Part shown: positions 1 through 64,000 of the stretch, in pieces
Layout of the letters: each line of letters starts with the position of its first letter
Position numbering within the stretch: the stretch's first letter is position 1
DNA from: Catellatospora sp. KI3
GTDB taxonomy: Bacteria; Actinomycetota; Actinomycetes; Mycobacteriales; Micromonosporaceae
Reading direction: 5' to 3'
Assembly: GCF_029948125.1 (NCBI RefSeq)
Contig: NZ_JASAMB010000001.1
Location: forward strand, 496,001-560,000
Length of the DNA: 64,000 nucleotides
Made by a program: the position numbers and the translations under genes
Notes under the pieces: generated by a model
What the model was told of the DNA's origin: nothing
Database searches by the model: none
Seen by the model: only the letters and a program-made list of their open reading frames with translations

Positions 1-501
1 CAGGGCGGCGAACACGACCACGGCGGTGCCGTGCTGGTCGTCGTGGAAGACCGGGATGTCCAGGGCCTCCACCAGCCGCTGCTCGATGTCGAAGCAGCGC
101 GGCGCGGAGATGTCCTCCAGGTTGATCCCGCCGAAGCCGGGCGCGAGCGCCTTCACGATCGCCACGATCTCGTCGGGGTCCTGCGTGTCCAGGCAGACCG
201 GCACCGCGTCGACCCCGCCGAACTGCTTGAACAGGACGGCCTTGCCCTCCATGACGGGGAGCGCGGCCTTAGGGCCGATGTTGCCCAGTCCGAGCACGGC
301 CGAGCCGTCGGTGACGACCGCGACGGTGTGCCCCACCCAGGTGTAGTCGTAGGCCAGGGCCGGGTTCTGCGCGATCGCCTCGCAGACGAGCGCGACACCC
401 GGGGTGTACGCCAGGGACAGGTCTTCTCGAGTGGCCAGGGGCACGGTGCTGGCGACGACCATCTTGCCGCCTCGGTGCCGTTCGAACGCCGGATGCTCCA
501 C
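1..501 (-). CDS. NAD(P)-dependent malic enzyme, N-terminal part (cut by window edge)
   Basis: Oxidatively decarboxylates malate to pyruvate in the cytosol, linking the TCA cycle to gluconeogenic and biosynthetic pools. The reverse strand reads 167 codons with no stop, and the gene continues beyond position 1. Family motifs in order are SLAYTPGVA, YDYTWVGHTVAVVTDGSA, LGLGNIGPKAALPVMEGKA, FGGVDAVPVCLDT and FHDDQHGTAVVVFAAL, the canonical N-terminal malic domain leading into the NAD-binding domain. The GTG at 501 gives VEHPAFERHRGGKMVV and is the likely start. An out-of-frame ATG a little upstream gives only a shadow frame. sodX lies 157 bp upstream on the same strand. Confidence 0.85.
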   Translation of the reverse strand, partial: MEHPAFERHRGGKMVVASTVPLATREDLSLAYTPGVALVCEAIAQNPALAYDYTWVGHTVAVVTDGSAVLGLGNIGPKAALPVMEGKAVLFKQFGGVDAVPVCLDTQDPDEIVAIVKALAPGFGGINLEDISAPRCFDIEQRLVEALDIPVFHDDQHGTAVVVFAAL

Positions 502-658
502 GGTGGACTCCCATAGTCTCAACACACGGGCCGGTCGAGATCAACGACGGGTCAGCGTTGACGCGGCGCGGCGGAGTTCACGGGGTTCTCCCGAGGTCAG
601 GAGTTTATTCCTGGTCTTATGCATGATCAACGACCGGGGTGTCCGGTTGGCGGATTTT

Positions 659-976
659 TCACACTCCCTTGCCTCGCAGCAGCCGGGGCCGGGGCCAGTA
701 GCGGCACAGCACCCGGCCGACGGCGTCGGCCACGCCGTACGCCCGGGAGTCGTCGGTGACCAGGTCGTTGTCGCCGCGCAGCCACCAGCCGCCGTCGCGC
801 GCGGCCTCCACCCGCTTGACTACCAGCAGGTCAGGACGGGTACGGAACCGGGCGACCACCACATCGCCGGGCCGGATGGCGCGCCCGCCGCGGCGTACCA
901 GCAGCATGTCGTCGTGGCGCAGGGTGGGCGCCATGGACGGTCCGCGCACGATTACGGGATACAGCGGCCAACGCAA
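659..976 (-). CDS. sodX: nickel-type superoxide dismutase maturation protease (S26 signal peptidase family)
   Basis: Serine-lysine protease of the S26 family, 105 aa, expected to remove the short leader of pro-SodN so that the new N-terminal His can bind nickel. The catalytic serine sits in RGPSMAPT (Ser14) and the general-base lysine in LLVVKRVEA (Lys54); a box III-like WWLRGDNDLVTDDS follows. No N-terminal membrane anchor is visible, as is usual for SodX. The start is TTG at 976, chosen because a GAGGAG ribosome site lies 6-7 nt upstream. It is divergent from sodN with about 78 bp between the starts, so both share one control region. In streptomycetes the two genes are usually codirectional. 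Confidence 0.88.
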   Translation of the reverse strand: MRWPLYPVIVRGPSMAPTLRHDDMLLVRRGGRAIRPGDVVVARFRTRPDLLVVKRVEAARDGGWWLRGDNDLVTDDSRAYGVADAVGRVLCRYWPRPRLLRGKGV

Positions 977-1054
977 TGTGTTCTCCTCGCCGGTATAGGG
1001 TCGACCTGGGGATCATTGTCCCGTTCAGACCTACCGCAACTCATGGAGGACCTG

Positions 1055-1450
1055 ATGCAGTTCTTCAAGCCGCGCACCGTGGTGAGCGCGCACTGCGACC
1101 TGCCCTGCGGCGTGTACGACCCGGCGCAGGCGCGGATCGAGGCCGAGTCGATCAAGGCCATCTGCGAGAAGTACCAGGCCAACACCGACCCCGAGTTCCG
1201 CACCCGGGCGCTGGTGATCAAGGAGCAGCGCGCTGAGCTGGTCAAGCACCACCTGTGGGTGCTGTGGACCGACTACTTCAAGGCGCCGCACTTCGAGAAG
1301 TACCCGCAGCTGCACCAGCTGTTCAACGAGGCCACCAAGCTGGCCGGCGCGGGCGGCGCGAAGGGCCAGGCCGACCCGGCCGTCGCCGAGCAGCTGCTCG
1401 GCAAGATCGAGGAGATCTCCAAGATCTTCTGGGAGACCAAGCAGGCCTGA
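1055..1450 (+). CDS. sodN: nickel superoxide dismutase
   Basis: Converts superoxide to oxygen and hydrogen peroxide in the cytosol. The 131-aa precursor has a 12-residue leader (MQFFKPRTVVSA) followed by the nickel hook HCDLPCGVYDP: His13, Cys14 and Cys18 of the precursor become His1, Cys2 and Cys6 after cleavage. Length equals the Streptomyces family, and the four-helix body (RIEAESIKAICEKY, KEQRAELVKHH, YPQLHQLFNEA, KIFWETKQA) is intact. I chose the ATG at 1055 because GGAGGA lies just upstream; an in-frame ATG at 1043 overlaps that ribosome site. The maturation protease sodX is divergent, and a strong hairpin follows the stop. Confidence 0.95.
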   Translation: MQFFKPRTVVSAHCDLPCGVYDPAQARIEAESIKAICEKYQANTDPEFRTRALVIKEQRAELVKHHLWVLWTDYFKAPHFEKYPQLHQLFNEATKLAGAGGAKGQADPAVAEQLLGKIEEISKIFWETKQA

Positions 1451-1460
1451 TCGGTCTCTT

Positions 1461-1498
1461 CTCCCGGTGTGCGGCCAGCGTCGGCGGCACACCGGGAG
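1461..1498 (+). terminator. rho-independent-like hairpin after sodN
   Basis: Perfect 12-bp stem (CTCCCGGTGTGC at 1461-1472 pairing with 1487-1498), 14-nt loop, starting 11 nt after the sodN stop. There is no T-run, as is common for actinobacterial terminators. Confidence 0.7.
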
Positions 1499-1592
1499 AC
1501 CGCGTACGGGCTGCGCGTGCGGATTCCGGCTCACGCGGAACGCGCGCGGGTGCCCGGCCATGAGCTAGGCTCCGCGCCGGGGGGTTGGCGAG

Positions 1593-2003
1593 GTGAGTCA
1601 GATTCTGCACAGCACGGCGGAGCCGGTCACGGACAACGTCGTCGCGGTCACCGTGCCCGCCGACGGCGGCTGGCTCGGCATTCTGCGTACGGCGACCGCG
1701 GGGCTCGCCGCGCGCCTGCGCTTCGCGGGCGACAAGATCGAAGATCTGCGCATCGCCGTCGACGAGGCCTGCGCCATGCTGCTGGTCATCGCCCCACCCG
1801 GGGCCGACCTGCACTGCCGCTTCGAGATCGGCGAGACCGAACTGGGCGTGGTCGTCTCCGCCCCCGCCGACGCCCGCCGCAGACTCCCCGAGCCCTCCGC
1901 CTTCGCCTGGAAGGTCCTCAACGGCCTCACCTCACGCGTCGAGGCGGAACAGACCCCCGACCGCGCCACCATCCGCCTGGTAACCGAACTCCCCCACCCC
2001 TGA
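1593..2003 (+). CDS. anti-sigma regulatory factor, RsbW/SpoIIAB-like HATPase_c
   Basis: A 136-aa single-domain GHKL ATPase of the serine-kinase anti-sigma type. The segment GDKIEDLRIAVDEACAMLLVIAPPGADLHC matches the N-box region of RsbW-like proteins (the EDLRIAVDEA pattern). The C-terminal part is less typical, and the full G1/G2 ATP lid is not obvious. The role is inferred: binding and possibly phosphorylating a SigB/SigF-type partner system. No sigma factor or anti-anti-sigma gene lies next to it, which is unusual, since these are commonly followed by a SigF-type sigma gene. The start is GTG at 1593 behind a G-rich tract; a TAGGCT -10-like hexamer lies at 1566-1571. Confidence 0.72.
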   Translation: MSQILHSTAEPVTDNVVAVTVPADGGWLGILRTATAGLAARLRFAGDKIEDLRIAVDEACAMLLVIAPPGADLHCRFEIGETELGVVVSAPADARRRLPEPSAFAWKVLNGLTSRVEAEQTPDRATIRLVTELPHP

Positions 2004-2018
2004 CCCCCACCCCTTCCC

Positions 2019-2079
2019 GTCGATCATGAACTTATGGCCCTGTTCGACGGCGTGTCGCTGCCACAACTTCATGATCGAC
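2019..2079. repeat. long inverted repeat (family D), probable terminator
   Basis: GTCGATCATGAACTTATGGC (2019-2038) faces GCCACAACTTCATGATCGAC (2060-2079), 18 of 20 positions complementary, loop 21 nt. It lies 16 bp after the anti-sigma gene. The geometry suits a terminator or a dispersed intergenic palindrome. Confidence 0.75.
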
Positions 2080-2140
2080 TTTCGGGGTTGACGGGTGGGT
2101 GGCGGGGTTCGTCCGGTAGTTCGCCGGCGAGGTGGCCGCA

Positions 2141-2237
2141 GATCGCGATCTTCCGACGATGATCACTGTTCGCGGTCGGAACACAGGGTTCAGCCACCCC
2201 TTTTGACCGCAACCGACGATCTTCCAAAGAAGATCAC
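2141..2237 (-). repeat. dispersed intergenic repeat, family B copy 1
   Basis: On the reverse strand it reads GGAAGATCGTCGGTTGCGGTCA, a middle GGCTGAACC-like part, then GTGATCATCGTCGGAAGATCGCG. The same order of blocks recurs at 63704-63794. A diverged form is tandemly duplicated at 27884-28123. It occupies most of the gene-free interval 2004-2308, where I see no other feature apart from the family D repeat. Confidence 0.6.
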
Positions 2238-2308
2238 GCCCAGCGGAACAGAAGTCGGGGTCGGGGCGGATCGACCGGCGGATGCCGGAGGCGGGCGGCG
2301 GGGCCGGG

Positions 2309-2704
2309 TTACCAGCCGAGGGTTCGGGTGGTGGCGGGTGCCAGGACACAGGCGATGACGCCGGCGGCGGTTGCGGCCACGAGCCAGCCCAGCGTCGACT
2401 GGCCACCAGTGATCATGAAGTACGACGGGGCGAGCAGCAGCAGCTCCAGGGCGAGCACCGGCCCCCGGGCCCGCGGGCTGCGCCGCAGCAGCAGCCAGGC
2501 GCCGCCGCCGAGCCACGCCGCGATGGCCACCGCGAACACCGTCACGCCCGCCGCGATCCGCATGTCGGCCGCCTCGGCGGTCAGGTCGGCGTAGAGGAGC
2601 ACGCCCGCCACCACGGTGACCGCCAGCGCCTGCAGCGCGAGCAGGGCGACCGCGCCGAGCAGGGACGCGGGCAACCGGGTCGTGGTGGTACCGGAGTCGG
2701 ACAT
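2309..2704 (-). CDS. small integral membrane protein, four predicted helices
   Basis: A 131-aa protein I cannot assign to a named family. After a short polar N-terminus (MSDSGTTTTRLP) come four hydrophobic stretches at about residues 12-40, 48-70, 80-100 and 104-124, with a positively charged RRSPRARG between helices 2 and 3. Start ATG at 2704 is supported by GGGGGAG 3-9 nt upstream. It is divergent from the lipid-kinase gene; the divergent space contains a 17-bp tandem repeat and a family A palindrome. Confidence 0.6.
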   Translation of the reverse strand: MSDSGTTTTRLPASLLGAVALLALQALAVTVVAGVLLYADLTAEAADMRIAAGVTVFAVAIAAWLGGGAWLLLRRSPRARGPVLALELLLLAPSYFMITGGQSTLGWLVAATAAGVIACVLAPATTRTLGW

Positions 2705-2755
2705 GGCTCCCCCTTCGCTTCCCCGAGACCCTAGCGCGCCGCCGTCACCCACCCC

Positions 2756-2823
2756 GCACTCCCGCCCACCTCGCACTCCCGCCCCCACCGCACTCCCGCC
2801 CACCTCGCACTCCCGCGCACGCC
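2756..2823. repeat. tandem repeat, four 17-bp units
   Basis: Units at 2756-2772, 2773-2789, 2790-2806 and 2807-2823, all starting GCACTCCCGC. Units 1 and 3 are identical (GCACTCCCGCCCACCTC). It lies in the gene-free interval 2705-3059, just upstream of the reverse-strand membrane gene. Confidence 0.85.
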
Positions 2824-2899
2824 GCTCCCCGCGTGGGGACATCCCGACCGCAACGCGCCCCACCAGGGCCGCCCCCCACAACACCCCGACCCCGACGCC

Positions 2900-2959
2900 G
2901 CAGTTTCGGCGAAATTGCGGCGATGCGGCGTCGAATTCGTGCAGTTTTCCCGAAACCGC
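2900..2959. repeat. 60-bp nested palindrome, family A copy 1
   Basis: Left arm GCAGTTTCGGCGAAATTGC (2900-2918), 22-bp centre, right arm GCAGTTTTCCCGAAACCGC (2941-2959). Each arm is itself a near-palindrome and the arms are reverse complements of each other. This is the most diverged of five copies in the window and the only one between divergent genes. Confidence 0.85.
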
Positions 2960-3059
2960 ACGACGCCGCTCGACGCGACCCGGGGCGGGGGGACGCGGTG
3001 TGTCACGTCTTGAGGACCGGGGGTAAGGGCTGGTGGGGCGGCCCGGTACATTGCCGGGC

Positions 3060-4004
3060 ATGCGAGGTCTGCTCGTCGTGAACCCGAAGGCCACCACCAC
3101 CAGCGCGCGCACGCGGGACGTGCTCGCCGATGCGCTGCGCAGCCGGATGGACCTGACCATGGGCTACACCCGCCGCCGGGGGCACGGGTTCGACCTGGCC
3201 CGCGACGCGGCGACACAGGACATGGACGTGGTGGTCGCCCTGGGCGGCGACGGCACGGTCAACGAGGTCGTGAACGGCCTGATGGCCGCGGAGCGCGGCG
3301 ACCGGACCCCGGCCCTGGCCGTGGTCCCCGGCGGCTCCACGAACGTGTTCGTACGGGCGCTGGGCCTGCCGCGCGCCCCCGTGGACGCGACGGCCGTCAT
3401 CCTGTCGGCGCTGCGCGCCGGCCGGTCCCGCCGGGTGGGCCTGGGCCGGGCCGACGACCGCTACTTCACCTTCTGCGCCGGGCTGGGGCTGGACGCCGCC
3501 GTCGTGCGCCGGGTGGAGCAGGCACGCCGCAAGGGCCGCCGCTCGACTCCGGCGCTCTATCTGCGCTCGACGCTGGGCCAGTACTTCTTCGATTCGGGCC
3601 GCCGCAAGCCTGGGCTGACCCTGACGGAGCCGGGCGAGGACGCCGAGAACGGGCTGGCGAACGTGATCGTGCAGAACACCGCGCCGTGGACGTACCTGGG
3701 TGAGCGGCCGATCCACGCGAGCGCCCGCGCTTCGTTCGACACGGGACTGGACGTGCTGGCGCTCAGGGCCCTCCACCTGCCCAGTACCCTTCATACGGTC
3801 ACCCAGATGCTGTCCCGTCAGCCGGACGATCCCGCCGATCGATCAGACATGGACGGCGACAAGGTGATGATCCGCCACGACTTGGCGGAATTCGAGGTCC
3901 ATTGCGACACCCCGCAGGCATTCCAACTGGACGGCGACTATCTCGGTGAGCGCGAAAAGGTGAAATTCACCTCGGTACCGGGTGCCCTGCGCGTAATCTG
4001 CTAA
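3060..4004 (+). CDS. diacylglycerol/sphingosine kinase-family lipid kinase
   Basis: Member of the DAGK catalytic superfamily (YegS/BmrU/LCB5 type), 314 aa, expected to phosphorylate a lipid hydroxyl with ATP at the inner membrane face. The nucleotide-binding signature VVALGGDGTVNEVVNG starts near residue 58 and the second loop is VVPGGSTNVFVRALGLPR. The C-terminal beta-sandwich ends with FQLDGDYLGEREKVKFTSVPGALRVI, typical of the family. The ATG at 3060 is preferred over GTG 3033, since only from 3060 does the homologous MRGLLVVNPKA begin. Substrate cannot be told from sequence; phosphatidylinositol-related and diacylglycerol kinases both look like this. Confidence 0.85.
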   Translation: MRGLLVVNPKATTTSARTRDVLADALRSRMDLTMGYTRRRGHGFDLARDAATQDMDVVVALGGDGTVNEVVNGLMAAERGDRTPALAVVPGGSTNVFVRALGLPRAPVDATAVILSALRAGRSRRVGLGRADDRYFTFCAGLGLDAAVVRRVEQARRKGRRSTPALYLRSTLGQYFFDSGRRKPGLTLTEPGEDAENGLANVIVQNTAPWTYLGERPIHASARASFDTGLDVLALRALHLPSTLHTVTQMLSRQPDDPADRSDMDGDKVMIRHDLAEFEVHCDTPQAFQLDGDYLGEREKVKFTSVPGALRVIC

Positions 4005-4425
4005 GAGTCGCCCCGACAGGGGATTCGACGCGCATCTGTGTCGATGGGCACATGTGACACGACCTGGAAACACTGGCGACGTCTAACCGCCGGTACTACA
4101 TTGATCACTGACTGTCGCTAATCAAGGTCGGGGATCACGCCCGGTGATCCGGACAAATCGGTCGTGAGCTTGCTCACCCGTCTGTCCTAATTTCGAGCAC
4201 CCCCCTTGACATCGCGGGAGTTCGTGAAAGCATTCACAAGCGTACGGAGCGCTGAACCTGTTGCTCGCATACGCGCCGCCGGTTTCGGTAGCGGTCAGTG
4301 ATGACTCGGATCGCATCCAAATCGCCTCACGCGCGTTCGCATACAGAGAAGCACCGCAACGTACGACCAAGCCTCAGCAAGCCTTAGCAAGTCCCACTGC
4401 CATCACCACAAGGAGTGTTTCCGCC
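4005..4425. other. long gene-free leader upstream of whiB1
   Basis: 421 bp with no convincing gene. It holds a weak CCCC-GACA-GGGG hairpin just after the kinase gene, a TGTG-N8-CACA site (annotated separately), and a TTGACA at about 4205 that could be a -35 box. The whiB1 frame is open upstream to 4261, but that extension has no ribosome site and is not like WhiB proteins. Long leaders are usual for whiB1. Confidence 0.5.
4037..4052. promoter_or_regulatory. possible CRP-type operator upstream of whiB1
   Basis: TGTGTCGATGGGCACA has the outer TGTG-N8-CACA of Crp sites, but the inner A/T pair of TGTGA/TCACA is missing. Mycobacterial whiB1 is known to be under Crp control; the match here is imperfect and lies 374 bp from the start codon. 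Confidence 0.3.
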
Positions 4426-4680
4426 ATGGACTGGCGCCACCATTCAGTCTGCCGTGACGAAGACCCGGAGCTGTTCTTCCCGATCGGGACGTCCGGCCCC
4501 GCACTGCTTCAGGTCGAGCAGGCAAAGGCGGTGTGCCGTCGTTGCTCCGTCGCCGACGAGTGCCTCAAGTGGGCTCTCGAGACGGGCCAGGACGCCGGCG
4601 TCTGGGGCGGGATGAGCGAAGAGGAACGGCGTGCAGTCAAGCGCCGCGGCGGCCTCCGGGTCCGCGCGCACTCCCTCTGA
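4426..4680 (+). CDS. whiB1: WhiB-family iron-sulfur transcription factor WhiB1/WblE
   Basis: An 84-aa [4Fe-4S] regulator that binds the primary sigma factor and responds to nitric oxide in mycobacteria. The four cluster cysteines are Cys9, Cys37, Cys40 and Cys46 (VCRDEDPELFF, AVCRRCSVADEC), followed by the GVWGGMSEEERRA turn and a basic tail. The length and the start MDWRHHSVCRDEDPELFFP are essentially those of WhiB1/WblE. AAGGAG lies 10 nt upstream of the ATG. It begins the conserved whiB1-to-rsgA block and is closed by a classic terminator. Confidence 0.95.
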   Translation: MDWRHHSVCRDEDPELFFPIGTSGPALLQVEQAKAVCRRCSVADECLKWALETGQDAGVWGGMSEEERRAVKRRGGLRVRAHSL

Positions 4681-4724
4681 GCACCAACCCGCAACACCCG
4701 CACCGCACCACCACCAAAACGTAG

Positions 4725-4758
4725 AAAGCCCCGATGAGCGCTGTTGCTCCGGGGCTTT
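4725..4758 (+). terminator. rho-independent terminator of whiB1
   Basis: AAAGCCCC (4725-4732) pairs with GGGGCTTT (4751-4758), with an inner GAGC/GCTC pairing and a T-rich end. It also faces the reverse-strand chelatase gene. Confidence 0.85.
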
Positions 4759-4829
4759 TACGTTGCCCAGGCCAACTCACGCACGGTATCGGGAGAGTGG
4801 CACTGAGCGCAAATCGTCGAAAACGGCGC

Positions 4830-5585
4830 TCAGACGGCCGTGAGCGCGAGCTGCGGCTCCACGGCACTGGCAGCAGCCAGCACAAGGCTTACGAGCTCTC
4901 TGGCCGCGCCCAGCGGTGCCGCCGCCCCCACCGCGCCAGCCTGTAGCGCATCGGACATCACCGTGTCGTACAGCCGACCCGGCGCGAGGAAGTAGGCCGC
5001 CGCGGCCACCCGCCGCGCCCCGGCCGCGCGCAGCGCCGCGACCGCCTCGGCGCCGCCCGGCCCGCCCGCGCTGGCGTACGCCACCTCGCACGGCACCCCG
5101 AGCCGCCGGCCCAGCTCCGCCGCGACACCGGTCACCGTGGCCCGCCCGGAGGCGACACTCGTCCCGGCCGCGGCCAGCACCACGGCGTCGTACTCCGGGC
5201 ACGCCTCGCGCAGCCGCCGGACCAGCCCCGCCAGCAGCGGCTCGGACACCGCGCCCAGCGTGTCCGCGATCACGCAGTCGAAGCCCGCCACCTGCGCGGG
5301 CAGGTCCACCCGGCCGTGGTACGCCCGGGTCAGCAGCACCGGCACCACAACCGGGGCCGCAGCGCCCGAGTCCCGCAGCGCGGCCAGCACCCGGGCGGGC
5401 GACGGCTCGGCCAGCTCCAGGAACGCCGAGCGCACGTCCAGCCCGGGGCGGGCCGCGGCGACCCCGCGCGCCAGCGCCCGGGTGGACGCCTGGGCGCGCG
5501 GGTCGCGCGAGCCGTGCGCCACCAGCACCAGCGGGGGGCGCTCCCCCGCCGGGGCCAGTGGGTGGATCAGCAGCTCATGCGGCAT
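4830..5585 (-). CDS. sirohydrochlorin chelatase, CbiX/SirB-like
   Basis: Class II chelatase of 251 aa that would insert iron into sirohydrochlorin to make siroheme, the cofactor of the sulfite reductase three genes upstream. The N-terminal half carries VLVAHGSRDPRA with the metal-site histidine, then LLTRAYHGRVDLP. The C-terminal half repeats the fold more weakly (AAAYFLAPGRLYDTV). The ATG at 5585 overlaps the cysH stop by 11 nt, so translation is probably coupled. Last gene of the sir-cysH operon. A cobalt chelatase is possible from sequence alone, but the operon argues for siroheme. Confidence 0.82.
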   Translation of the reverse strand: MPHELLIHPLAPAGERPPLVLVAHGSRDPRAQASTRALARGVAAARPGLDVRSAFLELAEPSPARVLAALRDSGAAAPVVVPVLLTRAYHGRVDLPAQVAGFDCVIADTLGAVSEPLLAGLVRRLREACPEYDAVVLAAAGTSVASGRATVTGVAAELGRRLGVPCEVAYASAGGPGGAEAVAALRAAGARRVAAAAYFLAPGRLYDTVMSDALQAGAVGAAAPLGAARELVSLVLAAASAVEPQLALTAV

Positions 5586-6285
5586 GCAGGCCGCATTCGG
5601 TCTTGTCGAACATGGCCCAGCGCCCGGCGCGCGCGTCCTCGCCCGGCTCCACCCGGCGGGTGCACGGCCAGCAGCCGACCGAGCCGTAGCCCTGGTTGAG
5701 CAGCTGGTTGACGGGCACCTCGTGGGCGGCGATGTAGTCGTCGACGTCGGCCTGGGTCCAGTTGGCCAGCGGATTGACCTTGACCTTGCCGCGGGCGTGC
5801 TCGAAGTGCACCACCGGGGTGTTCGCCCGGGAGGGTGACTCGTCGCGGCGCAGTCCGGCACCCCAGGCGTCGTACTCGGCCAGGGCCTGCTCCAGGGGGC
5901 GGACCTTGCGCAGGTAGCAGCAGGAGTCGGGGTCGCGCGAGTACAGCCGGGGGCCGTACTGCTCGTCCTGCTCCGCCAGGGTCAGCTCGGGGCGCACCGT
6001 GCGCACCGTCACCGGGATGCTGCGCGATGCGATGTCGCGCACCCGCAGCGTCTCGGCGAAGTGCAGCCCGGTGTCCAGGAAGACCACCTCGACGCCCGGC
6101 ACGACCCGGCCCGCGACGTGCGCGAGCACCGCGTCGGCGAACGAGCTGGTGATGGCGAAGCGGGAGCCGAAGGTGGCGGCGGCCCAGCCGATGATCTCCT
6201 CGGCCGGGGCGCCCTCCAGCTCCTTGCCCGCGCGGGTGGCTAGTTCGATCAGTTCCTCGGTGGTGCGACGGGCCTCGATGGTCAC
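5575..6285 (-). CDS. cysH: adenylylsulfate (APS) reductase
   Basis: Reduces APS to sulfite with thioredoxin in assimilatory sulfate reduction; 236 aa. The PAPS/APS reductase core has ITSSFADAVLAH (P-loop-like), VFLDTGLHFAET and the catalytic C-terminal motif KTECGLH. The cysteine pairs DSCCYLRK and GCWPCTRR are present and are the ligands of a [4Fe-4S] cluster, which marks the APS- rather than PAPS-reducing type. GTG at 6285 is chosen: GGGAGG lies upstream and GTGA overlaps the stop of the small gene before it. No APS kinase or sulfurylase is in the window. Confidence 0.93.
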   Translation of the reverse strand: MTIEARRTTEELIELATRAGKELEGAPAEEIIGWAAATFGSRFAITSSFADAVLAHVAGRVVPGVEVVFLDTGLHFAETLRVRDIASRSIPVTVRTVRPELTLAEQDEQYGPRLYSRDPDSCCYLRKVRPLEQALAEYDAWGAGLRRDESPSRANTPVVHFEHARGKVKVNPLANWTQADVDDYIAAHEVPVNQLLNQGYGSVGCWPCTRRVEPGEDARAGRWAMFDKTECGLHAA

Positions 6286-6476
6286 GGCGTCTCCCTCCCC
6301 AGCAGGCCCAGCATCTTCAGTGCGAAAACCCGTCGGCAGGCCCGGCACTCCCACTGCCCGTGCCTGCTCGGCGCGGGCTCCTCGTCGGTCTCCGGCCCCG
6401 CGTGCGGCCGCAGGAACTGCTCCTCGCCGCAGAACGGGCAGTAGTACGGCACCGCGCGTTGAGCACCCTCGCTCAT
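6282..6476 (-). CDS. small zinc-ribbon-like protein of the sulfate-reduction operon
   Basis: A 64-aa protein with two CxxC knuckles, YYCPFCGEEQF and WECRACRRVF, giving a probable zinc ribbon. Both ends overlap neighbours by four bases: ATGA with the sir stop and GTGA with the cysH start. Small conserved proteins of this kind sit between sulfite reductase and cysH in other actinomycetes. Its biochemical role is unknown to me; a chaperone or electron-transfer accessory to CysH or Sir is only a guess. Confidence 0.8.
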   Translation of the reverse strand: MSEGAQRAVPYYCPFCGEEQFLRPHAGPETDEEPAPSRHGQWECRACRRVFALKMLGLLGRETP

Positions 6477-8179
6477 CGAAGTTCTTCCTCGTCCACGCGC
6501 AGCACCCATTCGGCGAACGGCTCGGTCGCGTCCTTGCGGCCGTCGAGGTACCGGCGCACCAGGCGCTCGGCGTACTGGGGCAGCTCGTCGGCGGTGGTCT
6601 TGAGGCCGCGCAGCTTGCGGCCGAAGTTCGGGTTCTGGCCCTGCGCCATGCTCAGCGCGCCGCCCAGGTGCACCTGGAAGCCCTCGACCATCTCGCCGTC
6701 CGGGCCGGGGACCAGCTGGCCCTTGAGCCCGATGTCGCCGACCTGGGTACGCGCGCACGCGTTCGGGCAGCCGTTGACGTTGATCGAGACCGAGCCGTCG
6801 ATGCGGCCGAACACCTTCTCCAGGTGCGCCACGGTCTTCGCGGCGGTCGCCTTGGTCTCGACGATGGCCAGCTTGCAGAACTCGATGCCGGTGCAGGCCA
6901 TGGTGTCGCGCCGGAAGCTCGACGGCCGGGCCTGCAGCCCGATCGCGTCCAGCGCCGCGATCAGCGACTCGACCCTGTCCTCGGCGACGTCGAGCACGAG
7001 CAGCTTCTGGTACGGCGTCAGCCGCACCCGCCCCGAGCCGTGCGCCTCGGCGATGTCGGCGACCTGGTTCAGCACCGTGCCGCTGACCCGACCGGCCACC
7101 GCGGCCACGCCGACGTAGAACTTCCCGTCCCGCTGCCGGTGCACGCCGATGTGGTCGATGGCGTGCTCGGGCAGGACCGGCGCCGGGCCGTCGACGAGTT
7201 TGCGGCCGAGGAACTCGTCCTCCAGGATCTGGCGGAACTTGTCCACACCCCAGTCGGCGATCAGGAACTTGATCCGGGCGCGGGCGCGCAGGCGCCGGTA
7301 GCCGTAGTCGCGGAACAGGCGCGCCACCGCGGCGTACACCTCGGCGACCTCGTGCAGGGGCACCCAGGCGCCCAGGCGCTGGGCGAGCATCGGGTTGGTG
7401 GACAGGCCGCCGCCGACCCACAGGTCGAAGCCGGGGCCGTGCTCGGGGTGCACGGCGCCGAGGAACGAGATGTCGTTCGCCTCGTACGGCACGTCGGCCA
7501 GCCAGGAGACCACGGACTTGAACTTGCGGGGCAGATTGGACAGCGTCGGGTCGCCGATGTACTTCTCGACGATCTCCTGGATCGCCGGGGTCCCGTCGAG
7601 CACCTCGTCGGCGCTGATGCCCGCCACCGGGCTGCCCATCACCACGCGCGGGGTGTCGCCGCACGCCTCAGTGCTGGACAGGCCGACCGCCTCGATCTCC
7701 CGCCAGATCGCGGGCACGTCCTCGATCCGCACCCAGTGCAGCTGGACGTTCTGGCGGTCGGTGATGTCGGCGGTGTCGCGGCCGTACTTGATCGACACGT
7801 TCGCGACCGCGCGCAGCTGGGCCAGGTCGAGCTGGCCGCCGTCGATGCGCACGCGGAGCATGAAGTACTCGTCGTCCAGCTCGTGCGGCTCCAGGACCGC
7901 GGTGCGGCCGCCGTCGATCCCGGGCTTGCGCTGGGTGTAGAGCCCCCACCAGCGAAGCCGGCCGCGCAGGTCGGCGGGGTCGATCGAGGCGAACCCGCGG
8001 TGGGCGTAGATGTTCTCGACGCGGGCGCGCACGTTGAGCCCGTTGTCGTCCTTCTTCGTGCGCTCGTTGGGGTTGAGGGGTTCCCGGTGGCCCAACGCCC
8101 ACTGGCCCTCACCACGCGGTTTGCGCGCGGCCCGGCCCGGGGTGGCTGCCGGCGACTGCGGTGCTGCTGATGCTGCCAT
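6473..8179 (-). CDS. sir: ferredoxin-dependent sulfite (nitrite/sulfite) reductase
   Basis: Six-electron reduction of sulfite to sulfide using ferredoxin, siroheme and a [4Fe-4S] cluster; 568 aa. The two ferredoxin-like half domains and sirohaem half domains alternate in the usual order. Cluster ligands are visible as CTGIEFC (C-x5-C, about residue 430) and NGCPNACAR (C-x3-C, about residue 470). TRKDDNGLNVRARVENIY-like text at the N-terminus matches actinobacterial Sir. ATG 8179 has GGAGGA 7 nt upstream. First structural gene of a tightly overlapping operon with cysH and the chelatase; preceded by a leader peptide. A nitrite reductase is the alternative, but the sulfate genes decide it. Confidence 0.93.
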   Translation of the reverse strand: MAASAAPQSPAATPGRAARKPRGEGQWALGHREPLNPNERTKKDDNGLNVRARVENIYAHRGFASIDPADLRGRLRWWGLYTQRKPGIDGGRTAVLEPHELDDEYFMLRVRIDGGQLDLAQLRAVANVSIKYGRDTADITDRQNVQLHWVRIEDVPAIWREIEAVGLSSTEACGDTPRVVMGSPVAGISADEVLDGTPAIQEIVEKYIGDPTLSNLPRKFKSVVSWLADVPYEANDISFLGAVHPEHGPGFDLWVGGGLSTNPMLAQRLGAWVPLHEVAEVYAAVARLFRDYGYRRLRARARIKFLIADWGVDKFRQILEDEFLGRKLVDGPAPVLPEHAIDHIGVHRQRDGKFYVGVAAVAGRVSGTVLNQVADIAEAHGSGRVRLTPYQKLLVLDVAEDRVESLIAALDAIGLQARPSSFRRDTMACTGIEFCKLAIVETKATAAKTVAHLEKVFGRIDGSVSINVNGCPNACARTQVGDIGLKGQLVPGPDGEMVEGFQVHLGGALSMAQGQNPNFGRKLRGLKTTADELPQYAERLVRRYLDGRKDATEPFAEWVLRVDEEELR

Positions 8180-8316
8180 CGCAGCGTCCTCCTGTGATCC
8201 TATAGAGCGAGAGCGCGCCTGCGCGCCGTCCCGCGGATCACGCGGATTCAAGCATGTGAATGCTTCGGCGCGGAGGTCGCGCCCGGTTTCGAGAAAGAGA
8301 AAACGGACCGGGCGCC
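8180..8316 (-). promoter_or_regulatory. leader RNA between leader peptide and sir
   Basis: 137 nt separating the leader peptide stop from the sir start. On the reverse strand several short hairpins can form: CCGGT...ACCGG around 8283-8311, AAGCA-TTCACA-TGCTT near 8250 and GC-rich pairs near 8220-8235. The arrangement fits translational or transcriptional attenuation, but I cannot fold it rigorously. Confidence 0.4.
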
Positions 8317-8418
8317 TCAGCCGGCCGGACAGATCGCGCTGCGCACACGGCCGAAGTCGATGTGGCGGCGGGCGGTGAGCCCGAGCCCCATCAGGCGGCG
8401 GTGGGCAGCGGGATTCAT
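8317..8418 (-). CDS. 33-residue leader peptide upstream of sir
   Basis: MNPAAHRRLMGLGLTARR continues to HIDFGRVRSAICPAG, then TGA. The RRHIDFGRVRSAIC segment matches the R-x-H-V/I-D-x-x-R-x-x-S-A-x-C pattern of short actinobacterial putative leader peptides found ahead of sulfur-assimilation genes. A GAGAGAG site precedes the ATG. Cysteine lies four codons before the stop, so slow decoding of Cys codons under cysteine shortage could control the downstream operon. Function as an attenuator is inference from position and pattern. Confidence 0.8.
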   Translation of the reverse strand: MNPAAHRRLMGLGLTARRHIDFGRVRSAICPAG

Positions 8419-8577
8419 GCGACAACTCTCTCACGGCCGCTGACCCCGTGCCAATCGTCAGCCGTGCAACGTCCCACATGTTGACGCTTACGTGACGCAG
8501 ATCGCTCCCGCGGGGCGGACACCGCCCACCCCGGCGGCGCCCGCCGTTAAGCGGCTGTGAACACCTCCGGCGCGAGG

Positions 8578-10104
8578 TCAGCGCTCCCGCTTGGCCAGCG
8601 GGACGAACAGCACCGCCTCGGTGCCGCCGCCTTCCCGATTGCGCAGCTCGATGCTCCCCCGCAGCTCACCGGTGGTGAGCGTACGGATGATCTGCAGTCC
8701 GAGCCGCTTGTTCGCGGTCGGGTCGAAGTCCTCCGGCAGCCCGCGCCCGTTGTCGGCGACCACCACGTGCAGCTCCTTCTTGGCCCGCTCGACCCGCACC
8801 ACCACCTCGGCGCCGGTCGGCACGCTGCCCTCGACCGCCTCGAACCCGTGCTCGACCGCGTTGAGCAGCAGCTCGTTCAGGACCATCACCAGCGGGGTGG
8901 CGATCTCGGCGGGCAGCACGCCGAAGGTGCCGTCCCGCCGGGTGCGTACCGGCGACTCCGGCGAGGCGACCTCGGCCGCCGCGTTGGCGACCCGGTCGAC
9001 GATCCCGTCGAACTCGACCGCCTCGTCGGCCGACATCGCCAGCGTCTCGTGCACCAGCGCGATCGACGCCACCCGGCGTACCGACTCCTCCAGCGCGGCC
9101 CGCGCCTCGGGCAGGGTGACCCGCCGGGCCTGCAGCCGCAGCAGCGCCGCGACCGTCTGCAGGTTGTTCTTGACCCGGTGGTGGATCTCGCGGATCGTCG
9201 CGTCCTTGGTGATCAGCGCCCGGTCCCGCCGCTTGACCTCGGTGATGTCGCGCACCAGCACCAGCGCGCCGATCGGCACGCCCGCGGGCATCAGCGGCAG
9301 CGCCCGGCTGAGCACGGTGGCGGTCCGCGCCTCGATCTCCTTGCGCGGCGGCGCGTCCCCGCGCAGCGCGCCCAGGATGCGGTTGCTCGCCTCCGAGCCC
9401 TCCAGCGGGTCCTCGGCCAGCCGGTTGAACAGGGCGGCCAGGTCCTCGCCGACCAGGTGGGCGGAGAAGCCCAGGCGCCGGATCGCCGACTGCGCGTTGG
9501 GCGAGGCGTAGGTGACCTTGCCGCTGCCGTCCAGCCGGATCAGGCCGTCGCCCACGCGCGGGGCCGAGGTGGTCTCGCCCGCGTGCCGGGTCGCCGGGAA
9601 GGTGCCGTCGGCGATCATCTGGGCCAGGTCGTCGGCGGTGGTCAGGTAGTTCAGTTCGAGCTGGCTCGGGGTGCGGGCGGTGGACAGGTTGGTGTCGCGG
9701 CCGACCACGGCCATCACGTCGCCCGCCTCGCCGTCGGCGCTGCGGCGGCGCACCGGGATCGCCTCGTGGCGGGCGGGGGTGTCGCCGTACCAGACGGGGT
9801 CGCCCTCGCGCCAGATCCGGCCCTGCTCGCGCGCCACCGCCAGATGGGCCACCTCGGCCCCGTGCGAGATCCGCCCGACCTGGTCGTCCTGGTACGCCGT
9901 GGGTGCCGTGGTGGGGCGCACCTGCGCGACGCACAGGTACGCCAGCGACCCGGCCGGGTGGTTCTCCACCGGCACCCACAGCAGCAGGTCCGCGAAGGAC
10001 AGGTCGGAGATCAGCTGCCAGTCCCCGGCGAGCCGGTGCAGATGATCGATATCGGCCGGCCCCAGGGAGGTGTGCTCCTCCACCAGCTCACGCAGTGTCG
10101 ACAC
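8578..10104 (-). CDS. pdtaS: PdtaS-type sensor histidine kinase
   Basis: Cytosolic HisKA_2 kinase, 508 aa, with an N-terminal GAF-like half (residues ~1-145), a PAS region (~170-280), the phospho-acceptor EIHHRVKNNLQTVAALLRLQARR near residue 305 and an HATPase domain with NELLLNAVEHGF (N box) and VVVADNGRGLPEDFD (G1). There are no membrane segments. The mycobacterial orthologue phosphorylates the ANTAR regulator PdtaR; that partner is not in this window. GTG start at 10104 with AGAGG upstream. It lies in the whiB1 neighbourhood, as in mycobacteria, which supports orthology. Confidence 0.88.
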   Translation of the reverse strand: MSTLRELVEEHTSLGPADIDHLHRLAGDWQLISDLSFADLLLWVPVENHPAGSLAYLCVAQVRPTTAPTAYQDDQVGRISHGAEVAHLAVAREQGRIWREGDPVWYGDTPARHEAIPVRRRSADGEAGDVMAVVGRDTNLSTARTPSQLELNYLTTADDLAQMIADGTFPATRHAGETTSAPRVGDGLIRLDGSGKVTYASPNAQSAIRRLGFSAHLVGEDLAALFNRLAEDPLEGSEASNRILGALRGDAPPRKEIEARTATVLSRALPLMPAGVPIGALVLVRDITEVKRRDRALITKDATIREIHHRVKNNLQTVAALLRLQARRVTLPEARAALEESVRRVASIALVHETLAMSADEAVEFDGIVDRVANAAAEVASPESPVRTRRDGTFGVLPAEIATPLVMVLNELLLNAVEHGFEAVEGSVPTGAEVVVRVERAKKELHVVVADNGRGLPEDFDPTANKRLGLQIIRTLTTGELRGSIELRNREGGGTEAVLFVPLAKRER

Positions 10105-10156
10105 GAGTGAAGCCTCTCATGCCCGCACCCTGCGATGACGGTCAGCCGGAAACGGC

Positions 10157-11209
10157 TCACAGCGTGGTCGTGACCTTCTTCAGCCCGCGCGGGGCGTCCG
10201 GGTCGTTGCCGCGGGCCAGGGCCAGCGCCATGACCATCTGCTGCACCGGCAGGATCTCCAGCAGCGGGGCGTAGCGCTCGTCCACGGCGGGCACCGGCAG
10301 CTGCGCGTGCGCGCCGGCCACCGGGTCCGGGCCGATCGCGACCACGTCGGCGCTGCGCTCGTCGAGCCGGGCCAGCACGTCGCGCATGGCCTGCCCGCCG
10401 GGGCCGTTGCCCACGAAGGCGAGCACCGGCACGTCGGGCTGGGTCATCGCGAGCGGGCCGTGCAGCAGGTCCGCGCCGGAGAAGGCCAGCGCGGGCAGGT
10501 ACGACGTCTCCATCAGCTTGAGCGCCGACTCGCGCGCCGACGGGTAGGCGTAGCCCCGGCCCGTGGTGACCATGCGGGCGGCGAACCGGTAGCGCGCGGC
10601 CAGCTCGGTGGCGGTGGTGTCGGCCAGGGTGCGCTCGGCCAGCTCCGGCAGCGCGGCCAGGGCGGCCTGCTCGTCGGCGGGCAGCGCGCCGCCGTTGCGT
10701 ACCCCCTCGATGAGCTGGAGCAGCGCGAACAGCTCGGCGGTGTAGGTCTTGGTGGCCGCGACGGCGCGCTCGTGCCCGGCGGCGACGTCGACCGACAGCT
10801 CGGCGGTCTGCGCGAGCACCGAGTCGGGCGCGTTGGTGACGGCGAGCGTGAGCGCGCCGGACTCGCGGGCCACCCGGACCACCTCGGTCAGGTCGGGCGA
10901 GCCGCCGCTCTGCGAGACCCCGATGACCAGGGCGTGCGACAGGTCGGGGCGGGCGCCGAAAACGGTGATCGCGCTCGGCGAGGCGAGCCCGGCGGGCAGG
11001 CCCAGCCGGATCTCGGTCAGGTAAGACCCGTACAGGGCCGCGTGGTCGGAGGTGCCCCGGGCGACGAACACCACGTGCTTGGGCTGCCGCTGCGCGATCA
11101 CCTTGGCGACCTGCGCGATGGCCCCGGCGCTGGCCGGCTCCAGCAGCCCGGCCATGACCTGCGGCTGCTCCGCGATGTCGGTCGCCATCCCGTTTCCGCG
11201 CTGCACCAT
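10157..11209 (-). CDS. SIS-domain sugar isomerase/deaminase-like protein (GlmS C-terminal type)
   Basis: A 350-aa protein with two SIS phosphosugar-binding domains: VVFVARGTSDHAALYGSYLTE and VIGVSQSGGSPDLTEV in the first, GRGYAYPSARESALKLMET in the second. The ending GLKKVTTTL resembles the PRNLAKSVTVE tail of GlmS-type isomerase domains. It lacks the glutaminase domain, so it would act on an aminosugar or as a deaminase/isomerase with free ammonia. Starts at 11227, 11209 and 11188 are all in frame; 11209 is a compromise, none having an ideal ribosome site. Exact substrate unknown. Confidence 0.75.
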   Translation of the reverse strand: MVQRGNGMATDIAEQPQVMAGLLEPASAGAIAQVAKVIAQRQPKHVVFVARGTSDHAALYGSYLTEIRLGLPAGLASPSAITVFGARPDLSHALVIGVSQSGGSPDLTEVVRVARESGALTLAVTNAPDSVLAQTAELSVDVAAGHERAVAATKTYTAELFALLQLIEGVRNGGALPADEQAALAALPELAERTLADTTATELAARYRFAARMVTTGRGYAYPSARESALKLMETSYLPALAFSGADLLHGPLAMTQPDVPVLAFVGNGPGGQAMRDVLARLDERSADVVAIGPDPVAGAHAQLPVPAVDERYAPLLEILPVQQMVMALALARGNDPDAPRGLKKVTTTL

Positions 11210-11391
11210 CTCCACCACACCCATCATCGGCGCGCGGCGCGGCGGGATCCGCCACCCTGCGCGCAAGTCGCTCGGTTCGTGCGCAGTCTTGCACGATTGA
11301 ACGCGGTACGGCAACACTACGCGCACTAATGAGCAGGCTCACACATCGGCGCGTATTGCTCTAGCCTGTCTGCCATCGAGGGGAGGATCGC

Positions 11392-12975
11392 GTGTCCGAC
11401 GGCGTCGACGACCCGCGTCAGGAGGCGCTGGGCGAGCTCGCCCTCGCCGCCCTGGCCTGGGAGGAGCAGGACTACGAGCACGCCGCGAACCACGTGTGCG
11501 CGGCGCTGGCGCACGAGCCGACCCTGCCGGAGGCGCACGAGCTCCTCGCCCGGCTGGCCGCCCGCGACGACGACGGCGGGATGGCCCTGTTCCGGCCCGG
11601 CCGGCGCGCCTTCATCGGGCAGGTCGTGGCGTACGCGCACGTGCTGGCCCGCCGCGGCGACGTCGTCGACGCCCTGTCCCTGCTGGCCCAGGCCACCGCG
11701 CACGACCCGTCCCGGGCCTGGGCCGACGTCGCCTGGGTGCACGCGGTCGACCCGGGCGCGCTCAACCCGGAGCACCTGGTCGGCCTGCTGCTGACCGTGC
11801 TCGGGGCGCTGCCCGACCCGGCGCCCGCGCCGGTGGCCGCGGCCAACCGGGCCTACCTGTCGCTGGCCGAGCGGGCCCTGGCCGCGTTCCCGCGCGCGGC
11901 GCTGCTGCACGGGGCCGCCTCCGGGGTCGCCCGGCGGATGGGCGCGGTGCCCCTGGCGCTGCGCTGGTCCGCCCGGGGCGCCCAGCTGGAGTCCGGCAAG
12001 CTCACCGAGATGTGGCGGGCCAACGCGCTGCGCGCCGACGGCCAGCTCGACGCGGCCGTGGCGGCGATGCGGACCGCGCAGCGGCACGATCCGGACGACC
12101 TCGCCGTCACCTCGGACCTGGCGATCTGGCTGACCGAGGCGGGTCAGGCCGGGGAGGGCCTGCGCCTGATCGAGGCGGCGATCCGCCGCGACCCGTCCTA
12201 CGACTGCGCCGTGCACACCGCGCACCGGCTGCGCTTCCTCGCCGACGGCGACCCCGAGCACCTGGTCGCGCTCGCCGACTTCACCCGGACCCAGCCGTCG
12301 GTCAGCCACGAGCACCTGGACCTCGACGAGTGCTGCGAGGCGCTGCCGTGGCTGGGCTTCGTACCCCCGCCGGACGGTGCCCCGGCGCCGGACGGGCGGG
12401 CACCGGCGCTGCCGGTCCGCGGCCGACGCGACCTCGACGCGCTGCTGGACCTGGGCTGGGGCCCGCCACCGTCGCGGTACGACCTGGCGATCCGCCTGTC
12501 CGGGCTGGGCGCCGACGACCTGCTCGCCGCGCTGCACGCCGCCGAGGGCGGCGACGCCGCGGCCCGGCGGCGCCAGCTGTGGTGCTGCCTGGGCCTGCTG
12601 CACCACCGCACCGGCGAGCCGTGGCCGGTCTCGACCCGGCGTCGGCTGCTGGTCGAACTGGCCTTCGGCGCGGCCGACCGGGCCGCCGAGGCGGCGCTGT
12701 ACGCCATGGTCACCGCCGCGTGGGTGGACCCCGACTGCCGGGCCGACGTGGCCGAGCTGGTCGCCGCCCGGTTCGACGCCTCGCCTGACGGGGGCGGCAC
12801 GACGGTGGCCCAGCTCGCCTTCGTGACCCCCGGGGTCGATCCGGCGGTGCGGGCGCGCATCTGGACGGTCTGCGAGCGAGCGTGGCCGCGCTCGTACCAA
12901 CCTGCGGCTTCGCGGGCACCGGCCCTGCCGATGCCGCGCCGGTCCTGGCTGGACCGCCTGCTCCGCCGCCCCTGA
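11392..12975 (+). CDS. tetratricopeptide-repeat protein
   Basis: A 527-aa, alanine-rich, mostly helical protein. TPR-like helix pairs are recognisable at about residues 8-60 (ALAALAWEEQDYEHAANHVCAALAHEPTLPEAHELLARLA), 70-105 and 195-260 (ANALRADGQLDAAVAAMRTAQRHDPDDLAVTSDLAIWLTEAGQ). The C-terminal 200 residues are not a recognised domain; the extreme C-terminus is basic (PRRSWLDRLLRRP). The GTG start at 11392 has GGGAGGA 5 nt upstream. A scaffold role is plausible, but no partner is indicated. Confidence 0.72.
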   Translation: MSDGVDDPRQEALGELALAALAWEEQDYEHAANHVCAALAHEPTLPEAHELLARLAARDDDGGMALFRPGRRAFIGQVVAYAHVLARRGDVVDALSLLAQATAHDPSRAWADVAWVHAVDPGALNPEHLVGLLLTVLGALPDPAPAPVAAANRAYLSLAERALAAFPRAALLHGAASGVARRMGAVPLALRWSARGAQLESGKLTEMWRANALRADGQLDAAVAAMRTAQRHDPDDLAVTSDLAIWLTEAGQAGEGLRLIEAAIRRDPSYDCAVHTAHRLRFLADGDPEHLVALADFTRTQPSVSHEHLDLDECCEALPWLGFVPPPDGAPAPDGRAPALPVRGRRDLDALLDLGWGPPPSRYDLAIRLSGLGADDLLAALHAAEGGDAAARRRQLWCCLGLLHHRTGEPWPVSTRRRLLVELAFGAADRAAEAALYAMVTAAWVDPDCRADVAELVAARFDASPDGGGTTVAQLAFVTPGVDPAVRARIWTVCERAWPRSYQPAASRAPALPMPRRSWLDRLLRRP

Positions 12976-13001
12976 CCCGGCGCGCCCCCACCCGGGCAGG
13001 C

Positions 13002-13037
13002 GACACCCCCGGCGACAGGCGGGTCGCCGGGGGTGTC
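13002..13037 (+). terminator. strong hairpin terminator after the TPR gene
   Basis: Perfect 14-bp stem, GACACCCCCGGCGA (13002-13015) with 13024-13037, 8-nt loop, between convergent genes. Confidence 0.8.
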
Positions 13038-13047
13038 AGGTCTTGCT

Positions 13048-13107
13048 GCAGTTTCGGGGAAACTGCTGGAATTCGAGCCCGGATTGCTGCAGTTTCCCCG
13101 AAACTGC
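13048..13107. repeat. 60-bp nested palindrome, family A copy 2 (best copy)
   Basis: Left arm GCAGTTTCGGGGAAACTGC (13048-13066), right arm GCAGTTTCCCCGAAACTGC (13089-13107), exact reverse complements. Each arm is an 8-bp inverted repeat around 3 bp. It lies between the terminator of the TPR gene and the 3' end of the convergent MFS gene. Confidence 0.92.
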
Positions 13108-13144
13108 AGCGATCCGTAGCCCCGCCGCGGCAGCGGCGCGCGGG

Positions 13145-14737
13145 TCAGTCGATGGCGACCAGCGGACGCGCCTCGGCCTCGGCGCCCTCACCGGCGGGCT
13201 CGTCGTGCCCGCGCAGCGGCACCTCCTTGATGAACCAGGCCGCGACCGGCACCAGGATCGCGAAGCCCAGCGCCCACCAGAACAGGCCCGAGGTCGCGAA
13301 TGCGATGGCGTGCACCACCAGGTCCTTGGCCGCCGCCGGCAGCTTGTCCAGCTCGGTGGGCTGCAGCTCGCCGACGCTGAAGTTCATGCCACCGCCCGCA
13401 CCGGCCGGCATGTGGTCGGTCATGTAGTCCTTGAGGCGGTTGACGAAGACCGCGCCGAACAGCGACACACCGAACGAGCCGCCGATGGAGCGCACGAACG
13501 TCGCGGTGGAGCTGGAGACGCCCAGGTCCTTGCGGTCCACGCTGTTCTGCGCGATCAGCATGGTGGTCTGCATCAGGAAGCCCATGCCGACGCCCAGCAG
13601 GACCATGTAGGCCGACGACTCGGTGCGGCTGGTGTCGGCGTCCAGGCGGGTGAGCAGGTACATCGCGAGCGCGAGCGTCACACCGCCGACGATCGGGAAG
13701 GCGCGGTACCTACCGGTCCTGGTGATGGTCCGGCCCGCGAAGACCGAGGTCACCATCATGCCGAGCATCATCGGCAGCAGCAGCAGGCCGCTGTTGGTCG
13801 CCGAGGCGCCCTGGACGGTCTGCATGTACAGCGGCAGGAACGAGATCGCGCCGAACATCGCGAAGCCGACCATGAAGCCAATGATCGAGACCAGGCTGAA
13901 GTTGCGGTTGCGGAAGATGCCCAGCGGCAGGATCGGCTCGGCGACCCGGGTCTGCGTCCACAGGAAGATCGCCAGCAGGACCACGCCGACGACCGCGAGG
14001 CCGATGATCTGCTTGGAGCCCCACGCGTACTTGTCGCCGCCCCAGGTGGTGATCAGCACGAGCGCGGTCACGCCCACGCTGAGCAGCGCGGCGCCGATCC
14101 AGTCGATGCGGTGCTCGGTGCGGTACTTGGGCAGGTGCAGGGTGGAGGCCAGCACGAGCAGAGCGACGCCGCCGATGGGCAGGTTGATGTAGAAGGCCCA
14201 GCGCCAGTCGGCGTGGTCGGTGATGAAGCCGCCGATCAGCGGGCCGCCGATCATGGCGATACCCATGATCGCGGCCATCATGCCCTGGTACTTGCCGCGC
14301 TCGCGCGGGGGCACCAGGTCGCCGATGATCGCCATCGCGCCGACCATCAGACCGCCGCCGCCGAGGCCCTGCAGCGCCCGGAAGGCGATCAGCTGGGTCA
14401 TGCCCGAGCCGGGGTCGATCTCGCCCGCCGCACCGGACAGCGCCGAGCCGACCAGGAAGATCACGATCGAGACCATGAAGATGGTCTTGCGGCCGTACAG
14501 GTCGCCGAGCTTGCCCCAGATCGGGGTGGAGATGGTGGTGCCCAGCACGTACGCCGTGACCACCCAGGACAGCTTGTCCAGGCCGCCCAGCTCGCCGACG
14601 ATCCGCGGCATCGCGGTTCCGACGATCATGTTGTCGAGCATCGCCAGCAGGATGGCGAGCATCAGACCGGGCAGCACGACCTTGAGGTTCGGCTTGGGGA
14701 GGTTCGGGGATGACGCCCGATCGAGCACTTCGGTCAC
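13145..14737 (-). CDS. DHA2-family MFS multidrug efflux transporter
   Basis: Proton-driven exporter of 530 aa with about 14 hydrophobic segments. Motif A is GKLGDLYGRKTIFM after helix 2, motif C is GIAMIGGPLIGGFI in helix 5, and the N-terminal LDNMIVGTAMPRIVGEL is motif D1-like, as in EmrB/QacA proteins. GTG start at 14737. Divergent from a tetR gene, with a short repeat-rich operator region between them, so local repression relieved by the exported compound is likely. Substrate cannot be predicted. Confidence 0.88.
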   Translation of the reverse strand: MTEVLDRASSPNLPKPNLKVVLPGLMLAILLAMLDNMIVGTAMPRIVGELGGLDKLSWVVTAYVLGTTISTPIWGKLGDLYGRKTIFMVSIVIFLVGSALSGAAGEIDPGSGMTQLIAFRALQGLGGGGLMVGAMAIIGDLVPPRERGKYQGMMAAIMGIAMIGGPLIGGFITDHADWRWAFYINLPIGGVALLVLASTLHLPKYRTEHRIDWIGAALLSVGVTALVLITTWGGDKYAWGSKQIIGLAVVGVVLLAIFLWTQTRVAEPILPLGIFRNRNFSLVSIIGFMVGFAMFGAISFLPLYMQTVQGASATNSGLLLLPMMLGMMVTSVFAGRTITRTGRYRAFPIVGGVTLALAMYLLTRLDADTSRTESSAYMVLLGVGMGFLMQTTMLIAQNSVDRKDLGVSSSTATFVRSIGGSFGVSLFGAVFVNRLKDYMTDHMPAGAGGGMNFSVGELQPTELDKLPAAAKDLVVHAIAFATSGLFWWALGFAILVPVAAWFIKEVPLRGHDEPAGEGAEAEARPLVAID

Positions 14738-14767
14738 GGGTTAGGCTCCGCTCAGATCACCGGCTTG

Positions 14768-14829
14768 CTTACTTGCCGCCCGGCTAGATTATTTACTAGC
14801 CGTACGGTAAGTTACTTACTTGCCGCCCG
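14768..14829. promoter_or_regulatory. operator region of the tetR/MFS pair
   Basis: A 15-bp direct repeat CTTACTTGCCGCCCG occurs at 14768-14782 and 14815-14829. Between them lies the perfect inverted repeat CGGCTAG-N8-CTAGCCG (14781-14802), and CGGTAAG-N7-CTTGCCG (14805-14825) has one mismatch. This AT-rich patch is the only one nearby and sits between divergent starts. Confidence 0.75.
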
Positions 14830-14886
14830 TCAAGCCAGTAACGCGGGAGGATGAGAAGTGTGGTCCACCCGACTCCGGAGCCAGCG

Positions 14887-15468
14887 ATGAACCTTGCAGA
14901 GCACCGCGCCGACAGCCGGCCCGACACCCGTGCCCGGATCCAGGCCGTGGCGCTCGAGCTGTTCACCGAGCACGGCTACGATGCCACGTCGCTGCGGGAG
15001 ATCGCCGAACGGCTGGGTGTGACGAAGGCCGCCCTCTACTACCACTTCAAGAGCAAAGAAGAGATCGTCGACAGCTTCAGCGCCGACCACTTCGACAAGA
15101 TAAAAGAACTGGTCGAGTGGGGGCAGCAGCAGGAGCGCACGCCGCAGTTCCGCCGCGAGTTCCTGCTGCGCTACAGCGAGCAGCTGTACCGGGGCCAGCA
15201 CCACCAGATCATGAAGTTCTTCCACCAGAACCAGCCCGCCATCAAGCACACGCAGAACGGCGCGCGGATGAAGGAGGTCTTCATCCAGGTCATCAACCTG
15301 CTGGCGGACCCGGTCGCGTCGACCCCGACCGAGCGCCTGCGCGCGGGTCTGGCCGTGATGTCCCTGCACGCCAGCTGGCTGCTGCTGGAGAACGAGCAGA
15401 TCACCGACGACCAGCGCCGCGAGGCCTCGGTCGAGGTGGCGCTGGAGCTGATCGACCGGCCGGCCTAG
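14887..15468 (+). CDS. TetR-family repressor
   Basis: A 193-aa repressor. N-terminal helix-turn-helix at residues ~14-60: RIQAVALELFTEHGYDATSLREIAERLGVTKAALYYHFKSKEEIV, an excellent TetR_N match. The C-terminal ligand domain is family-specific. The ATG at 14887 has GGAG 6 nt upstream; GTG at 14860 behind GGGAGG is an alternative adding nine residues. It should repress itself and the divergent MFS exporter. It ends tail to tail with the GNAT gene inside a 20-bp palindrome. Confidence 0.87.
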   Translation: MNLAEHRADSRPDTRARIQAVALELFTEHGYDATSLREIAERLGVTKAALYYHFKSKEEIVDSFSADHFDKIKELVEWGQQQERTPQFRREFLLRYSEQLYRGQHHQIMKFFHQNQPAIKHTQNGARMKEVFIQVINLLADPVASTPTERLRAGLAVMSLHASWLLLENEQITDDQRREASVEVALELIDRPA

Positions 15469-15476
15469 GCCGGCCG
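15457..15476. terminator. 20-bp perfect palindrome holding both stop codons
   Basis: The palindrome is centred on CCTAGG. The tetR stop (15466-15468) and the GNAT stop (15465-15467 on the reverse strand) share bases at its centre. It may serve as a bidirectional terminator. Confidence 0.6.
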
Positions 15477-15971
15477 CAGCGGCAGGCGCAGGCCGAGCAG
15501 GACCACCCCGGGCAGCGGCGACCAGTCGCGCTCGGGGCACCGCTCGAAGCCCAGCCGCTGGTAGAGGCGCTGGGCGGCCAGCGCGAAGTCGCGTACGCAG
15601 ATGACCACCGCCGCGCAGCCCGCCGCGGCGGCCCGGTCCAGGCAGGCGCGGACCAGGGCCTCGCCCACGCCGCGCCCCTGCGCCGAGGGCGCCACCGCCA
15701 GCATCCGGAACTCCGCCTCGCCAGGCCGGGACAGGTCGGCCAGCGGGGTGCCCGCCAGCGTGAAGGCGACCGAGCCCAGCACCCGCCCGGTCGGTTCGTC
15801 CACCGCCACCAGCACCGTGCCGTGCTCGGCCCGCGCCGCGACGTCGCGTAGGTGCAGCTCGTACGGGTGCCCCTCGCGGGTCTGCCCGTCACCGCGGTAG
15901 GCGGCGACGGACAGCTCGCCGATCTCGTCCAGGTCGGCTTCGACGGCCGCCCGGACCACGATCCTGTTCAC
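15465..15971 (-). CDS. GNAT-family N-acetyltransferase
   Basis: A 168-aa acetyl-CoA-dependent transferase. The acetyl-CoA pyrophosphate loop is LAVAPSAQGRGVGEALV (Q/RxxGxG/A form), preceded by the beta-4 EFRML; the C-terminal AAQRLYQRLGFERCPE is the usual beta-6 region. Acceptor substrate unknown. GTG start at 15971. It is followed after 7 bp on the same strand by the biotinyl carrier gene upstream, suggesting cotranscription from 16194. A GNAT gene also occurs in the corresponding mycobacterial block. Confidence 0.85.
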   Translation of the reverse strand: MNRIVVRAAVEADLDEIGELSVAAYRGDGQTREGHPYELHLRDVAARAEHGTVLVAVDEPTGRVLGSVAFTLAGTPLADLSRPGEAEFRMLAVAPSAQGRGVGEALVRACLDRAAAAGCAAVVICVRDFALAAQRLYQRLGFERCPERDWSPLPGVVLLGLRLPLRPA

Positions 15972-15978
15972 GGCAGCG

Positions 15979-16194
15979 TCACTCGATCACGGCGATGAGG
16001 TCGCCCTCCTGGACGACGTCACCCTCATTCACAGCGATCTTGGAGACGACGCCGTCGGACTCGGCGATGACGGGGATCTCCATCTTCATCGACTCGAGGA
16101 TGACCAGGGTGTCGCCGCCGGAGACCTCGTCCCCGGCCTGCGCCACGACCTTCCACACGTTCGCCACCATCTCGGCGCGAATCTCCTCGCCCAT
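15979..16194 (-). CDS. small biotinyl/lipoyl carrier protein, TB7.3-like
   Basis: A 71-aa stand-alone biotinyl domain. ESMKMEIP at residues ~36-43 carries the modified lysine of the MKM motif, followed by SDGVVSKIAVNEGDVVQEGDLIAVIE, the second half of the barrel. Length equals the mycobacterial TB7.3 protein. ATG at 16194 with AAGGGA upstream. The acyl-CoA carboxylase it might serve is not nearby. Such free-standing carriers are conserved beside sigR/sigH in actinobacteria. Confidence 0.92.
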   Translation of the reverse strand: MGEEIRAEMVANVWKVVAQAGDEVSGGDTLVILESMKMEIPVIAESDGVVSKIAVNEGDVVQEGDLIAVIE

Positions 16195-16340
16195 CGCCAG
16201 TCCCTTCTCCGCTGAAGCAAGACGTCCGTATCCAATCACGGAGCGCCTGACCCCGGTCGGCCAACCGGCGCATAGGATTTCGACTGACCTGCATCCGTCT
16301 GCGGGAGACCGACCCGCACGCTGTGAGAAGAGGTGTCGAC

Positions 16341-16415
16341 ATGGGCAAGCGCGCTCGTAAGAAGCGGCAGCGCAAGGGCTCGAAGGCCAACCACGGCAAG
16401 CGTCCCAACAGCTAA
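16341..16415 (+). CDS. 24-residue ribosomal protein bL37-like
   Basis: MGKRARKKRQRKGSKANHGKRP then NS and a TAA stop: 24 residues, 12 of them Lys or Arg. It matches in length and pattern the bL37 protein seen in mycobacterial 50S structures, with the conserved SKANHGKRPN ending. AGAGG lies about 8 nt upstream of the ATG. It is divergent from the biotinyl carrier and is followed 42 bp later by the MoxR gene. It is below usual gene-calling thresholds. Confidence 0.9.
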   Translation: MGKRARKKRQRKGSKANHGKRPNS

Positions 16416-16457
16416 ATCCGTTGCCGGGGTGCACGCCGGAGCGGACCATTCTCCGTC

Positions 16458-17519
16458 GTGCACTCCGCGCTCACCGTCACCCCGTCCCGGCTGCCCGACC
16501 TGCTGCTGCACGTCGCGGTGGTCCGACCCGTGTTCGTCTGGGGCGCCCCGGGCATCGGCAAGAGCTCCCTGGTCCGCGCCTTCGCCGACTCGCTCGGCCT
16601 GCCCTGCGTCACCCTGGTCGGCACCCAGCTCGCCGCCGAGGACCTGATCGGCGTGCCCGAGCTGGTCGACGGCCGCAGCCGCTTCGCGCCGCCCGAGTCG
16701 ATCGCCCGTACCGAGCCCTACTGCCTGTTCCTGGACGAGCTGAACGCGTCCTCGCCCGAGGTGCAGAAGGCCTTCTACTCGCTGATCCTGGACCGCCGCA
16801 TCGGCTCGTACGAGCTGCCGCCCGGCTCGATCGTGATCGGCGCGGGCAACCGGGCCACCGACAACGCGCTCGCCCGCCCGATGGCCTCCGCCCTGGTCAA
16901 CCGCCTGATCCACGTGCACCTGCGGGCGTCGGCGACCGACTGGCTGGCCTGGGCCCCCGCGGCCGGCATCCACCCCTGGGTGCTGGACTACCTCACCCAG
17001 CGCCCCGACCACCTGTGGAGCCAGCCGCCCAAGACCGAGGAGCCGTTCTCCACCCCGCGCTCCTGGCACATGCTGTCCGACGCGCTGACCTCGTACGGCG
17101 AGGGCGTGGACGAGGAGACGCTGCGGCTGCTGGCCGGGGGCACCCTGACCGCCGCCCACGCATCCGGTTTCTGCGCGTACGTCAAGACGGTCCGGCACCG
17201 CTACGGGCTGGACGCGATCATCCGCGGCGACGCGTCCTGGCCGCGCGCGGTCACCGACCGCGACCTGCTCTACTTCTTCGCCGAGACGTTCCGGGCCCGC
17301 CTGGTCAAGGAGCTGCCCGCCAGCCGCGAGCACGCCTCCCGCGCGGTGCGCGACTTCGCGCTGCGCGCCAAGGGCCTGCTGGTCGAGCTGGCCGAGCTCT
17401 CGCTGGAGTGCGCGCAGCTCGTGGTGGCCGCCGACGCCGAGGGCCGGCCGGTGCTGCCCGCCTGGTTCCTGGTCGAGGTCACCCGCGACCTGCCGCGCCT
17501 GGTCGCGGCGCGGGTGTGA
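16458..17519 (+). CDS. MoxR-type AAA+ ATPase
   Basis: AAA+ protein of 353 aa. Walker A GAPGIGKSS (residues 29-37), Walker B YCLFLDELNA (~88-97), sensor-1 region IVIGAGNRATDNALARPM and an arginine-rich ALVNRLIHVHL that fits the AAA lid. MoxR ATPases remodel or load metal centres with a partner VWA protein, and such a protein is encoded next, 4 bp downstream. GTG start at 16458. The client is not evident; it lies between a ribosomal protein gene and sigR-rsrA. Confidence 0.85.
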   Translation: MHSALTVTPSRLPDLLLHVAVVRPVFVWGAPGIGKSSLVRAFADSLGLPCVTLVGTQLAAEDLIGVPELVDGRSRFAPPESIARTEPYCLFLDELNASSPEVQKAFYSLILDRRIGSYELPPGSIVIGAGNRATDNALARPMASALVNRLIHVHLRASATDWLAWAPAAGIHPWVLDYLTQRPDHLWSQPPKTEEPFSTPRSWHMLSDALTSYGEGVDEETLRLLAGGTLTAAHASGFCAYVKTVRHRYGLDAIIRGDASWPRAVTDRDLLYFFAETFRARLVKELPASREHASRAVRDFALRAKGLLVELAELSLECAQLVVAADAEGRPVLPAWFLVEVTRDLPRLVAARV

Positions 17520-17523
17520 CCCG

Positions 17524-19371
17524 GTGAGCCGCCGCGCCCCGCAGAGGCTCGACCCGAACCAGGAGGCGTTCCGCGCAGCCGCGCAGGCGGTCAGCGGCCT
17601 GCCCATGTTCCGCCCGCTGAGCTCCGGCGGGATGGGCTGGCGGCGCGGCATCCGCCCGCACTGGACGCAGGACGAGCGGCTCGGCCGGGCACGCGGCTAC
17701 GCCCGGGTGAACCCGGACGGGCGGATCACGGTTAACAGCTCGGCCCGCGCCACGGCCGAGGAGTGGACCTGGATCCTCACCCACTGCGTGCTGCACCTGG
17801 GCTTCGGCCACCTGGAGCCGGGGCGCCGCGCCGACCGCGCCGCGCAGACGGCGGCGTGCGTGGCGGTGGCCCGCTTCCAGCAGCAGCTGCGGCTGGGCAA
17901 GCCGCCGTTCCCGGTCCCGGCCGACCTGCCCGGCGGCGACGAGGACCGGATGGCGCAGCTGTGGCGCGACACCGCGGTCCCCGCCGAGCTGGAGTCGCTG
18001 GGCTGCGGCGGCACCGGACCCGACCAGGACCCGGCCGACACGGTGCCCGACGACGACACCCCGCGCGCCGGGCGGGCCGCCGGGCCGCCGCCGCTCACCT
18101 GGCCCGAGCTGTTCGCCGTCGGCCTGGCCGCGGCCGCGACCGAGGCGGTGCGCACGGCGGGCGAGGTGCGGACCCGCCCCGAGGGCGAGATCGACCCCGA
18201 CAGCCCGTGGGAGCAGGCGCGGCGCTGGTTCGTCTCGTCGTACCCGCTGCTGGGGGCCCTGGCCGCGGGTTTCCGCATCGTGGCCGACGTGGAGCTGGCG
18301 CGGGCCTGGCAGATCTCGGTCGCCGCGGTGGACGCGACGGTCGGCGAGATCTACATCAACCCGCTGAACAAGCTGCCCGAGCCGCAGTGCCGGTTCGTGC
18401 TGGCGCACGAGATGCTGCACGCGGCGCTGCGCCACGGCGAGCGGGTCGGCCCGCGCGACCCGTACCTGTGGAACGTCGCCACCGACTTCGTGATCAACGG
18501 CTGGCTGGTCGAGATGGGCGTCGGGGAGCTGCCCGAGGACGTGCTCTACGACCCCGAGCTCAAGGGCAAGTCGAGCGAGCAGGTGTACGACGAGATCACC
18601 ACCAACCTGCGCCGCTACCGCAAGCTGGCCACCCTGCGCGGACGCGGCCTGGGCGACATTCTGGCCCACCCGGTGCCGGGCGCCGAGGAGGCGCGGCGCG
18701 CGGGCGACCTCGACGACTTCTACCGGCGGGCGCTGTCCAGCGGCCTGTCCTACTACGAGCAGGCCGCCGGGCGCGGCCTGCTGCCGGCCGGGCTGGTCGC
18801 CGAGATCAAGGTGCTGGACAACCCGCCGCCGCCGTGGGACGTGCAGCTGGCGCAGTGGTTCGACCGGTTCTTCACGCCGCTGGAGCCGCTGCGCACCTAC
18901 GCCCGGCCGTCCCGGCGCCAGGCCTCGACCCCGGCCATCCCCCGGCCCGGCCGCTACTTCCCGGAGCAGCTGGAGCGGCAGCGCACCTTCGGCGTCGTGC
19001 TGGACACGTCCGGGTCGATGAGCGCCGAGCTGATGGGCCGGGCGCTGGGCGCGATCGCGGCGTACGCGCTGGCCCGCGACGTACCCGCGGCCCGGGTGGT
19101 CTTCTGCGACGCCGCCGCCTACGACGCCGGGTACCTGCCGGTCGAGGAGATCGCGGGCCAGGTCCGGGTGCGCGGGCGCGGCGGCACCGAGCTGCAGCCC
19201 GGCATCCGGCTGCTGGAGCGGGCCGAGGACTTCCCCGCCGACGGCCCGATCCTGATCATCACCGACGGCGAGTGCGACGTGCTGCGGGTGCGGCGCGAGC
19301 ACGCCTACCTCATGCCCGCGCACGCCCGCCTGCCCTTCACCCCGCGCGGTCCCGTCTTCGCCCTGCGCTGA
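17524..19371 (+). CDS. VWA-like protein with zinc-metallopeptidase domain (DUF2201 type)
   Basis: A 615-aa partner of the MoxR ATPase. The middle holds a metallopeptidase-like domain with HEMLHAALRHGE: zinc motif His295-Glu296-x-x-His299. The C-terminal VWA-like domain starts with VVLDTSGSMS, an intact MIDAS DxSxS at residues 494-498, and later has ILIITDGECD. The N-terminus RPLSSGGMGWRRGIRPHWT and a second candidate histidine region (LTHCVLHLGFGHLEPG) belong to the DUF2201_N part. GTG at 17524. Together the pair looks like a chaperone-protease module of unknown substrate. Confidence 0.82.
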   Translation: MSRRAPQRLDPNQEAFRAAAQAVSGLPMFRPLSSGGMGWRRGIRPHWTQDERLGRARGYARVNPDGRITVNSSARATAEEWTWILTHCVLHLGFGHLEPGRRADRAAQTAACVAVARFQQQLRLGKPPFPVPADLPGGDEDRMAQLWRDTAVPAELESLGCGGTGPDQDPADTVPDDDTPRAGRAAGPPPLTWPELFAVGLAAAATEAVRTAGEVRTRPEGEIDPDSPWEQARRWFVSSYPLLGALAAGFRIVADVELARAWQISVAAVDATVGEIYINPLNKLPEPQCRFVLAHEMLHAALRHGERVGPRDPYLWNVATDFVINGWLVEMGVGELPEDVLYDPELKGKSSEQVYDEITTNLRRYRKLATLRGRGLGDILAHPVPGAEEARRAGDLDDFYRRALSSGLSYYEQAAGRGLLPAGLVAEIKVLDNPPPPWDVQLAQWFDRFFTPLEPLRTYARPSRRQASTPAIPRPGRYFPEQLERQRTFGVVLDTSGSMSAELMGRALGAIAAYALARDVPAARVVFCDAAAYDAGYLPVEEIAGQVRVRGRGGTELQPGIRLLERAEDFPADGPILIITDGECDVLRVRREHAYLMPAHARLPFTPRGPVFALR

Positions 19372-19378
19372 CAGACGA

Positions 19379-19404
19379 GAAGAGCCGCCCGAGGGCGGCT
19401 CTTC
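19379..19404. terminator. bidirectional terminator between VWA gene and rsrA
   Basis: Perfect 12-bp stem GAAGAGCCGCCC (19379-19390) with 19393-19404 and a minimal loop, between convergent genes. Confidence 0.85.
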
Positions 19405-19424
19405 CACATCCAGGGGGTACGGCC

Positions 19425-19700
19425 TCAGCCGAGCTCGCGCGCGGCCTCGTGGTCGACGACCAGCTCGGAGAGCTTGGCCCGCAGCCGCTCCTTGAGCTCG
19501 TTCGGCGCCTGCTCCTGCCCGCAGCAGCGGTTGACCAGGGCCTTGACCTCCTGCTCGATGCCGAACTCACGCAGGCACGGCGAGCACTCGTCCAGGTGCT
19601 GCTTGATCACGTAGCGGCGATCCTCGCTGCACTCCAGGTCGAGATAGAGGTAGACCTCGGTGAGCACTTCGCGGCAGTCGTTGTCCTCGTGGTCGCTCAT
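19425..19700 (-). CDS. rsrA: zinc anti-sigma factor RsrA/RshA
   Basis: Redox-sensing anti-sigma factor of 91 aa that holds SigR inactive until thiol oxidation releases it. The ZAS motif is intact: His35-x3-Cys39-x2-Cys42 ([10 protein letters not shown]), with additional Cys9 and Cys24 upstream and a CC pair at ~59-60. ATG 19700 overlaps the sigR stop as ATGA, so translation is coupled and stoichiometry fixed. Family and arrangement are those of Streptomyces rsrA and mycobacterial rshA. Confidence 0.93.
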
Positions 19701-20530
19701 GACGCCTCCCGAGCGTGCTGACCCGTGAAGCCGCGCTCGGCGGCGTAGTCCTCCAGGAGGTTACGCAGATTGCGCCGACCGCGGTGCAGCCGCGACATCA
19801 CGGTGCCGATCGGCGTACCCATGATGTCGGCGATCTCCTTGTAGGAGAAGCCTTCCACGTCGGCGAGGTAGACCGCCAGCCGGAACTCCTCCGGCAGCGA
19901 CTGCAGCGCTTCCTTCACGTCGCTGTCGGGCAGCCGGTCCAGCGCCTCGGTCTCGGCCGAGCGCAGGCCCGACGAGGTGTGCGACTCCGCCTCGGCCAGC
20001 TGCCAGTCGGTGATCTCGTCCGTGGGCGCCTGGATGGGCTGGCGCTGCTTCTTCCGGTACGAGTTGATGAAGGTGTTCGTGAGGATGCGGTAGAGCCACG
20101 CCTTGAGGTTCGTGCCGTCCTCGAACTGGTGGAACGCGGCATACGCCTTCAGGAACGTCTCCTGGAGCAGGTCCTCGGCGTCGGCCGGGTTGCGCGTCAT
20201 GCGCAGCGCCGCCGCGTAGAGCTGGTCGAGGAAGGGCATCGCGTCCCGTTCGAAGCGGGCACGACGCTCTTCGACGCTGTCGGTGCTGGTCAACCGCGAA
20301 ACCACCTTCTGCAGTTTCTTCGGCTGCGGCTCCTCCACGACGGGCCGCTGCGCTGAGGCTGACTCTACCGATGCCAGCTGCACCCGGGGCGCGGGCACGG
20401 CGGTAATGCCGCTCACCGCGTCGGAGTCGAGCGCCGCGGGCCACTTGGGTGCGGAGAGCAGATTCTCCAGGGCCCGCAGGACCGGATCGTCGTTCGACCT
20501 TGCCAGGCAGCGTGTACCGGTTCGCACCAT
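19697..20530 (-). CDS. sigR: ECF sigma factor SigR/SigH, thiol-oxidative stress
   Basis: Group 4 sigma factor of 277 aa from ATG 20530 (AGAGGTGG upstream). Region 2 includes [37 protein letters not shown], and region 4 is [47 protein letters not shown]. The first ~85 residues precede region 2 and are not part of the usual 215-227-aa protein; Streptomyces SigR also has a longer form from an upstream start. Internal starts near the [13 protein letters not shown] segment could give the short form. A SigR-type promoter lies 52-78 bp upstream, indicating autoregulation. rsrA follows with ATGA overlap. Confidence 0.92.
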
Positions 20531-20581
20531 CGCCCACCTCTCGCCCTGGGGCCGGCGGGTGCCGGCCTGTCCGCGGGGTGC

Positions 20582-20608
20582 AACACCGCGTGGCGGCTCT
20601 CGCATTCC
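20582..20608 (-). promoter_or_regulatory. SigR-type promoter of sigR-rsrA
   Basis: On the reverse strand GGAAT (20608-20604), 19 nt, then GTT (20584-20582), fitting the SigR/SigH consensus GGAAT-N18/19-GTT. It lies 52 bp upstream of the sigR ATG, which fits positive autoregulation. Confidence 0.72.
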
Positions 20609-20662
20609 GGACGGCCGTGACCGGGTGGCGCCCGTCACCCGGGCCGCCGCCGGACCGCGGCC

Positions 20663-21295
20663 TCAGCGCGCCCAGCCGTGCGCGCGCAGAAACGCGACCA
20701 CCGCACCGGCCACCGCGGACGGGGCCTTGCGCAGGTCGTGCCGCTCCCCACCCAGTACAACGAGCTCCACCCCCAGTGCGGCACCGGGCACGCCGAACGG
20801 ATCTCGATCACCGTTGACGACCAGCGTGGGCAGCCCGGTGGCCAGCTCACCGGCCCGGCTGCGGTCGGGCTTGCCGGGCGGGTGCAGCGGGAAGGCCAGC
20901 GTGACGATGCCGACCGCGCCGACCTCGGCGGCGGTCCGGCAGGCCACCCGGGCTCCGCTGGAGCGGCCGCCCACGATCACCGGCAACCGCCCCGTCTGCC
21001 CCATGAGCACCGCGAGCACCGCCCGCCACGCCTCGTCCAGGTGCCCCGCCGGGGGCGGCGTACGCCGTCCGGCGACCCGGTAGGGCTGGGTGACCAGCGC
21101 GACCGCGACGCCCGCGGCCAGCGCACCGTCACGGACGGCGGTCAGGTCCGGGGCGTCGACGCTGCCCCCCGCCCCGTGCCCGAGCACGAGCAGCGAGGCG
21201 GGGACGGCACGGCCGCCCGGCACGGTCAGGTCGACCCGTGCCGGGCCCCGATCGGTCTCGATGGTCTGCGTGCCAGTGCGCACACCGACGATCAT
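20663..21295 (-). CDS. alpha/beta hydrolase (KANSL3/Tex30-like)
   Basis: A 210-aa alpha/beta hydrolase of the small cytosolic kind. Oxyanion loop LVLGHGAGGS near residue 37, nucleophile elbow GGRSSGARVA with Ser in G-x-S-x-G, acid in LVVNGDRDPFG and catalytic His in LGGERHDLRKA. Its ATG overlaps the stop of the upstream WhiB gene as ATGA, so the two are one transcription unit. Substrate unknown; dienelactone hydrolase-like and Tex30-like proteins share these features. Confidence 0.8.
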   Translation of the reverse strand: MIVGVRTGTQTIETDRGPARVDLTVPGGRAVPASLLVLGHGAGGSVDAPDLTAVRDGALAAGVAVALVTQPYRVAGRRTPPPAGHLDEAWRAVLAVLMGQTGRLPVIVGGRSSGARVACRTAAEVGAVGIVTLAFPLHPPGKPDRSRAGELATGLPTLVVNGDRDPFGVPGAALGVELVVLGGERHDLRKAPSAVAGAVVAFLRAHGWAR

Positions 21296-21825
21296 GCAGC
21301 GTGTGCGTGCTCCCTGGCCAGTAACGGCACGCCGTGCGGACGGACGTCCCGGTCACGCTCGGCCTCGCCGAGGGTGACCAGCGCCAGTTCGGCCCGGCTC
21401 TGCGTCGGCACGCGCCGGTTGGCGCCACCCCGGCGGGGCGGCTCCAACTGCCCCGCCGAGACCACCAGCTCCGGCTGGGGCCCGAACGCGACGTACTGCA
21501 GCTCCTCGGCGGATTCCTCCGTGCGCCAGGCGACGAGCATGGCCCGGCGTTCCCGGGCGGTCGTGCCGCCCCAGACGCCGTGGCAGTCGCCGACGCTCAG
21601 TGCCCAGGCCAGGCACGCCCCGGACACCGGGCAACGACCGCACAGCTGCACTGCTGCGTCGGCCGCCTCCAGCGGCGCCGGGAAGAAGGTCTCCGGATCG
21701 GTGGCCTGGCACGCACCTCTGGTCCGCCAGGCATTGTCATGACGCTCCCGCACCGCGCGCGCAAGACGCGGATCGCGGCGCGCGGCCGCGATTTCATGCG
21801 GGCGTGGAACCCGCGCCCGGGTCAT
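21292..21825 (-). CDS. WhiB-family regulator, long form
   Basis: A 177-aa WhiB-like protein with the four cluster cysteines Cys39, Cys62, Cys65 and Cys71 (TRGACQATDPETFF, QLCGRCPVSGACLAW) and the GVWGGTTARERRA turn. It is about twice the size of WhiB1, with an extra N-terminal helix and a ~70-residue C-terminal tail (PPRRGGANRRVPTQ and onward) of unknown use. ATG 21825 has GGGAGG upstream. Cotranscribed with the hydrolase. I cannot assign it to a numbered WhiB class. A hairpin in its leader is noted separately. Confidence 0.85.
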   Translation of the reverse strand: MTRARVPRPHEIAAARRDPRLARAVRERHDNAWRTRGACQATDPETFFPAPLEAADAAVQLCGRCPVSGACLAWALSVGDCHGVWGGTTARERRAMLVAWRTEESAEELQYVAFGPQPELVVSAGQLEPPRRGGANRRVPTQSRAELALVTLGEAERDRDVRPHGVPLLAREHAHAA

Positions 21826-21850
21826 TCCACCCACCTCCCCCGTGGGTCGG

Positions 21851-21874
21851 TCCCATCGCCAACTGGCGATGGGA
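21851..21874. promoter_or_regulatory. inverted repeat in the leader of the long WhiB gene
   Basis: TCCCATCGCCA (21851-21861) and TGGCGATGGGA (21864-21874), 11-bp perfect arms around 2 bp, 26 bp before the ATG. It could be a dimeric-regulator operator or an RNA hairpin. Confidence 0.65.
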
Positions 21875-22001
21875 TCCGGCTGAATGTCGTTGACGCTAAG
21901 ACAACCGCGCCACCGACGCTGTGTCTTACCGCACAGCGGGGAGTCGAGACAAGGGTTTACCCGCAAAGTCGTGACGCAAACTGTCACGATCCGACGCAAA
22001 A

Positions 22002-22679
22002 TCAGAACAGGGTTGCCGGTTCGGCCGATCCGGCCAGCCGATGGGCCAATTCAGGGCCGTCATTGCGGACGTCGCCCACCGCCGGGCCCACCGGGCGGAT
22101 CTCCACCGTGGACACGAGCTCCGGCCCCGGCGGGGTCAGCAGCTCCGCGTCGGCGGGGCCGCTCAGCCAGGCCGCCCAGTCCACCGGAGCCAGCAGCAGC
22201 GGCATCCGGTCGTGCACCTCCGCCAGCGCGCCCTGGGCCGCGGTCGTGATGATCGTGCAGGTCAGACCGAACCTCCCCGCGGTCCACAGCCCGGCGAAGG
22301 CCAGCCCGCCCGGCTGGGTCATGAAGTACGCCTGCTTGCCCTCGGGGGTGCGGGTCCACTCGTACCAGCCGTCGGCGGGGACGATGCAGCGCTTGGCCTT
22401 GAACGACGGCCCGAAAGCCCGCGACGAGGCCAGCGTCTCGGCCCGCGCATTGATCATCTTGAACCCGGTGCGCGGATCCTCCGACCACGGCGGCAGGAAG
22501 CCCCACCGCGCCAGGCTCACCACCCGGGCGGCGCGCGAGGCCGAGACGCGCACGATCGGCGCGGGGTCGGTCGGGGCCAGGTTGTAGTCGGGGGCCAGCG
22601 CGCCCGCCGTGTCGTCCTCGGCCTGGAACAGCTGGGACAGATCCACCGCCGTACGCGTCGTCGCATAGCGCCCGCACAT
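22002..22679 (-). CDS. SRAP-domain abasic-site processing protein (YedK/HMCES)
   Basis: Forms a covalent thiazolidine crosslink to abasic sites in single-stranded DNA, protecting them. 225 aa. Catalytic Cys2 is present in MCGRYATT; the other hallmarks are APTDPAPIVR, RWGFLPPWS, MINARAETL, RCIVPADGWYEW and the catalytic His in LAEVHDRMPLLL. ATG 22679 preceded by AAGGTGAG. Divergent from aroA with 43 bp between starts. In mycobacteria an SRAP gene also flanks aroA. Confidence 0.93.
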   Translation of the reverse strand: MCGRYATTRTAVDLSQLFQAEDDTAGALAPDYNLAPTDPAPIVRVSASRAARVVSLARWGFLPPWSEDPRTGFKMINARAETLASSRAFGPSFKAKRCIVPADGWYEWTRTPEGKQAYFMTQPGGLAFAGLWTAGRFGLTCTIITTAAQGALAEVHDRMPLLLAPVDWAAWLSGPADAELLTPPGPELVSTVEIRPVGPAVGDVRNDGPELAHRLAGSAEPATLF

Positions 22680-22722
22680 GCCGCTCACCTTACGCCTGCG
22701 TCCATCAGGCAGACTGGAGGGC

Positions 22723-24006
22723 GTGAGCAGACCGTTACAGCCGTGGGCCGCGCCCACCGCCACCGGCCCGGTGAACTCCGTGGTCCGACTGCCCGGATCG
22801 AAGTCCATCACCGCCCGCGCGCTGGTGCTGTCCGCCGTCGCGATGGGCCCGTCGACCCTGCTCGCCCCGCTGCGGGCCCGCGACACCGAGCTGATGGCGG
22901 CCGCGCTGCGCGCGCTCGGCTCGCATGTGAACACCGCCGACGAGCAGCGCTGGGAGGTCCGGCCGCGGCCGCTGGCCGGCCCGGCGCACGTCGAGGTCGG
23001 CCTGGCCGGGACCGTGATGCGCTTCGTACCGCCGCTGGCGGCGCTGGCCCACGGCCCGGTCACCTTCGACGGCGACCCCCGCGCCCGGCAGCGTCCGCTC
23101 GGCCCGCTGCTCAAGGCGCTGCGCGAACTCGGCGCCACCATCGAGGCCTCCAGCATCGACGGCCTGCCGCTGACCGTGCACGGCAAGGGCCAGCTGCGCG
23201 GCGGCGAGGTCCACGTGGACGCCTCGCTGTCCAGCCAGCTCGTCTCCGGCCTGCTGCTGGCCGCCGCCGACTTCGACGAGGGCGTCACCGTGCGCCACGT
23301 CGGCACCGACCCGGTGCCCAGCGCCCCGCACCTGCGCATGACCGTGCAGATGCTGCGCGCCGCCGGCGCCGCCGTGGACGACGCCACCCCGAACGTCTGG
23401 CACGTGGCCCCGGGCCGCCTCAGCGGCCGGGCCTGGCAGATCGAGCCGGACCTGTCCGGTGCCGCGCCGTTCTTCGCCGCCGCCCTGGTCACCGGCGGCA
23501 GCGTCACCCTCACCGGCTGGCCGCGCAGCAGCGTGCAGCCGGTGGAGAAGGTGCGCCAGCTGCTCACCCAGCTCGGCGGCGTGCTCACCCTGTCCGAGGA
23601 CGGCCTGACCGTCACGGGCACCGGGGACGTCCACGGCATCGACGTCGACCTCTCGGATGTGGGCGAGCTCACACCCGTCGTGGCCGCGCTCGCCGCGCTG
23701 GCCGACAGCCCGTCGGTGCTGCGCGGCGTCGGGCACATCCGCACCCACGAGACCGACCGGCTGGCGGCCCTGGCCCGCGAGCTGACCGCGCTGGGCGCGC
23801 GGGTGACGGAGACCGCCGACGGCCTGGAGATCACCCCGGCCAAGCTGACCGGCACCAGCTTCGAGACCTACGACGACCACCGGATGGCGCACGCGGCCGC
23901 CGTCATCGGCCTGCGCGTGCCCGGGGTGCAGCTGTCCGACGTGGCGTGTACCGCCAAGACGCTGCCCGAATTCCCGGCACTATGGGGCGAGTTGGCCGGG
24001 CAGTGA
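22723..24006 (+). CDS. aroA: 3-phosphoshikimate 1-carboxyvinyltransferase (EPSP synthase)
   Basis: Sixth step of the shikimate pathway: transfers enolpyruvyl from PEP to shikimate-3-phosphate. 427 aa. PEP/S3P site motifs: LPGSKSITARALVLSAVA (~residue 22), GLAGTVMRFVPPLAAL, RARQRPLGPLLKALRELG, and near the C-terminus ETYDDHRMAHAAAVIGL. GTG at 22723 is preferred because homology starts there, although GGAGG is only 2 nt away; ATG 22678 would overlap the divergent SRAP start. The next gene rsgA follows after 10 bp. Confidence 0.95.
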   Translation: MSRPLQPWAAPTATGPVNSVVRLPGSKSITARALVLSAVAMGPSTLLAPLRARDTELMAAALRALGSHVNTADEQRWEVRPRPLAGPAHVEVGLAGTVMRFVPPLAALAHGPVTFDGDPRARQRPLGPLLKALRELGATIEASSIDGLPLTVHGKGQLRGGEVHVDASLSSQLVSGLLLAAADFDEGVTVRHVGTDPVPSAPHLRMTVQMLRAAGAAVDDATPNVWHVAPGRLSGRAWQIEPDLSGAAPFFAAALVTGGSVTLTGWPRSSVQPVEKVRQLLTQLGGVLTLSEDGLTVTGTGDVHGIDVDLSDVGELTPVVAALAALADSPSVLRGVGHIRTHETDRLAALARELTALGARVTETADGLEITPAKLTGTSFETYDDHRMAHAAAVIGLRVPGVQLSDVACTAKTLPEFPALWGELAGQ

Positions 24007-24016
24007 GGGCGAGCAG

Positions 24017-25054
24017 GTGAAACGCAAGCGGGAGTACGACGAGGACGACGTGCGGGTGCGCGCCACCCGCTCCTCCCGTCCCCGCACCCGGACCCGGCCC
24101 ACCCACTCCGACGCGGTGACCGGGTTCGTGGTCGCGGTCGACCGCGGCCGCTACACCTGCGTGGTGGCCGGCGACCGCAAGGGCGAGTCGTCGGAGGTAA
24201 CCGCGATGCGCGCCCGCGAGCTGGGCCGCAAGTCGGTGGTGGTCGGCGACGAGGTGGCCCTGGTCGGTGACGTGAGCGGCGACGCGGGCAGCCTGGCCCG
24301 GATCGTCCGGATCGAGGAGCGGCGCTCGGTGCTGCGCCGGACGGCCGACGACGACGACACCACCGCCGAGGGCCGGATCGAGCGGGTCGTGGTCGCCAAC
24401 GCCGACCAGCTGGTCATCGTCAGCGCGCTGGCCGACCCGCCGCCGCGGGAGGGCTTCATCGACCGCTGCCTGGTCGCCGCGTACGCCGCCGACATCGAGC
24501 CGCTGCTGTGCCTGACCAAGGCCGACCTCGGCGGCCCCGAGCAGGTCGTCTCCTACTACTCCGAGCTGGACCTCGACTACGTGCTGTGCCGACCCGACAG
24601 TGACCTGGCCGAGCTGCGCGAGCGCCTGTCCGGCCGGGTCTCGGTGTTGGTCGGGCACTCCGGGGTGGGCAAGTCGACGCTGGTCAACCGGCTCATTCCG
24701 GGCACCGGGCGGGCCGTGGGCGCGGTCAGCGCCATCGGCAAGGGGCGGCACACCTCGACCAGCGCGGTCGCGCTGCGCCTGCCCGACCGCAAGGAGTCCT
24801 GGATCATCGACACCCCGGGCGTACGCAGCTTCGGCCTGGCCCTGGTCTCCTCCGACGACCTGCTGCACGGCTTCCCCGACCTGGTCGAGGGGACCGTCGA
24901 CTGCCCGCCCAACTGCGAGCACGGCGGCGGTGAGTGCGCCCTGGACGCCTGGGTCGAGCAGGGCCGCGCCGACGCGCGGCGGCTGGCCTCGTTCCGGCGG
25001 CTGCTGGCCTCCCGGGCCGGGGACACCGAGCAGCCGGGCCAGACCTCGACGTAG
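24017..25054 (+). CDS. rsgA: ribosome small-subunit-dependent GTPase RsgA
   Basis: Circularly permuted GTPase that checks late 30S maturation; 345 aa. Order of domains: basic N-terminal tail and OB fold (residues ~1-110), G4 LTKADLG, then G1 GHSGVGKSTLVNRL (~213), G2/G3 with IIDTPGVRSFGL, and the C-terminal zinc motif CPPNCEHGGGEC. GTG 24017. In one operon with aroA, a pairing kept across actinobacteria. Confidence 0.95.
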   Translation: MKRKREYDEDDVRVRATRSSRPRTRTRPTHSDAVTGFVVAVDRGRYTCVVAGDRKGESSEVTAMRARELGRKSVVVGDEVALVGDVSGDAGSLARIVRIEERRSVLRRTADDDDTTAEGRIERVVVANADQLVIVSALADPPPREGFIDRCLVAAYAADIEPLLCLTKADLGGPEQVVSYYSELDLDYVLCRPDSDLAELRERLSGRVSVLVGHSGVGKSTLVNRLIPGTGRAVGAVSAIGKGRHTSTSAVALRLPDRKESWIIDTPGVRSFGLALVSSDDLLHGFPDLVEGTVDCPPNCEHGGGECALDAWVEQGRADARRLASFRRLLASRAGDTEQPGQTST

Positions 25055-25090
25055 CCGGGACATGGTCGCCCGCTACCGCAGGCTTCCGCG

Positions 25091-25369
25091 TCAGACGTCG
25101 ACGTAGCCGCCGGTGCGCCAGTAGACGCCGTCCTCGCGGGCCATCAGGCCCGTGTCGATGAGGTAGCGGCGCAGGGACACCCAGTCGTGCTCGTAGAACG
25201 CCCGCAGCACCGCGTCGACCTCGCGCTCGGTGAGCCGCACCCCCGGCTCGAACGCGCACACCACGTGCTCGAGCAGCAGCCGCCGCTTGCCGGCGCGGGC
25301 GGGCATGCTGCGGATGCGGCCGGACTCGTCGAGGAAGGGCGCGAGCACCCGGTCCCTGTCCGTACTCAT
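25091..25369 (-). CDS. DUF2087-domain protein
   Basis: A 92-aa protein with the DUF2087 pattern: VLAPFLDESGRIRSMPARAGKRRLLLEHVVCAFEPG, then the winged-helix-like REVDAVLRAFYEHDWVSLRRYLIDTGLMARE. Full length matches a single DUF2087 domain, which in other proteins is attached to ArsR-type or MerR-type DNA-binding domains. Function is unknown. It is convergent with rsgA and divergent from hisN. Confidence 0.85.
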   Translation of the reverse strand: MSTDRDRVLAPFLDESGRIRSMPARAGKRRLLLEHVVCAFEPGVRLTEREVDAVLRAFYEHDWVSLRRYLIDTGLMAREDGVYWRTGGYVDV

Positions 25370-25437
25370 GCCGACGAAACTACCCGGCTGGTCCAGCGGG
25401 TATTCGCACCCGATACCGGGCGATAGCGGAGATCCGA

Positions 25438-25450
25438 TAAATTCTCGGCA
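25438..25450 (+). promoter_or_regulatory. probable leaderless promoter of hisN
   Basis: TAAATT (25438-25443) is followed 7 nt later by the ATG of hisN, with no ribosome site in between. This is the spacing of a -10 box to a start codon that is also +1. No clear -35. Confidence 0.5.
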
Positions 25451-26253
25451 TGGCCCGCTACTCGGACGACCTGGGCGTCGCCCACGCGCTGGCGGACACC
25501 GCCGACTCGATCTCGATGTCGCGCTTCCGCAAGCTCGACCTCCGCATCGAGTCGAAGCCGGACCTCACTCCGGTCACCGACGCCGACACCGCGGTGGAGA
25601 AGGCCCTGCGCTCCACCCTGGCCCGCATCCGCCCCCGCGACGGGGTGCTGGGCGAGGAGTTCGGGATCACCGGGGCCTCCGGCAGCCGGCAGTGGGTCAT
25701 CGACCCGATCGACGGCACCAAGAACTTCATCCGGGGCGTACCGATCTGGGGCACGCTGATCGCGCTGATGGAGGGCGACGAACCGGTGGTCGGCCTGGTG
25801 TCGGCGCCCGCGCTGAGCCGCCGCTGGTGGGCCGCGCGCGGGCTGGGCGCGTTCGCGGGCCGCCACCAGGCCGCGGCCACCCCGATCCACGTCTCCGGCG
25901 TACGCCGGCTGGCCGACGCGAGCTTCTGCTACTCCGAGCTCGACGGCTGGGAGCAGACCGGGCGGCTGGCCTCGGTGCTGGACCTGATGCGCAAGACCTG
26001 GCGCAGCCGCGCGTACGGCGACTTCTACGGCTACATGCTGCTGGCCGAGGGCGCGCTCGACATCATGATCGAGCCCGAGCTGATGCTGTGGGACATGGCC
26101 GCGCTGGTCCCCATCGTGACCGAGGCGGGCGGGAACTTCACCGACCTGTCCGGACGGCCGGGCGCGGGCGGCGGCTCCGCCATCGCGACCAACGGGCAGT
26201 TACACGAGGATGTCCTGGAAAAGCTGAGCCCAGCGGGCCTTCGCGCTCTGTAG
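25450..26253 (+). CDS. hisN: histidinol-phosphatase, inositol-monophosphatase fold
   Basis: Dephosphorylates histidinol phosphate in histidine synthesis; 267 aa. Metal-site motifs of the IMPase superfamily: LGEEFG (Glu of GEE), VIDPIDGTKNFIRG (DPIDGT, ~residue 83) and MLWDMAALVPIVTEAGG (WD near the C-terminus). Short length and neighbours aroA-rsgA match actinobacterial HisN. An inositol monophosphatase is the alternative. Probably transcribed from its own leaderless promoter. Confidence 0.9.
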   Translation: MARYSDDLGVAHALADTADSISMSRFRKLDLRIESKPDLTPVTDADTAVEKALRSTLARIRPRDGVLGEEFGITGASGSRQWVIDPIDGTKNFIRGVPIWGTLIALMEGDEPVVGLVSAPALSRRWWAARGLGAFAGRHQAAATPIHVSGVRRLADASFCYSELDGWEQTGRLASVLDLMRKTWRSRAYGDFYGYMLLAEGALDIMIEPELMLWDMAALVPIVTEAGGNFTDLSGRPGAGGGSAIATNGQLHEDVLEKLSPAGLRAL

Positions 26254-26325
26254 TCAGTCTCATTCACTCGGTTATCTGACCTCCGGGTTGGGCACACCCG
26301 ACCCCTAAGGGTCTAAGCTGCGTTG

Positions 26326-27825
26326 GTGGTGTCCTCTGGCTGGTGGTTCCTGGTGGCGATGATCGCCGCGTACGGCATCGCCAACCTGCTGCAGTCCATG
26401 GCGGCAACACGTACAGCGACGACCGACAACCTGGATCCGGGCCTGCTGCTGCGGCTGTTCGGCAACAAGACGTACCTGCTCGGTCTCGGCTGCCAGATCC
26501 TCGGCTTCTTCCTGGCCCTGGGCGCGCGGCGGGACCTGCCGCTGTTCCTGGTCCAGTCCGCCGTCACGGCCGGCCTGTGCGTGACCGCCTTCTGCGGCGT
26601 CGTCCTGCTCAAGTGGAAGCTGCCGTTCGCGGAGATCGCCCTGCTCACGCTGGTCGTGGCGGGCATCGGCATGCTCGCCGCCTCGGCGAAGCCCGGACAC
26701 GCCGAACCACTCGACGCCAAGGGCATCATCTCCCTGGTGGTGGCCCTGGCCGCGATCGCCGCGGTCAGCGTGGTCGCGGGCAAGGTGAAGGGCGTGCTGG
26801 GCTCGGTGGTCCTCGGCTCGCTGGCCGGGCTCTGCTTCGCCTCCGCCGCCATCGCCGCCCGCCCGCTGGCGTCGGCGCAGAACATCGTCGAGTTCGGCCT
26901 CAACCCCCTGCTCTACCTGGTGATCGCGCACTCGCTCACCGGCCAGCTCCTGCTCGGCCTCGCCATGCAGCGCGGCTCCACCAACGCCGCGGTCGCCGCG
27001 ATGGACGCCGCGGGCGCGGTGCCCGCCGCCGCGATCGGCATGCTGCTGCTGGGCGACCAGATCCGCAGCGGCATGGTGTGGGTGGCCGCGCTCGGCTTCG
27101 TGCTCACCCTCGGCGCGGTCATCGCGCTGACCAGATTCGCCGAACCGCAGCACGACCTGGTCGCCGAGCCGGTCCCGCTACCGGTGCGCCGCACCTCGGC
27201 CTCGGTCCCCGGCCTGCCGCCGCATCCGGCTCGCGGCGTGTTCCAGGTGCCGGGCGCCTCGCAGACGAGCAAGCGCGACGCCGAAGACACCGCCGACGCG
27301 GCCCGGTCCGTCCCCGCGGCCCAGTCCGCCCCGGCTGCCGAGCCCGCACCGGCCGTGCACCCGGTGCCGCCAACCCAGCCGATCCCGCTGCCGCAGCCCG
27401 CACCGGCCTGGTCACCCGCCCCGGCCAACGGCTACCTGCACACCCAGAGCTTCACCCCGGCCACGGTCTTCCATCCGGCCGCCGACCAGCCCGGCAACGG
27501 CCACCAGCCCGCGCCGCCCGCCCCATACACCCCGGCCCCCGCCGGCTACGGCCACGGCGTTCCGGTGCACAGCTACGACGGCAACGGCCACGGCTCGACG
27601 CCCGGAAACAACCACGCCGCCCCGAACGGCCACGGTCCAGCCAACGGCCACGCCCACGGACCGGGCAACGCGCACGGGCAGGGCAACGGGCACGGTCCGG
27701 GTAACGGGCAGGGCAACGGGCACGAACCGGCGAACGGGCAGGCCGCCGCGCCGCAGGTCCCCGGCCAGCCGCAGCCGCAGCCGCAGGTCGCGTTCCCGGT
27801 CTCCGGGCGCCCGGCCCACCCCTGA
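26326..27825 (+). CDS. DMT-like multi-helix membrane protein with low-complexity tail
   Basis: A 499-aa membrane protein in two parts. Residues ~1-275 contain nine to ten hydrophobic helices and resemble EamA/DMT-type proteins (GCQILGFFLALGARRDLPLF, VAAMDAAGAVPAAAIGMLLLGDQ). Residues ~275-499 are Pro/Ala-rich, then a run of Asn-Gly-His repeats, and look disordered and metal-binding-prone. A TAAGCT -10-like box ends 7 nt before GTG 26326, suggesting a leaderless start at 26326 or 26329; TTG 26323 is also possible. Transported substrate unknown. Confidence 0.7.
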   Translation: MVSSGWWFLVAMIAAYGIANLLQSMAATRTATTDNLDPGLLLRLFGNKTYLLGLGCQILGFFLALGARRDLPLFLVQSAVTAGLCVTAFCGVVLLKWKLPFAEIALLTLVVAGIGMLAASAKPGHAEPLDAKGIISLVVALAAIAAVSVVAGKVKGVLGSVVLGSLAGLCFASAAIAARPLASAQNIVEFGLNPLLYLVIAHSLTGQLLLGLAMQRGSTNAAVAAMDAAGAVPAAAIGMLLLGDQIRSGMVWVAALGFVLTLGAVIALTRFAEPQHDLVAEPVPLPVRRTSASVPGLPPHPARGVFQVPGASQTSKRDAEDTADAARSVPAAQSAPAAEPAPAVHPVPPTQPIPLPQPAPAWSPAPANGYLHTQSFTPATVFHPAADQPGNGHQPAPPAPYTPAPAGYGHGVPVHSYDGNGHGSTPGNNHAAPNGHGPANGHAHGPGNAHGQGNGHGPGNGQGNGHEPANGQAAAPQVPGQPQPQPQVAFPVSGRPAHP

Positions 27826-27883
27826 AACAACGGCGCACCCGGACTCTCCGGGCCAGCGCCCGCCCGCGAATCAGCCTCAATCG

Positions 27884-28123
27884 GCGATCACCCTACGAAG
27901 ATCGCTAATCCAGGTCTGAACGTGCACAAGGAGCCCAGCTTCCGACCTCAACCCGCGATCACGAAAGGAAGATCGCCGCTTCGGGACAGAACTCGGGTGC
28001 AGGTATCGCTCGGCGACTCACCCTGCCGAAGATCACCGACCCAGGTCTGAACATGCGCAAGGAGCCCAGCTTCCGACCTCAACCCGCGACCACAAGAGGA
28101 AGATCGCCGCCTCGGGGCAAGAA
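27884..28123 (+). repeat. tandem pair of family B repeats
   Basis: Two copies of about 108 bp (27884-27991 and 28013-28123), period about 130 bp. Shared core CAGGTCTGAAC, then AAGGAGCCCAGCTTCCGACC, then a GGAAGATCGCCG block. The pair fills most of the gene-free interval 27826-28235; I see no gene there. Confidence 0.85.
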
Positions 28124-28235
28124 GCCGTGCATGGAGATCGCGCAGAGGTGAAGAAGTTTGGGGGCGGGGCAAGGTTCGGCACCGTTGGTGCCGTCTTCCC
28201 AGTGGTGTCACTTCTGACCACGGGGAGGTACGGCG

Positions 28236-29522
28236 ATGGCGACCACGTCCCGCCGCAAGTCCGACACATCCGTTCCCAGGCAACGCAGCCGCTCGAAGCA
28301 CAGCGCCGAGCCGAGGAGCACTCAGCCGAAGACCGCCGAGCCGAAGAACGCCGAGCGGAAAGACGCCGACCGCAGGCGCCGCCCCAGGACCCGGCGGCGG
28401 AAGGTCCCGCTCTGGGCGTCGCTGGCGGTGACGTTCGGTGCGCTGGTGATGCTCGCCGTGGGCGGCGCCCTCGTGGCGCTCCGCTCGGTGGTCGGCACCC
28501 TGGAGGACAGCATTCAGGTCGTCGACGTGCTCGACGACGCGGCCAAGCAGCCGACCGAGTCCGGCAAGGCGCTGGAGGGCGCGATCGACCTGCTGCTGCT
28601 CGGCATCGACACCCGGTCCACGCAGGAGCGTGACGACGCCCGCGCCGACACGGTCCTGGTGGTGCACATCCCGGCCACGCACGACCAGGCGTACCTGATG
28701 TCGATCCCGCGCGACACCCGGGTCACCATCCCGGACGCGCCCAACGGCATGAAGTCGATCTCCGACAAGATCAACGGAGCGTTCACCCGCGGCGCGATGA
28801 AGGGCGGCGGCTGGGCGGGCGGGCTGGCGCTGACGGCCCGCACGGTGAAGAACCTGACGGGCATCGAGTTCGACGGCGCAGCCGTGATCGACTTCGGCGG
28901 CTTCAAGAAGGTCATCGAGACGCTGGGCTCGGTGAACCTGTGCGTCGAGGCGGACACCCGGTCGTCGCACTACTTCGTCCTGAAGCCGGGCGGAAAGCCC
29001 ACTTACGTGAACGGGTCGGGCAACGACGGGCTGCCGGTGGAGAAGCGGCTCGGCATCAACGGCAAGCAGTACCTGCACAAGAAGGGCTGCCGGGACATGC
29101 AGGCCTGGGAGGCGCTGGACTTCGCCCGGATCCGCAAGGGCGCGGCCGACAACCAGGGCGACTACTCCCGGCAGCGGCACCAGCAGCAGCTCATCAAGGC
29201 GATGATGAAGAAGGCGACGACCAGCGGTGCGCTCACCGACATCGGCAAGCTCAACGCGCTGCTCAAGGCCGTCGGTCAGTCGATGCTGCTGTCACTGAAG
29301 GGCATCACCCTGGTCGACTTCCTGTTCACGATGAAGGACCTGGCCGGCTCCGACCTGGTCCTGCTCAAGACCAACAGCGGCCGGTACAACAGTTACAAGG
29401 TCAACGGGCAGAGCTTCGAGCGCCTGGACGACCTCACCCTGGAGATGTTCAAGGCCGCCAAGAACGACACTCTGGGCCAGTTCACCGCGAGATACCCGGA
29501 GTTCGTCAACAACGAGAAGTAG
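28236..29522 (+). CDS. LytR-CpsA-Psr (LCP) family cell-wall ligase
   Basis: A 428-aa type II membrane protein. A strongly basic cytoplasmic tail (residues ~1-55), one transmembrane helix (SLAVTFGALVMLAVGGALVAL, ~62-82), then the extracellular LCP domain with LLLLGIDTR, RADTVLVVHI, SIPRDTRVTIP, KINGAFTRGA and DFARIRKGAADNQGDYSRQRHQQQL, the arginine- and aspartate-containing catalytic signatures. LCP enzymes attach undecaprenyl-linked glycopolymers to peptidoglycan. ATG 28236 with GGGGAGG upstream. Its last 231 bp are overlapped by the convergent GH42 frame. Confidence 0.92.
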   Translation: MATTSRRKSDTSVPRQRSRSKHSAEPRSTQPKTAEPKNAERKDADRRRRPRTRRRKVPLWASLAVTFGALVMLAVGGALVALRSVVGTLEDSIQVVDVLDDAAKQPTESGKALEGAIDLLLLGIDTRSTQERDDARADTVLVVHIPATHDQAYLMSIPRDTRVTIPDAPNGMKSISDKINGAFTRGAMKGGGWAGGLALTARTVKNLTGIEFDGAAVIDFGGFKKVIETLGSVNLCVEADTRSSHYFVLKPGGKPTYVNGSGNDGLPVEKRLGINGKQYLHKKGCRDMQAWEALDFARIRKGAADNQGDYSRQRHQQQLIKAMMKKATTSGALTDIGKLNALLKAVGQSMLLSLKGITLVDFLFTMKDLAGSDLVLLKTNSGRYNSYKVNGQSFERLDDLTLEMFKAAKNDTLGQFTARYPEFVNNEK

Positions 29523-31448
29523 CCCGGCCTCGTCGAACAGCCACAGGAGGCCGTCCGCGCGGACGGCCTCCAGGCCGTCGGGCAGCCCCGGCAGCACGGG
29601 AGTGATCCCGGCGTCGGCACACGCCCGTTCGAGCCAGTCGGACAGACCCGCGTCGTCGAGCTCGCAGGACAGGTAGCGGGCCGTCCCGGCTCCGTCGGCG
29701 CGGCTGGTCGCGGCCGGGCGCCCGTCCGGGTAGCGCGCGGTGACCTGGGCGTACGGCGCGGACAGCCACTCGGTCCAGCCACTGGCGACGGCCCCGGTGT
29801 CCAGCACCGCCAGCCGGTCCGGCGGCAGCGGGTCGAACTCCTCCACCACGATGCCGAGCAGGTTTCGCAGCGCCCCCGGATACCCGCCGAGGCGGACCCG
29901 TGCGTTCGCGTCGACCAGCCCCGACTGGTGCGTCACCAGCAGCTGCCCGCCCTCGCGCACGAACCGCGCCAGCTTCGCCGCCGAAGCGTCGTCGACCAGG
30001 TACGCGGCGGGCAGCACCAGCACCCCGTAGTCGGACAGGTCCGCGCCGGGCGGGACCACGTCCACGGCGTACCCCCGCCGCCGGAGCAGGGTGTGGCAGC
30101 GCCGCACCCGCGCCTCGTAGTCGACCGGCGCGGGCAGGTGCGCCGCCTGCACCGCCCACCAGCACTGCTCGTCGAACCACACCGCCACCCGCGCCCGCGG
30201 TCCGACCCGCGGCGCATCGGCGGACGACGTCGGCACCGGAGCAGTGCCGGCTGGAGCAGTGCCGGCTGGAGCAGTGCCGACTGAAGCAGTGACGGCTGGG
30301 GCGGGGCGGGGCGGTAGCGCGGCGAGCTTCGCGCCGAGTGCGGCCGCCTCGCGGAAGAGCCGGTTGTCGGCGCCGCCGTGGCCGACCAGGGCGCTGTGCC
30401 ACTGTTCGGCACCGCCCGCGCTGGCTCGCCACTGGAAGTACAGCGCGCCCGCCGAGCCCCGGGCGACGTGCCCCAGCGCGATCCGCTCGAGCATGCCGGG
30501 TGGTTTGCGCCGCTGCAGGCCGCCCTCGGTGACGTGCGCGGGCGCGTGCTCCATCAGCAGCCAGCGGCCGCCCTGCCCGGCCGCGCGCGACCAGCCCCGG
30601 GCCAGGTCGGCCGCGAAGGCGCTCTCGGCGACGGCACCGTCCAGGCTCGCGGGGTAGTGGTCGATCGCGACCAGGTCGACCTCGGCGGCCCAGCGGGCGT
30701 GGTCGACCGGCACCCACCCGCCGAGCACGAAGTTCGTGGTGACGGTGGCGCCCGGCGCGGCGTCCTTGATCAGGTCCCGCTGCCGGGTGTACGCCGCGAG
30801 CATGCTGTCGGACAGGAACCGCCGGTAGTCCAGCTCGTGCGCCGGGTTGCCGAGGTACTGGGTGGCGCGCGGCGGCAGCACCTGCGCCCAGTCGCCGTAC
30901 TCCTGGCTCCAGAAGGCGGTGGTCCACGCCTCGTTGAGCGTGTCCAGGGTGCCGTGGCGCGCGCGCAGCCAGTCGCGGAAGGCGGCGGCGCAGTGGTCGC
31001 AGAAGCACCAGGTGCCGTACTCGTTGTGCACGTGCCACAGGCGTACGGCCGGGTGGTCGGCGTAGCGGCGGGCGAGCTGCTGGGCGACCGCCTCGCTCGC
31101 GCGCCGGTAGGCGGGGGCGTTGACGCAGTAGGTGTCGCGTGACCCGTGCACCAGGCGTACGCCGTCGCGGCGCTGCGCCAGCGCGTCGGGGTGGGCCCGG
31201 GTGAACCACGGCGGCGGGGAGGCGGTCGGGGTGGCCAGGGCGACGCCGACGCCCGCCCGGTGCAGGTCGTCGAGGACCCGGTCGAGCCAGCCGAAGTGAT
31301 ACCGGCCGGGCTCGGGCTCCAGCCGCGACCAGGCGAACACGCCGACCGTGGCGAGGTTGACCCCGGCCGCGCGCATCAGCTCCAGGTCCTCGGCGCGCAC
31401 CTGCTCGGGCCACTGCTCCGGGTTGTAGTCGCCGCCGAACAGGTACAC
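29292..31448 (-). CDS. GH42 beta-galactosidase with lost/replaced C-terminus
   Basis: A 718-aa cytosolic GH42 enzyme; no signal peptide. Catalytic barrel residues ~1-380 with FGGDYNPEQWPEQV, acid/base WHVHNEYGTWCFC (Glu in HNE) and nucleophile LLMEHAPAHV. The middle trimerisation domain runs to ~600. The expected small C-terminal domain starts (GLEAVRADGLLWLFDEAG), then the frame runs 231 bp antisense through the end of the LCP gene, giving a tail without family resemblance. GTG 31448 is preferred over TTG 31505. Divergent from GH31. Confidence 0.83.
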   Translation of the reverse strand: MYLFGGDYNPEQWPEQVRAEDLELMRAAGVNLATVGVFAWSRLEPEPGRYHFGWLDRVLDDLHRAGVGVALATPTASPPPWFTRAHPDALAQRRDGVRLVHGSRDTYCVNAPAYRRASEAVAQQLARRYADHPAVRLWHVHNEYGTWCFCDHCAAAFRDWLRARHGTLDTLNEAWTTAFWSQEYGDWAQVLPPRATQYLGNPAHELDYRRFLSDSMLAAYTRQRDLIKDAAPGATVTTNFVLGGWVPVDHARWAAEVDLVAIDHYPASLDGAVAESAFAADLARGWSRAAGQGGRWLLMEHAPAHVTEGGLQRRKPPGMLERIALGHVARGSAGALYFQWRASAGGAEQWHSALVGHGGADNRLFREAAALGAKLAALPPRPAPAVTASVGTAPAGTAPAGTAPVPTSSADAPRVGPRARVAVWFDEQCWWAVQAAHLPAPVDYEARVRRCHTLLRRRGYAVDVVPPGADLSDYGVLVLPAAYLVDDASAAKLARFVREGGQLLVTHQSGLVDANARVRLGGYPGALRNLLGIVVEEFDPLPPDRLAVLDTGAVASGWTEWLSAPYAQVTARYPDGRPAATSRADGAGTARYLSCELDDAGLSDWLERACADAGITPVLPGLPDGLEAVRADGLLWLFDEAGLLLVVDELRVSRGELAQSVVLGGLEHLQGEVVQALEALPVDLVTVVPAAVGLEQDQVGAGQVLHREQEVDQGDALQ
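30238..30297 (-). repeat. 15-bp in-frame microsatellite in GH42 (four units)
   Basis: GGAGCAGTGCCGGCT repeated at 30238, 30253, 30268 and 30283 (the last two diverged). It encodes repeated GTAPA in the linker between the barrel and the middle domain. Confidence 0.9.
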
Positions 31449-31458
31449 CGCTCCCCCT

Positions 31459-31552
31459 TTTGTTTGGAACGCAGCCAAATTAGGTGACCCTGGGGGTGGC
31501 GTCAACCGGACGCGGTTGACGTTTGTTTGGCTACACGGAAAACTAAATTTAG
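31459..31552. promoter_or_regulatory. operator region between GH42 and GH31
   Basis: Contains TTTGTTTGG twice (31459-31467, 31522-31530), CCAAATTAGG (31475-31484) and the palindrome CTAAATTTAG (31543-31552). The TTTAG/CTAAA half-sites recur between the ABC transporter and ROK genes at 40260-40281. It is an AT-rich island between divergent sugar genes. Confidence 0.5.
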
Positions 31553-31630
31553 CTTGGCCAAGCCGATTTGTACCGGCGTTGGTGCCCCGCCGCCGTTACC
31601 CGCGCCCGCCGACCGTCCGAGGAGCCGATC

Positions 31631-34018
31631 ATGCCGTTTCGACCGCCGCTGGTGGCGCACGAGTACTTCTCCGCCGACCCGCCGGAACTGCCGCGCCGCT
31701 CCCCCGGCGAGCCGGGGCCGCAGGTGGTCGTGCGCGCCGAGCTGACCGGCAAGGACTCGACCGGGGTGACGCTGCAGGCGTACACCGCCGACGGCACCGC
31801 CCTGCACCTGCAGCTCAGCGCCGCCGGCGAGGGCATCCTGCGGGTACGGCTGAGCGACGACCCCGCCGCCCGCACCCGTTCGGCGCGGGCGCTGCCGCTG
31901 ACGCAGCCCGACCCCGGCGCGGTGGCCACCGTGGTCGCCGGGGTCGACTCCATCAGCGTCACCGCCGGGGCGCTGACCGCGCACGCGGTGCTCAGCCCCT
32001 GGTCGCTGTCCTTCCAGGACACGGTAACCGGGCGCGAGCTGCTGCGCAGCGACCCGGGCCTGGTCGACATCTCCGGCCGGATGCGCAACCTGCCGCTGGG
32101 CTGCTCCCGGGTGGACGGCCGGATCGTGGCGTACCACGAAAGTTTCACGTTCCCGGCCGACGAGGTGCTCACCGGGACCGGCGAGCGCTTCACCGCGCTG
32201 AACCTGCGCGGCCAGCGGCCGGTCATGTGGAACTTCGACGCCTTCGGCAGCGAGTCCGACCGCGCCTACAAGAACGTGCCGTTCTACCAGTCCAGCCGCG
32301 GCTACGGCCTGCTCGTCGACTCCGGCCTGCCCGTCGAGTACGACTTCGGCGCCGCCACCGGCAGCGTCACCCAGCTGCTCGTACCCGATGACGCGCTGGA
32401 CTACTACGTCCTGGCCGGACCCACCCCGAACGCGGTACTGGAGCGCTACGACGCGCTCACCGGCCGCCCGCAGTGCCCGCCGAAGTGGGCGTTCGGCTCC
32501 TGGATCTCCTCGGGCTTCTGCCGCGACAGCCAGGAGCAGGTGCTGGCCCGCGCCGCGACCATCCGGGAGCACGGCATCCCCTGCGACGTGCTGCACCTGG
32601 ACACCTACTGGCAGCCCGACGGCAGGTGGTCGGAGCTGCGCTGGGACGGCGAGACCTTCCCCGACCCCGAGGGCATGCTGGCCACCCTGCACGAGCAGGG
32701 CTTCCGGATCTGCGTGTGGATGAACCCGTACCTGTCGCACAACTCCGACCGGTTCACCGAGGCGGCCGAGCGCGGCTTCCTGCTGCGCCGCCCCGACGGC
32801 GAGGTGTACGTCGCCGACTCGTGGCACGGCTCGTTCCCGCCCGGCGGCATCATCGACTTCACCAACCCCGAGGCCGTCGCCTGGTTCCAGGACCTGCTGC
32901 GGGTGGTCGCCCGCCAGGGCGTGGACGTGTTCAAGACCGACTTCGCCGAGGGCGTGCCCGCCGACGCGGTCGCCCACAACGGCATGACCGGCACCGAGCT
33001 GCACAACGTGTACACGCTGCTCTACAACGACGCCGTGGTCGAGGTGACCCGCGAGGTGCACGGGCACAGCATGGTGTGGGCGCGGTCGTCGTACCTGGGC
33101 GGGCAGCGGCACGCGGCGCAGTGGGGCGGGGACACGATGTGCTCGTACCCGGCGCTGGCGTCCTCGCTCAACGGCGGGCTGGCGCACGGCATGTCCGGCA
33201 TCCCGTACTGGTCGCACGACAGCGGCGGCTTCTGCGGGGTGCCCAGCGACGACCTGTACCTGCGCTGGGCCCAGTTCGGCGCGCTGTCGCCGCTGCTGCG
33301 CTTCCACGGCACCACCACCCGCGAGCCGTGGCGGTTCCCCGCCGTCGAGGCGGCCACCATCGAGACCCTCAAGCTGCGGTACCGGCTGCTGCCGTACCTC
33401 TACTCGGCGGCGCTGCGGGCGCAGGAGACCGGCGAGCCGATCATGCGGGCGCTCGCGGTCGACTCCCCGGCCGACCCGGCCTCCTGGCGGGCCGAGCACG
33501 AGTACCGGCTGGGGCCGGACCTGCTGGTCGCCCCGATGATCAGCGAGACCCAGCGGCGCGACGTCTACCTGCCGCCCACCACCGTCGACGGCGCGGGCGG
33601 CAGCGGCGGCTGGGTCTGCTGGTGGACCGGCGAGGTCTACCCCGAGGCCACCACCATGCCGGTCGCCCCGGCCCTGGACCGCCTCCCGCTGTACGTCCGC
33701 CGCAACGCCCTCATCGCGACCACCGAGCCGACCCAGCACCTCGCGGACGGACCGTGGCCGTCGGTGACCCTGCTGAGCTTCGGCGGCGGCGACGCGACCT
33801 GCGAACTCCTCGACGACGGTTGCGCAAGCACTGTCGTGGCGCACAGGTCAGGGGATACTCTCGCGGTGACGGTCGCGGGGTCTGCCCGCCTGCGCGCGAT
33901 CGCCTTCCCCGAAACAGCCGGGTGCACCCCGCCTGCCACGGTGCTCGTCAATGGTGTCGAGGCGCCGCTGCGCACGGTCGACGGGCTGCTCACGGCGTCC
34001 CTCGCTCCGGGAGACTGA
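31631..34018 (+). CDS. GH31 alpha-xylosidase-like glycosidase
   Basis: A 795-aa cytosolic retaining alpha-glycosidase of the YicI group. After the N-terminal beta domain ([25 protein letters not shown]) the barrel has [33 protein letters not shown] and the nucleophile Asp437 in [14 protein letters not shown], then [19 protein letters not shown] and [15 protein letters not shown] plus the xylulokinase gene 4 bp downstream argues for isoprimeverose or alpha-xylosides from xyloglucan. ATG 31631 with AGGAG upstream. An alpha-glucosidase activity cannot be excluded. Confidence 0.87.
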
Positions 34019-34022
34019 AACG

Positions 34023-35438
34023 ATGGTGCTGGTCGCCGGTGTCGACTCGTCGACGCAGTCCTGCAAGGTCGTCGTACGCGACGCAGACACCGGCGCGCTG
34101 GTGCGCCAGGGCCGCGCGGCCCACCCCGAGGGCACCAGCTGCCCGCCCGACGCGTGGTGGGCCGCCCTGCAGACCGCGATCGCCGACGCCGGCGGCCTGG
34201 CCGACGTCGCGGCGATGTCGGTAGGCGGCCAGCAGCACGGCATGGTCTGCCTGGAGGACTCGGGCGCCGTGGTCCGCGACGCGCTGCTGTGGAACGACAC
34301 CCGCTCCGCGCCCGACGCCGCCGACCTGGTCACCGAGCTCGGCGGCGGCCAGGCCTGGGCCGACGCCGTCGGCAGCGTCCCGGTCGCCTCGTTCACCGTC
34401 ACCAAGCTGCGCTGGCTGGCCCGCGCCGAGGCCGCCAACGCCGCCCGCACCGCCGCCGTGTGCCTGCCGCACGACTGGCTCACCTGGCAGCTGGCGGGCG
34501 CGCCCGGCCTGGACGCGCTGGCCACCGACCGCAGCGACGCCTCCGGCACCGGCTACTGGTCGCCCCGCACCGGCGCGTACCGCCGCGACCTGCTCACCCT
34601 CGCCCTCGGCAAGGACGTGCTGCTGCCGCGCGTGCTCGGCCCCGCGGACAGCGCGGGCAGCACCGCCCAGCTCGGCGCCGCGATCCCGGCCGGGCTGCTG
34701 CTCGGCCCCGGCGCGGGCGACAACGCCGCCGCCGCCCTCGGCGCCGGCGCCGGCCCCGGCGACGTCATCGTCTCCATCGGCACCTCCGGCACCGTCTTCT
34801 CCGTCGCGGCCGCGCCCGCCGCCGACCCGACCGGCGCCGTGGCCGGGTTCGCCGACGCCAGCGGCCACTTCCTGCCGCTGGTCTGCACCCTCAACGCCGC
34901 CCGGGTCCTGGACAGCGCCGCCGCCATGCTGCGCGTCGACCACGCCGAGCTGTCCCGCCTGGCCCTGACCGCCCCGGCCGGGTCCGACGGCCTCGTGCTG
35001 GTGCCCTACCTCGAAGGCGAACGCACCCCCAACAAGCCCGACGCCACCGGCAGCCTGCACGGCCTCACCCTGGGCAGCTCCACCGCCGCGCACCTGGCCC
35101 GCGCCGCCGTCGAGGGCCTGCTCTGCGCGCTGGCCGACGGCCTCGACGCGCTGCGCGCGCAGGGCGCCCAGGTCGAGCGGGTCATCCTGGTCGGCGGCGG
35201 CGCCCGCTCCGAGGCCCTGCGCCAGATCGCCCCGACCGTCTTCGGCTGCCCCGTCCTGGTCCCCCCGCCCGGCGAGTACGTCGCCGACGGCGCCGCCCGC
35301 CAGGCCGCCTGGATCACCACCGGCGCCCAGCCCGAGTGGGAACTCGACGGCCTCACCCGCTACGACGCCGCCCCGGTCCCGGCCGTCCGCGCCCGCTACG
35401 CCGACGCCCGCGACCTCACCCTCACCCGCATCAGCTGA
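34023..35438 (+). CDS. xylB: xylulokinase (FGGY family)
   Basis: Phosphorylates D-xylulose to xylulose-5-phosphate with ATP. 471 aa. The FGGY features are [19 protein letters not shown] (phosphate 1), [14 protein letters not shown], the catalytic Asp in [23 protein letters not shown] and [21 protein letters not shown] (adenosine motif). It starts 4 bp after the GH31 stop, so the two are an operon. Xylose isomerase is absent from the window and must be encoded elsewhere. Confidence 0.93.
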
Positions 35439-35509
35439 CCCCGAGCCGCCCGACGCCACATCGCCCCGCGCCACGTCGCCCCGCGCACGTCGCGCACCGG
35501 GTGTTGGCT

Positions 35510-35569
35510 GCAGTTTCGGGGGAACTGCACGAATCCCAGCCAAGATTCCTGCACTTTCCCCGAAACTGC
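35510..35569. repeat. 60-bp nested palindrome, family A copy 3
   Basis: Arms GCAGTTTCGGGGGAACTGC (35510-35528) and GCACTTTCCCCGAAACTGC (35551-35569) with a 22-bp centre that itself carries GAATC/GATTC. Downstream of xylB. Confidence 0.9.
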
Positions 35570-35572
35570 ACG

Positions 35573-35657
35573 CACTCCGCGCGTACGGAGTGCGCACGCA
35601 CTCCGCACGTACTCTCGCGCGCCCGCGGCTACCCGGAAGGTCCCGGGCGCGCGAGTA
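35573..35657. terminator. two hairpins downstream of xylB
   Basis: CACTCCG/CGGAGTG at 35573-35592, then CGCGCGCCCG (35616-35625) with CGGGCGCGCG (35644-35653), extended by TACT/AGTA. They directly follow the family A copy and precede the hydrolase gene. Confidence 0.6.
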
Positions 35658-35726
35658 TTCCCACCTGCGGCGCGACTGGTGAACTTGCCGATGCCGAGTC
35701 GGTCCGGTGGCGGCGAAACTTCGGCG

Positions 35727-36491
35727 ATGCAGACCTTCACCTCGTACGACGGCACGTCCATCGCCTACCACGTCTGGGAGGCGGCCGGCGCCGCGCCGAC
35801 CGTCGTCCTGCACCACGGCTTCGCCTCCTCGGCGGCGGGCAACTGGGTGGTGACCGGTGTCGTCGACGCGCTGGCCGCCGCGGGGCGGCGGGTGGTCGCC
35901 ATCGACGCGCGCGGGCACGGCGGTTCGCAGAAGCACCACGACCCGGCGTACTACGGCGAGGACGCGATGGCCCGCGATCTGACCGGCCTGTTCGACCTGC
36001 TCGGGCTGGACCGGGTGGACCTGGTCGGCTACTCGATGGGCGGGGTCGTCTCGCTGGTGACCGCGGCGGCTGAACCGCGGGTGCGGCGCCTGGTCGTGGG
36101 CGGGATCGGCGCGAGCGCCGCCGAGCAGGGCGGGGTAGACCGCGGCGCGCTGGTCGGGTCGGCGCTGATCGACGCGCTGCTGACCGACGATCCGGGCACC
36201 ATCACCGACGAGCGGGCGCTGGGCTTCCGGATGTTCGCCGAGGCGACCGGGGCGGACCGGCGGAGTCTGGCCGCGCAGGCGCAGGCGAGTCGCCATACCC
36301 CCATCGGTCTGGCTCGGATCACGGTGCCCGCGCTGGTGCTGGCCGGGGCGGACGACTGGCTGGCGACGCGGCCGCACGTGCTGTCCTCGGCGCTGCCGGA
36401 CGGCCGCTGCAAGGTGCTGGCCGGCGACCACCTGACGGTGGTGCGCAACCCTGAGTTCGCCGCCGCGATCGTCTCGTTCCTCGCCGACTGA
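35727..36491 (+). CDS. alpha/beta hydrolase
   Basis: A 254-aa hydrolase. Oxyanion HHGFASS near residue 31, DARGHGGSQKH, nucleophile Ser103 in LVGYSMGGVVSL, acid in VLAGADDWLA and catalytic His in LAGDHLTVV. These features fit the epoxide hydrolase/esterase group, but specificity is not predictable. ATG at 35727 is where similarity begins; the frame is open to 35679. Flanked by a palindrome on each side, so likely monocistronic. Confidence 0.82.
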   Translation: MQTFTSYDGTSIAYHVWEAAGAAPTVVLHHGFASSAAGNWVVTGVVDALAAAGRRVVAIDARGHGGSQKHHDPAYYGEDAMARDLTGLFDLLGLDRVDLVGYSMGGVVSLVTAAAEPRVRRLVVGGIGASAAEQGGVDRGALVGSALIDALLTDDPGTITDERALGFRMFAEATGADRRSLAAQAQASRHTPIGLARITVPALVLAGADDWLATRPHVLSSALPDGRCKVLAGDHLTVVRNPEFAAAIVSFLAD

Positions 36492-36501
36492 CCGGGAGAA
36501 A

Positions 36502-36547
36502 GGAAGGGGCCCTTCTTATCGCATTCCGTATAAGAAGGGCCCCTTCC
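36502..36547. repeat. 46-bp perfect inverted repeat, family C copy 1
   Basis: Arms GGAAGGGGCCCTTCTTAT (36502-36519) and its exact complement at 36530-36547; loop CGCATTCCGT. It lies between convergent genes and can act as a terminator in both directions. The same element, inverted and diverged, is at 55895-56042. Confidence 0.9.
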
Positions 36548-36582
36548 CAACCCGCGGAGCGGGGCGTGGCGGGCGGACCGGG

Positions 36583-37500
36583 TCAGCCCTTGATGGCGCC
36601 GGCGATGACGCCCTTGGTGAAGTGGCGCTGGATGAACGGGTACACGATCACGATGGGGATCAGCACCACCACCACGACGGCCATCTTCACGGCCAGGCTG
36701 GGCGGGGCGCTGAAGCCGAGCGCGGGCGGCGACCCGATGCCCGCCGGGCTCTGCCCGGCCAGGATGTACGCCTGCAGCACCTGCTGCGCCACGTGGTCGT
36801 CGGCGTTGTTGAGGTACAGCACCGCGTTGAAGTACATGTTCCAGTAGCCGACGGCGTAGAACAGGCCGACCACGGCCACCACCGCCTTGGACAGCGGCAG
36901 CACGATCCGGCCCAGGATGGCCCACTCGCCCGCGCCGTCGATGCGGGCGCTGTCGAGCAGCTCGGCGGGGATGCCCATGAAGAACTGGCGCACCACGACC
37001 AGGTTGAACGCGTTGACCGCGGCGGGCAGGATCAGCGCCCAGTGCGAGTCCTTGAGCCCGAGGCTGGTCACCAGCAGGTAGCTGGGGATCAGGCCCGGCC
37101 CGACCAGGAACGTGATCAGGAAGAACAGCAGCAGCGGCCGGTGCCACAGGCTGCCCGGCCGGGACAGGCCGTACGCGGCGAGCACGGTGCAGCCCAGGCT
37201 GAGCGCGGTGCCGGCGAGGGTGACCAGCATGCTGCGCCACACCGCGCCGGACACCTCGCCCCGCGTGAAGATCAGCACGTACGCCGAGATGTCGAAGTCG
37301 CGGGGCATGAACACCATCCCGCCCGCGTCGGCGATCGCCTTCTTCGACGACACGCTGGTGACCAGCACCGACCACATCGGGATCAGCACCGCGAGCACCA
37401 CCGCGCTGAGCACGGTGCCTTTGATCAGCTGCCCGATCAGGGTGGGCGGCTCCTCCCACGACGGGCGTTCGGGGCGGCGCGACTTGGTGAGCGGACTCAT
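36583..37500 (-). CDS. carbohydrate ABC transporter permease (LplC/MalG type)
   Basis: A 305-aa inner-membrane permease with six helices. The EAA loop that docks the ATPase reads ELLDSARIDGAGEWAILGRIVLPLSKA. The C-terminus QRHFTKGVIAGAIKG is the typical LplC/YtcP ending. ATG 37500 overlaps the stop of the first permease gene as ATGA. Third gene of the binding protein-permease-permease operon; no ATPase gene is present, so a shared MsiK-type ATPase is likely. Confidence 0.92.
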   Translation of the reverse strand: MSPLTKSRRPERPSWEEPPTLIGQLIKGTVLSAVVLAVLIPMWSVLVTSVSSKKAIADAGGMVFMPRDFDISAYVLIFTRGEVSGAVWRSMLVTLAGTALSLGCTVLAAYGLSRPGSLWHRPLLLFFLITFLVGPGLIPSYLLVTSLGLKDSHWALILPAAVNAFNLVVVRQFFMGIPAELLDSARIDGAGEWAILGRIVLPLSKAVVAVVGLFYAVGYWNMYFNAVLYLNNADDHVAQQVLQAYILAGQSPAGIGSPPALGFSAPPSLAVKMAVVVVVLIPIVIVYPFIQRHFTKGVIAGAIKG

Positions 37501-38510
37501 GACTTGACGAACACCCCCTGCTCGCCGAAGCGGTGCGCGAGCTTGTTGGCGATCAGGATCAGCACCAGGCCGATGGCGGCCTTGAACAGGCCCGCGGCGG
37601 CGCCGACGCCGTAGTCCTGGGTGACCAGGCCCAGGTAGTAGACGTACGTGTCGAGCACCTCGGCGGCCTGCCGGCCGACCGCGTCGCGCTGCAGGATGAA
37701 CTGCTCGAAGCCGACCGACAGCGAGTTGCCCAGCTGCAGGATGAGCAGCAGGATCACCACGGGGCGCAGGCCGGGCAGGGTGACGTGCCACAGGCGCCGC
37801 CAGCGGTTGGCGCCGTCGGAGGCGGCCGCCTCGTACAGGCTCTGGTCGATCGCGGTGAGCGCGGCCAGGAACACGATGGTGCCCCAGCCGACGTCCTTCC
37901 ACAGCGACTCGGTGCTGACCAGCACGATGAAGGTGTCCGGGTCGGTCATCACGTCCCACGGCTGCACGCCGTTGTCGCGCAGCGTCTGGGCCAGCAGTCC
38001 GGCGCCGCCGAGCATCTGCACGAAGAAGGTCACCACCAGCACCCAGCTGAAGAAGTGCGGCAGGTAGACCACGGTCTGGATGAACGAGCGCAGCCGCCGC
38101 GACACCACGCTGTTGAGCAGGATCGCCAGCGCGATCGGCAGCGGGAAGAAGAACACCAGCTGGAATGTGGTGATGGCCAGGGTGTTGCGCAGCGCGTCCC
38201 AGAACTGCGAGTCCTCGAACAGCTCGGCGAAGTTGGTGAAGCCGATCCACGGGCTGTTGACGATCGCCTCGACGGCGGTGCTGCCGGACCACTGGTCGTA
38301 GTCCTTGAACGCGACGATGTTGCCCAGCGTCGGGATGTAGTGGAACACCAGCAGCAGCAGCGCGGCCGGGGCCGTCATCAGCAGCAGGACGCGGTCGCGC
38401 CGCCACCGCGCGGCGAAGGAGCTCCGGTTGCGCTTGGGGGGCGCCTCGGGAGCCGGGGGTACGGGAGAAGGCCGGGCCTGTACAGGCCCGGCCACCTTGG
38501 TGCTGCTCAC
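37497..38510 (-). CDS. carbohydrate ABC transporter permease (LplB/MalF type)
   Basis: A 337-aa permease with a Pro-rich cytosolic tail (residues ~1-30) and six helices, starting with VLLLMTAPAALLLLVFHYIPTLG. The EAA loop is QSLYEAAASDGANRWRRLWHVTLPGLRP. The length and FKDYDQW segment match the LplB/YteP group, partners of large binding proteins for oligosaccharides. GTG 38510. Overlaps the second permease gene. Confidence 0.92.
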   Translation of the reverse strand: MSSTKVAGPVQARPSPVPPAPEAPPKRNRSSFAARWRRDRVLLLMTAPAALLLLVFHYIPTLGNIVAFKDYDQWSGSTAVEAIVNSPWIGFTNFAELFEDSQFWDALRNTLAITTFQLVFFFPLPIALAILLNSVVSRRLRSFIQTVVYLPHFFSWVLVVTFFVQMLGGAGLLAQTLRDNGVQPWDVMTDPDTFIVLVSTESLWKDVGWGTIVFLAALTAIDQSLYEAAASDGANRWRRLWHVTLPGLRPVVILLLILQLGNSLSVGFEQFILQRDAVGRQAAEVLDTYVYYLGLVTQDYGVGAAAGLFKAAIGLVLILIANKLAHRFGEQGVFVKS

Positions 38511-38520
38511 GGTGCGATCC

Positions 38521-40188
38521 TCATCGACCGGCGTCGCTCAGGGCCTTGGCCATGAAGGCGCGGCCGTCCTCGCCGCCGCCGTCACGCCACTCCTTGAGCA
38601 CGACGTCCAGGTCCGACAGCGGACGGCGACCGCGGATGATGTCCTTGATCTTGTCCTCCGTCGGCTGCTTGACCTTCACGTAGCTGGCCGGCATCTCGAG
38701 CTTGATGCCGCGCCACGGGTCCACCTCGATGTGCTGGACCGAGGCGTTCTCCCAGTTGATCAGATCGTTGACGTAGGTGGGGACCCGCGCGTCGAACTTG
38801 ATCGTCGGAGCGGTGCCGGCGAGGAAGCGGAACTGGTCCGCCTTCTCCTTGCCGAGCAGGTCGTTGCCGGCCGGCCAGCCGTCGGCGCCCTTGGCGAAGT
38901 GCTTGCCCTCGACGCCGTACTCGATGAGCTCGAACTCCTTGGTGCCCAGCGGCGCGGCGAGGAAGTTGAGCACGCGCAGGATCTCCTCGGTCTTGTCCTT
39001 GCCGAGGCCCTTCTTGATGAAGGTGTAGAAGATCGGGTCGCCAGAGCCGTGCACCAGCGGCTTGCCGCCGTCAGCGGCGAAGAACGGCACCGGCTGCATG
39101 TTGAAGCCCGGAGTCACCTTCTGCTGCTCGGCCTGCACGCCCAGCCAGGCGCCGACGCCGTCCTGCACCATGACGATCTTGCCACCGTTGAACAGCAGCT
39201 TCGCGTCGGCGCCCTTGGTGGCGATGATCTCGGGGTGGACCAGGCCGTCCTTGAAGACCTTGACCAGGAACTCCAGCGCGGCCTTGAACTCCTCGGTCTC
39301 CAGCTTGAACGTGACCTTGCCGTCCTTGCTGCGCCAGCCCTCCTTCGCACCCGGCACCCGGAAGATCATCTCGACCATGGCCTGGATGTCGTTGAAGGCC
39401 CACACGCCCTTGTCGGCGTTGGTGACCGCCTTGCCGAACGCGTACAGCTCGTCGGCGGTCTTCGGCACGCTCGCGCCGATGGCGTCGGTCAGGTCCTTGC
39501 GGTAGAACAGCGCCCACGGGTACGGGCCGTCGGTCGGCCACGGCACACCCATCAGCCGCTGGTTCCAGACCGCGTTGGACCAGGCCACCGTCGGCAGGTT
39601 CGCCAGCATCGCGTACGGCAGCGCCTTGTCCCCGGACAGGTGGTCGGTGAGGTCCTCGAACAGCGCCTTGGCCGCCTCGGAGAAGTTGGGGATCTTGGGG
39701 ATCTCCCAGCTCGGGATGCACAGCACGTCCGGGATGTCGCGGGCGCCCATGATCGTGTTGAGCTTGTCGGCGTAGGTGTTGCCGTCCTGGATGCCCGGGG
39801 TGACGACGGCGCCCAGTTCGGCGTTGATCGCGTCGACGTACGCGTTCTGGCCCGGCCCGGCGGGCACGGTCCCCCAGTACGGCGTCATCGTGGTGATGGT
39901 GCTGCCGCGACCCGGCTTGTCGGTGATCGCGTCGACCAGGTTCGCCGGGTACTTCGTGAACCCGTTGGCGACCGGCGAGATGCCCTTGATGTCGGGCTGG
40001 ACCAGGTCCAGCGGCTTGAACTTGGGCAGGACGGCGGTCAGCTTGTCGACCTCCGCCGCCGTGCCGGTGTCGGCGGCCTTCTCGGTGCAGCCGGCCAGGG
40101 CACCGCCACTGGCGGCAGCGACCGCGCCCAACCCGACAAGGGTGAGGAACGACCGGCGGTTCGCCGTGCCCGGGAGGGGGTGGTCCAC
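38521..40188 (-). CDS. sugar-binding lipoprotein of ABC transporter (LplA-like)
   Basis: A 555-aa extracellular solute-binding lipoprotein. The N-terminus has a twin-arginine-like RRSFLTLVGLGAVAAASG and a lipobox LAGC with Cys34 as the lipidated residue. The large size and the pattern PGIQDGNTYADKLNTIMGARDIPDVL are typical of LplA-type proteins that bind oligosaccharides or aldouronates. GTG 40188 has AAGGGAG 7 nt upstream. First gene of the operon. A CebR-like box and a ROK-type operator in the divergent region suggest cello- or plant-oligosaccharides; the ligand is inferred. Confidence 0.9.
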   Translation of the reverse strand: MDHPLPGTANRRSFLTLVGLGAVAAASGGALAGCTEKAADTGTAAEVDKLTAVLPKFKPLDLVQPDIKGISPVANGFTKYPANLVDAITDKPGRGSTITTMTPYWGTVPAGPGQNAYVDAINAELGAVVTPGIQDGNTYADKLNTIMGARDIPDVLCIPSWEIPKIPNFSEAAKALFEDLTDHLSGDKALPYAMLANLPTVAWSNAVWNQRLMGVPWPTDGPYPWALFYRKDLTDAIGASVPKTADELYAFGKAVTNADKGVWAFNDIQAMVEMIFRVPGAKEGWRSKDGKVTFKLETEEFKAALEFLVKVFKDGLVHPEIIATKGADAKLLFNGGKIVMVQDGVGAWLGVQAEQQKVTPGFNMQPVPFFAADGGKPLVHGSGDPIFYTFIKKGLGKDKTEEILRVLNFLAAPLGTKEFELIEYGVEGKHFAKGADGWPAGNDLLGKEKADQFRFLAGTAPTIKFDARVPTYVNDLINWENASVQHIEVDPWRGIKLEMPASYVKVKQPTEDKIKDIIRGRRPLSDLDVVLKEWRDGGGEDGRAFMAKALSDAGR

Positions 40189-40259
40189 GGCGTGCTCCCT
40201 TCGTCGAAAATATTTCAGGATCAGGGGAAACCGCCCCGATGGGCTGGGGGCGGGCTATA

Positions 40260-40281
40260 TTTAGTTCGTCTGACGACTAAA
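40260..40281. promoter_or_regulatory. candidate ROK operator
   Basis: TTTAGT (40260-40265) and ACTAAA (40276-40281), with CGTC/GACG nested inside, followed by CTAA-N4-TTAG-like text. It lies between divergent sugar ABC and ROK genes. Confidence 0.6.
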
Positions 40282-40310
40282 CAAATTAGCGGAAGGCGGT
40301 AGCCCCCACA

Positions 40311-40324
40311 AGGGAGCGCTTCCA
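40311..40324. promoter_or_regulatory. CebR-like operator, copy 1
   Basis: AGGGAGCGCTTCCA matches 13 of 14 positions of the boxes ahead of GH9 and GH48, which are one substitution from the Streptomyces CebR site TGGGAGCGCTCCCA. Confidence 0.7.
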
Positions 40325-40391
40325 TGCGGGCGCCGAGTCCGGCCATACGGCATGATGGTGCGACGACCGCAGCGAGCTCCGGAGGGCGCAC

Positions 40392-41612
40392 GTGATCACG
40401 ATGCAGCGGGGGCCGCAGCCGGCGGACTTCGCCGACGTCAGAGCCACCAACCTCGCCGTCGTGCTGCGCTACGTGCGCGGCAACGCGCCCTGCTCCCGTG
40501 CTGAGATAGCCGCTGCCACCGGCTTGAACAAGGCCACGGTCTCCAGCCTGGTCGCCGATCTGATCGACCGGCGGCTGCTGCGGGAGACGGGCCTGACCGA
40601 GCACCGCATCGGCCGCCCGGCCACCATGCTGATGCTCGACGGCTCACCATACGCCGCGATCGGCATCGAAGTGAATGCCGACTACCTGACGGCCGTCGCC
40701 GTCGACCTCGCGGGCACGCAGGTGCTGTCGTGGCGGCGGTCGTTCGCCGGGCTGGGCGCCAGCCCGGCACAGGCCGCGACCGCGATCGCGGCCCTGGGCC
40801 GCCGCGCGGTGAACCGCGTGGTCAAGGACGGGCGCCGGGTGCTCGGGCTGACCGTCGGCGTGCCCGGCCTGGTCGACTCCGCCGGCGTGGTCACCCTCGC
40901 CCCGAATCTGGGCTGGCGCGACGTCAACCTGCGCGGCGCGCTCATCCGGGCCCTGGGCGACCCCGACTTCCCCGTCGGCGTCGACAACGACGCCAACCTC
41001 GCCGTCCTGGCCGAATCGCGGTACGGCGCCCACGCCGGCACCCGCAACCTGGTCTACCTCACCGGCGAGGTCGGCATCGGCGCCGGGATCATCGTCGACG
41101 GCCGCCTGCTGCGCGGCCACCGCGGCTTCCCCGGCGAGATCGGGCACATCACCATCGACCCCGGCGGCCCGGCCTGCCGCTGCGGCCGGCGCGGCTGCCT
41201 GGAGGCGGTGGCCGGCATCGCCGCCATCGTGTCCCGGGTCATCCCCGAGGCCACCAGCGACGGCGAGCTCACCGACCTGCAGCCCGAGATCGACGAGGTG
41301 GTCCGCCGCGCCCGCGCCGCCGACCCGGCGGCGCTGCAGGCCCTCACCGAGGTCGGCCACGGCCTGGGCCAGGGCGTCTCCATCGTCGCCGACCTCCTCG
41401 ACCCCGAGGTGATCGTGCTCGGCGGCTACTTCGTCCCGCTGGCCCCCTGGCTCCTGCCCGCCGTCGAGACCGAGCTCGCCTCCCGCCGCATCGCCCCCGA
41501 CCTCGGCGGCCCCCAGGTCTCCGCCTCCATCCTCGACCACGGCGCCGCCGCCACCGGTGGCGCCGCCACCGTCCTCGACCACGTCGACGAGGGCCACCTC
41601 CCCACCCCCTAA
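40392..41612 (+). CDS. ROK-family transcriptional regulator
   Basis: A 406-aa regulator. N-terminal MarR-like winged helix (residues ~15-75: AEIAAATGLNKATVSSLVADLIDRRLLRE), then a ROK domain with GLTVGVPGLVD, VDNDANLAVLAE (DxxA), GEVGIGAGIIVDG and the zinc motif PACRCGRRGCLEAVAG. It is the XylR/NagC-like type that binds a sugar effector. GTG 40392. Divergent from the sugar ABC operon and hence its likely regulator; shared half-sites suggest that it may also control GH42/GH31-xylB. Confidence 0.9.
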   Translation: MITMQRGPQPADFADVRATNLAVVLRYVRGNAPCSRAEIAAATGLNKATVSSLVADLIDRRLLRETGLTEHRIGRPATMLMLDGSPYAAIGIEVNADYLTAVAVDLAGTQVLSWRRSFAGLGASPAQAATAIAALGRRAVNRVVKDGRRVLGLTVGVPGLVDSAGVVTLAPNLGWRDVNLRGALIRALGDPDFPVGVDNDANLAVLAESRYGAHAGTRNLVYLTGEVGIGAGIIVDGRLLRGHRGFPGEIGHITIDPGGPACRCGRRGCLEAVAGIAAIVSRVIPEATSDGELTDLQPEIDEVVRRARAADPAALQALTEVGHGLGQGVSIVADLLDPEVIVLGGYFVPLAPWLLPAVETELASRRIAPDLGGPQVSASILDHGAAATGGAATVLDHVDEGHLPTP

Positions 41613-41613
41613 C

Positions 41614-41694
41614 CAAGATCCACTAAGTTGCCGGGAAATCGGGCGCAATCAAGCGCAAGATACGCCCGATTGCCCGGCAACTCGAACGATCTTG
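41614..41694. repeat. 81-bp two-block inverted repeat (family E)
   Basis: Outer arms CAAGATC (41614-41620) and GATCTTG (41688-41694); inner arms AGTTGCCGGGAAATCGGGCG (41626-41645) and its complement with one mismatch (41663-41682); both 5-bp gaps line up. Together with family A copy 4 it fills the gene-free interval 41613-41940. Probable terminator of the ROK gene. Confidence 0.88.
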
Positions 41695-41796
41695 ACGCGG
41701 GCAACCCGCGCACGGCCGGCCCACGCCGCCAGCTCGCCCCGCCCCCGCCCCCGCCCCGATGCCCGCTGCTGGCCGCCCCCCTGCCCGCGGGTTCGT

Positions 41797-41856
41797 GCAG
41801 TTTCGAGGAAAGTGCGGGAATCTTGGCCCGCTTTCGTGCAGGTTCCCCGAAACTGC
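41797..41856. repeat. 60-bp nested palindrome, family A copy 4
   Basis: Arms GCAGTTTCGAGGAAAGTGC (41797-41815) and GCAGGTTCCCCGAAACTGC (41838-41856), centre 22 bp beginning GGGAATCTTGGCC. Confidence 0.9.
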
Positions 41857-41940
41857 ACGAACCATCCGCCGCGCGAGGCGGTGCGGGTCGGGGTGGCGGG
41901 TCGTTGAAAGGGTGTAAGTCGTAAATACGGCGTTAATGGA

Positions 41941-42969
41941 GTGCGGCAAGCAATGGGCGACGAGCGGCCGGTCTTCGTCGTGGGCTGTCCCCGGTCGGGG
42001 ACCACGATGCTGCAGCTCATGCTGCATGCCCATCCCCGGATCGCGATCCCGCCGGAGACCCGGTTCCTGCTGAAGGCCTACGCCGAGCGGGAGCGGTACG
42101 GCGACCTCGCCGACCCCGCCAACCGCCGCCGGCTCGCCCAGTGGATCACCACGGGCAGGACCGCCTTCGCCGACCTGGGACTGGACCCGGGCGCCGTGGT
42201 CGAGGAGGTCGTCGCGGCGGGGCCGACCCTGGGCAGCGCCCTCGGCGCGGTGTTCCGGGCGTACGCGGCGCGGTTCGGGAAGGTCCGGTGGGGTGACAAG
42301 CGGCCGGCGTACCTGAACAACCTGGATGTGGTGCGGCGGCTGTTCCCGGACGCGCAGATCGTCAACATCGTGCGCGACGGCCGCGACTGCATCGCCTCGA
42401 TCCGCGAGACCCCCTGGTACGACAAGGACATCTGCCTGGCCGTCTCGGACTGGGCGCGGGCCATGGACAGCTCGGCGCGGGCCCGGCGCACGCTGCCCCC
42501 GGACTCCTACCACGAGCTGCGCTACGAGGAGCTGGTCGCCGAGCCGGAGCCGGTGCTGCGGCGGCTGTGCGCGTTCCTGGGCGAGGCCTACGATCCGGCG
42601 ATGGCCGAGCCCGCCCGCGTGGCGGAGGTGGCCGTGCCCAGCCGCAAGAGCTGGCACCGGCTGACCCGGGAACCGGTGACCAGCCAGCGGGTCGGCAGCT
42701 GGCGGGAGCGGCTGCAGCCGTGGGAGATCGCGCTGTGCGAGGCGGTGGCGGGGCGGCACCTGACCGGGCAGGGCTACCAGCTGTCGGTGGGCATCCCGTC
42801 GGTATGGCACGGGCAGGCCCTGCGGCACCGGTTGCACTACCCGTTGCACGACGCCCCACGTTGGACACTGCCCGCCCGGCGGATGGCCACCGGCCTGCGG
42901 GAACGCTTCGCCGCGCCGGAAGCCCTGGCGTACGAGGCGAGCCGGGCGGCGCAGGTCCCTTCGCGATGA
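41941..42969 (+). CDS. PAPS-dependent sulfotransferase
   Basis: A 342-aa sulfotransferase of the bacterial Sulfotransfer_1/3 type. The 5'-phosphosulfate loop is VGCPRSGTTMLQLMLHAHP near residue 14; the 3'-phosphate region is IVNIVRDGRDCIASI. YHELRYEELVAEPEPVLRRLCAFLG is the usual C-terminal signature. Cytosolic. GTG 41941 is used; ATG 41953 also fits and has no better ribosome site. Acceptor unknown. GC content and codon use are like its neighbours. Confidence 0.85.
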   Translation: MRQAMGDERPVFVVGCPRSGTTMLQLMLHAHPRIAIPPETRFLLKAYAERERYGDLADPANRRRLAQWITTGRTAFADLGLDPGAVVEEVVAAGPTLGSALGAVFRAYAARFGKVRWGDKRPAYLNNLDVVRRLFPDAQIVNIVRDGRDCIASIRETPWYDKDICLAVSDWARAMDSSARARRTLPPDSYHELRYEELVAEPEPVLRRLCAFLGEAYDPAMAEPARVAEVAVPSRKSWHRLTREPVTSQRVGSWRERLQPWEIALCEAVAGRHLTGQGYQLSVGIPSVWHGQALRHRLHYPLHDAPRWTLPARRMATGLRERFAAPEALAYEASRAAQVPSR

Positions 42970-42985
42970 CGGCCGGGGGCGGCTC

Positions 42986-43015
42986 TTGACGGCGGCGCCG
43001 CGCAGGGGGTAAACC
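42986..43015 (+). promoter_or_regulatory. candidate promoter of GH3
   Basis: TTGACG (42986-42991), 18-bp spacer, TAAACC (43010-43015). The operators begin about 60 bp downstream. Confidence 0.4.
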
Positions 43016-43076
43016 TCAGGGACTCTGTTCGAAACATCTTGGCAATCGTCTCGGGCAGGGTTTCTTTCGCACCACC

Positions 43077-43092
43077 GTCGAAGCGCTTCGAC
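43077..43092. promoter_or_regulatory. LacI-type operator O1 of GH3
   Basis: Perfect 16-bp palindrome GTCGAAGCGCTTCGAC with the central GCGC typical of LacI-family sites. An identical site lies 70 bp downstream. Confidence 0.85.
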
Positions 43093-43146
43093 AACACCTC
43101 CAGGACGAAGCTCCCGCCTCCACCGGGACCGTCGGCCACCGGGCAC

Positions 43147-43162
43147 GTCGAAGCGCTTCGAC
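43147..43162. promoter_or_regulatory. LacI-type operator O2 of GH3
   Basis: Second exact copy of GTCGAAGCGCTTCGAC. Centre-to-centre distance of 70 bp is near a whole number of helical turns, so one tetramer could bridge both. Confidence 0.85.
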
Positions 43163-43284
43163 AGCGCCCGAGCACCGCCACCTGCTCCACCGCACCCGCT
43201 CCACGCGACCCGATCGCCCCACCGGCGGCCACCCGGCTGCCGGAACGCAATTTCCGACCGTCCGCCCAGACGAAGGAAAAGACC

Positions 43285-46152
43285 ATGAACTTCCGCGACC
43301 CGCGGCTACCCCTGCCCGAACGCGTCGCCGACCTGCGGCGACAGCTGACCCTCGCCGAGCGGATCAGCCTGCTGCACCAGCACCAGCCACCGATCGCCCG
43401 CCTGGACGTCGGCGGGTTCCGGACCGGGACCGAGGCCCTGCACGGGCTGGCCTGGCTCGGTGAGGCGACCGTATTCCCGCAGGCCGTGGGCCTGGGCGCC
43501 AGCTGGGATCCCGACCTCGTCCGCCGCGTCGGCGCGGCGGTCGGCGACGAGGTGCGCGCCAGCCACCACAAGGACCCGTCCCGCGCCGGCCTCAACGTGT
43601 GGGCGCCGGTGGTCAACCCGCTGCGCGACCCGCGCTGGGGCCGCAACGAGGAGGGGTACAGCGAGGACGCCTGGCTGACCGGGCTGCTGGGCCAGGCGTA
43701 CGCCCAGGGCCTGCGCGGCGACCACCCGACGCTGCTGAAGACCGCCCCGACGCTCAAGCACTTCCTCGGCTACAACAACGAGAACGACCGCTGCACGAGC
43801 AGCAGCAACCTCGGCCCCCGGGTGCTGCACGAGTACGAGCTGCCCGCGTACCGCCCGGCCCTGGCCGGCGGCGCGGCGGTGGCCGTGATGGCGTCGTACA
43901 ACCTGGTCAACGGGCGGCCCGCGCACGTCACGCCGCTCATCAACGACGAGCTGCGGACCTGGACCGAGGACGAGATCCTGCTGGTCTCCGACGCGTACGC
44001 GCCGAGCAACCTGGCCGACCCGGACCAGCAGGCGTACTTCCCCGACCACGCGACCAGCCACGCGGCCGCGCTGCGGGCCGGGGTGGACAGCTTCACCGAC
44101 GCCGACGACCGCTCACATGTGACCGTCGAGCGCATCACCGAGGCGCTGGAGCGCGGCCTGCTCACCGAGGCCGACATCGACCGCGCCGTGGACCGGGCGC
44201 TGACCGTCCGGATGCGGCTGGGCGAGTTCGATCCGGTGGGGAGCAACCCGTTCGCCCAGATCACGCCGGAGACCATCGACGAGTCGGCGCACCGGCGGCT
44301 GGCCCGGGAGGCCGCCCGCAAGTCGATGGTGCTGCTCAAGCAGGAGTGCCAGCTGCTGCCGCTCAACGCCGAGAGCACCGGGCGGGTCGCGGTGATCGGC
44401 CCGCTGGGCGACCAGCTCATGACCGACTGGTACAGCGGCACCCTCCCGTATCAGGTCACGGCGCGCGACGGGCTGGTCGCGCGGCTTGGCCCCGACCGGG
44501 TCGACTTCGTCGAGGGCGCCGACCGCGTCGCGCTGGCGCTGGCCGACGGCGGCTTCCTGTGCGCGGGCCCGACCGCGGGCGCGCTGACCAGGGGCGAGGC
44601 CGACCCGCACGGCTTCGACGTGTTCGACTGGGGCAGCCACCCCGGCCGGGGCGGGCATCCGGGCAGCGTGCTGGCACTGCGGGCGGTCGCCAACGGCGCC
44701 CACGTGACGGTACGGGACAACGTCCTGGTCAACGACGCCCCCGGCCCCAACGGCTGGGAGGTGCACGAGACGTTCCGCCTGGTCGAGCACGCCGACGGCA
44801 CCCTGTCACTGCACCACGAGCTGTCCCGGTCGTACCTGGCGTTCGCCGCGGACGGCACCGCCGTGGTCGGCGCGGACGCCGAGCACGCCGCCCGGGTGGT
44901 GCCGCGGCTGCTGCGCAGCGGTGCCGAGCAGGCGGCGCTGGTGGCCGCCGAGGCCGACGCGGTGATCGTCGTGCTGGGCAACCACCCGCTGGTCAACGGC
45001 CGCGAGACCGAGGACCGGGAGAACCTGTTCCTGCCCCCGGCCGCCGACGCCCTGCTGCGCGCGGTGTACGCCGCCAACCAGCACACCGCACTGGTGCTGA
45101 CCAGCAGTTACCCGTACGCGATCACCTGGGCCGACGTGCACCTGCCCGCGATCATCTGGAGCAGCCACGGCGGCCAGGAGTTCGGCCACGCGCTGGCCGA
45201 CGTGCTCTTCGGCGACGAGGACGCGGCCGGGCGGCTGCCGCAGACCTGGTACCGCAGCCACTGCGAGCTGCCGGACCTGTTCGACTACGACATCATCACC
45301 AACGACGCCACCTACCTGTACTACCGCGGCACCCCGCTCTACCCGCTCGGGCACGGCCTGAGCTGGGCCGAGTTCGAGTACGGCGCGGTCACCCTGCACA
45401 GCGGCGACGGCGCGGCCGACACGGTCGAGCCGGACGCGGTGATCAGCGTGCGGGTGGAGGTGGCCAACGTCGGCGAGCGGCCCGGCGAGGAGGTGGTGCA
45501 GCTGTACACGCACCAGCAGCGCTCGCGGGTGAAGCAGCCGCTGCGGCAGCTGCGCGGGTTCGCCCGGGTGCGGCTCGCGCCCGGCGAACGGGCGGTGGTC
45601 GACATCCCGCTGCGCGTGTCGGAGCTGGCGTTCTGGGACGTCACCACGGGCCGTCCGGTGGTGGAGGCGGCCCGGCACAAGGTGATGGTGGGCCGCTCGG
45701 CGACCGACATCCGCGGCTGCGCCACGCTGACCGTACGCGGCGAGCGGATCGGGCCGCGGCGCCCGCGCCCGGTCGACGGCGGTGCCGCGGCGCTGCGCGC
45801 GGTCGACCACGACGAGGCCTGCGGCATCGCCCTGGTGGACACCTCGCCGGAGCGGGGCGACTCGATCAGCGCGGTGCACGCGGGCGGCTGGGTGTCGTTC
45901 GGGCCGACCGACCTGTCCGGCCGCACCGGCGTCGCGGTCGGCGTGGCCGGGGCGTCCGGCCGGGTGGTGCTGCGCGCCGACGACCCGCTCGACGGCGACG
46001 TGCTCGCCGAGGTGCTCGCGCCCGGCTCCGGCCGGTACGCCTACACCCCGCTGGCCTGTACGCTGGCCGCCCCGGCGCAGGCGGGCCCGGTCGATCTCTA
46101 CCTGGTCTGCGACGCGCCGGGCATCATCGTGGACGAGCTCCTGTTCTCATGA
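43285..46152 (+). CDS. GH3 beta-glycosidase with C-terminal CBM6-like domain
   Basis: A 955-aa retaining beta-glycosidase, no signal peptide. The GH3 N-domain has KHFLGYNNENDR and the nucleophile Asp236 in ILLVSDAYAP (SDA in place of the usual SDW). The alpha/beta sandwich resumes after an inserted domain (~residues 420-545) with VIVVLGNHPLVNGRETEDR and ends in a fibronectin-III-like domain (GERPGEEVVQLY). Residues ~835-955 (DSISAVHAGGWVSFGPTDLSGRTG...) look like a CBM6-type sandwich. ATG 43285 with AAGGA upstream. It probably splits imported cello- or xylo-oligosaccharides. Confidence 0.87.
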   Translation: MNFRDPRLPLPERVADLRRQLTLAERISLLHQHQPPIARLDVGGFRTGTEALHGLAWLGEATVFPQAVGLGASWDPDLVRRVGAAVGDEVRASHHKDPSRAGLNVWAPVVNPLRDPRWGRNEEGYSEDAWLTGLLGQAYAQGLRGDHPTLLKTAPTLKHFLGYNNENDRCTSSSNLGPRVLHEYELPAYRPALAGGAAVAVMASYNLVNGRPAHVTPLINDELRTWTEDEILLVSDAYAPSNLADPDQQAYFPDHATSHAAALRAGVDSFTDADDRSHVTVERITEALERGLLTEADIDRAVDRALTVRMRLGEFDPVGSNPFAQITPETIDESAHRRLAREAARKSMVLLKQECQLLPLNAESTGRVAVIGPLGDQLMTDWYSGTLPYQVTARDGLVARLGPDRVDFVEGADRVALALADGGFLCAGPTAGALTRGEADPHGFDVFDWGSHPGRGGHPGSVLALRAVANGAHVTVRDNVLVNDAPGPNGWEVHETFRLVEHADGTLSLHHELSRSYLAFAADGTAVVGADAEHAARVVPRLLRSGAEQAALVAAEADAVIVVLGNHPLVNGRETEDRENLFLPPAADALLRAVYAANQHTALVLTSSYPYAITWADVHLPAIIWSSHGGQEFGHALADVLFGDEDAAGRLPQTWYRSHCELPDLFDYDIITNDATYLYYRGTPLYPLGHGLSWAEFEYGAVTLHSGDGAADTVEPDAVISVRVEVANVGERPGEEVVQLYTHQQRSRVKQPLRQLRGFARVRLAPGERAVVDIPLRVSELAFWDVTTGRPVVEAARHKVMVGRSATDIRGCATLTVRGERIGPRRPRPVDGGAAALRAVDHDEACGIALVDTSPERGDSISAVHAGGWVSFGPTDLSGRTGVAVGVAGASGRVVLRADDPLDGDVLAEVLAPGSGRYAYTPLACTLAAPAQAGPVDLYLVCDAPGIIVDELLFS

Positions 46153-46188
46153 GCGAGCGCAGCGAGCGAATCGTGGGGCACAGCGCGC

Positions 46189-46227
46189 CTCATGCCGGAG
46201 GCACGCGAAGCGGGCTTCCGGCATGAG
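46189..46227 (+). terminator. hairpin between GH3 and lacI-type gene
   Basis: CTCATGCCGGA (46189-46199) pairs with TCCGGCATGAG (46217-46227). It is preceded by GAGCGAGCGCAGCGAGCGAA (46151-46170), an internally repetitive sequence of the dispersed-repeat kind. Confidence 0.65.
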
Positions 46228-46252
46228 CAGGCGTACCGAGGGCGGGGAGGCG

Positions 46253-50387
<4,135 letters not shown>

Positions 50388-50396
50388 CCCTCCCCG

Positions 50397-50431
50397 AAAC
50401 CCCTGCTCATCAACTCGATGAGCAGGGGTTT
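50397..50431 (+). terminator. strong terminator of the GH9 gene
   Basis: AAACCCCTGCTCAT (50397-50410) with perfect complement at 50418-50431, 7-nt loop, followed by a T-containing tail. Confidence 0.9.
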
Positions 50432-50570
50432 CGTCTTGCGGCGACTGGCATCAAAGTGCCGGGCATGCTGCTGCCAGCGGCTTACTGATGACTTCTCCGA
50501 TCCGCTGCCACATCCTTGTTCCAGGCGAGCCGAAAGGGGCTCGGAAAGACTTGGGAAACGGGGACCGGAA

Positions 50571-50708
50571 ATGAAGCGGACGGCGCGGCTGGCGATCGTT
50601 CTGTCACTACTCTCCTTGCTCGGAGTGGGGCTCGCGCAGCATTCTGTCGCAACCGCCTCCGCCTCGGCCGCGACCATTTCTGCCGACGGCGGCAACGAAT
50701 GGGGGTGA
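50571..50708 (+). CDS. secreted micropeptide precursor ending NEWG
   Basis: A 45-aa precursor: MKRTARLAIVLSLLSLLGVG is a good signal peptide core, followed by AQHSVATASASA and a probable mature tail ATISADGGNEWG of about 12-14 residues. AGGGGCTCGG and GGGGACCGGAA lie upstream of the ATG. The stop TGA is followed after one base by the next ATG, so the pair is translationally coupled. I know no family for it; exported signalling peptide or lipoprotein-like propeptide are guesses. Confidence 0.6.
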   Translation: MKRTARLAIVLSLLSLLGVGLAQHSVATASASAATISADGGNEWG

Positions 50709-50709
50709 C

Positions 50710-50970
50710 ATGCACCTGGTCACCTGGCGGTTGCGCGGTGACGGTACGGCGCACACAGGGACCGGCGAAGGCGTCGTCACCGACCTGATCTGGGCACTCT
50801 CCCGCCCGGACGACGGCGTCGACCATGTCGTGGTCCGCATTCAGCCCGGTCGGATGGCGATCGTCCTCTTCGTCCGCGCACTTCGTCCCGGCGGCGCCCG
50901 AGACGTTTCCGCCGAGCTTGTGAATCGCGTTGCAGAAGCCCCGGCGATGCGGGGCTGGCACCTCTTATAA
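50710..50970 (+). CDS. 86-aa protein coupled to the micropeptide
   Basis: Unrecognised 86-aa protein, MHLVTWRLRGDGTAHTGTGE at the start and VVRIQPGRMAIVLFVRALRP in the middle; an alpha/beta ferredoxin-like size without signal peptide, membrane helix or cysteines. The ATG lies one base after the stop of the peptide gene (TGACATG), so it is almost surely co-translated. The pairing suggests that it handles or senses the peptide, but nothing in the sequence shows how. Confidence 0.6.
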   Translation: MHLVTWRLRGDGTAHTGTGEGVVTDLIWALSRPDDGVDHVVVRIQPGRMAIVLFVRALRPGGARDVSAELVNRVAEAPAMRGWHLL

Positions 50971-51049
50971 GACACCACTCAAGTGAAGACGGCGTCCGCC
51001 GGGCGCCGCCGCGATGACTTGCACCCTCATACCGGATAAGGAAATTCGA

Positions 51050-52429
51050 ATGCTCACCGACACCCCCATGCGCCGCCGGTTCGCCAGTGCGACGCTCGCT
51101 CTAGCGCTGGCCGCGGGCATCGGCGCCGGCGTCGGCGTCACCGCCGAGATGACCGGGACCGCGCAGGCGGCCCACGCCGCGTCCGTCAAGGGCGGCCCGA
51201 TCACCCGGGGCGAGGTGATCGCCCGAGCCGAGTACTGGCTCGCCCACGCCGGCGAGATCACCTACAACCAGAGCGGATCGTTCCCGGACCCGCAGGGCGA
51301 CAACTACCGCACCGACTGCACCGGCTACATCTCGATGGCGCTGCACCTCAGCGACCAGCCGTGGACGGGCAGCTTCCCCACCATGCCGTACGTGACCGAG
51401 ATCAGCCGCAGCGCGCTGAAGCCCGGCGACTTCCTGATCACGCAGGACGGCCACGGCATCCTCTTCGGCAAGTGGGAGACGTCCACCAGCTTCGCCTACT
51501 ACGCCTTCGGCTCCACCCCGGTGGACTACAACCCGGGCCACTCGTTCTCCGACTCCTCGCTCGACGGCCACCCCACCTCGGGGTACAAGGCGTACCGCTA
51601 CGACAACATCATCGACGGCGGCAACCCGGGCGTCGACTTCAACGCCGACGGTCCGGCCGACTACCTCATCGTCAACCCCACCACCGGCGCCGTGACCGTC
51701 TGGATCAACAACGGCGGCAACAACCGCGGCGGCTGGACCAGCTACGGCCAGGTCGCGGCCGGTGTCGCCCCGGGCAGCCAGGTCCGGTTCGCCGACTTCA
51801 ACGGCGACGGCAAGGCCGACTACCTCATCGTCAACCCGACCACCGGCGGCATCACCGCGTACATCAACAACGGCGGCGACGGCCGCGGCGGCTGGACCAG
51901 CTGGGGCGTCGTCGCCACCGGCGAGGCCCCCGGCAGCCAGATCCAGCTCGCCGACTTCAACGGCGACGGCAAGACCGACTACCTCATCGTCAACCCGACC
52001 ACCGGCGCCGTGACCGCCTGGATCAACAACGGCGGCAACAACCGCGGCGGCTGGAGCGGCTACGGCCAGGTCGCGGCGGGCCTCGCCCCGGGCAGCCAGG
52101 TGCGGTTCGCCGACTTCAACGGCGACGGCAGGGCCGACTACCTCATCGTCGACCCGACCACCGGCGCGGTGACCGCCTGGATCAACAACGGCGGCGACGG
52201 CCGGGGCGGCTGGAGCAACTGGGGCGTAGTCGCCACCGGCGAGGCTCCGGGCAACCAGGTGCGGTTCTCGGACTTCAACGGCGACGGCAAGGCCGACTAC
52301 CTCATCGTCGACCCGACCACCGGCGCCATCACCGCCTGGATCAACAACGGCGGCAACAACCGCGGCGGCTGGAGCGGCTGGGGCCTCGTCGCCACCGGCC
52401 TCGCCCCCGGCGACCAGGTCCACATCTGA
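51050..52429 (+). CDS. secreted NlpC/P60-like protein with five FG-GAP/VCBS-type repeats
   Basis: A 459-aa secreted protein. Signal peptide ~1-45 ending QAAHAAS. The N-terminal domain has the papain-like pair Cys90 (YRTDCTGYISMALH) and His135 (FLITQDGHGILFGKW), as in NlpC/P60 or amidase folds. From ~190 on, five repeats of ~49 aa follow, each with a calcium-loop FNGDGKADYLIV, then AWINNGGNNRGGW; the first is degenerate (FNADGPADYLIV). AAGGA precedes ATG 51050. Probably a cell-wall- or substrate-binding hydrolase; activity is unproven. Confidence 0.8.
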   Translation: MLTDTPMRRRFASATLALALAAGIGAGVGVTAEMTGTAQAAHAASVKGGPITRGEVIARAEYWLAHAGEITYNQSGSFPDPQGDNYRTDCTGYISMALHLSDQPWTGSFPTMPYVTEISRSALKPGDFLITQDGHGILFGKWETSTSFAYYAFGSTPVDYNPGHSFSDSSLDGHPTSGYKAYRYDNIIDGGNPGVDFNADGPADYLIVNPTTGAVTVWINNGGNNRGGWTSYGQVAAGVAPGSQVRFADFNGDGKADYLIVNPTTGGITAYINNGGDGRGGWTSWGVVATGEAPGSQIQLADFNGDGKTDYLIVNPTTGAVTAWINNGGNNRGGWSGYGQVAAGLAPGSQVRFADFNGDGRADYLIVDPTTGAVTAWINNGGDGRGGWSNWGVVATGEAPGNQVRFSDFNGDGKADYLIVDPTTGAITAWINNGGNNRGGWSGWGLVATGLAPGDQVHI

Positions 52430-52444
52430 CCTGACCGCGAAGAA

Positions 52445-52483
52445 CCCGGAGCGGTGCGGCCGTCCAGGCCGCACCGCTCCGGG
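52445..52483 (+). terminator. strong terminator of the FG-GAP gene
   Basis: Perfect 17-bp stem CCCGGAGCGGTGCGGCC (52445-52461) with 52467-52483, 5-nt loop. Confidence 0.9.
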
Positions 52484-52492
52484 CTGCTCCGG

Positions 52493-52552
52493 GCAGTTTC
52501 GGGGAGACTGCTGGAATCTTGGCGGGCATTCGCGCAATTTCCCCGAAACTGC
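52493..52552. repeat. 60-bp nested palindrome, family A copy 5
   Basis: Arms GCAGTTTCGGGGAGACTGC (52493-52511) and GCAATTTCCCCGAAACTGC (52534-52552), 22-bp centre TGGAATCTTGGC and on. The gene-free interval 52430-52741 holds this copy and two terminators; nothing else is seen. Confidence 0.9.
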
Positions 52553-52601
52553 AAGATCGACACCCGATCTACGCGCGATCGACGCGCGATCACATACGGA
52601 T

Positions 52602-52633
52602 GCGGGGGTACGGGCCGAAGCCCGTACCCCCGC
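52602..52633. terminator. bidirectional terminator before GH48 3' end
   Basis: Perfect 14-bp stem GCGGGGGTACGGGC (52602-52615) with 52620-52633 and CGAA tetraloop, between convergent genes. Confidence 0.88.
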
Positions 52634-52741
52634 GTTCCCACCTGCGAGAGGGTCTGTCCGGTCCCGGCGGCCCGCCCGCCGGAGCAGGCTGCCGGGACCA
52701 CGCCCGGCCGTCAGGCCGGGCTGTCCAACTCCCGGACGGCG

Positions 52742-55690
52742 TCAGCCGTTCGGGAAGAGCGCCGCGAAGTCGGCGAAGGCCATCGCCACGTCGCTCTGCG
52801 CCCAGAACCGGTGGTAGTTGAACGTCGGGGCCGACCCGCCGCTGAGGAAGGTCTGCACCTTCGACCAGTCGGCGTCCTGCTTGTACCAGGAGCGGATGTC
52901 GACGAACGACTTGCCGGCGGTGATGGTGTCACCGTTGGGCATGCGGCCGGTCCAGCCGGACGGCACGTAGATGCCCTGGCCGGTGGAGGCGTTGTACACG
53001 TCGTCGAACCGCGCGTAGTCCCCGCGGGTCTCGGCCGTCGACACGCCCTTGCTCTCGGCCTTGGCGTACAGCGCGTCGATGAGCGCCTTGCCGGTGGTCT
53101 TGGCCGAGGCGTTGCCCGACTTGGCGGCGTAGTACAGCAGCGCGCGGGCCAGCGAGGCCGTGACGCCGACGTCCTGGCCGGTGCTGGTCACCGTCACGTG
53201 CAGGCCGGTGTTGGTGGCCGGGCTGGCCGGGTTCCACGTGGTCGGCGCGCCGGACCAGGCCATCTCCGACGGGACGGCGAAGTTCGTGCCGCTGACCGTG
53301 GTGTTGGCGATCGCCCACGGCACCCACTTGTCCAGCAGGGCCTTGGCCTTGGCGTTGCCGGTGGCGTAGTACAGCTCGGCGATGCGGCCCATCGACCAGA
53401 CCTGCATGCCGAACCACTGGTTCGACGGCGGGTCGTGGTAGACCGGCTTCTCGTCGTAGTACATGCCGTAGAAGGTCGGCGTGCCCGCCGGCGGCTGCGC
53501 GTACGAGCCGTTCCAGCTGTTGGTCGCACCGCCGGCGATGCCGCCCTCGGCCGACTGCAGCCACTGGTAGAACTCCAGCTGGCGGTTGAAGCTGTTGGTC
53601 CAGTCCGCGTTGGCGGTCGGCGACAGCGGCTTGAGGCCGTTGACGTTGGCCAGCGCGTACGCCGCGAGCGGGTTCTGGTAGCCGAAGTGGTTGTGGCTGG
53701 AGCCGATCCGCCACGACCACGCCGAGGTCAGACCGCCGCCCCAGGCGTAGTACCAGGACATCAGGTAGTGCATCGAGTCACGGCCGGTGCCGGCGGCACA
53801 GGTGGTGGCGCCGACGCAGTTGCCGATCTTCTTGAAGTACTTGTCGAACATGGCGTAGCGCAGGTAGTCGCCCATCTTCGACGCCTTGGCGAGGGTCGAC
53901 GCGATCTGCGACTGCTTGCCCTGCTCGGTCGCCCAGGTCAGCGCCCAGTACGCGGCCTCGATGGCGCGCGCGTCGGCGTCGGGGGCGTTGGTGTACTTCC
54001 ACTGCGCGGCCGGGGCGCTGGACTCCTTGACGAACAGGTCCAGGTAGCCGTTGGTGCCGCCGTAGTTGAGCTTGTCGCAGCTCGGCTGCGGGATGGTCTC
54101 CCACACCGACTCCTGCGGGCCCCGCTGGAAGGTGTTGATGTACGCCGGACGCGTGGTGCCGTCGCCGCAGCGGCCGAAGCCGTACTTGTTGTCGACGTCG
54201 AGCAGCCAGTGCATGCCGTAGATGGTGCCGCTGCCGTAGGTGCTCTGCAGCTCGCTGCGCAGCGGGTCGGCGCCGACGGGGACGCTCGGCTCCAGCTGCG
54301 ACGGGTAGTTGGCCGGGGTGAGGTGCTCGGCCGCGTACTGCGGAGTGCCCGCCACGCCCGCGTTGGGCTGGTCGGCCGCCGACGGGATGATGTACTGCTC
54401 CATCACCGTCCAGGCCTGGTTGAACCGGGTCCAGTCCTGGGTGAAGCGGCCGTAGTAGGCCTCCAGCCACAGCCAGTAGCTGAACGCCTCGGACGTGGTC
54501 TCGTGACCGTAGTCGGGCGCCTCGACGATCAGCGTCTCGATCGAGTGGTACGGCACGCCCTCGGGCGAGAAGTACCCGTTCGCGACGTTCTTGATCTTGT
54601 TGTACTGCTCCAGGAACCGCTGCGTGTAGACGTTGACCTCGTCATCGGCCTCGGTCGCGGTGACCACGCCCGCGTCGTACCCGGTGGCACTGGCGGTGAT
54701 GGTCGCGGTGCCGTTGGCGTTGTCGGCGTCCTGCGCGGCGGCCAGGGTGACCGTCTGCTCGGTGCCGAAGTTCGCCGGGGTGAACGTCAGCGCGGCACCG
54801 GTCGACACCGTCACGTCGGTGTCACCGGCGGTACGGGCCACGGCCACGGTCACGTTGGCCGCCGGCGCCGCCGACAGCTTCACCTTGAACGTGTTGGTGC
54901 CGCCCTCGGGGACGCTGACCGCGGCGGTGCTCGCCGCGTTCACCAGCACCTTCGGCGCGACGGAGGCGTCCACGACGACCGTGGTGTTCGCGGTCGCGCT
55001 GGCACCCTGGTTGTCGGTCGCCTTCGCCTGGAACACGTACGTGCCGACCGGCAGCGCCGAGACGTCCCACGTGTACGGCGCGGCGGTGTCCGAGCCCAGC
55101 AGCAGCCCGTCCCGGTAGAACTCGACCTTGGCCACCGAACCCGGAGCCGTGTCGGCCGCGTTCGCCGCGATCGTGAACGAGGCGGGCGCGGTGAAGTGGG
55201 TGTTGTTGGCCGGCGAGGTGATGCTCACCGTCGGGGCCGGGTTCGCACCCGTGCAAGGGGTGCCGTTGACGCTGAACGACGTCGGGCTGGAGTACGTGCC
55301 GCTCCAGCGGCCGTTGTAGCCGATGCCGGTGCTGCCGCCGGTGCCGATGCTGCCGTTGTAGTTCAGGTTGGTGCCGGTGACGTTCTGGCCCGACTGCGAC
55401 CAGTTCGCCGACCAGCCCGGCAGGGTGACCGACTGGCCGGAGGGCAGCGCGTAGGTCAGCGTCCAGCTGCTCCATGCGTCGCCGAGGTTCTTCAAGGTGA
55501 GGTTGGCGGTGAAGCCGCCGGTGTTGGGGCCCTCGGTCCACGGGCTGGCGGTGTAGACGACCTCGCAGGCGACGGCGGCGTGCGCCGGGGTCGCGACGGC
55601 CAGGCCGCCCGCGACCACCACAGCGGCGGTGAGCACCGCGCTGGACCTGCGGAAGATTCTGTGGCGGGACCGCCGCAGAGCGTGCAACAA
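52742..55690 (-). CDS. secreted GH48 cellobiohydrolase, CBM2-Ig-Calx-beta-GH48
   Basis: A 982-aa reducing-end exocellulase. TTG 55690 is chosen because GAGGAG lies 6 nt upstream and the signal peptide (RRSSAVLTAAVVVAGGLAVATPAHAA) follows at the right distance. Domains: CBM2 (~42-145, ACEVVYTASPWTEG), Ig-like (~150-240, APTVSITSPANNTHF), Calx-beta-like (~245-345, VSVPEGGTNTFKVKLS), GH48 (~350-982) beginning FLEQYNKIKNVANGYFS. The proton donor is Glu401 in YGHETTSEAFSYW. It works in synergy with the GH9 enzyme and carries the same operator. Confidence 0.95.
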   Translation of the reverse strand: MLHALRRSRHRIFRRSSAVLTAAVVVAGGLAVATPAHAAVACEVVYTASPWTEGPNTGGFTANLTLKNLGDAWSSWTLTYALPSGQSVTLPGWSANWSQSGQNVTGTNLNYNGSIGTGGSTGIGYNGRWSGTYSSPTSFSVNGTPCTGANPAPTVSITSPANNTHFTAPASFTIAANAADTAPGSVAKVEFYRDGLLLGSDTAAPYTWDVSALPVGTYVFQAKATDNQGASATANTTVVVDASVAPKVLVNAASTAAVSVPEGGTNTFKVKLSAAPAANVTVAVARTAGDTDVTVSTGAALTFTPANFGTEQTVTLAAAQDADNANGTATITASATGYDAGVVTATEADDEVNVYTQRFLEQYNKIKNVANGYFSPEGVPYHSIETLIVEAPDYGHETTSEAFSYWLWLEAYYGRFTQDWTRFNQAWTVMEQYIIPSAADQPNAGVAGTPQYAAEHLTPANYPSQLEPSVPVGADPLRSELQSTYGSGTIYGMHWLLDVDNKYGFGRCGDGTTRPAYINTFQRGPQESVWETIPQPSCDKLNYGGTNGYLDLFVKESSAPAAQWKYTNAPDADARAIEAAYWALTWATEQGKQSQIASTLAKASKMGDYLRYAMFDKYFKKIGNCVGATTCAAGTGRDSMHYLMSWYYAWGGGLTSAWSWRIGSSHNHFGYQNPLAAYALANVNGLKPLSPTANADWTNSFNRQLEFYQWLQSAEGGIAGGATNSWNGSYAQPPAGTPTFYGMYYDEKPVYHDPPSNQWFGMQVWSMGRIAELYYATGNAKAKALLDKWVPWAIANTTVSGTNFAVPSEMAWSGAPTTWNPASPATNTGLHVTVTSTGQDVGVTASLARALLYYAAKSGNASAKTTGKALIDALYAKAESKGVSTAETRGDYARFDDVYNASTGQGIYVPSGWTGRMPNGDTITAGKSFVDIRSWYKQDADWSKVQTFLSGGSAPTFNYHRFWAQSDVAMAFADFAALFPNG

Positions 55691-55854
55691 GATGAACTCC
55701 TCGCGGATACGCCGGGCAGCGCCCGGCGATGGAAACCTGCTGCCGCCGCAGTCCCTTGGGTGGACGGCGACGGTGTCGCTTCGGCCCGTCCGTGCCCTGA
55801 CGTGCCGCTTCGCGCGACGCATGGCTCCCGGTCGCGAGTGCCCCCAGTCTTCCA

Positions 55855-55868
55855 TGGGAGCGCTTCCA
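55855..55868. promoter_or_regulatory. CebR-like operator, copy 3 (GH48)
   Basis: TGGGAGCGCTTCCA, identical to the GH9 core, within the 16-bp ATGGGAGCGCTTCCAT. It lies 165 bp upstream of the GH48 start. Confidence 0.8.
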
Positions 55869-55894
55869 TCGCAACCCCTCACTTCCTGAGGAAA

Positions 55895-56042
55895 GGAAGG
55901 GCCCCTTCTTATCGCATTACGTAGAGGAAGGGCCCCTTCTTAACGGCCGCCACGGCGGCGCCCGCGCACCCTGCAACTCCCTCCGGCGCCAGGTTGGGAA
56001 GGGACCCTTCTACTACGGAATGCGATAAGAAGGGGCCCTTCC
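55895..56042. repeat. family C elements, copies 2 and 3 in inverted orientation
   Basis: Copy 2 (55895-55942) reads GGAAGGGCCCCTTCTTA, CGCATTACGTA, then GGAAGGGCCCCTTCTTA again. Copy 3 (55997-56042) reads on the other strand GGAAGGGCCCCTTCTTAT, CGCATTCCGTA and a diverged arm. 54 bp lie between them. This fills the 376-bp space 55691-56066 together with the GH48 leader. Confidence 0.85.
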
Positions 56043-56066
56043 TTACCCGGCTGGGAGGATGGGGGG

Positions 56067-56900
56067 ATGACGGGTAACGAGGTGACGCTCAACAATGGCG
56101 TCAAGATGCCCCAGCTGGGGTTCGGCGTGTGGCAGGTCGAGGACGACGAGGCCGAGAAGGCGGTGGCCACCGCCCTGGAGGCCGGCTACCGCAGCATCGA
56201 CACGGCGAAGATCTACTTCAACGAGGAGGGCACCGGCCGGGCGCTGCGCGGCAGCGGGCTGCCCCGCCAGGAGCTGTTCGTCACCACCAAGCTGTGGAAC
56301 ACCGACCACCGGTACGACGACGCGCTGCGCGCCTTCGACGACAGCCTGGACCGGCTCGGCCTGGACTACCTGGACCTCTACCTCATCCACTGGCCGGTGC
56401 CGTCGCAGGACCTGTTCACCGAGGCGTGGCGCGCGCTGGAGAAGATCCACGCCGACGGGCGGGCGCGCGCGATCGGCGTGTCCAATTTCACCGCCGAGGC
56501 GCTCACCCGGCTCGCCGAAGAGTTCGGCGTGGTGCCCGCCGTCAACCAGATCGAGCTGCACCCGTACCTGCCGCAGCGGCAGCTGCGCGAACTGCACGAC
56601 AAGCTCGGCGTGCGCACCGAGGCGTGGAGCCCGCTCGGGCAGGGCAAGGCGCTGCTGGCCGAGCCGGTGCCGGCCCAGCTGGCCGCCAAGCACGGCAAGA
56701 CCCCGGCGCAGGTGGTGCTGCGCTGGCACCTGCAACTGGGCAATGTGGTCATTCCGAAGTCGGTCACCCCGGCCCGGATCGCGGAGAACATCGACGTCTT
56801 CGACTTCGAGCTCGACGACGACGACCTGGCCGCGATCGCGACGCTCGACAACGGCGGCCGGATCGGGCCCGACCCGGCCACGTTCGCCTGGATGGGCTGA
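56067..56900 (+). CDS. aldo/keto reductase
   Basis: A 277-aa NADPH-dependent (beta/alpha)8 oxidoreductase of the AKR5/2,5-diketogluconate-reductase-like group. Catalytic tetrad visible as Asp and Tyr in IDTAKIYFNE, Lys in VTTKLWN and His in LYLIHWPVP. GVSNFTAEAL and the cofactor motif VIPKSVTPARIAENIDVFDF are intact. ATG 56067 after a G-rich site. Substrate not predictable. Confidence 0.92.
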   Translation: MTGNEVTLNNGVKMPQLGFGVWQVEDDEAEKAVATALEAGYRSIDTAKIYFNEEGTGRALRGSGLPRQELFVTTKLWNTDHRYDDALRAFDDSLDRLGLDYLDLYLIHWPVPSQDLFTEAWRALEKIHADGRARAIGVSNFTAEALTRLAEEFGVVPAVNQIELHPYLPQRQLRELHDKLGVRTEAWSPLGQGKALLAEPVPAQLAAKHGKTPAQVVLRWHLQLGNVVIPKSVTPARIAENIDVFDFELDDDDLAAIATLDNGGRIGPDPATFAWMG

Positions 56901-56980
56901 GCCGCAGGGCTTCCGGCGGCGGGCGTCCCACTTCGGACGCCCGCTGTCCGCGCCCGCGGCCGGTCAGTATGCTCGCCGCT

Positions 56981-57598
56981 GTGTCAGACATGGGGGGCGG
57001 GGTCGTCCGGCAGGTGCTCGGTGAGCTGCTGCAGACGGTCTTCCGCAAGGTCTACTACGTCATCGGCGCCGGGTTGGTGGCCGTGACCGGGGCGTTCGGC
57101 GGCCTCGACGCGGTGCCGCAGCCACCGGCGGCCGGGGAGCCGGTCGCCGTCGGCGAGGTCGTCGACTGCGGCCGCTGGACCGTCGCGGTGACCGACGTCA
57201 AGACGTTCACGCAGCTCGGCGACCTGCACCTGAAGCAGGACGGCAACCGCTGGCTCGTCGCCATCGCGAAAGTCACCGTCACCGCCGACAGGAGCATGGA
57301 CAACCTCTACGCCATGCTGCGCCTGCCGGGGACCAAGGGCCTGACCACGGTCGAGCCGGACCGGATCATCCTGGCCCGCGACGGCAACCTCATCCGGCGC
57401 CTGCACCCGAGCATGACCGAGCGGGTCGCGTTCGTGTGGGAGCAGGCGGGCACCGAGCAGGCGCCGACGTCGCTGCCGGTGGGCGTGCTGTGCGAGACCC
57501 ATGAGGACGACCCGGATCCCGGCATGCCGGAGTACGTGGCCGACACCGAGCCGACCGCCGCCGTCACGGTGCCCGTCGTGGCAGGAGCGACGAAGTGA
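56981..57598 (+). CDS. unknown membrane-anchored protein, first of three-gene operon
   Basis: A 205-aa protein with one hydrophobic segment (VYYVIGAGLVAVTGAFGGL, ~residues 25-43) and an exported beta-rich domain (VAVGEVVDCGRWTVAVTDVKTF, KQDGNRWLVAIAKVTVTAD) that resembles DUF4352-type immunoglobulin-like domains. GTG 56981 is used; TATGCT at 56968-56973 could be a -10 box of a leaderless start, and ATG 56969 or 56990 are alternatives. GTGA overlap with the next gene. Function unknown. Confidence 0.65.
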   Translation: MSDMGGGVVRQVLGELLQTVFRKVYYVIGAGLVAVTGAFGGLDAVPQPPAAGEPVAVGEVVDCGRWTVAVTDVKTFTQLGDLHLKQDGNRWLVAIAKVTVTADRSMDNLYAMLRLPGTKGLTTVEPDRIILARDGNLIRRLHPSMTERVAFVWEQAGTEQAPTSLPVGVLCETHEDDPDPGMPEYVADTEPTAAVTVPVVAGATK

Positions 57599-58164
57599 GG
57601 AAGCTGCCGCACCGGCTGGGGACGCTCGCGCTCGTGGTGGTGACGCTGGCCGTCGGCGGGTACCTGCTGTGGCTGGACGAGAACTGGACCCAGGACCGGC
57701 CGTTCGAGACCGCGGGCGCGTTCGCCGAGCCGGTGCCCGGCCGCCTGTTCACCGCGACCGGCGTGCGCGTGCGCTGCGCCGCGAAACTCAAGCTCGGCGA
57801 GGCGATCCTGGACACCCAGGGGGTATGGGTCATCGCGAAGATCCGTGCCGTCGCCGCCGATCGCACGTCTCGCATCGGCTGGGCGGCGCTGCGCGACGGC
57901 AGGGGCCGCACCTTCCTCACCAGCGACCGGCTCCAGCAGTTCATGCTGAACCACCCGCTGCAGCCCGGCATCCCGGTCGAGGGCGAGATCGTCTTCGAGG
58001 TGCCTGCCGACGCCGCCGGCGACCTCACCCTGCTGCTGGCGAAGAACTCCCTCGAACAGGAGATGGACTCGATGATCGCCATCCCGCTGCCGATCTCCGA
58101 CGTCAGCAAGGTGCTGTCCGACCCCACCCCGGCGCCGGTCTACCTGCCGAAGGCCGTCGCGTGA
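57595..58164 (+). CDS. unknown membrane-anchored protein, second of operon
   Basis: A 189-aa protein with an N-terminal helix (LGTLALVVVTLAVGGYLLWL) and an extracytoplasmic beta-rich part related in style to its neighbours (TGVRVRCAAKLKLGEAILDTQGVWVIAKIRAVA). It overlaps the first gene by GTGA and the third by GTGA. No known domain is recognised. Confidence 0.65.
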   Translation: MRKLPHRLGTLALVVVTLAVGGYLLWLDENWTQDRPFETAGAFAEPVPGRLFTATGVRVRCAAKLKLGEAILDTQGVWVIAKIRAVAADRTSRIGWAALRDGRGRTFLTSDRLQQFMLNHPLQPGIPVEGEIVFEVPADAAGDLTLLLAKNSLEQEMDSMIAIPLPISDVSKVLSDPTPAPVYLPKAVA

Positions 58165-58778
58165 AGCGGGGCTGGTGGCGGCGCAACGCCTGGGGCCTGG
58201 TCGCGCTGGGCCCCGCGCTGGCCGCGATGGCCTTCGCCGCGCTGCTGCCCAACCTCGACCAGTGGCGCCGCCGCGAGCTGCCGGTCCTGTCCGCCGCGGC
58301 CGACGGCAGCGTCTCCATGGCCGGGGCGCGGGTCACGCTGGTGGAGCTGACCGAGGCGCAGCTGACGACGTACGGCGGCAAGCCTTTCGAGCTGCCGCAC
58401 GGCGTCATGGCCTGGCGGGCCGTGCTCCGGCTGGAGTCGGCCGACCCCACCCGCAACGACTACTGCGAGATCGCGCTCGAGGACGCCGCGGGGCGGGTGT
58501 TCGAGACCGGCGCCGACGAGATCGACCGCGCCGACATCGGCTTCGCCACCTGCAAGGCCGACCCGAGCCCCGCGCCCGCGCTCACCCCGTCGGCAGCGCC
58601 CGGCACGGCCGCCGCGGTGCCCAGCCCCACCACGGGACCGGGCACCACCCCGGCCGGCTCAGGCGTGTACCAGACCGTCGCCTACTTCGCCACGCCGGTC
58701 GGCACCGAGGCCGTGGCCGTCCGGCTGCACTTCCCCTCCGACCCCTACCACGACTACCGGCTGACGCCGCAGGGCTGA
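58161..58778 (+). CDS. unknown membrane-anchored protein, third of operon
   Basis: A 205-aa protein: N-terminal helix (WGLVALGPALAAMAFAALLPN), beta-rich body (GARVTLVELTEAQLTTYGGKPF; NDYCEIALEDAAGRVFETG) and a Pro/Thr linker at ~135-165. Cys at ~113 and ~135 could form a disulfide outside the cell. GTG 58161 overlaps the previous stop. Its last 120 bp are overlapped by the convergent membrane-protein frame. Confidence 0.65.
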   Translation: MKRGWWRRNAWGLVALGPALAAMAFAALLPNLDQWRRRELPVLSAAADGSVSMAGARVTLVELTEAQLTTYGGKPFELPHGVMAWRAVLRLESADPTRNDYCEIALEDAAGRVFETGADEIDRADIGFATCKADPSPAPALTPSAAPGTAAAVPSPTTGPGTTPAGSGVYQTVAYFATPVGTEAVAVRLHFPSDPYHDYRLTPQG

Positions 58779-60056
58779 GATCCGGTCCAGCCGCAGCACC
58801 CGGTCGACCGTCGCCGCGGCCAGGCCGATCTGCAGCGTCAGCACCACGGCGTCGTTGAAGGTGCCCAGCACCCAGGACAGCGGCATCCAGAACAGCGTGC
58901 GGTCCCCCGGACCGATGATCATGCGCTCCAGCGCGAACAGCCCGGTGCCGGCGAGCTGGAGTGCCACGAACAGCACGCAGTACAGCAGCACCGGCACGCG
59001 GCCGGTGGTGGCCAGCGTCCGCAGCACCCGCAGCAGCGGGCCGAGCGAGTCGCGGCCGTCTGCGGTGGCCGTGCGCGCGAACGAGCGCAGCGAACCGGGC
59101 ACCCGCCGCCACCGGCGCACCGCCCCGGCCAGCGCCCGCCCCTTCAGCACGGTCACGCCGAGGTACTGGCCGTACACGACCGCCGCCATCGCCAACCAGG
59201 CGACAGGGGCGATGAGCACCGACTGGACGTCCATGACGAGGCCGCGGAGCACGTCGAAGGCCAGCAGCACCGGAGCCGGCAGGTACTCCTCGGGGTGGAA
59301 GGCCCAGTGGACCGACACCCGGCTCTCGGCGAAGTCGCGCAGCGGATACCCCACGTTGCGCAGGATGAGCAGGGCCACCGTGACCGAGGTGACCTCCAGG
59401 TAGGCGCGCACCATGCTCAGGCCGTGCCACAGCTCCTTGGCCCGCAGGCCGAGCAGCATGCGCAGCAGCAGCACCGCCACCAGGATGAGGAACAGCGTGC
59501 CCACGCGGTCGAACGGCAGCCGCTCCGCGATGTTGATCGCCTCGGGGTGGTACTCGAACGGGTCGGTGGGCGAGCTGGTGTACGCGTCGCCGTTGTTGAA
59601 TATCTCGTCCCGGCCGACCTCGTACAGGTAGACGCGCTTGTCCTCGGCGAAGAAGCCGAAGTCGGTGTACACGACGGCGAAGGGCACGATCACGCTGGCC
59701 CAGTGCCGCAGCACCCGCCGCTTGCGGCCCGCCGGGCCGGACTCGTCGGTGAACCGCGACGGCAGCGAGACCGACACCGCGCGCAGCATCAGCACCACGG
59801 CCAGCGCCATCGGCACGGGCGTCATCAGGAAGACGAGCATGCCCGCGAAGCCGTTGACGTCGCTGAGCTGCACCGCGGCCCAGATCAGCGCGCGGCGCCC
59901 GGCCATCCCGGCGAAGATCAGCGCCAGCAGCACGGGCAGGTGCCTGGCCAGCAGGACGACGGTCGTGCCCAGCACCGCGAACAGGTGCCGCACCGACCAG
60001 ACCAGGCCGTGCTTCGGGCGCTCGGCCGCCACGACCGCAGAGGGGTTGTCGGACAC
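58659..60056 (-). CDS. polytopic membrane protein of unknown function
   Basis: A 465-aa protein with about eight to nine hydrophobic segments (e.g. LFAVLGTTVVLLARHLPVLLALIFAG; MLVFLMTPVPMALAVVLMLRAV; VLLYCVLFVALQLAGTGLFAL) and a ~90-residue polar loop after helix 4 (TDESGPAGRKRR; DEIFNNGDAYTSSPTDPFEYHPEA). The last ~30 residues are antisense to the operon gene and look non-native. GTG 60056. Convergent with the three-gene operon; they may function together, but only proximity supports that. Confidence 0.65.
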   Translation of the reverse strand: MSDNPSAVVAAERPKHGLVWSVRHLFAVLGTTVVLLARHLPVLLALIFAGMAGRRALIWAAVQLSDVNGFAGMLVFLMTPVPMALAVVLMLRAVSVSLPSRFTDESGPAGRKRRVLRHWASVIVPFAVVYTDFGFFAEDKRVYLYEVGRDEIFNNGDAYTSSPTDPFEYHPEAINIAERLPFDRVGTLFLILVAVLLLRMLLGLRAKELWHGLSMVRAYLEVTSVTVALLILRNVGYPLRDFAESRVSVHWAFHPEEYLPAPVLLAFDVLRGLVMDVQSVLIAPVAWLAMAAVVYGQYLGVTVLKGRALAGAVRRWRRVPGSLRSFARTATADGRDSLGPLLRVLRTLATTGRVPVLLYCVLFVALQLAGTGLFALERMIIGPGDRTLFWMPLSWVLGTFNDAVVLTLQIGLAAATVDRVLRLDRISALRRQPVVVVGVGGEVQPDGHGLGADRRGEVGDGLVHA

Positions 60057-60098
60057 GCGAGCACGCTACCCGCTGTCGGGTCCGGACGGTGATCCCGG

Positions 60099-60842
60099 TC
60101 AGGCCTCGGCCGCTATGAGGATGCCCACGCCGTCGAGGATGCGCTCCAGCCCGAACACGAACTCCTCGGCCGGATCGTCGGCCTGCTCCAGCACCCCGGC
60201 CTCGACCACGCGCCCCAGGGCCGGGAAGCGGACCGGGTCGACCAGCACCCGCAGCATCCTGCCGTAGGCGGCGATCGCGTCGTCCAGTGAGGACGAAGCG
60301 GCGGCCGTGGCGGCGGCGATGTCGGCGGTCAGCATCGCCTCGTTGCGGACGTACCCGCTGAGCAGCAGCAGCACCGACATCTTCCGCGCCTCGGCGAGCC
60401 CGGTGCCGGCGAGGTAGCGCAGGCCCGCGTCGAGCCAGGCGAGCTGGTGCGGGGTCGCGGGCGGGCCGCTGATCGGCGCCTTCAGCGCCCAGGCGTTGTC
60501 GAGGTAGACCGTGCGCACCGCCCAGGCCCACGCGGTCAGGCCCGCGCGCCAGTCGAGTGCCGGGTCCAGCGGCGGCGGTTCGCCGATGCAGGCGTCGACC
60601 ATGAGTTCGAGCAGCTCGTCCTTTGACCGCACGTACCGGTAGAGGGCCATGGTCGACACGCCCGCCTCGGCGGCGACCTTGGCCATCGACAGCGCGCCGA
60701 TGCCCTCGGCCACGGCGACCCGGATGCCCGCGGCCACGATCAGTTCGACGCTCAGGCCCGGCTTCGGTCCCTTGCCCGGTCGCTCCCGCAACCCCCACGC
60801 CGCCGCGACGTTCGGCGGCAGTGCCGTGCTGTCCAGCTCCAT
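60099..60842 (-). CDS. TetR-family repressor with TetR_C-type ligand domain
   Basis: A 247-aa repressor. Helix-turn-helix at residues ~33-80 (VELIVAAGIRVAVAEGIGALSMAKVAAEAGVSTMALYRYVRSKDELLELM), ligand domain related to TetR class proteins (PALDWRAGLTAWAWAVRTVYLDNAWAL). ATG 60842. Divergent from an MFS exporter, with three operator copies in the 127-bp gap; classical exporter control. Confidence 0.88.
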   Translation of the reverse strand: MELDSTALPPNVAAAWGLRERPGKGPKPGLSVELIVAAGIRVAVAEGIGALSMAKVAAEAGVSTMALYRYVRSKDELLELMVDACIGEPPPLDPALDWRAGLTAWAWAVRTVYLDNAWALKAPISGPPATPHQLAWLDAGLRYLAGTGLAEARKMSVLLLLSGYVRNEAMLTADIAAATAAASSSLDDAIAAYGRMLRVLVDPVRFPALGRVVEAGVLEQADDPAEEFVFGLERILDGVGILIAAEA

Positions 60843-60897
60843 AGTCCCTGCTCTTGCTCGGTGCGCGCACAACGCGCTTGACCGTCATCCTAGTACC

Positions 60898-60954
60898 GCG
60901 TATAACGTACACAGTAAAGCGTATGACATACACAGAAGCGCGTACCGTGTACGC
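60898..60954. promoter_or_regulatory. three 15-bp operators at exact 21-bp period
   Basis: GCGTATAACGTACAC (60898-60912), GCGTATGACATACAC (60919-60933) and GCGTACCGTGTACGC (60940-60954). All are quasi-palindromic around GTA...TAC. Divergent tetR/MFS control region. Confidence 0.85.
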
Positions 60955-60969
60955 AGAAGGTGGTCTCCC

Positions 60970-62535
60970 ATGAGTCCCCAGATCGCCCCGCAGGCGGGCC
61001 GGCGCGAGTGGATCGGCCTGGCGGTGCTGCTGCTGCCGCTGCTGCTGGTCTCCATGGACGTGTCGGTGCTCTACTTCGCCGTCCCGTTCATCAGCCTCGA
61101 CCTGCACCCCTCCGCCACCCAGCAGCTGTGGATCTTCGACATCTACGGCTTCGTGCTGGCCGGGCTGCTCATCACCATGGGCGCCCTCGGCGACCGGATC
61201 GGGCGGCGCAAGCTGCTGCTGATCGGCGCGATCGCGTTCGCGGCCACCTCCACCGCCGCGGCGTACGCGCACAGCGCCGAGGCCCTGATCGGGGCGCGCG
61301 CCCTGCTCGGCATCGGCGGCGCCACCCTGATGCCGTCCACCCTCGCCCTGGTCCGCAACATGTTCCAGCAGGAGAAGCAGCGGGCCACCGCGATCGCGAT
61401 CTGGACCGCCGCCCTCACCTCCGGCGTGGCACTGGGCCCGATCCTGTCCGGGTTCCTGCTCGAGCACTTCTGGTGGGGCTCGGTCTTCCTGATCAACGTG
61501 CCGTTCATGGTGCTGCTGGTGGTGCTGGCCCCGGCGCTGGTGCCCGAGTCGAGGCAGACCCGGAGCGGCCGGTTCGACCTGCTCGGCTCGGTGCTGTCGC
61601 TCGGCGCGGTGCTGCCCGTGATCTGGGGCGTCAAGGAGATCGCGGCGCACGGCGCGCAGCCCAGGGCGCTGGCCGCGATCGGGGCCGGGCTGCTGCTGGC
61701 GGCGGGGTTCGTCTGGCGCCAGCGCGCCACCGCGTACCCGATGCTGGATCTGGCCCTGTTCCGGCGGCCCGCGTTCGGCGGCGCCATCGTCGTCAGCGTG
61801 CTCGCCATGTTCGGCCTGGTCGGCTTCGCCATCTTCACCACCCAGTTCCTGCAGTCGGTGCTGGACATGTCCCCGCTGAAGGCGGCGCTGTGGAGCCTGG
61901 CGCCGTCGCTGGTCGTCGGCGGTGCGGCACCGGCCGCGGCGGCGCTGGCCCAGCGCGGCGTGCGCAAGGCGTACCTGGTCTGCGCCGGGTTCCTGCTCGC
62001 GCTGGCCGGATTCGCCGCGTTCCAGCTGGTCCAGGCGGACTCGCCGCTGTGGCTGCTGCTGGTCGTGGCCATGTTCTACTCGACCGGCCTGGTCGTGGTG
62101 ATGTCGCTGGGCACCGAGATGATCGTCGGCGCGGTCCCCGCGGAGCAGGCGGGCGCGGCCTCGGCCGTATCGGAGACCGGCACCGAGTTCGGCGGCGCAC
62201 TGGGCATGGCCCTGCTGGGCAGCCTCGGCACCGCGGTCTACCGGCACGAGGTGCCGGTGCCGGCTGGGCTGGAGAGCGCGGCCGGCACCATCCGGGAGAC
62301 CCTGGCCGGGGCCGCGGGCGTCGCGCACACCCTGCCCGGCCCGGCCGCGGCCGACCTGCTGCGCGGGGCCAAGGTGGCTTTCACCGCCGGCATGCACGCC
62401 GCCGCGCTGGGCGCGGTCGCGGTGATGGCCCTGGGTGCGGTGGTGGCGCTGATCGCGCTGCGCCGGGTCCCGGCGGTCCGGCCCGCGGCGGCCGCCGCCG
62501 AGGCCGAGCAGCCCGAACCGGTACCCACCGCTTGA
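60970..62535 (+). CDS. DHA2-family MFS exporter
   Basis: A 521-aa drug/proton antiporter with ~14 helices. Motif A GALGDRIGRRKLLLIG, motif C SGVALGPILSGFLLEHFWW, motif D1-like MDVSVLYFAVPFISLDL. The group is SmvA/LfrA-like. AAGGTGG lies 6 nt before ATG 60970. Regulated by the divergent TetR protein through the periodic operators. Substrate unknown. Confidence 0.9.
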   Translation: MSPQIAPQAGRREWIGLAVLLLPLLLVSMDVSVLYFAVPFISLDLHPSATQQLWIFDIYGFVLAGLLITMGALGDRIGRRKLLLIGAIAFAATSTAAAYAHSAEALIGARALLGIGGATLMPSTLALVRNMFQQEKQRATAIAIWTAALTSGVALGPILSGFLLEHFWWGSVFLINVPFMVLLVVLAPALVPESRQTRSGRFDLLGSVLSLGAVLPVIWGVKEIAAHGAQPRALAAIGAGLLLAAGFVWRQRATAYPMLDLALFRRPAFGGAIVVSVLAMFGLVGFAIFTTQFLQSVLDMSPLKAALWSLAPSLVVGGAAPAAAALAQRGVRKAYLVCAGFLLALAGFAAFQLVQADSPLWLLLVVAMFYSTGLVVVMSLGTEMIVGAVPAEQAGAASAVSETGTEFGGALGMALLGSLGTAVYRHEVPVPAGLESAAGTIRETLAGAAGVAHTLPGPAAADLLRGAKVAFTAGMHAAALGAVAVMALGAVVALIALRRVPAVRPAAAAAEAEQPEPVPTA

Positions 62536-62547
62536 TCGACGAACAAC

Positions 62548-62566
62548 ATAGGCTAGCCTAACCTAA
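62548..62566. promoter_or_regulatory. iron box (IdeR/DtxR type) for the SIP gene
   Basis: ATAGGCTAGCCTAACCTAA matches the 19-bp iron box TTAGGTTAGGCTAACCTAA read on the other strand with two differences. It lies between the MFS stop and the siderophore-interacting protein. Confidence 0.9.
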
Positions 62567-62570
62567 ACCG

Positions 62571-62604
62571 CTGTCCCCGCCGGTTGAGCCATCGGCGGGG
62601 ACAG
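62571..62604 (+). terminator. hairpin between iron box and SIP ribosome site
   Basis: CTGTCCCCGCCG (62571-62582) pairs perfectly with 62593-62604. Either the terminator of the MFS gene or a 5'-leader hairpin of the SIP mRNA; AGGAGG of SIP follows. Confidence 0.6.
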
Positions 62605-62632
62605 CACTGCCCATCCCCCAGGAGGCTTCGGC

Positions 62633-63520
62633 ATGCCGGCAACCCAGCCCTGGCGCTTCTTCACCGCCACCGTCACCCGGGTCGCCGAACTCAGCCCCTC
62701 CTTCCTGCGCCTGACGTTCACCGGCGCGGAGCTGGGCACCTTCGCCGACAACGGGTACGACCAGCGCATCAAGCTGGTGCTGCCGCTGCCCGGGATCGGA
62801 CTGGCCGGACTGCCCACCGACGAGCACTGGTACACGGCCTGGCGCTCGCTGCCCGACGAGCGGCGCAACCCCATCCGCACCTACACCGCCCGCGCGGTAC
62901 GGCCCGAGCTGCGCGAGGTCGATGTGGACGTCGCCCTGCACGGCGACACCGGGCCCGCCTCCCGGTGGGCGCGTGCCGCCAAGCCCGGCGACGAGATCGT
63001 GCTGCTCGGGCCGGACGCCACGTACCCCGGCGAGCACGGCGGCGTCGAGTTCCGGCCGCCCGCGCCCGGCACCCCCGTGCTGCTGGCCGGGGACGAGACC
63101 GCGGTGCCCGCGATCGCGGCCATCCTGGAGCGGCTGCCCGAGGAGACCGTCGGCGCGGCCGTGCTGGAGGTGCCGCACGCCGCCGACCAGCTCGGCATCG
63201 TCGCACCCGAGGGGGTACGGGTCGAGTGGCTGGCCCGCGACGGCGCCGCCCACGGGGCCCGGCTGATCCCCGCCGTGCAGGCGGCGGCCGCGCGGCTGGT
63301 GCCCGGATCGGCGAGCGCCGCCGAGATCGAGGACGTCGACGTCGACGCCGGGATCCTGTGGGAGGTCCCGGAGCAGGCGGGCAGCTCGGTCTACGCCTGG
63401 CTGGCCGGGGAGGCGGCGGTGATCCGCACACTGCGCCGCCACCTGGTCTCCGAGCTGGGCTTCGACCGCGGCTCGGTCGCCTTCATGGGCTACTGGCGCC
63501 ACGGCCGCGCCGAGGGCTGA
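62633..63520 (+). CDS. siderophore-interacting protein, FAD-dependent ferric-siderophore reductase
   Basis: A 295-aa cytosolic SIP-family reductase that releases iron from imported siderophores. FAD-binding barrel with [12 protein letters not shown] (RxYT motif, ~residue 83) and [23 protein letters not shown]; the NAD-binding part includes [21 protein letters not shown] and [29 protein letters not shown], then [10 protein letters not shown] at the C-terminus. ATG 62633 has AGGAGG upstream. Iron control by the box 67 bp upstream is expected. Confidence 0.93.
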
Positions 63521-63703
63521 CCTTCCCACCGGGCCCGCCCTGCCGCGCGCCGCCCCGCCGCGCCGCCCCGCCGCGCCTCCCGCGCCGCCTTGCCGCGCCG
63601 GACCGCCCCTCCCGCGCCGCGCCGCGCCACGCCGCCCGTCCGGCGCCCGGCTGCCCTCCCGCGCGTCGCTCCCGGCGCCGCGCGTCGCGCGCGCTCCTTC
63701 CGC
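63521..63703. other. GC-extreme low-complexity spacer
   Basis: Runs of GCCGCGCC/CCCGCC units, almost only G and C. Open frames here on both strands are low-complexity Arg/Pro/Ala and not genes. With the repeat that follows, it makes up the 371-bp gene-free interval 63521-63891. Confidence 0.7.
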
Positions 63704-63794
63704 CAAGATCGTCGTTTGCGGTCAGACGGCGCGGTTCAGCGCCATGATCTGACCTCGAATAACGATCACCGCTGGAAGATCGGCGTTTCGGGGA
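63704..63794 (+). repeat. dispersed intergenic repeat, family B copy 4
   Basis: AAGATCGTCGTTTGCGGTCA, a GGTTCAGC middle, then AACGATCACCGCTGGAAGAT followed by CGGCGTTTCGGGG. It corresponds block by block to 2141-2237 (reverse strand), and its 3' half to both halves of the tandem pair at 27884-28123. Confidence 0.7.
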
Positions 63795-63891
63795 CGGGCT
63801 GCGGTCATCTGCGGCTGCGGTGGCCGGGTCGGCGAGGGTCGTTGGCCGAGACACTCTCCTTTTTGTCGCTTTCGTCGATAAGCTCACGTTT

Positions 63892-64000
63892 GTGAGTGTG
63901 CTGGGTCATTCCATCCAGTTCGGCGGGTGGCAGTGGTACGGCGATCAGACGCTGATCAACCTGATCGCCGCCTCGACCAACGCGCTGAACGGGGCGCTGC
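63892..64000 (+). CDS. start of a probable UPF0126/TRIC-like membrane protein (cut by window edge)
   Basis: 36 codons from GTG 63892: VSVLGHSIQFGGWQWYGDQT, then LINLIAASTNALNGAL. The LINLIAASTNALNGAL segment resembles the first helix of UPF0126 (glycine/TRIC-like channel) proteins, whose next motif would be an ARRPDHY-type turn outside the window. TAAGCT about 8 nt upstream fits a leaderless promoter. Family call is tentative. Confidence 0.5.
   Translation, partial: MSVLGHSIQFGGWQWYGDQTLINLIAASTNALNGAL

Follow-up and report, generated by a model that had tools for sequence, protein, structure and literature searches.

The stretch of DNA analysed here, hereafter the window, comprises 64,000 nucleotides of Catellatospora sp. 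KI3 (genome G000; 8,216,147 bases in 96 contigs) and is included in C1:1-800000, below called the 800-kb region. Five copies of a 60-bp palindrome, designated family A, lie in the window (Table 1). All five were recovered where a preliminary description of this DNA had placed them, each with the 19-22-19 geometry of arm, centre and arm that it had reported; the arm sequences it quoted are exact for copy 2 only, the other four copies differing at two to four of 38 arm positions. Its statement that none of the five lies in a gene agrees with the calls of our home-made, unvalidated gene finder, which predicts 659 genes in 800 kb. Rfam (release 15) returned no match at the gathering score in the window.

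Table 1. Family A copies, the family B core and separate hairpins in the window
Feature	Position	Strand	Context
Family A copy 1	2900..2959	-	gap 2705-3077, divergently called genes; orientation from two-orientation model
Family A copy 2	13048..13107	+	gap 12976-13144, convergent genes
Family A copy 3	35510..35569	+	gap 35439-35726, co-directional genes
Family A copy 4	41797..41856	-	gap 41613-41952, co-directional genes; family B copy in same gap
Family A copy 5	52493..52552	-	gap 52430-52741, convergent genes
Family B core	41625..41683		59 bp, inside AAGATC...GATCTT frame
Separate hairpin	13001..13038		10 bp before copy 2; also in orthologous gap of G118 and G123
Separate hairpin	52443..52485		8 bp before copy 5

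Other palindromes share the window. A third palindromic repeat of about 48 bp (AGGAAGGGsCCCTTCTTATCGC...) occurs at 36501-36548 and 55997-56042; its cluster has 23 members in 800 kb of G000, eight in 600 kb of the relative G118 and eight in 200 kb of the relative G051. A further family, with TCGATCATGAACTTATGG arms and a length of 55-67 bp, is represented at 2019-2079, and the same clustering finds seven members in 800 kb of G000 and two in 600 kb of G118. There is also a 34-bp hairpin at 47428-47461, present at the apparently matching place in G118 and G051 as well, which is probably an old terminator or attenuator.

Family A is abundant and rigid in length. The 800-kb region contains 53 places at which 27-36 of the 36 arm positions counted are matched, well separated from the next best place (23) and from the maximum of a reversed-sequence control (22). 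Of 50 pairs of strong arms (each matching at least 15 of 18 positions), all 50 are spaced 41 bp apart, and no other spacing below 300 bp occurs in the region. The total length is exactly 60 bp in 52 of the 53 copies, the exception being a 59-bp copy at C1:179500, and solo arms are almost absent (three weak matches, 14 of 18 positions, in 800 kb), a result that speaks against sites for a protein that binds single arms. A relaxed arm pattern matches the whole genome 608 times in forward and 601 times in reverse orientation, with no match in the reversed control. Extrapolated from these arm counts, with the 53 copies of the 800-kb region as calibration (3.77 matches per copy), family A is estimated at about 320 copies in the 8.2-Mb genome. 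This exceeds by far the ten or so copies that the preliminary description had set as a threshold for its REP/BIME-like reading, a reading upheld by a high-copy, intergenic palindrome with fixed length. None of the three outcomes it had named as refuting, which were few copies, freely varying length and arms without covariation, was observed. No regular spacing of copies along the contig was seen (CV 0.80). In a species-wide collection, which may lack the record of G000 itself, the exact repeat pattern found 16 matching stretches, all of them in C. tritici.

Conservation extends over 62 columns, one base more on each side (T...A), and drops sharply beyond. The repeat is not a strictly symmetric palindrome: a two-orientation model reaches a log-likelihood of -1120, compared with -1185 to -1192 in ten randomised sets, so that the centre has a direction. 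The oriented consensus is TGCAGTTTCGGGGAAAGTGCACGAATnCGGnCCAAGATTCCTGCACTTTCCCCGAAACTGCA. Because the repeat is oriented, there is a deficit of Watson-Crick pairs at 16-45, 21-40 and 28-33, which are found in 25, 16 and 5 of 52 copies versus 27.7, 25.2 and 14.9 expected from independent columns; mismatches are therefore frequently retained in the long stem, and at 21-40 as many as 36 of the 52 copies form no standard pair. Strand-marking stem mismatches are the kind of feature that REP and attC hairpins have. RNA folding gives one long hairpin in all 52 full-length copies, with a mean of -38 kcal/mol. The unit may be pictured as 62 bp in which two 19-bp arms in inverted orientation, both of them dyads in themselves, flank a short, variable, oriented centre, and which as single-stranded DNA or RNA would form one long hairpin.

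Does the structure itself show compensatory change? Within G000 the signal for the long hairpin is weak: seven pairs have two-sided changes, a number reached by two of 500 shuffles, and the share of paired cells stays at the shuffle level (90.5% versus 90.2%). The arm dyads show no covariation above shuffles (5 pairs versus 5.0), and arm hairpins were rejected as a constraint inside this genome. To look further afield, a model named R1 was built from family A copies; it selects for the long hairpin and not for the arm dyad. R1 matches 26 of 121 genomes of the family searched, comprising all eight Catellatospora genomes, with at least 43-44 matches each, and 18 of 113 genomes of other genera, with 1-17 matches. 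Across the class, 4 of 197 genomes match: G000, one of the same family and two weak others. Of the 18 loci in other genera, two were dropped as length outliers, and the remaining 16, which represent 11 genera, entered the cross-genus comparison. Here the long hairpin is 92% paired versus 65.6% in shuffles, with 86 two-sided cells versus 21.9, counts that lean its way because R1 selects for that hairpin. The arm dyad, absent from R1 although likeness to the family A sequence was in the model, is 78% paired versus 65.8%, with 30 two-sided cells versus 12.3. Moving the dyad centre one step lowers pairing to 46.9% versus 45.7% in shuffles; moving it the opposite way gives 50.4% versus 45.4%, which also lies above all 500 shuffles. 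The covariation whose absence would have counted against the preliminary description is, for the long hairpin, strong across the 16 loci of other genera and weak inside G000. The two-headed form proposed earlier is partly supported, with compensation in the arm dyads across genera but none within G000, where every full-length copy is predicted to fold as a single hairpin. Changes that look compensatory could also arise by correction inside a palindrome.

The placement of family A is strongly biased towards gene ends, a property on which the preliminary description had asked for data. By the same gene finder, 51 of the 52 full-length copies in 800 kb are intergenic and one is inside a predicted gene; 22 occupy convergent gaps, 24 co-directional and 5 divergent ones. 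Intergenic space overall is 17% convergent and 32% divergent, and the excess of convergent copies (22 of 27 among convergent and divergent ones) has a binomial p of 1.2e-6. Between co-directional genes the repeat shows no clear strand preference (14 same, 10 opposite). In G000, 3' ends are generally marked by strong hairpins, which occur in 55 of 62 convergent gaps without family A, as compared with 16 of 117 divergent gaps and 21 of 252 shuffled convergent gaps. Another hairpin is rarer where a convergent gap holds family A (12 of 22, p 0.0014; 18 of 22 by a laxer criterion), and in co-directional gaps the corresponding figures are 7 of 25 with the repeat and 100 of 203 without (p 0.056). The median distance from stop codon to hairpin is 37 bp for family A and 17 bp for other hairpins. 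Uridine enrichment 3' of the family A hairpin is absent (1.08 T per 12 nt versus 1.66 expected); of the canonical features of an intrinsic terminator, the GC-rich hairpin past the stop was thus found and the U-tract was not. A second hairpin stands beside the repeat in four of the five window gaps, and those preceding copies 2 and 5 are likely native terminators. Insertion directly beside other hairpins was considered and gave no clear adjacency: of 47 3'-type gaps with family A, 14 hold another exact hairpin, and in these the median distance is 34 bp versus 53.5 at random, and 21% versus 15% lie within 12 bp.

G118 and G123 are nearly collinear with the G000 contig; their identity to it, measured on a test stretch of 4.5 kb, is about 90% and 92%, respectively. 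Copies per Mb number 66 in G000, 40 in G118, 30 in G123 and 5 in G051, the last figure being one copy in 200 kb. Of 462 gaps, 307 were mapped in G118, 294 in G123 and 78 in G051, in a comparison that favours G000, since both its gene calls and its search pattern derive from that genome. Among the 281 gaps mapped in both G118 and G123, the repeat is present in all three genomes in 9, in G000 only in 11, in G000 and G118 in 5, in G000 and G123 in 4, in G118 only in 1 and in none in 251. The window reflects this range. Copy 1 is likewise found in the orthologous gaps of G118 and G123, copy 2 in no orthologous gap of G118, G123 or G051, and copy 3 also in G123, with none in G118 or G051. At copy 4, the G123 gap carries family B and an apparently decayed family A; copy 5 is present in G118 by alignment, the anchor method having mapped its gap in none of the relatives. 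Shared sites are inherited, because orthologous centres are more alike than non-orthologous ones, at 17.1 versus 12.3 of 22 positions for G123 (14 pairs, 0 of 5000 permutations) and 14.6 versus 13.0 for G118 (16 pairs, p 0.003). Copies restricted to G000 are not clearly younger by arm mismatches, which average 1.4 in G000-only copies (n=10), 2.2 in those shared by all three species (n=9) and 0.8 in those shared by two. No clean insertion or empty site with a target-site duplication was seen in the nearest genomes, which at roughly 90-92% identity have intergenic DNA too diverged for such sites to be recognised reliably. Where G000 has the repeat and a relative does not, hairpins are about as frequent as in other gaps in G118 (9 of 15 versus 97 of 181) and G123 (9 of 16 versus 82 of 175); such gaps in G051 are richer (8 of 9 versus 18 of 43, p 0.024).

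Family B is a sister palindrome whose core is 59 bp with a 19-21-19 geometry, one extra centre base occurring in 1 of the 37 copies found. Exact AAGATC and GATCTT elements, 67 bp apart, enclose it in nine cases, out of 11 framed palindromic cores detected in all. As a family-wide marker the AAGATC-N-GATCTT pattern was rejected: it matched all 121 genomes, unusually often G061 (196) and G009 (129), and many of the matches listed look coding, so the frame is used only locally here. In other genera, loci L124, L128, L132 and L133 are 62-63-bp palindromes with very different arms and the same outer frame. Family B numbers 8.8 copies per Mb in G000, 25.0 in G118, 21.7 in G123 and 10 in G051. Considering 3'-type gaps in which the relative lacks family A, and comparing them with gaps that lack it in G000, family B sits in the relative at G000 family A sites in 6 of 15 cases versus 3 of 194 for G118 and 6 of 17 versus 2 of 186 for G123 (p about 3.5e-6 each). 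In contig gaps 179236, 323148 and 641217, the GATC frame stands on one or both sides of family A in G000 and around family B in the relatives. Both relatives have family B, and G000 has family A alone, in these three gaps and in 626442, so the simplest account is that the G000 line changed from B to A. The pattern has exceptions: both families occur in G000 at 537613 and in G118 at 223931, and the family B match at 495096 is weak. A replacement of B by A in place can be argued from these alignments; it is not proven, because the offsets of the two inside the gap are unequal at several sites and hairpins in general are no commoner at G118 and G123 sites lacking family A.

The link to a RAYT/Y1 transposase suggested earlier did not hold. 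The PF01797 profile (Y1/RAYT), the sole transposase family searched, has no match in G000, G118, G123, G016 or G087, whereas the control search recovered it from five of 14 reference genomes; its absence argues against RAYT-driven spread from G000. It does match 6 of the 11 Catellatospora genomes searched, and Y1 transposase-like genes were noted at L152, L153, L156, L158 and L259 in other members of the genus. Among the matches listed for these congeners, the open frame spans 150-157 codons in four, the others being short or fragmentary. Such a length is that of an IS200-type TnpA rather than a RAYT, which suggests that the genes of these four congeners belong to the former.

In architecture and placement, family A is REPIN-like. 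As in the REPIN/BIME elements of Gammaproteobacteria (doublet definition from PMC8049555), two inverted dyad-like units enclose a short, highly diverse spacer and form one long hairpin; intergenic copies exceed 100 and singlets are rare. It differs in that its genome and nearest relatives lack a PF01797/RAYT match, in that its consensus starts with TGCAG and lacks the GTAG/GTGG REP foot (compared through the REP table of PMC2817692), and in sharing frame and centre with a second palindrome family. Failing on transposase and foot, it is not classed as a RAYT-dependent REPIN. Like MITEs, family A is short, non-autonomous, high in copy number and bounded by inverted repeats, but no target-site duplication was seen against relatives about 90-92% identical; nor did solo arms around a longer insert, as in an autonomous element with family A ends, appear in 800 kb of the 8.2 Mb. 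ERIC, NEMIS, BOX and the SLS families (Cozzuto et al. 2008) are likewise short, structured intergenic repeats with tens to hundreds of copies, and that stem-loop survey (PMC2267715) counts 92 families, 41 of them intergenic; family A has another sequence, an exact length of 60 bp and, in the genomes searched, a range confined to Micromonosporaceae. With the I-shaped (U-lacking) terminators of GC-rich bacteria it has in common a strong hairpin without U-tract past stop codons, often between convergent genes; unlike them it is one shared 62-bp sequence in hundreds of copies, often accompanied by a second hairpin, and its part in termination is putative. An 'intergenic motif' of Actinoplanes was dropped as a comparison, the phrase being absent from the available part of PMC5526262. 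Titles and abstract openings yielded no description of the repeat, and four arm strings had no match in the paper texts searched. Structured repeats of a REPIN-like kind are known; the particular variant represented by family A appears to be new.

Could selection at transcript ends explain the copies? A termination role is plausible, and family A may act as a terminator at some sites, but it is not the general one, being farther from the stop, lacking U enrichment and having a second hairpin in most window gaps. The stronger proposal, that the copies are primarily bidirectional, U-tract-less terminators or 3'-end protectors selected at transcript ends, draws on their placement, on the strong hairpins that mark 3' ends generally, and on the lower frequency of another hairpin in convergent gaps that hold the repeat. 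The missing U-tract does not defeat it, for in S. clavuligerus 353 of 535 transcript ends classed as highly structured are without one (PMC8269248). Still, more than half of those convergent gaps keep another hairpin, gaps missing the repeat are richer in hairpins in G051 only and not in G118 or G123, and selection alone does not explain one common 62-bp sequence; together with distance and base composition, these points leave the proposal unlikely.

An ancestral RAYT, recently lost from the lineage, might instead have left a REPIN population behind. Architecture and abundance fit, and RAYT duplicates REPINs, which E. coli genomes without it still keep (both from PMC8049555). Yet among the four species sampled, the three with the highest density, G000, G118 and G123, all lack a PF01797 match, the four longer Y1 genes of other Catellatospora are unlike a RAYT in length, and the consensus has no GTAG/GTGG foot, so that we regard such a loss as distinctly improbable. 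Less credible still is a nucleoid or regulatory protein that binds the paired arms, with the copies as putative binding sites throughout the genome. The constant 41-bp arm spacing, about four helical turns, and the dyad nature of the arms, which may loosely resemble ParB/Noc-type sites, speak for it; irregular contig spacing, a more than tenfold difference in density between congeners (with a small G051 sample), the strong 3'-end bias and compensation over the whole 60 bp, which points to a folded strand, speak against it.

We favour, with a probability of roughly 0.6, the reading that family A is a non-autonomous, REPIN-like repeat spread by a route other than Y1 and retained where a hairpin at the 3' end does no harm or is of use. 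It would have multiplied in Catellatospora independently of any Y1/RAYT encoded in the genome today, through another enzyme or through palindrome cleavage and repair from another copy, and would have gained at least partly at the expense of family B. It would persist chiefly a short distance beyond stop codons, in positions at which a strong hairpin may be harmless or may end or protect transcripts arriving from either side. A bolder extension, which we consider unlikely, is that Micromonosporaceae harbour a superfamily of double palindromes framed by GATC, with cores that are swapped as cassettes. In an intergenic slot one family would overwrite another and leave the outer AAGATC...GATCTT frame intact; the agent might be cruciform cleavage followed by repair from an ectopic copy, with no transposase involved.

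The current explanation of REPINs invokes a resident RAYT, and a dense REPIN-like population in which no Y1 was found calls for some other way of copying. That families A and B are associated at orthologous gaps offers a natural test of what fills hairpin slots at transcript ends: transposition, gene conversion or selection for termination. If cassette exchange were true, hairpins at transcript ends would evolve through concerted conversion.
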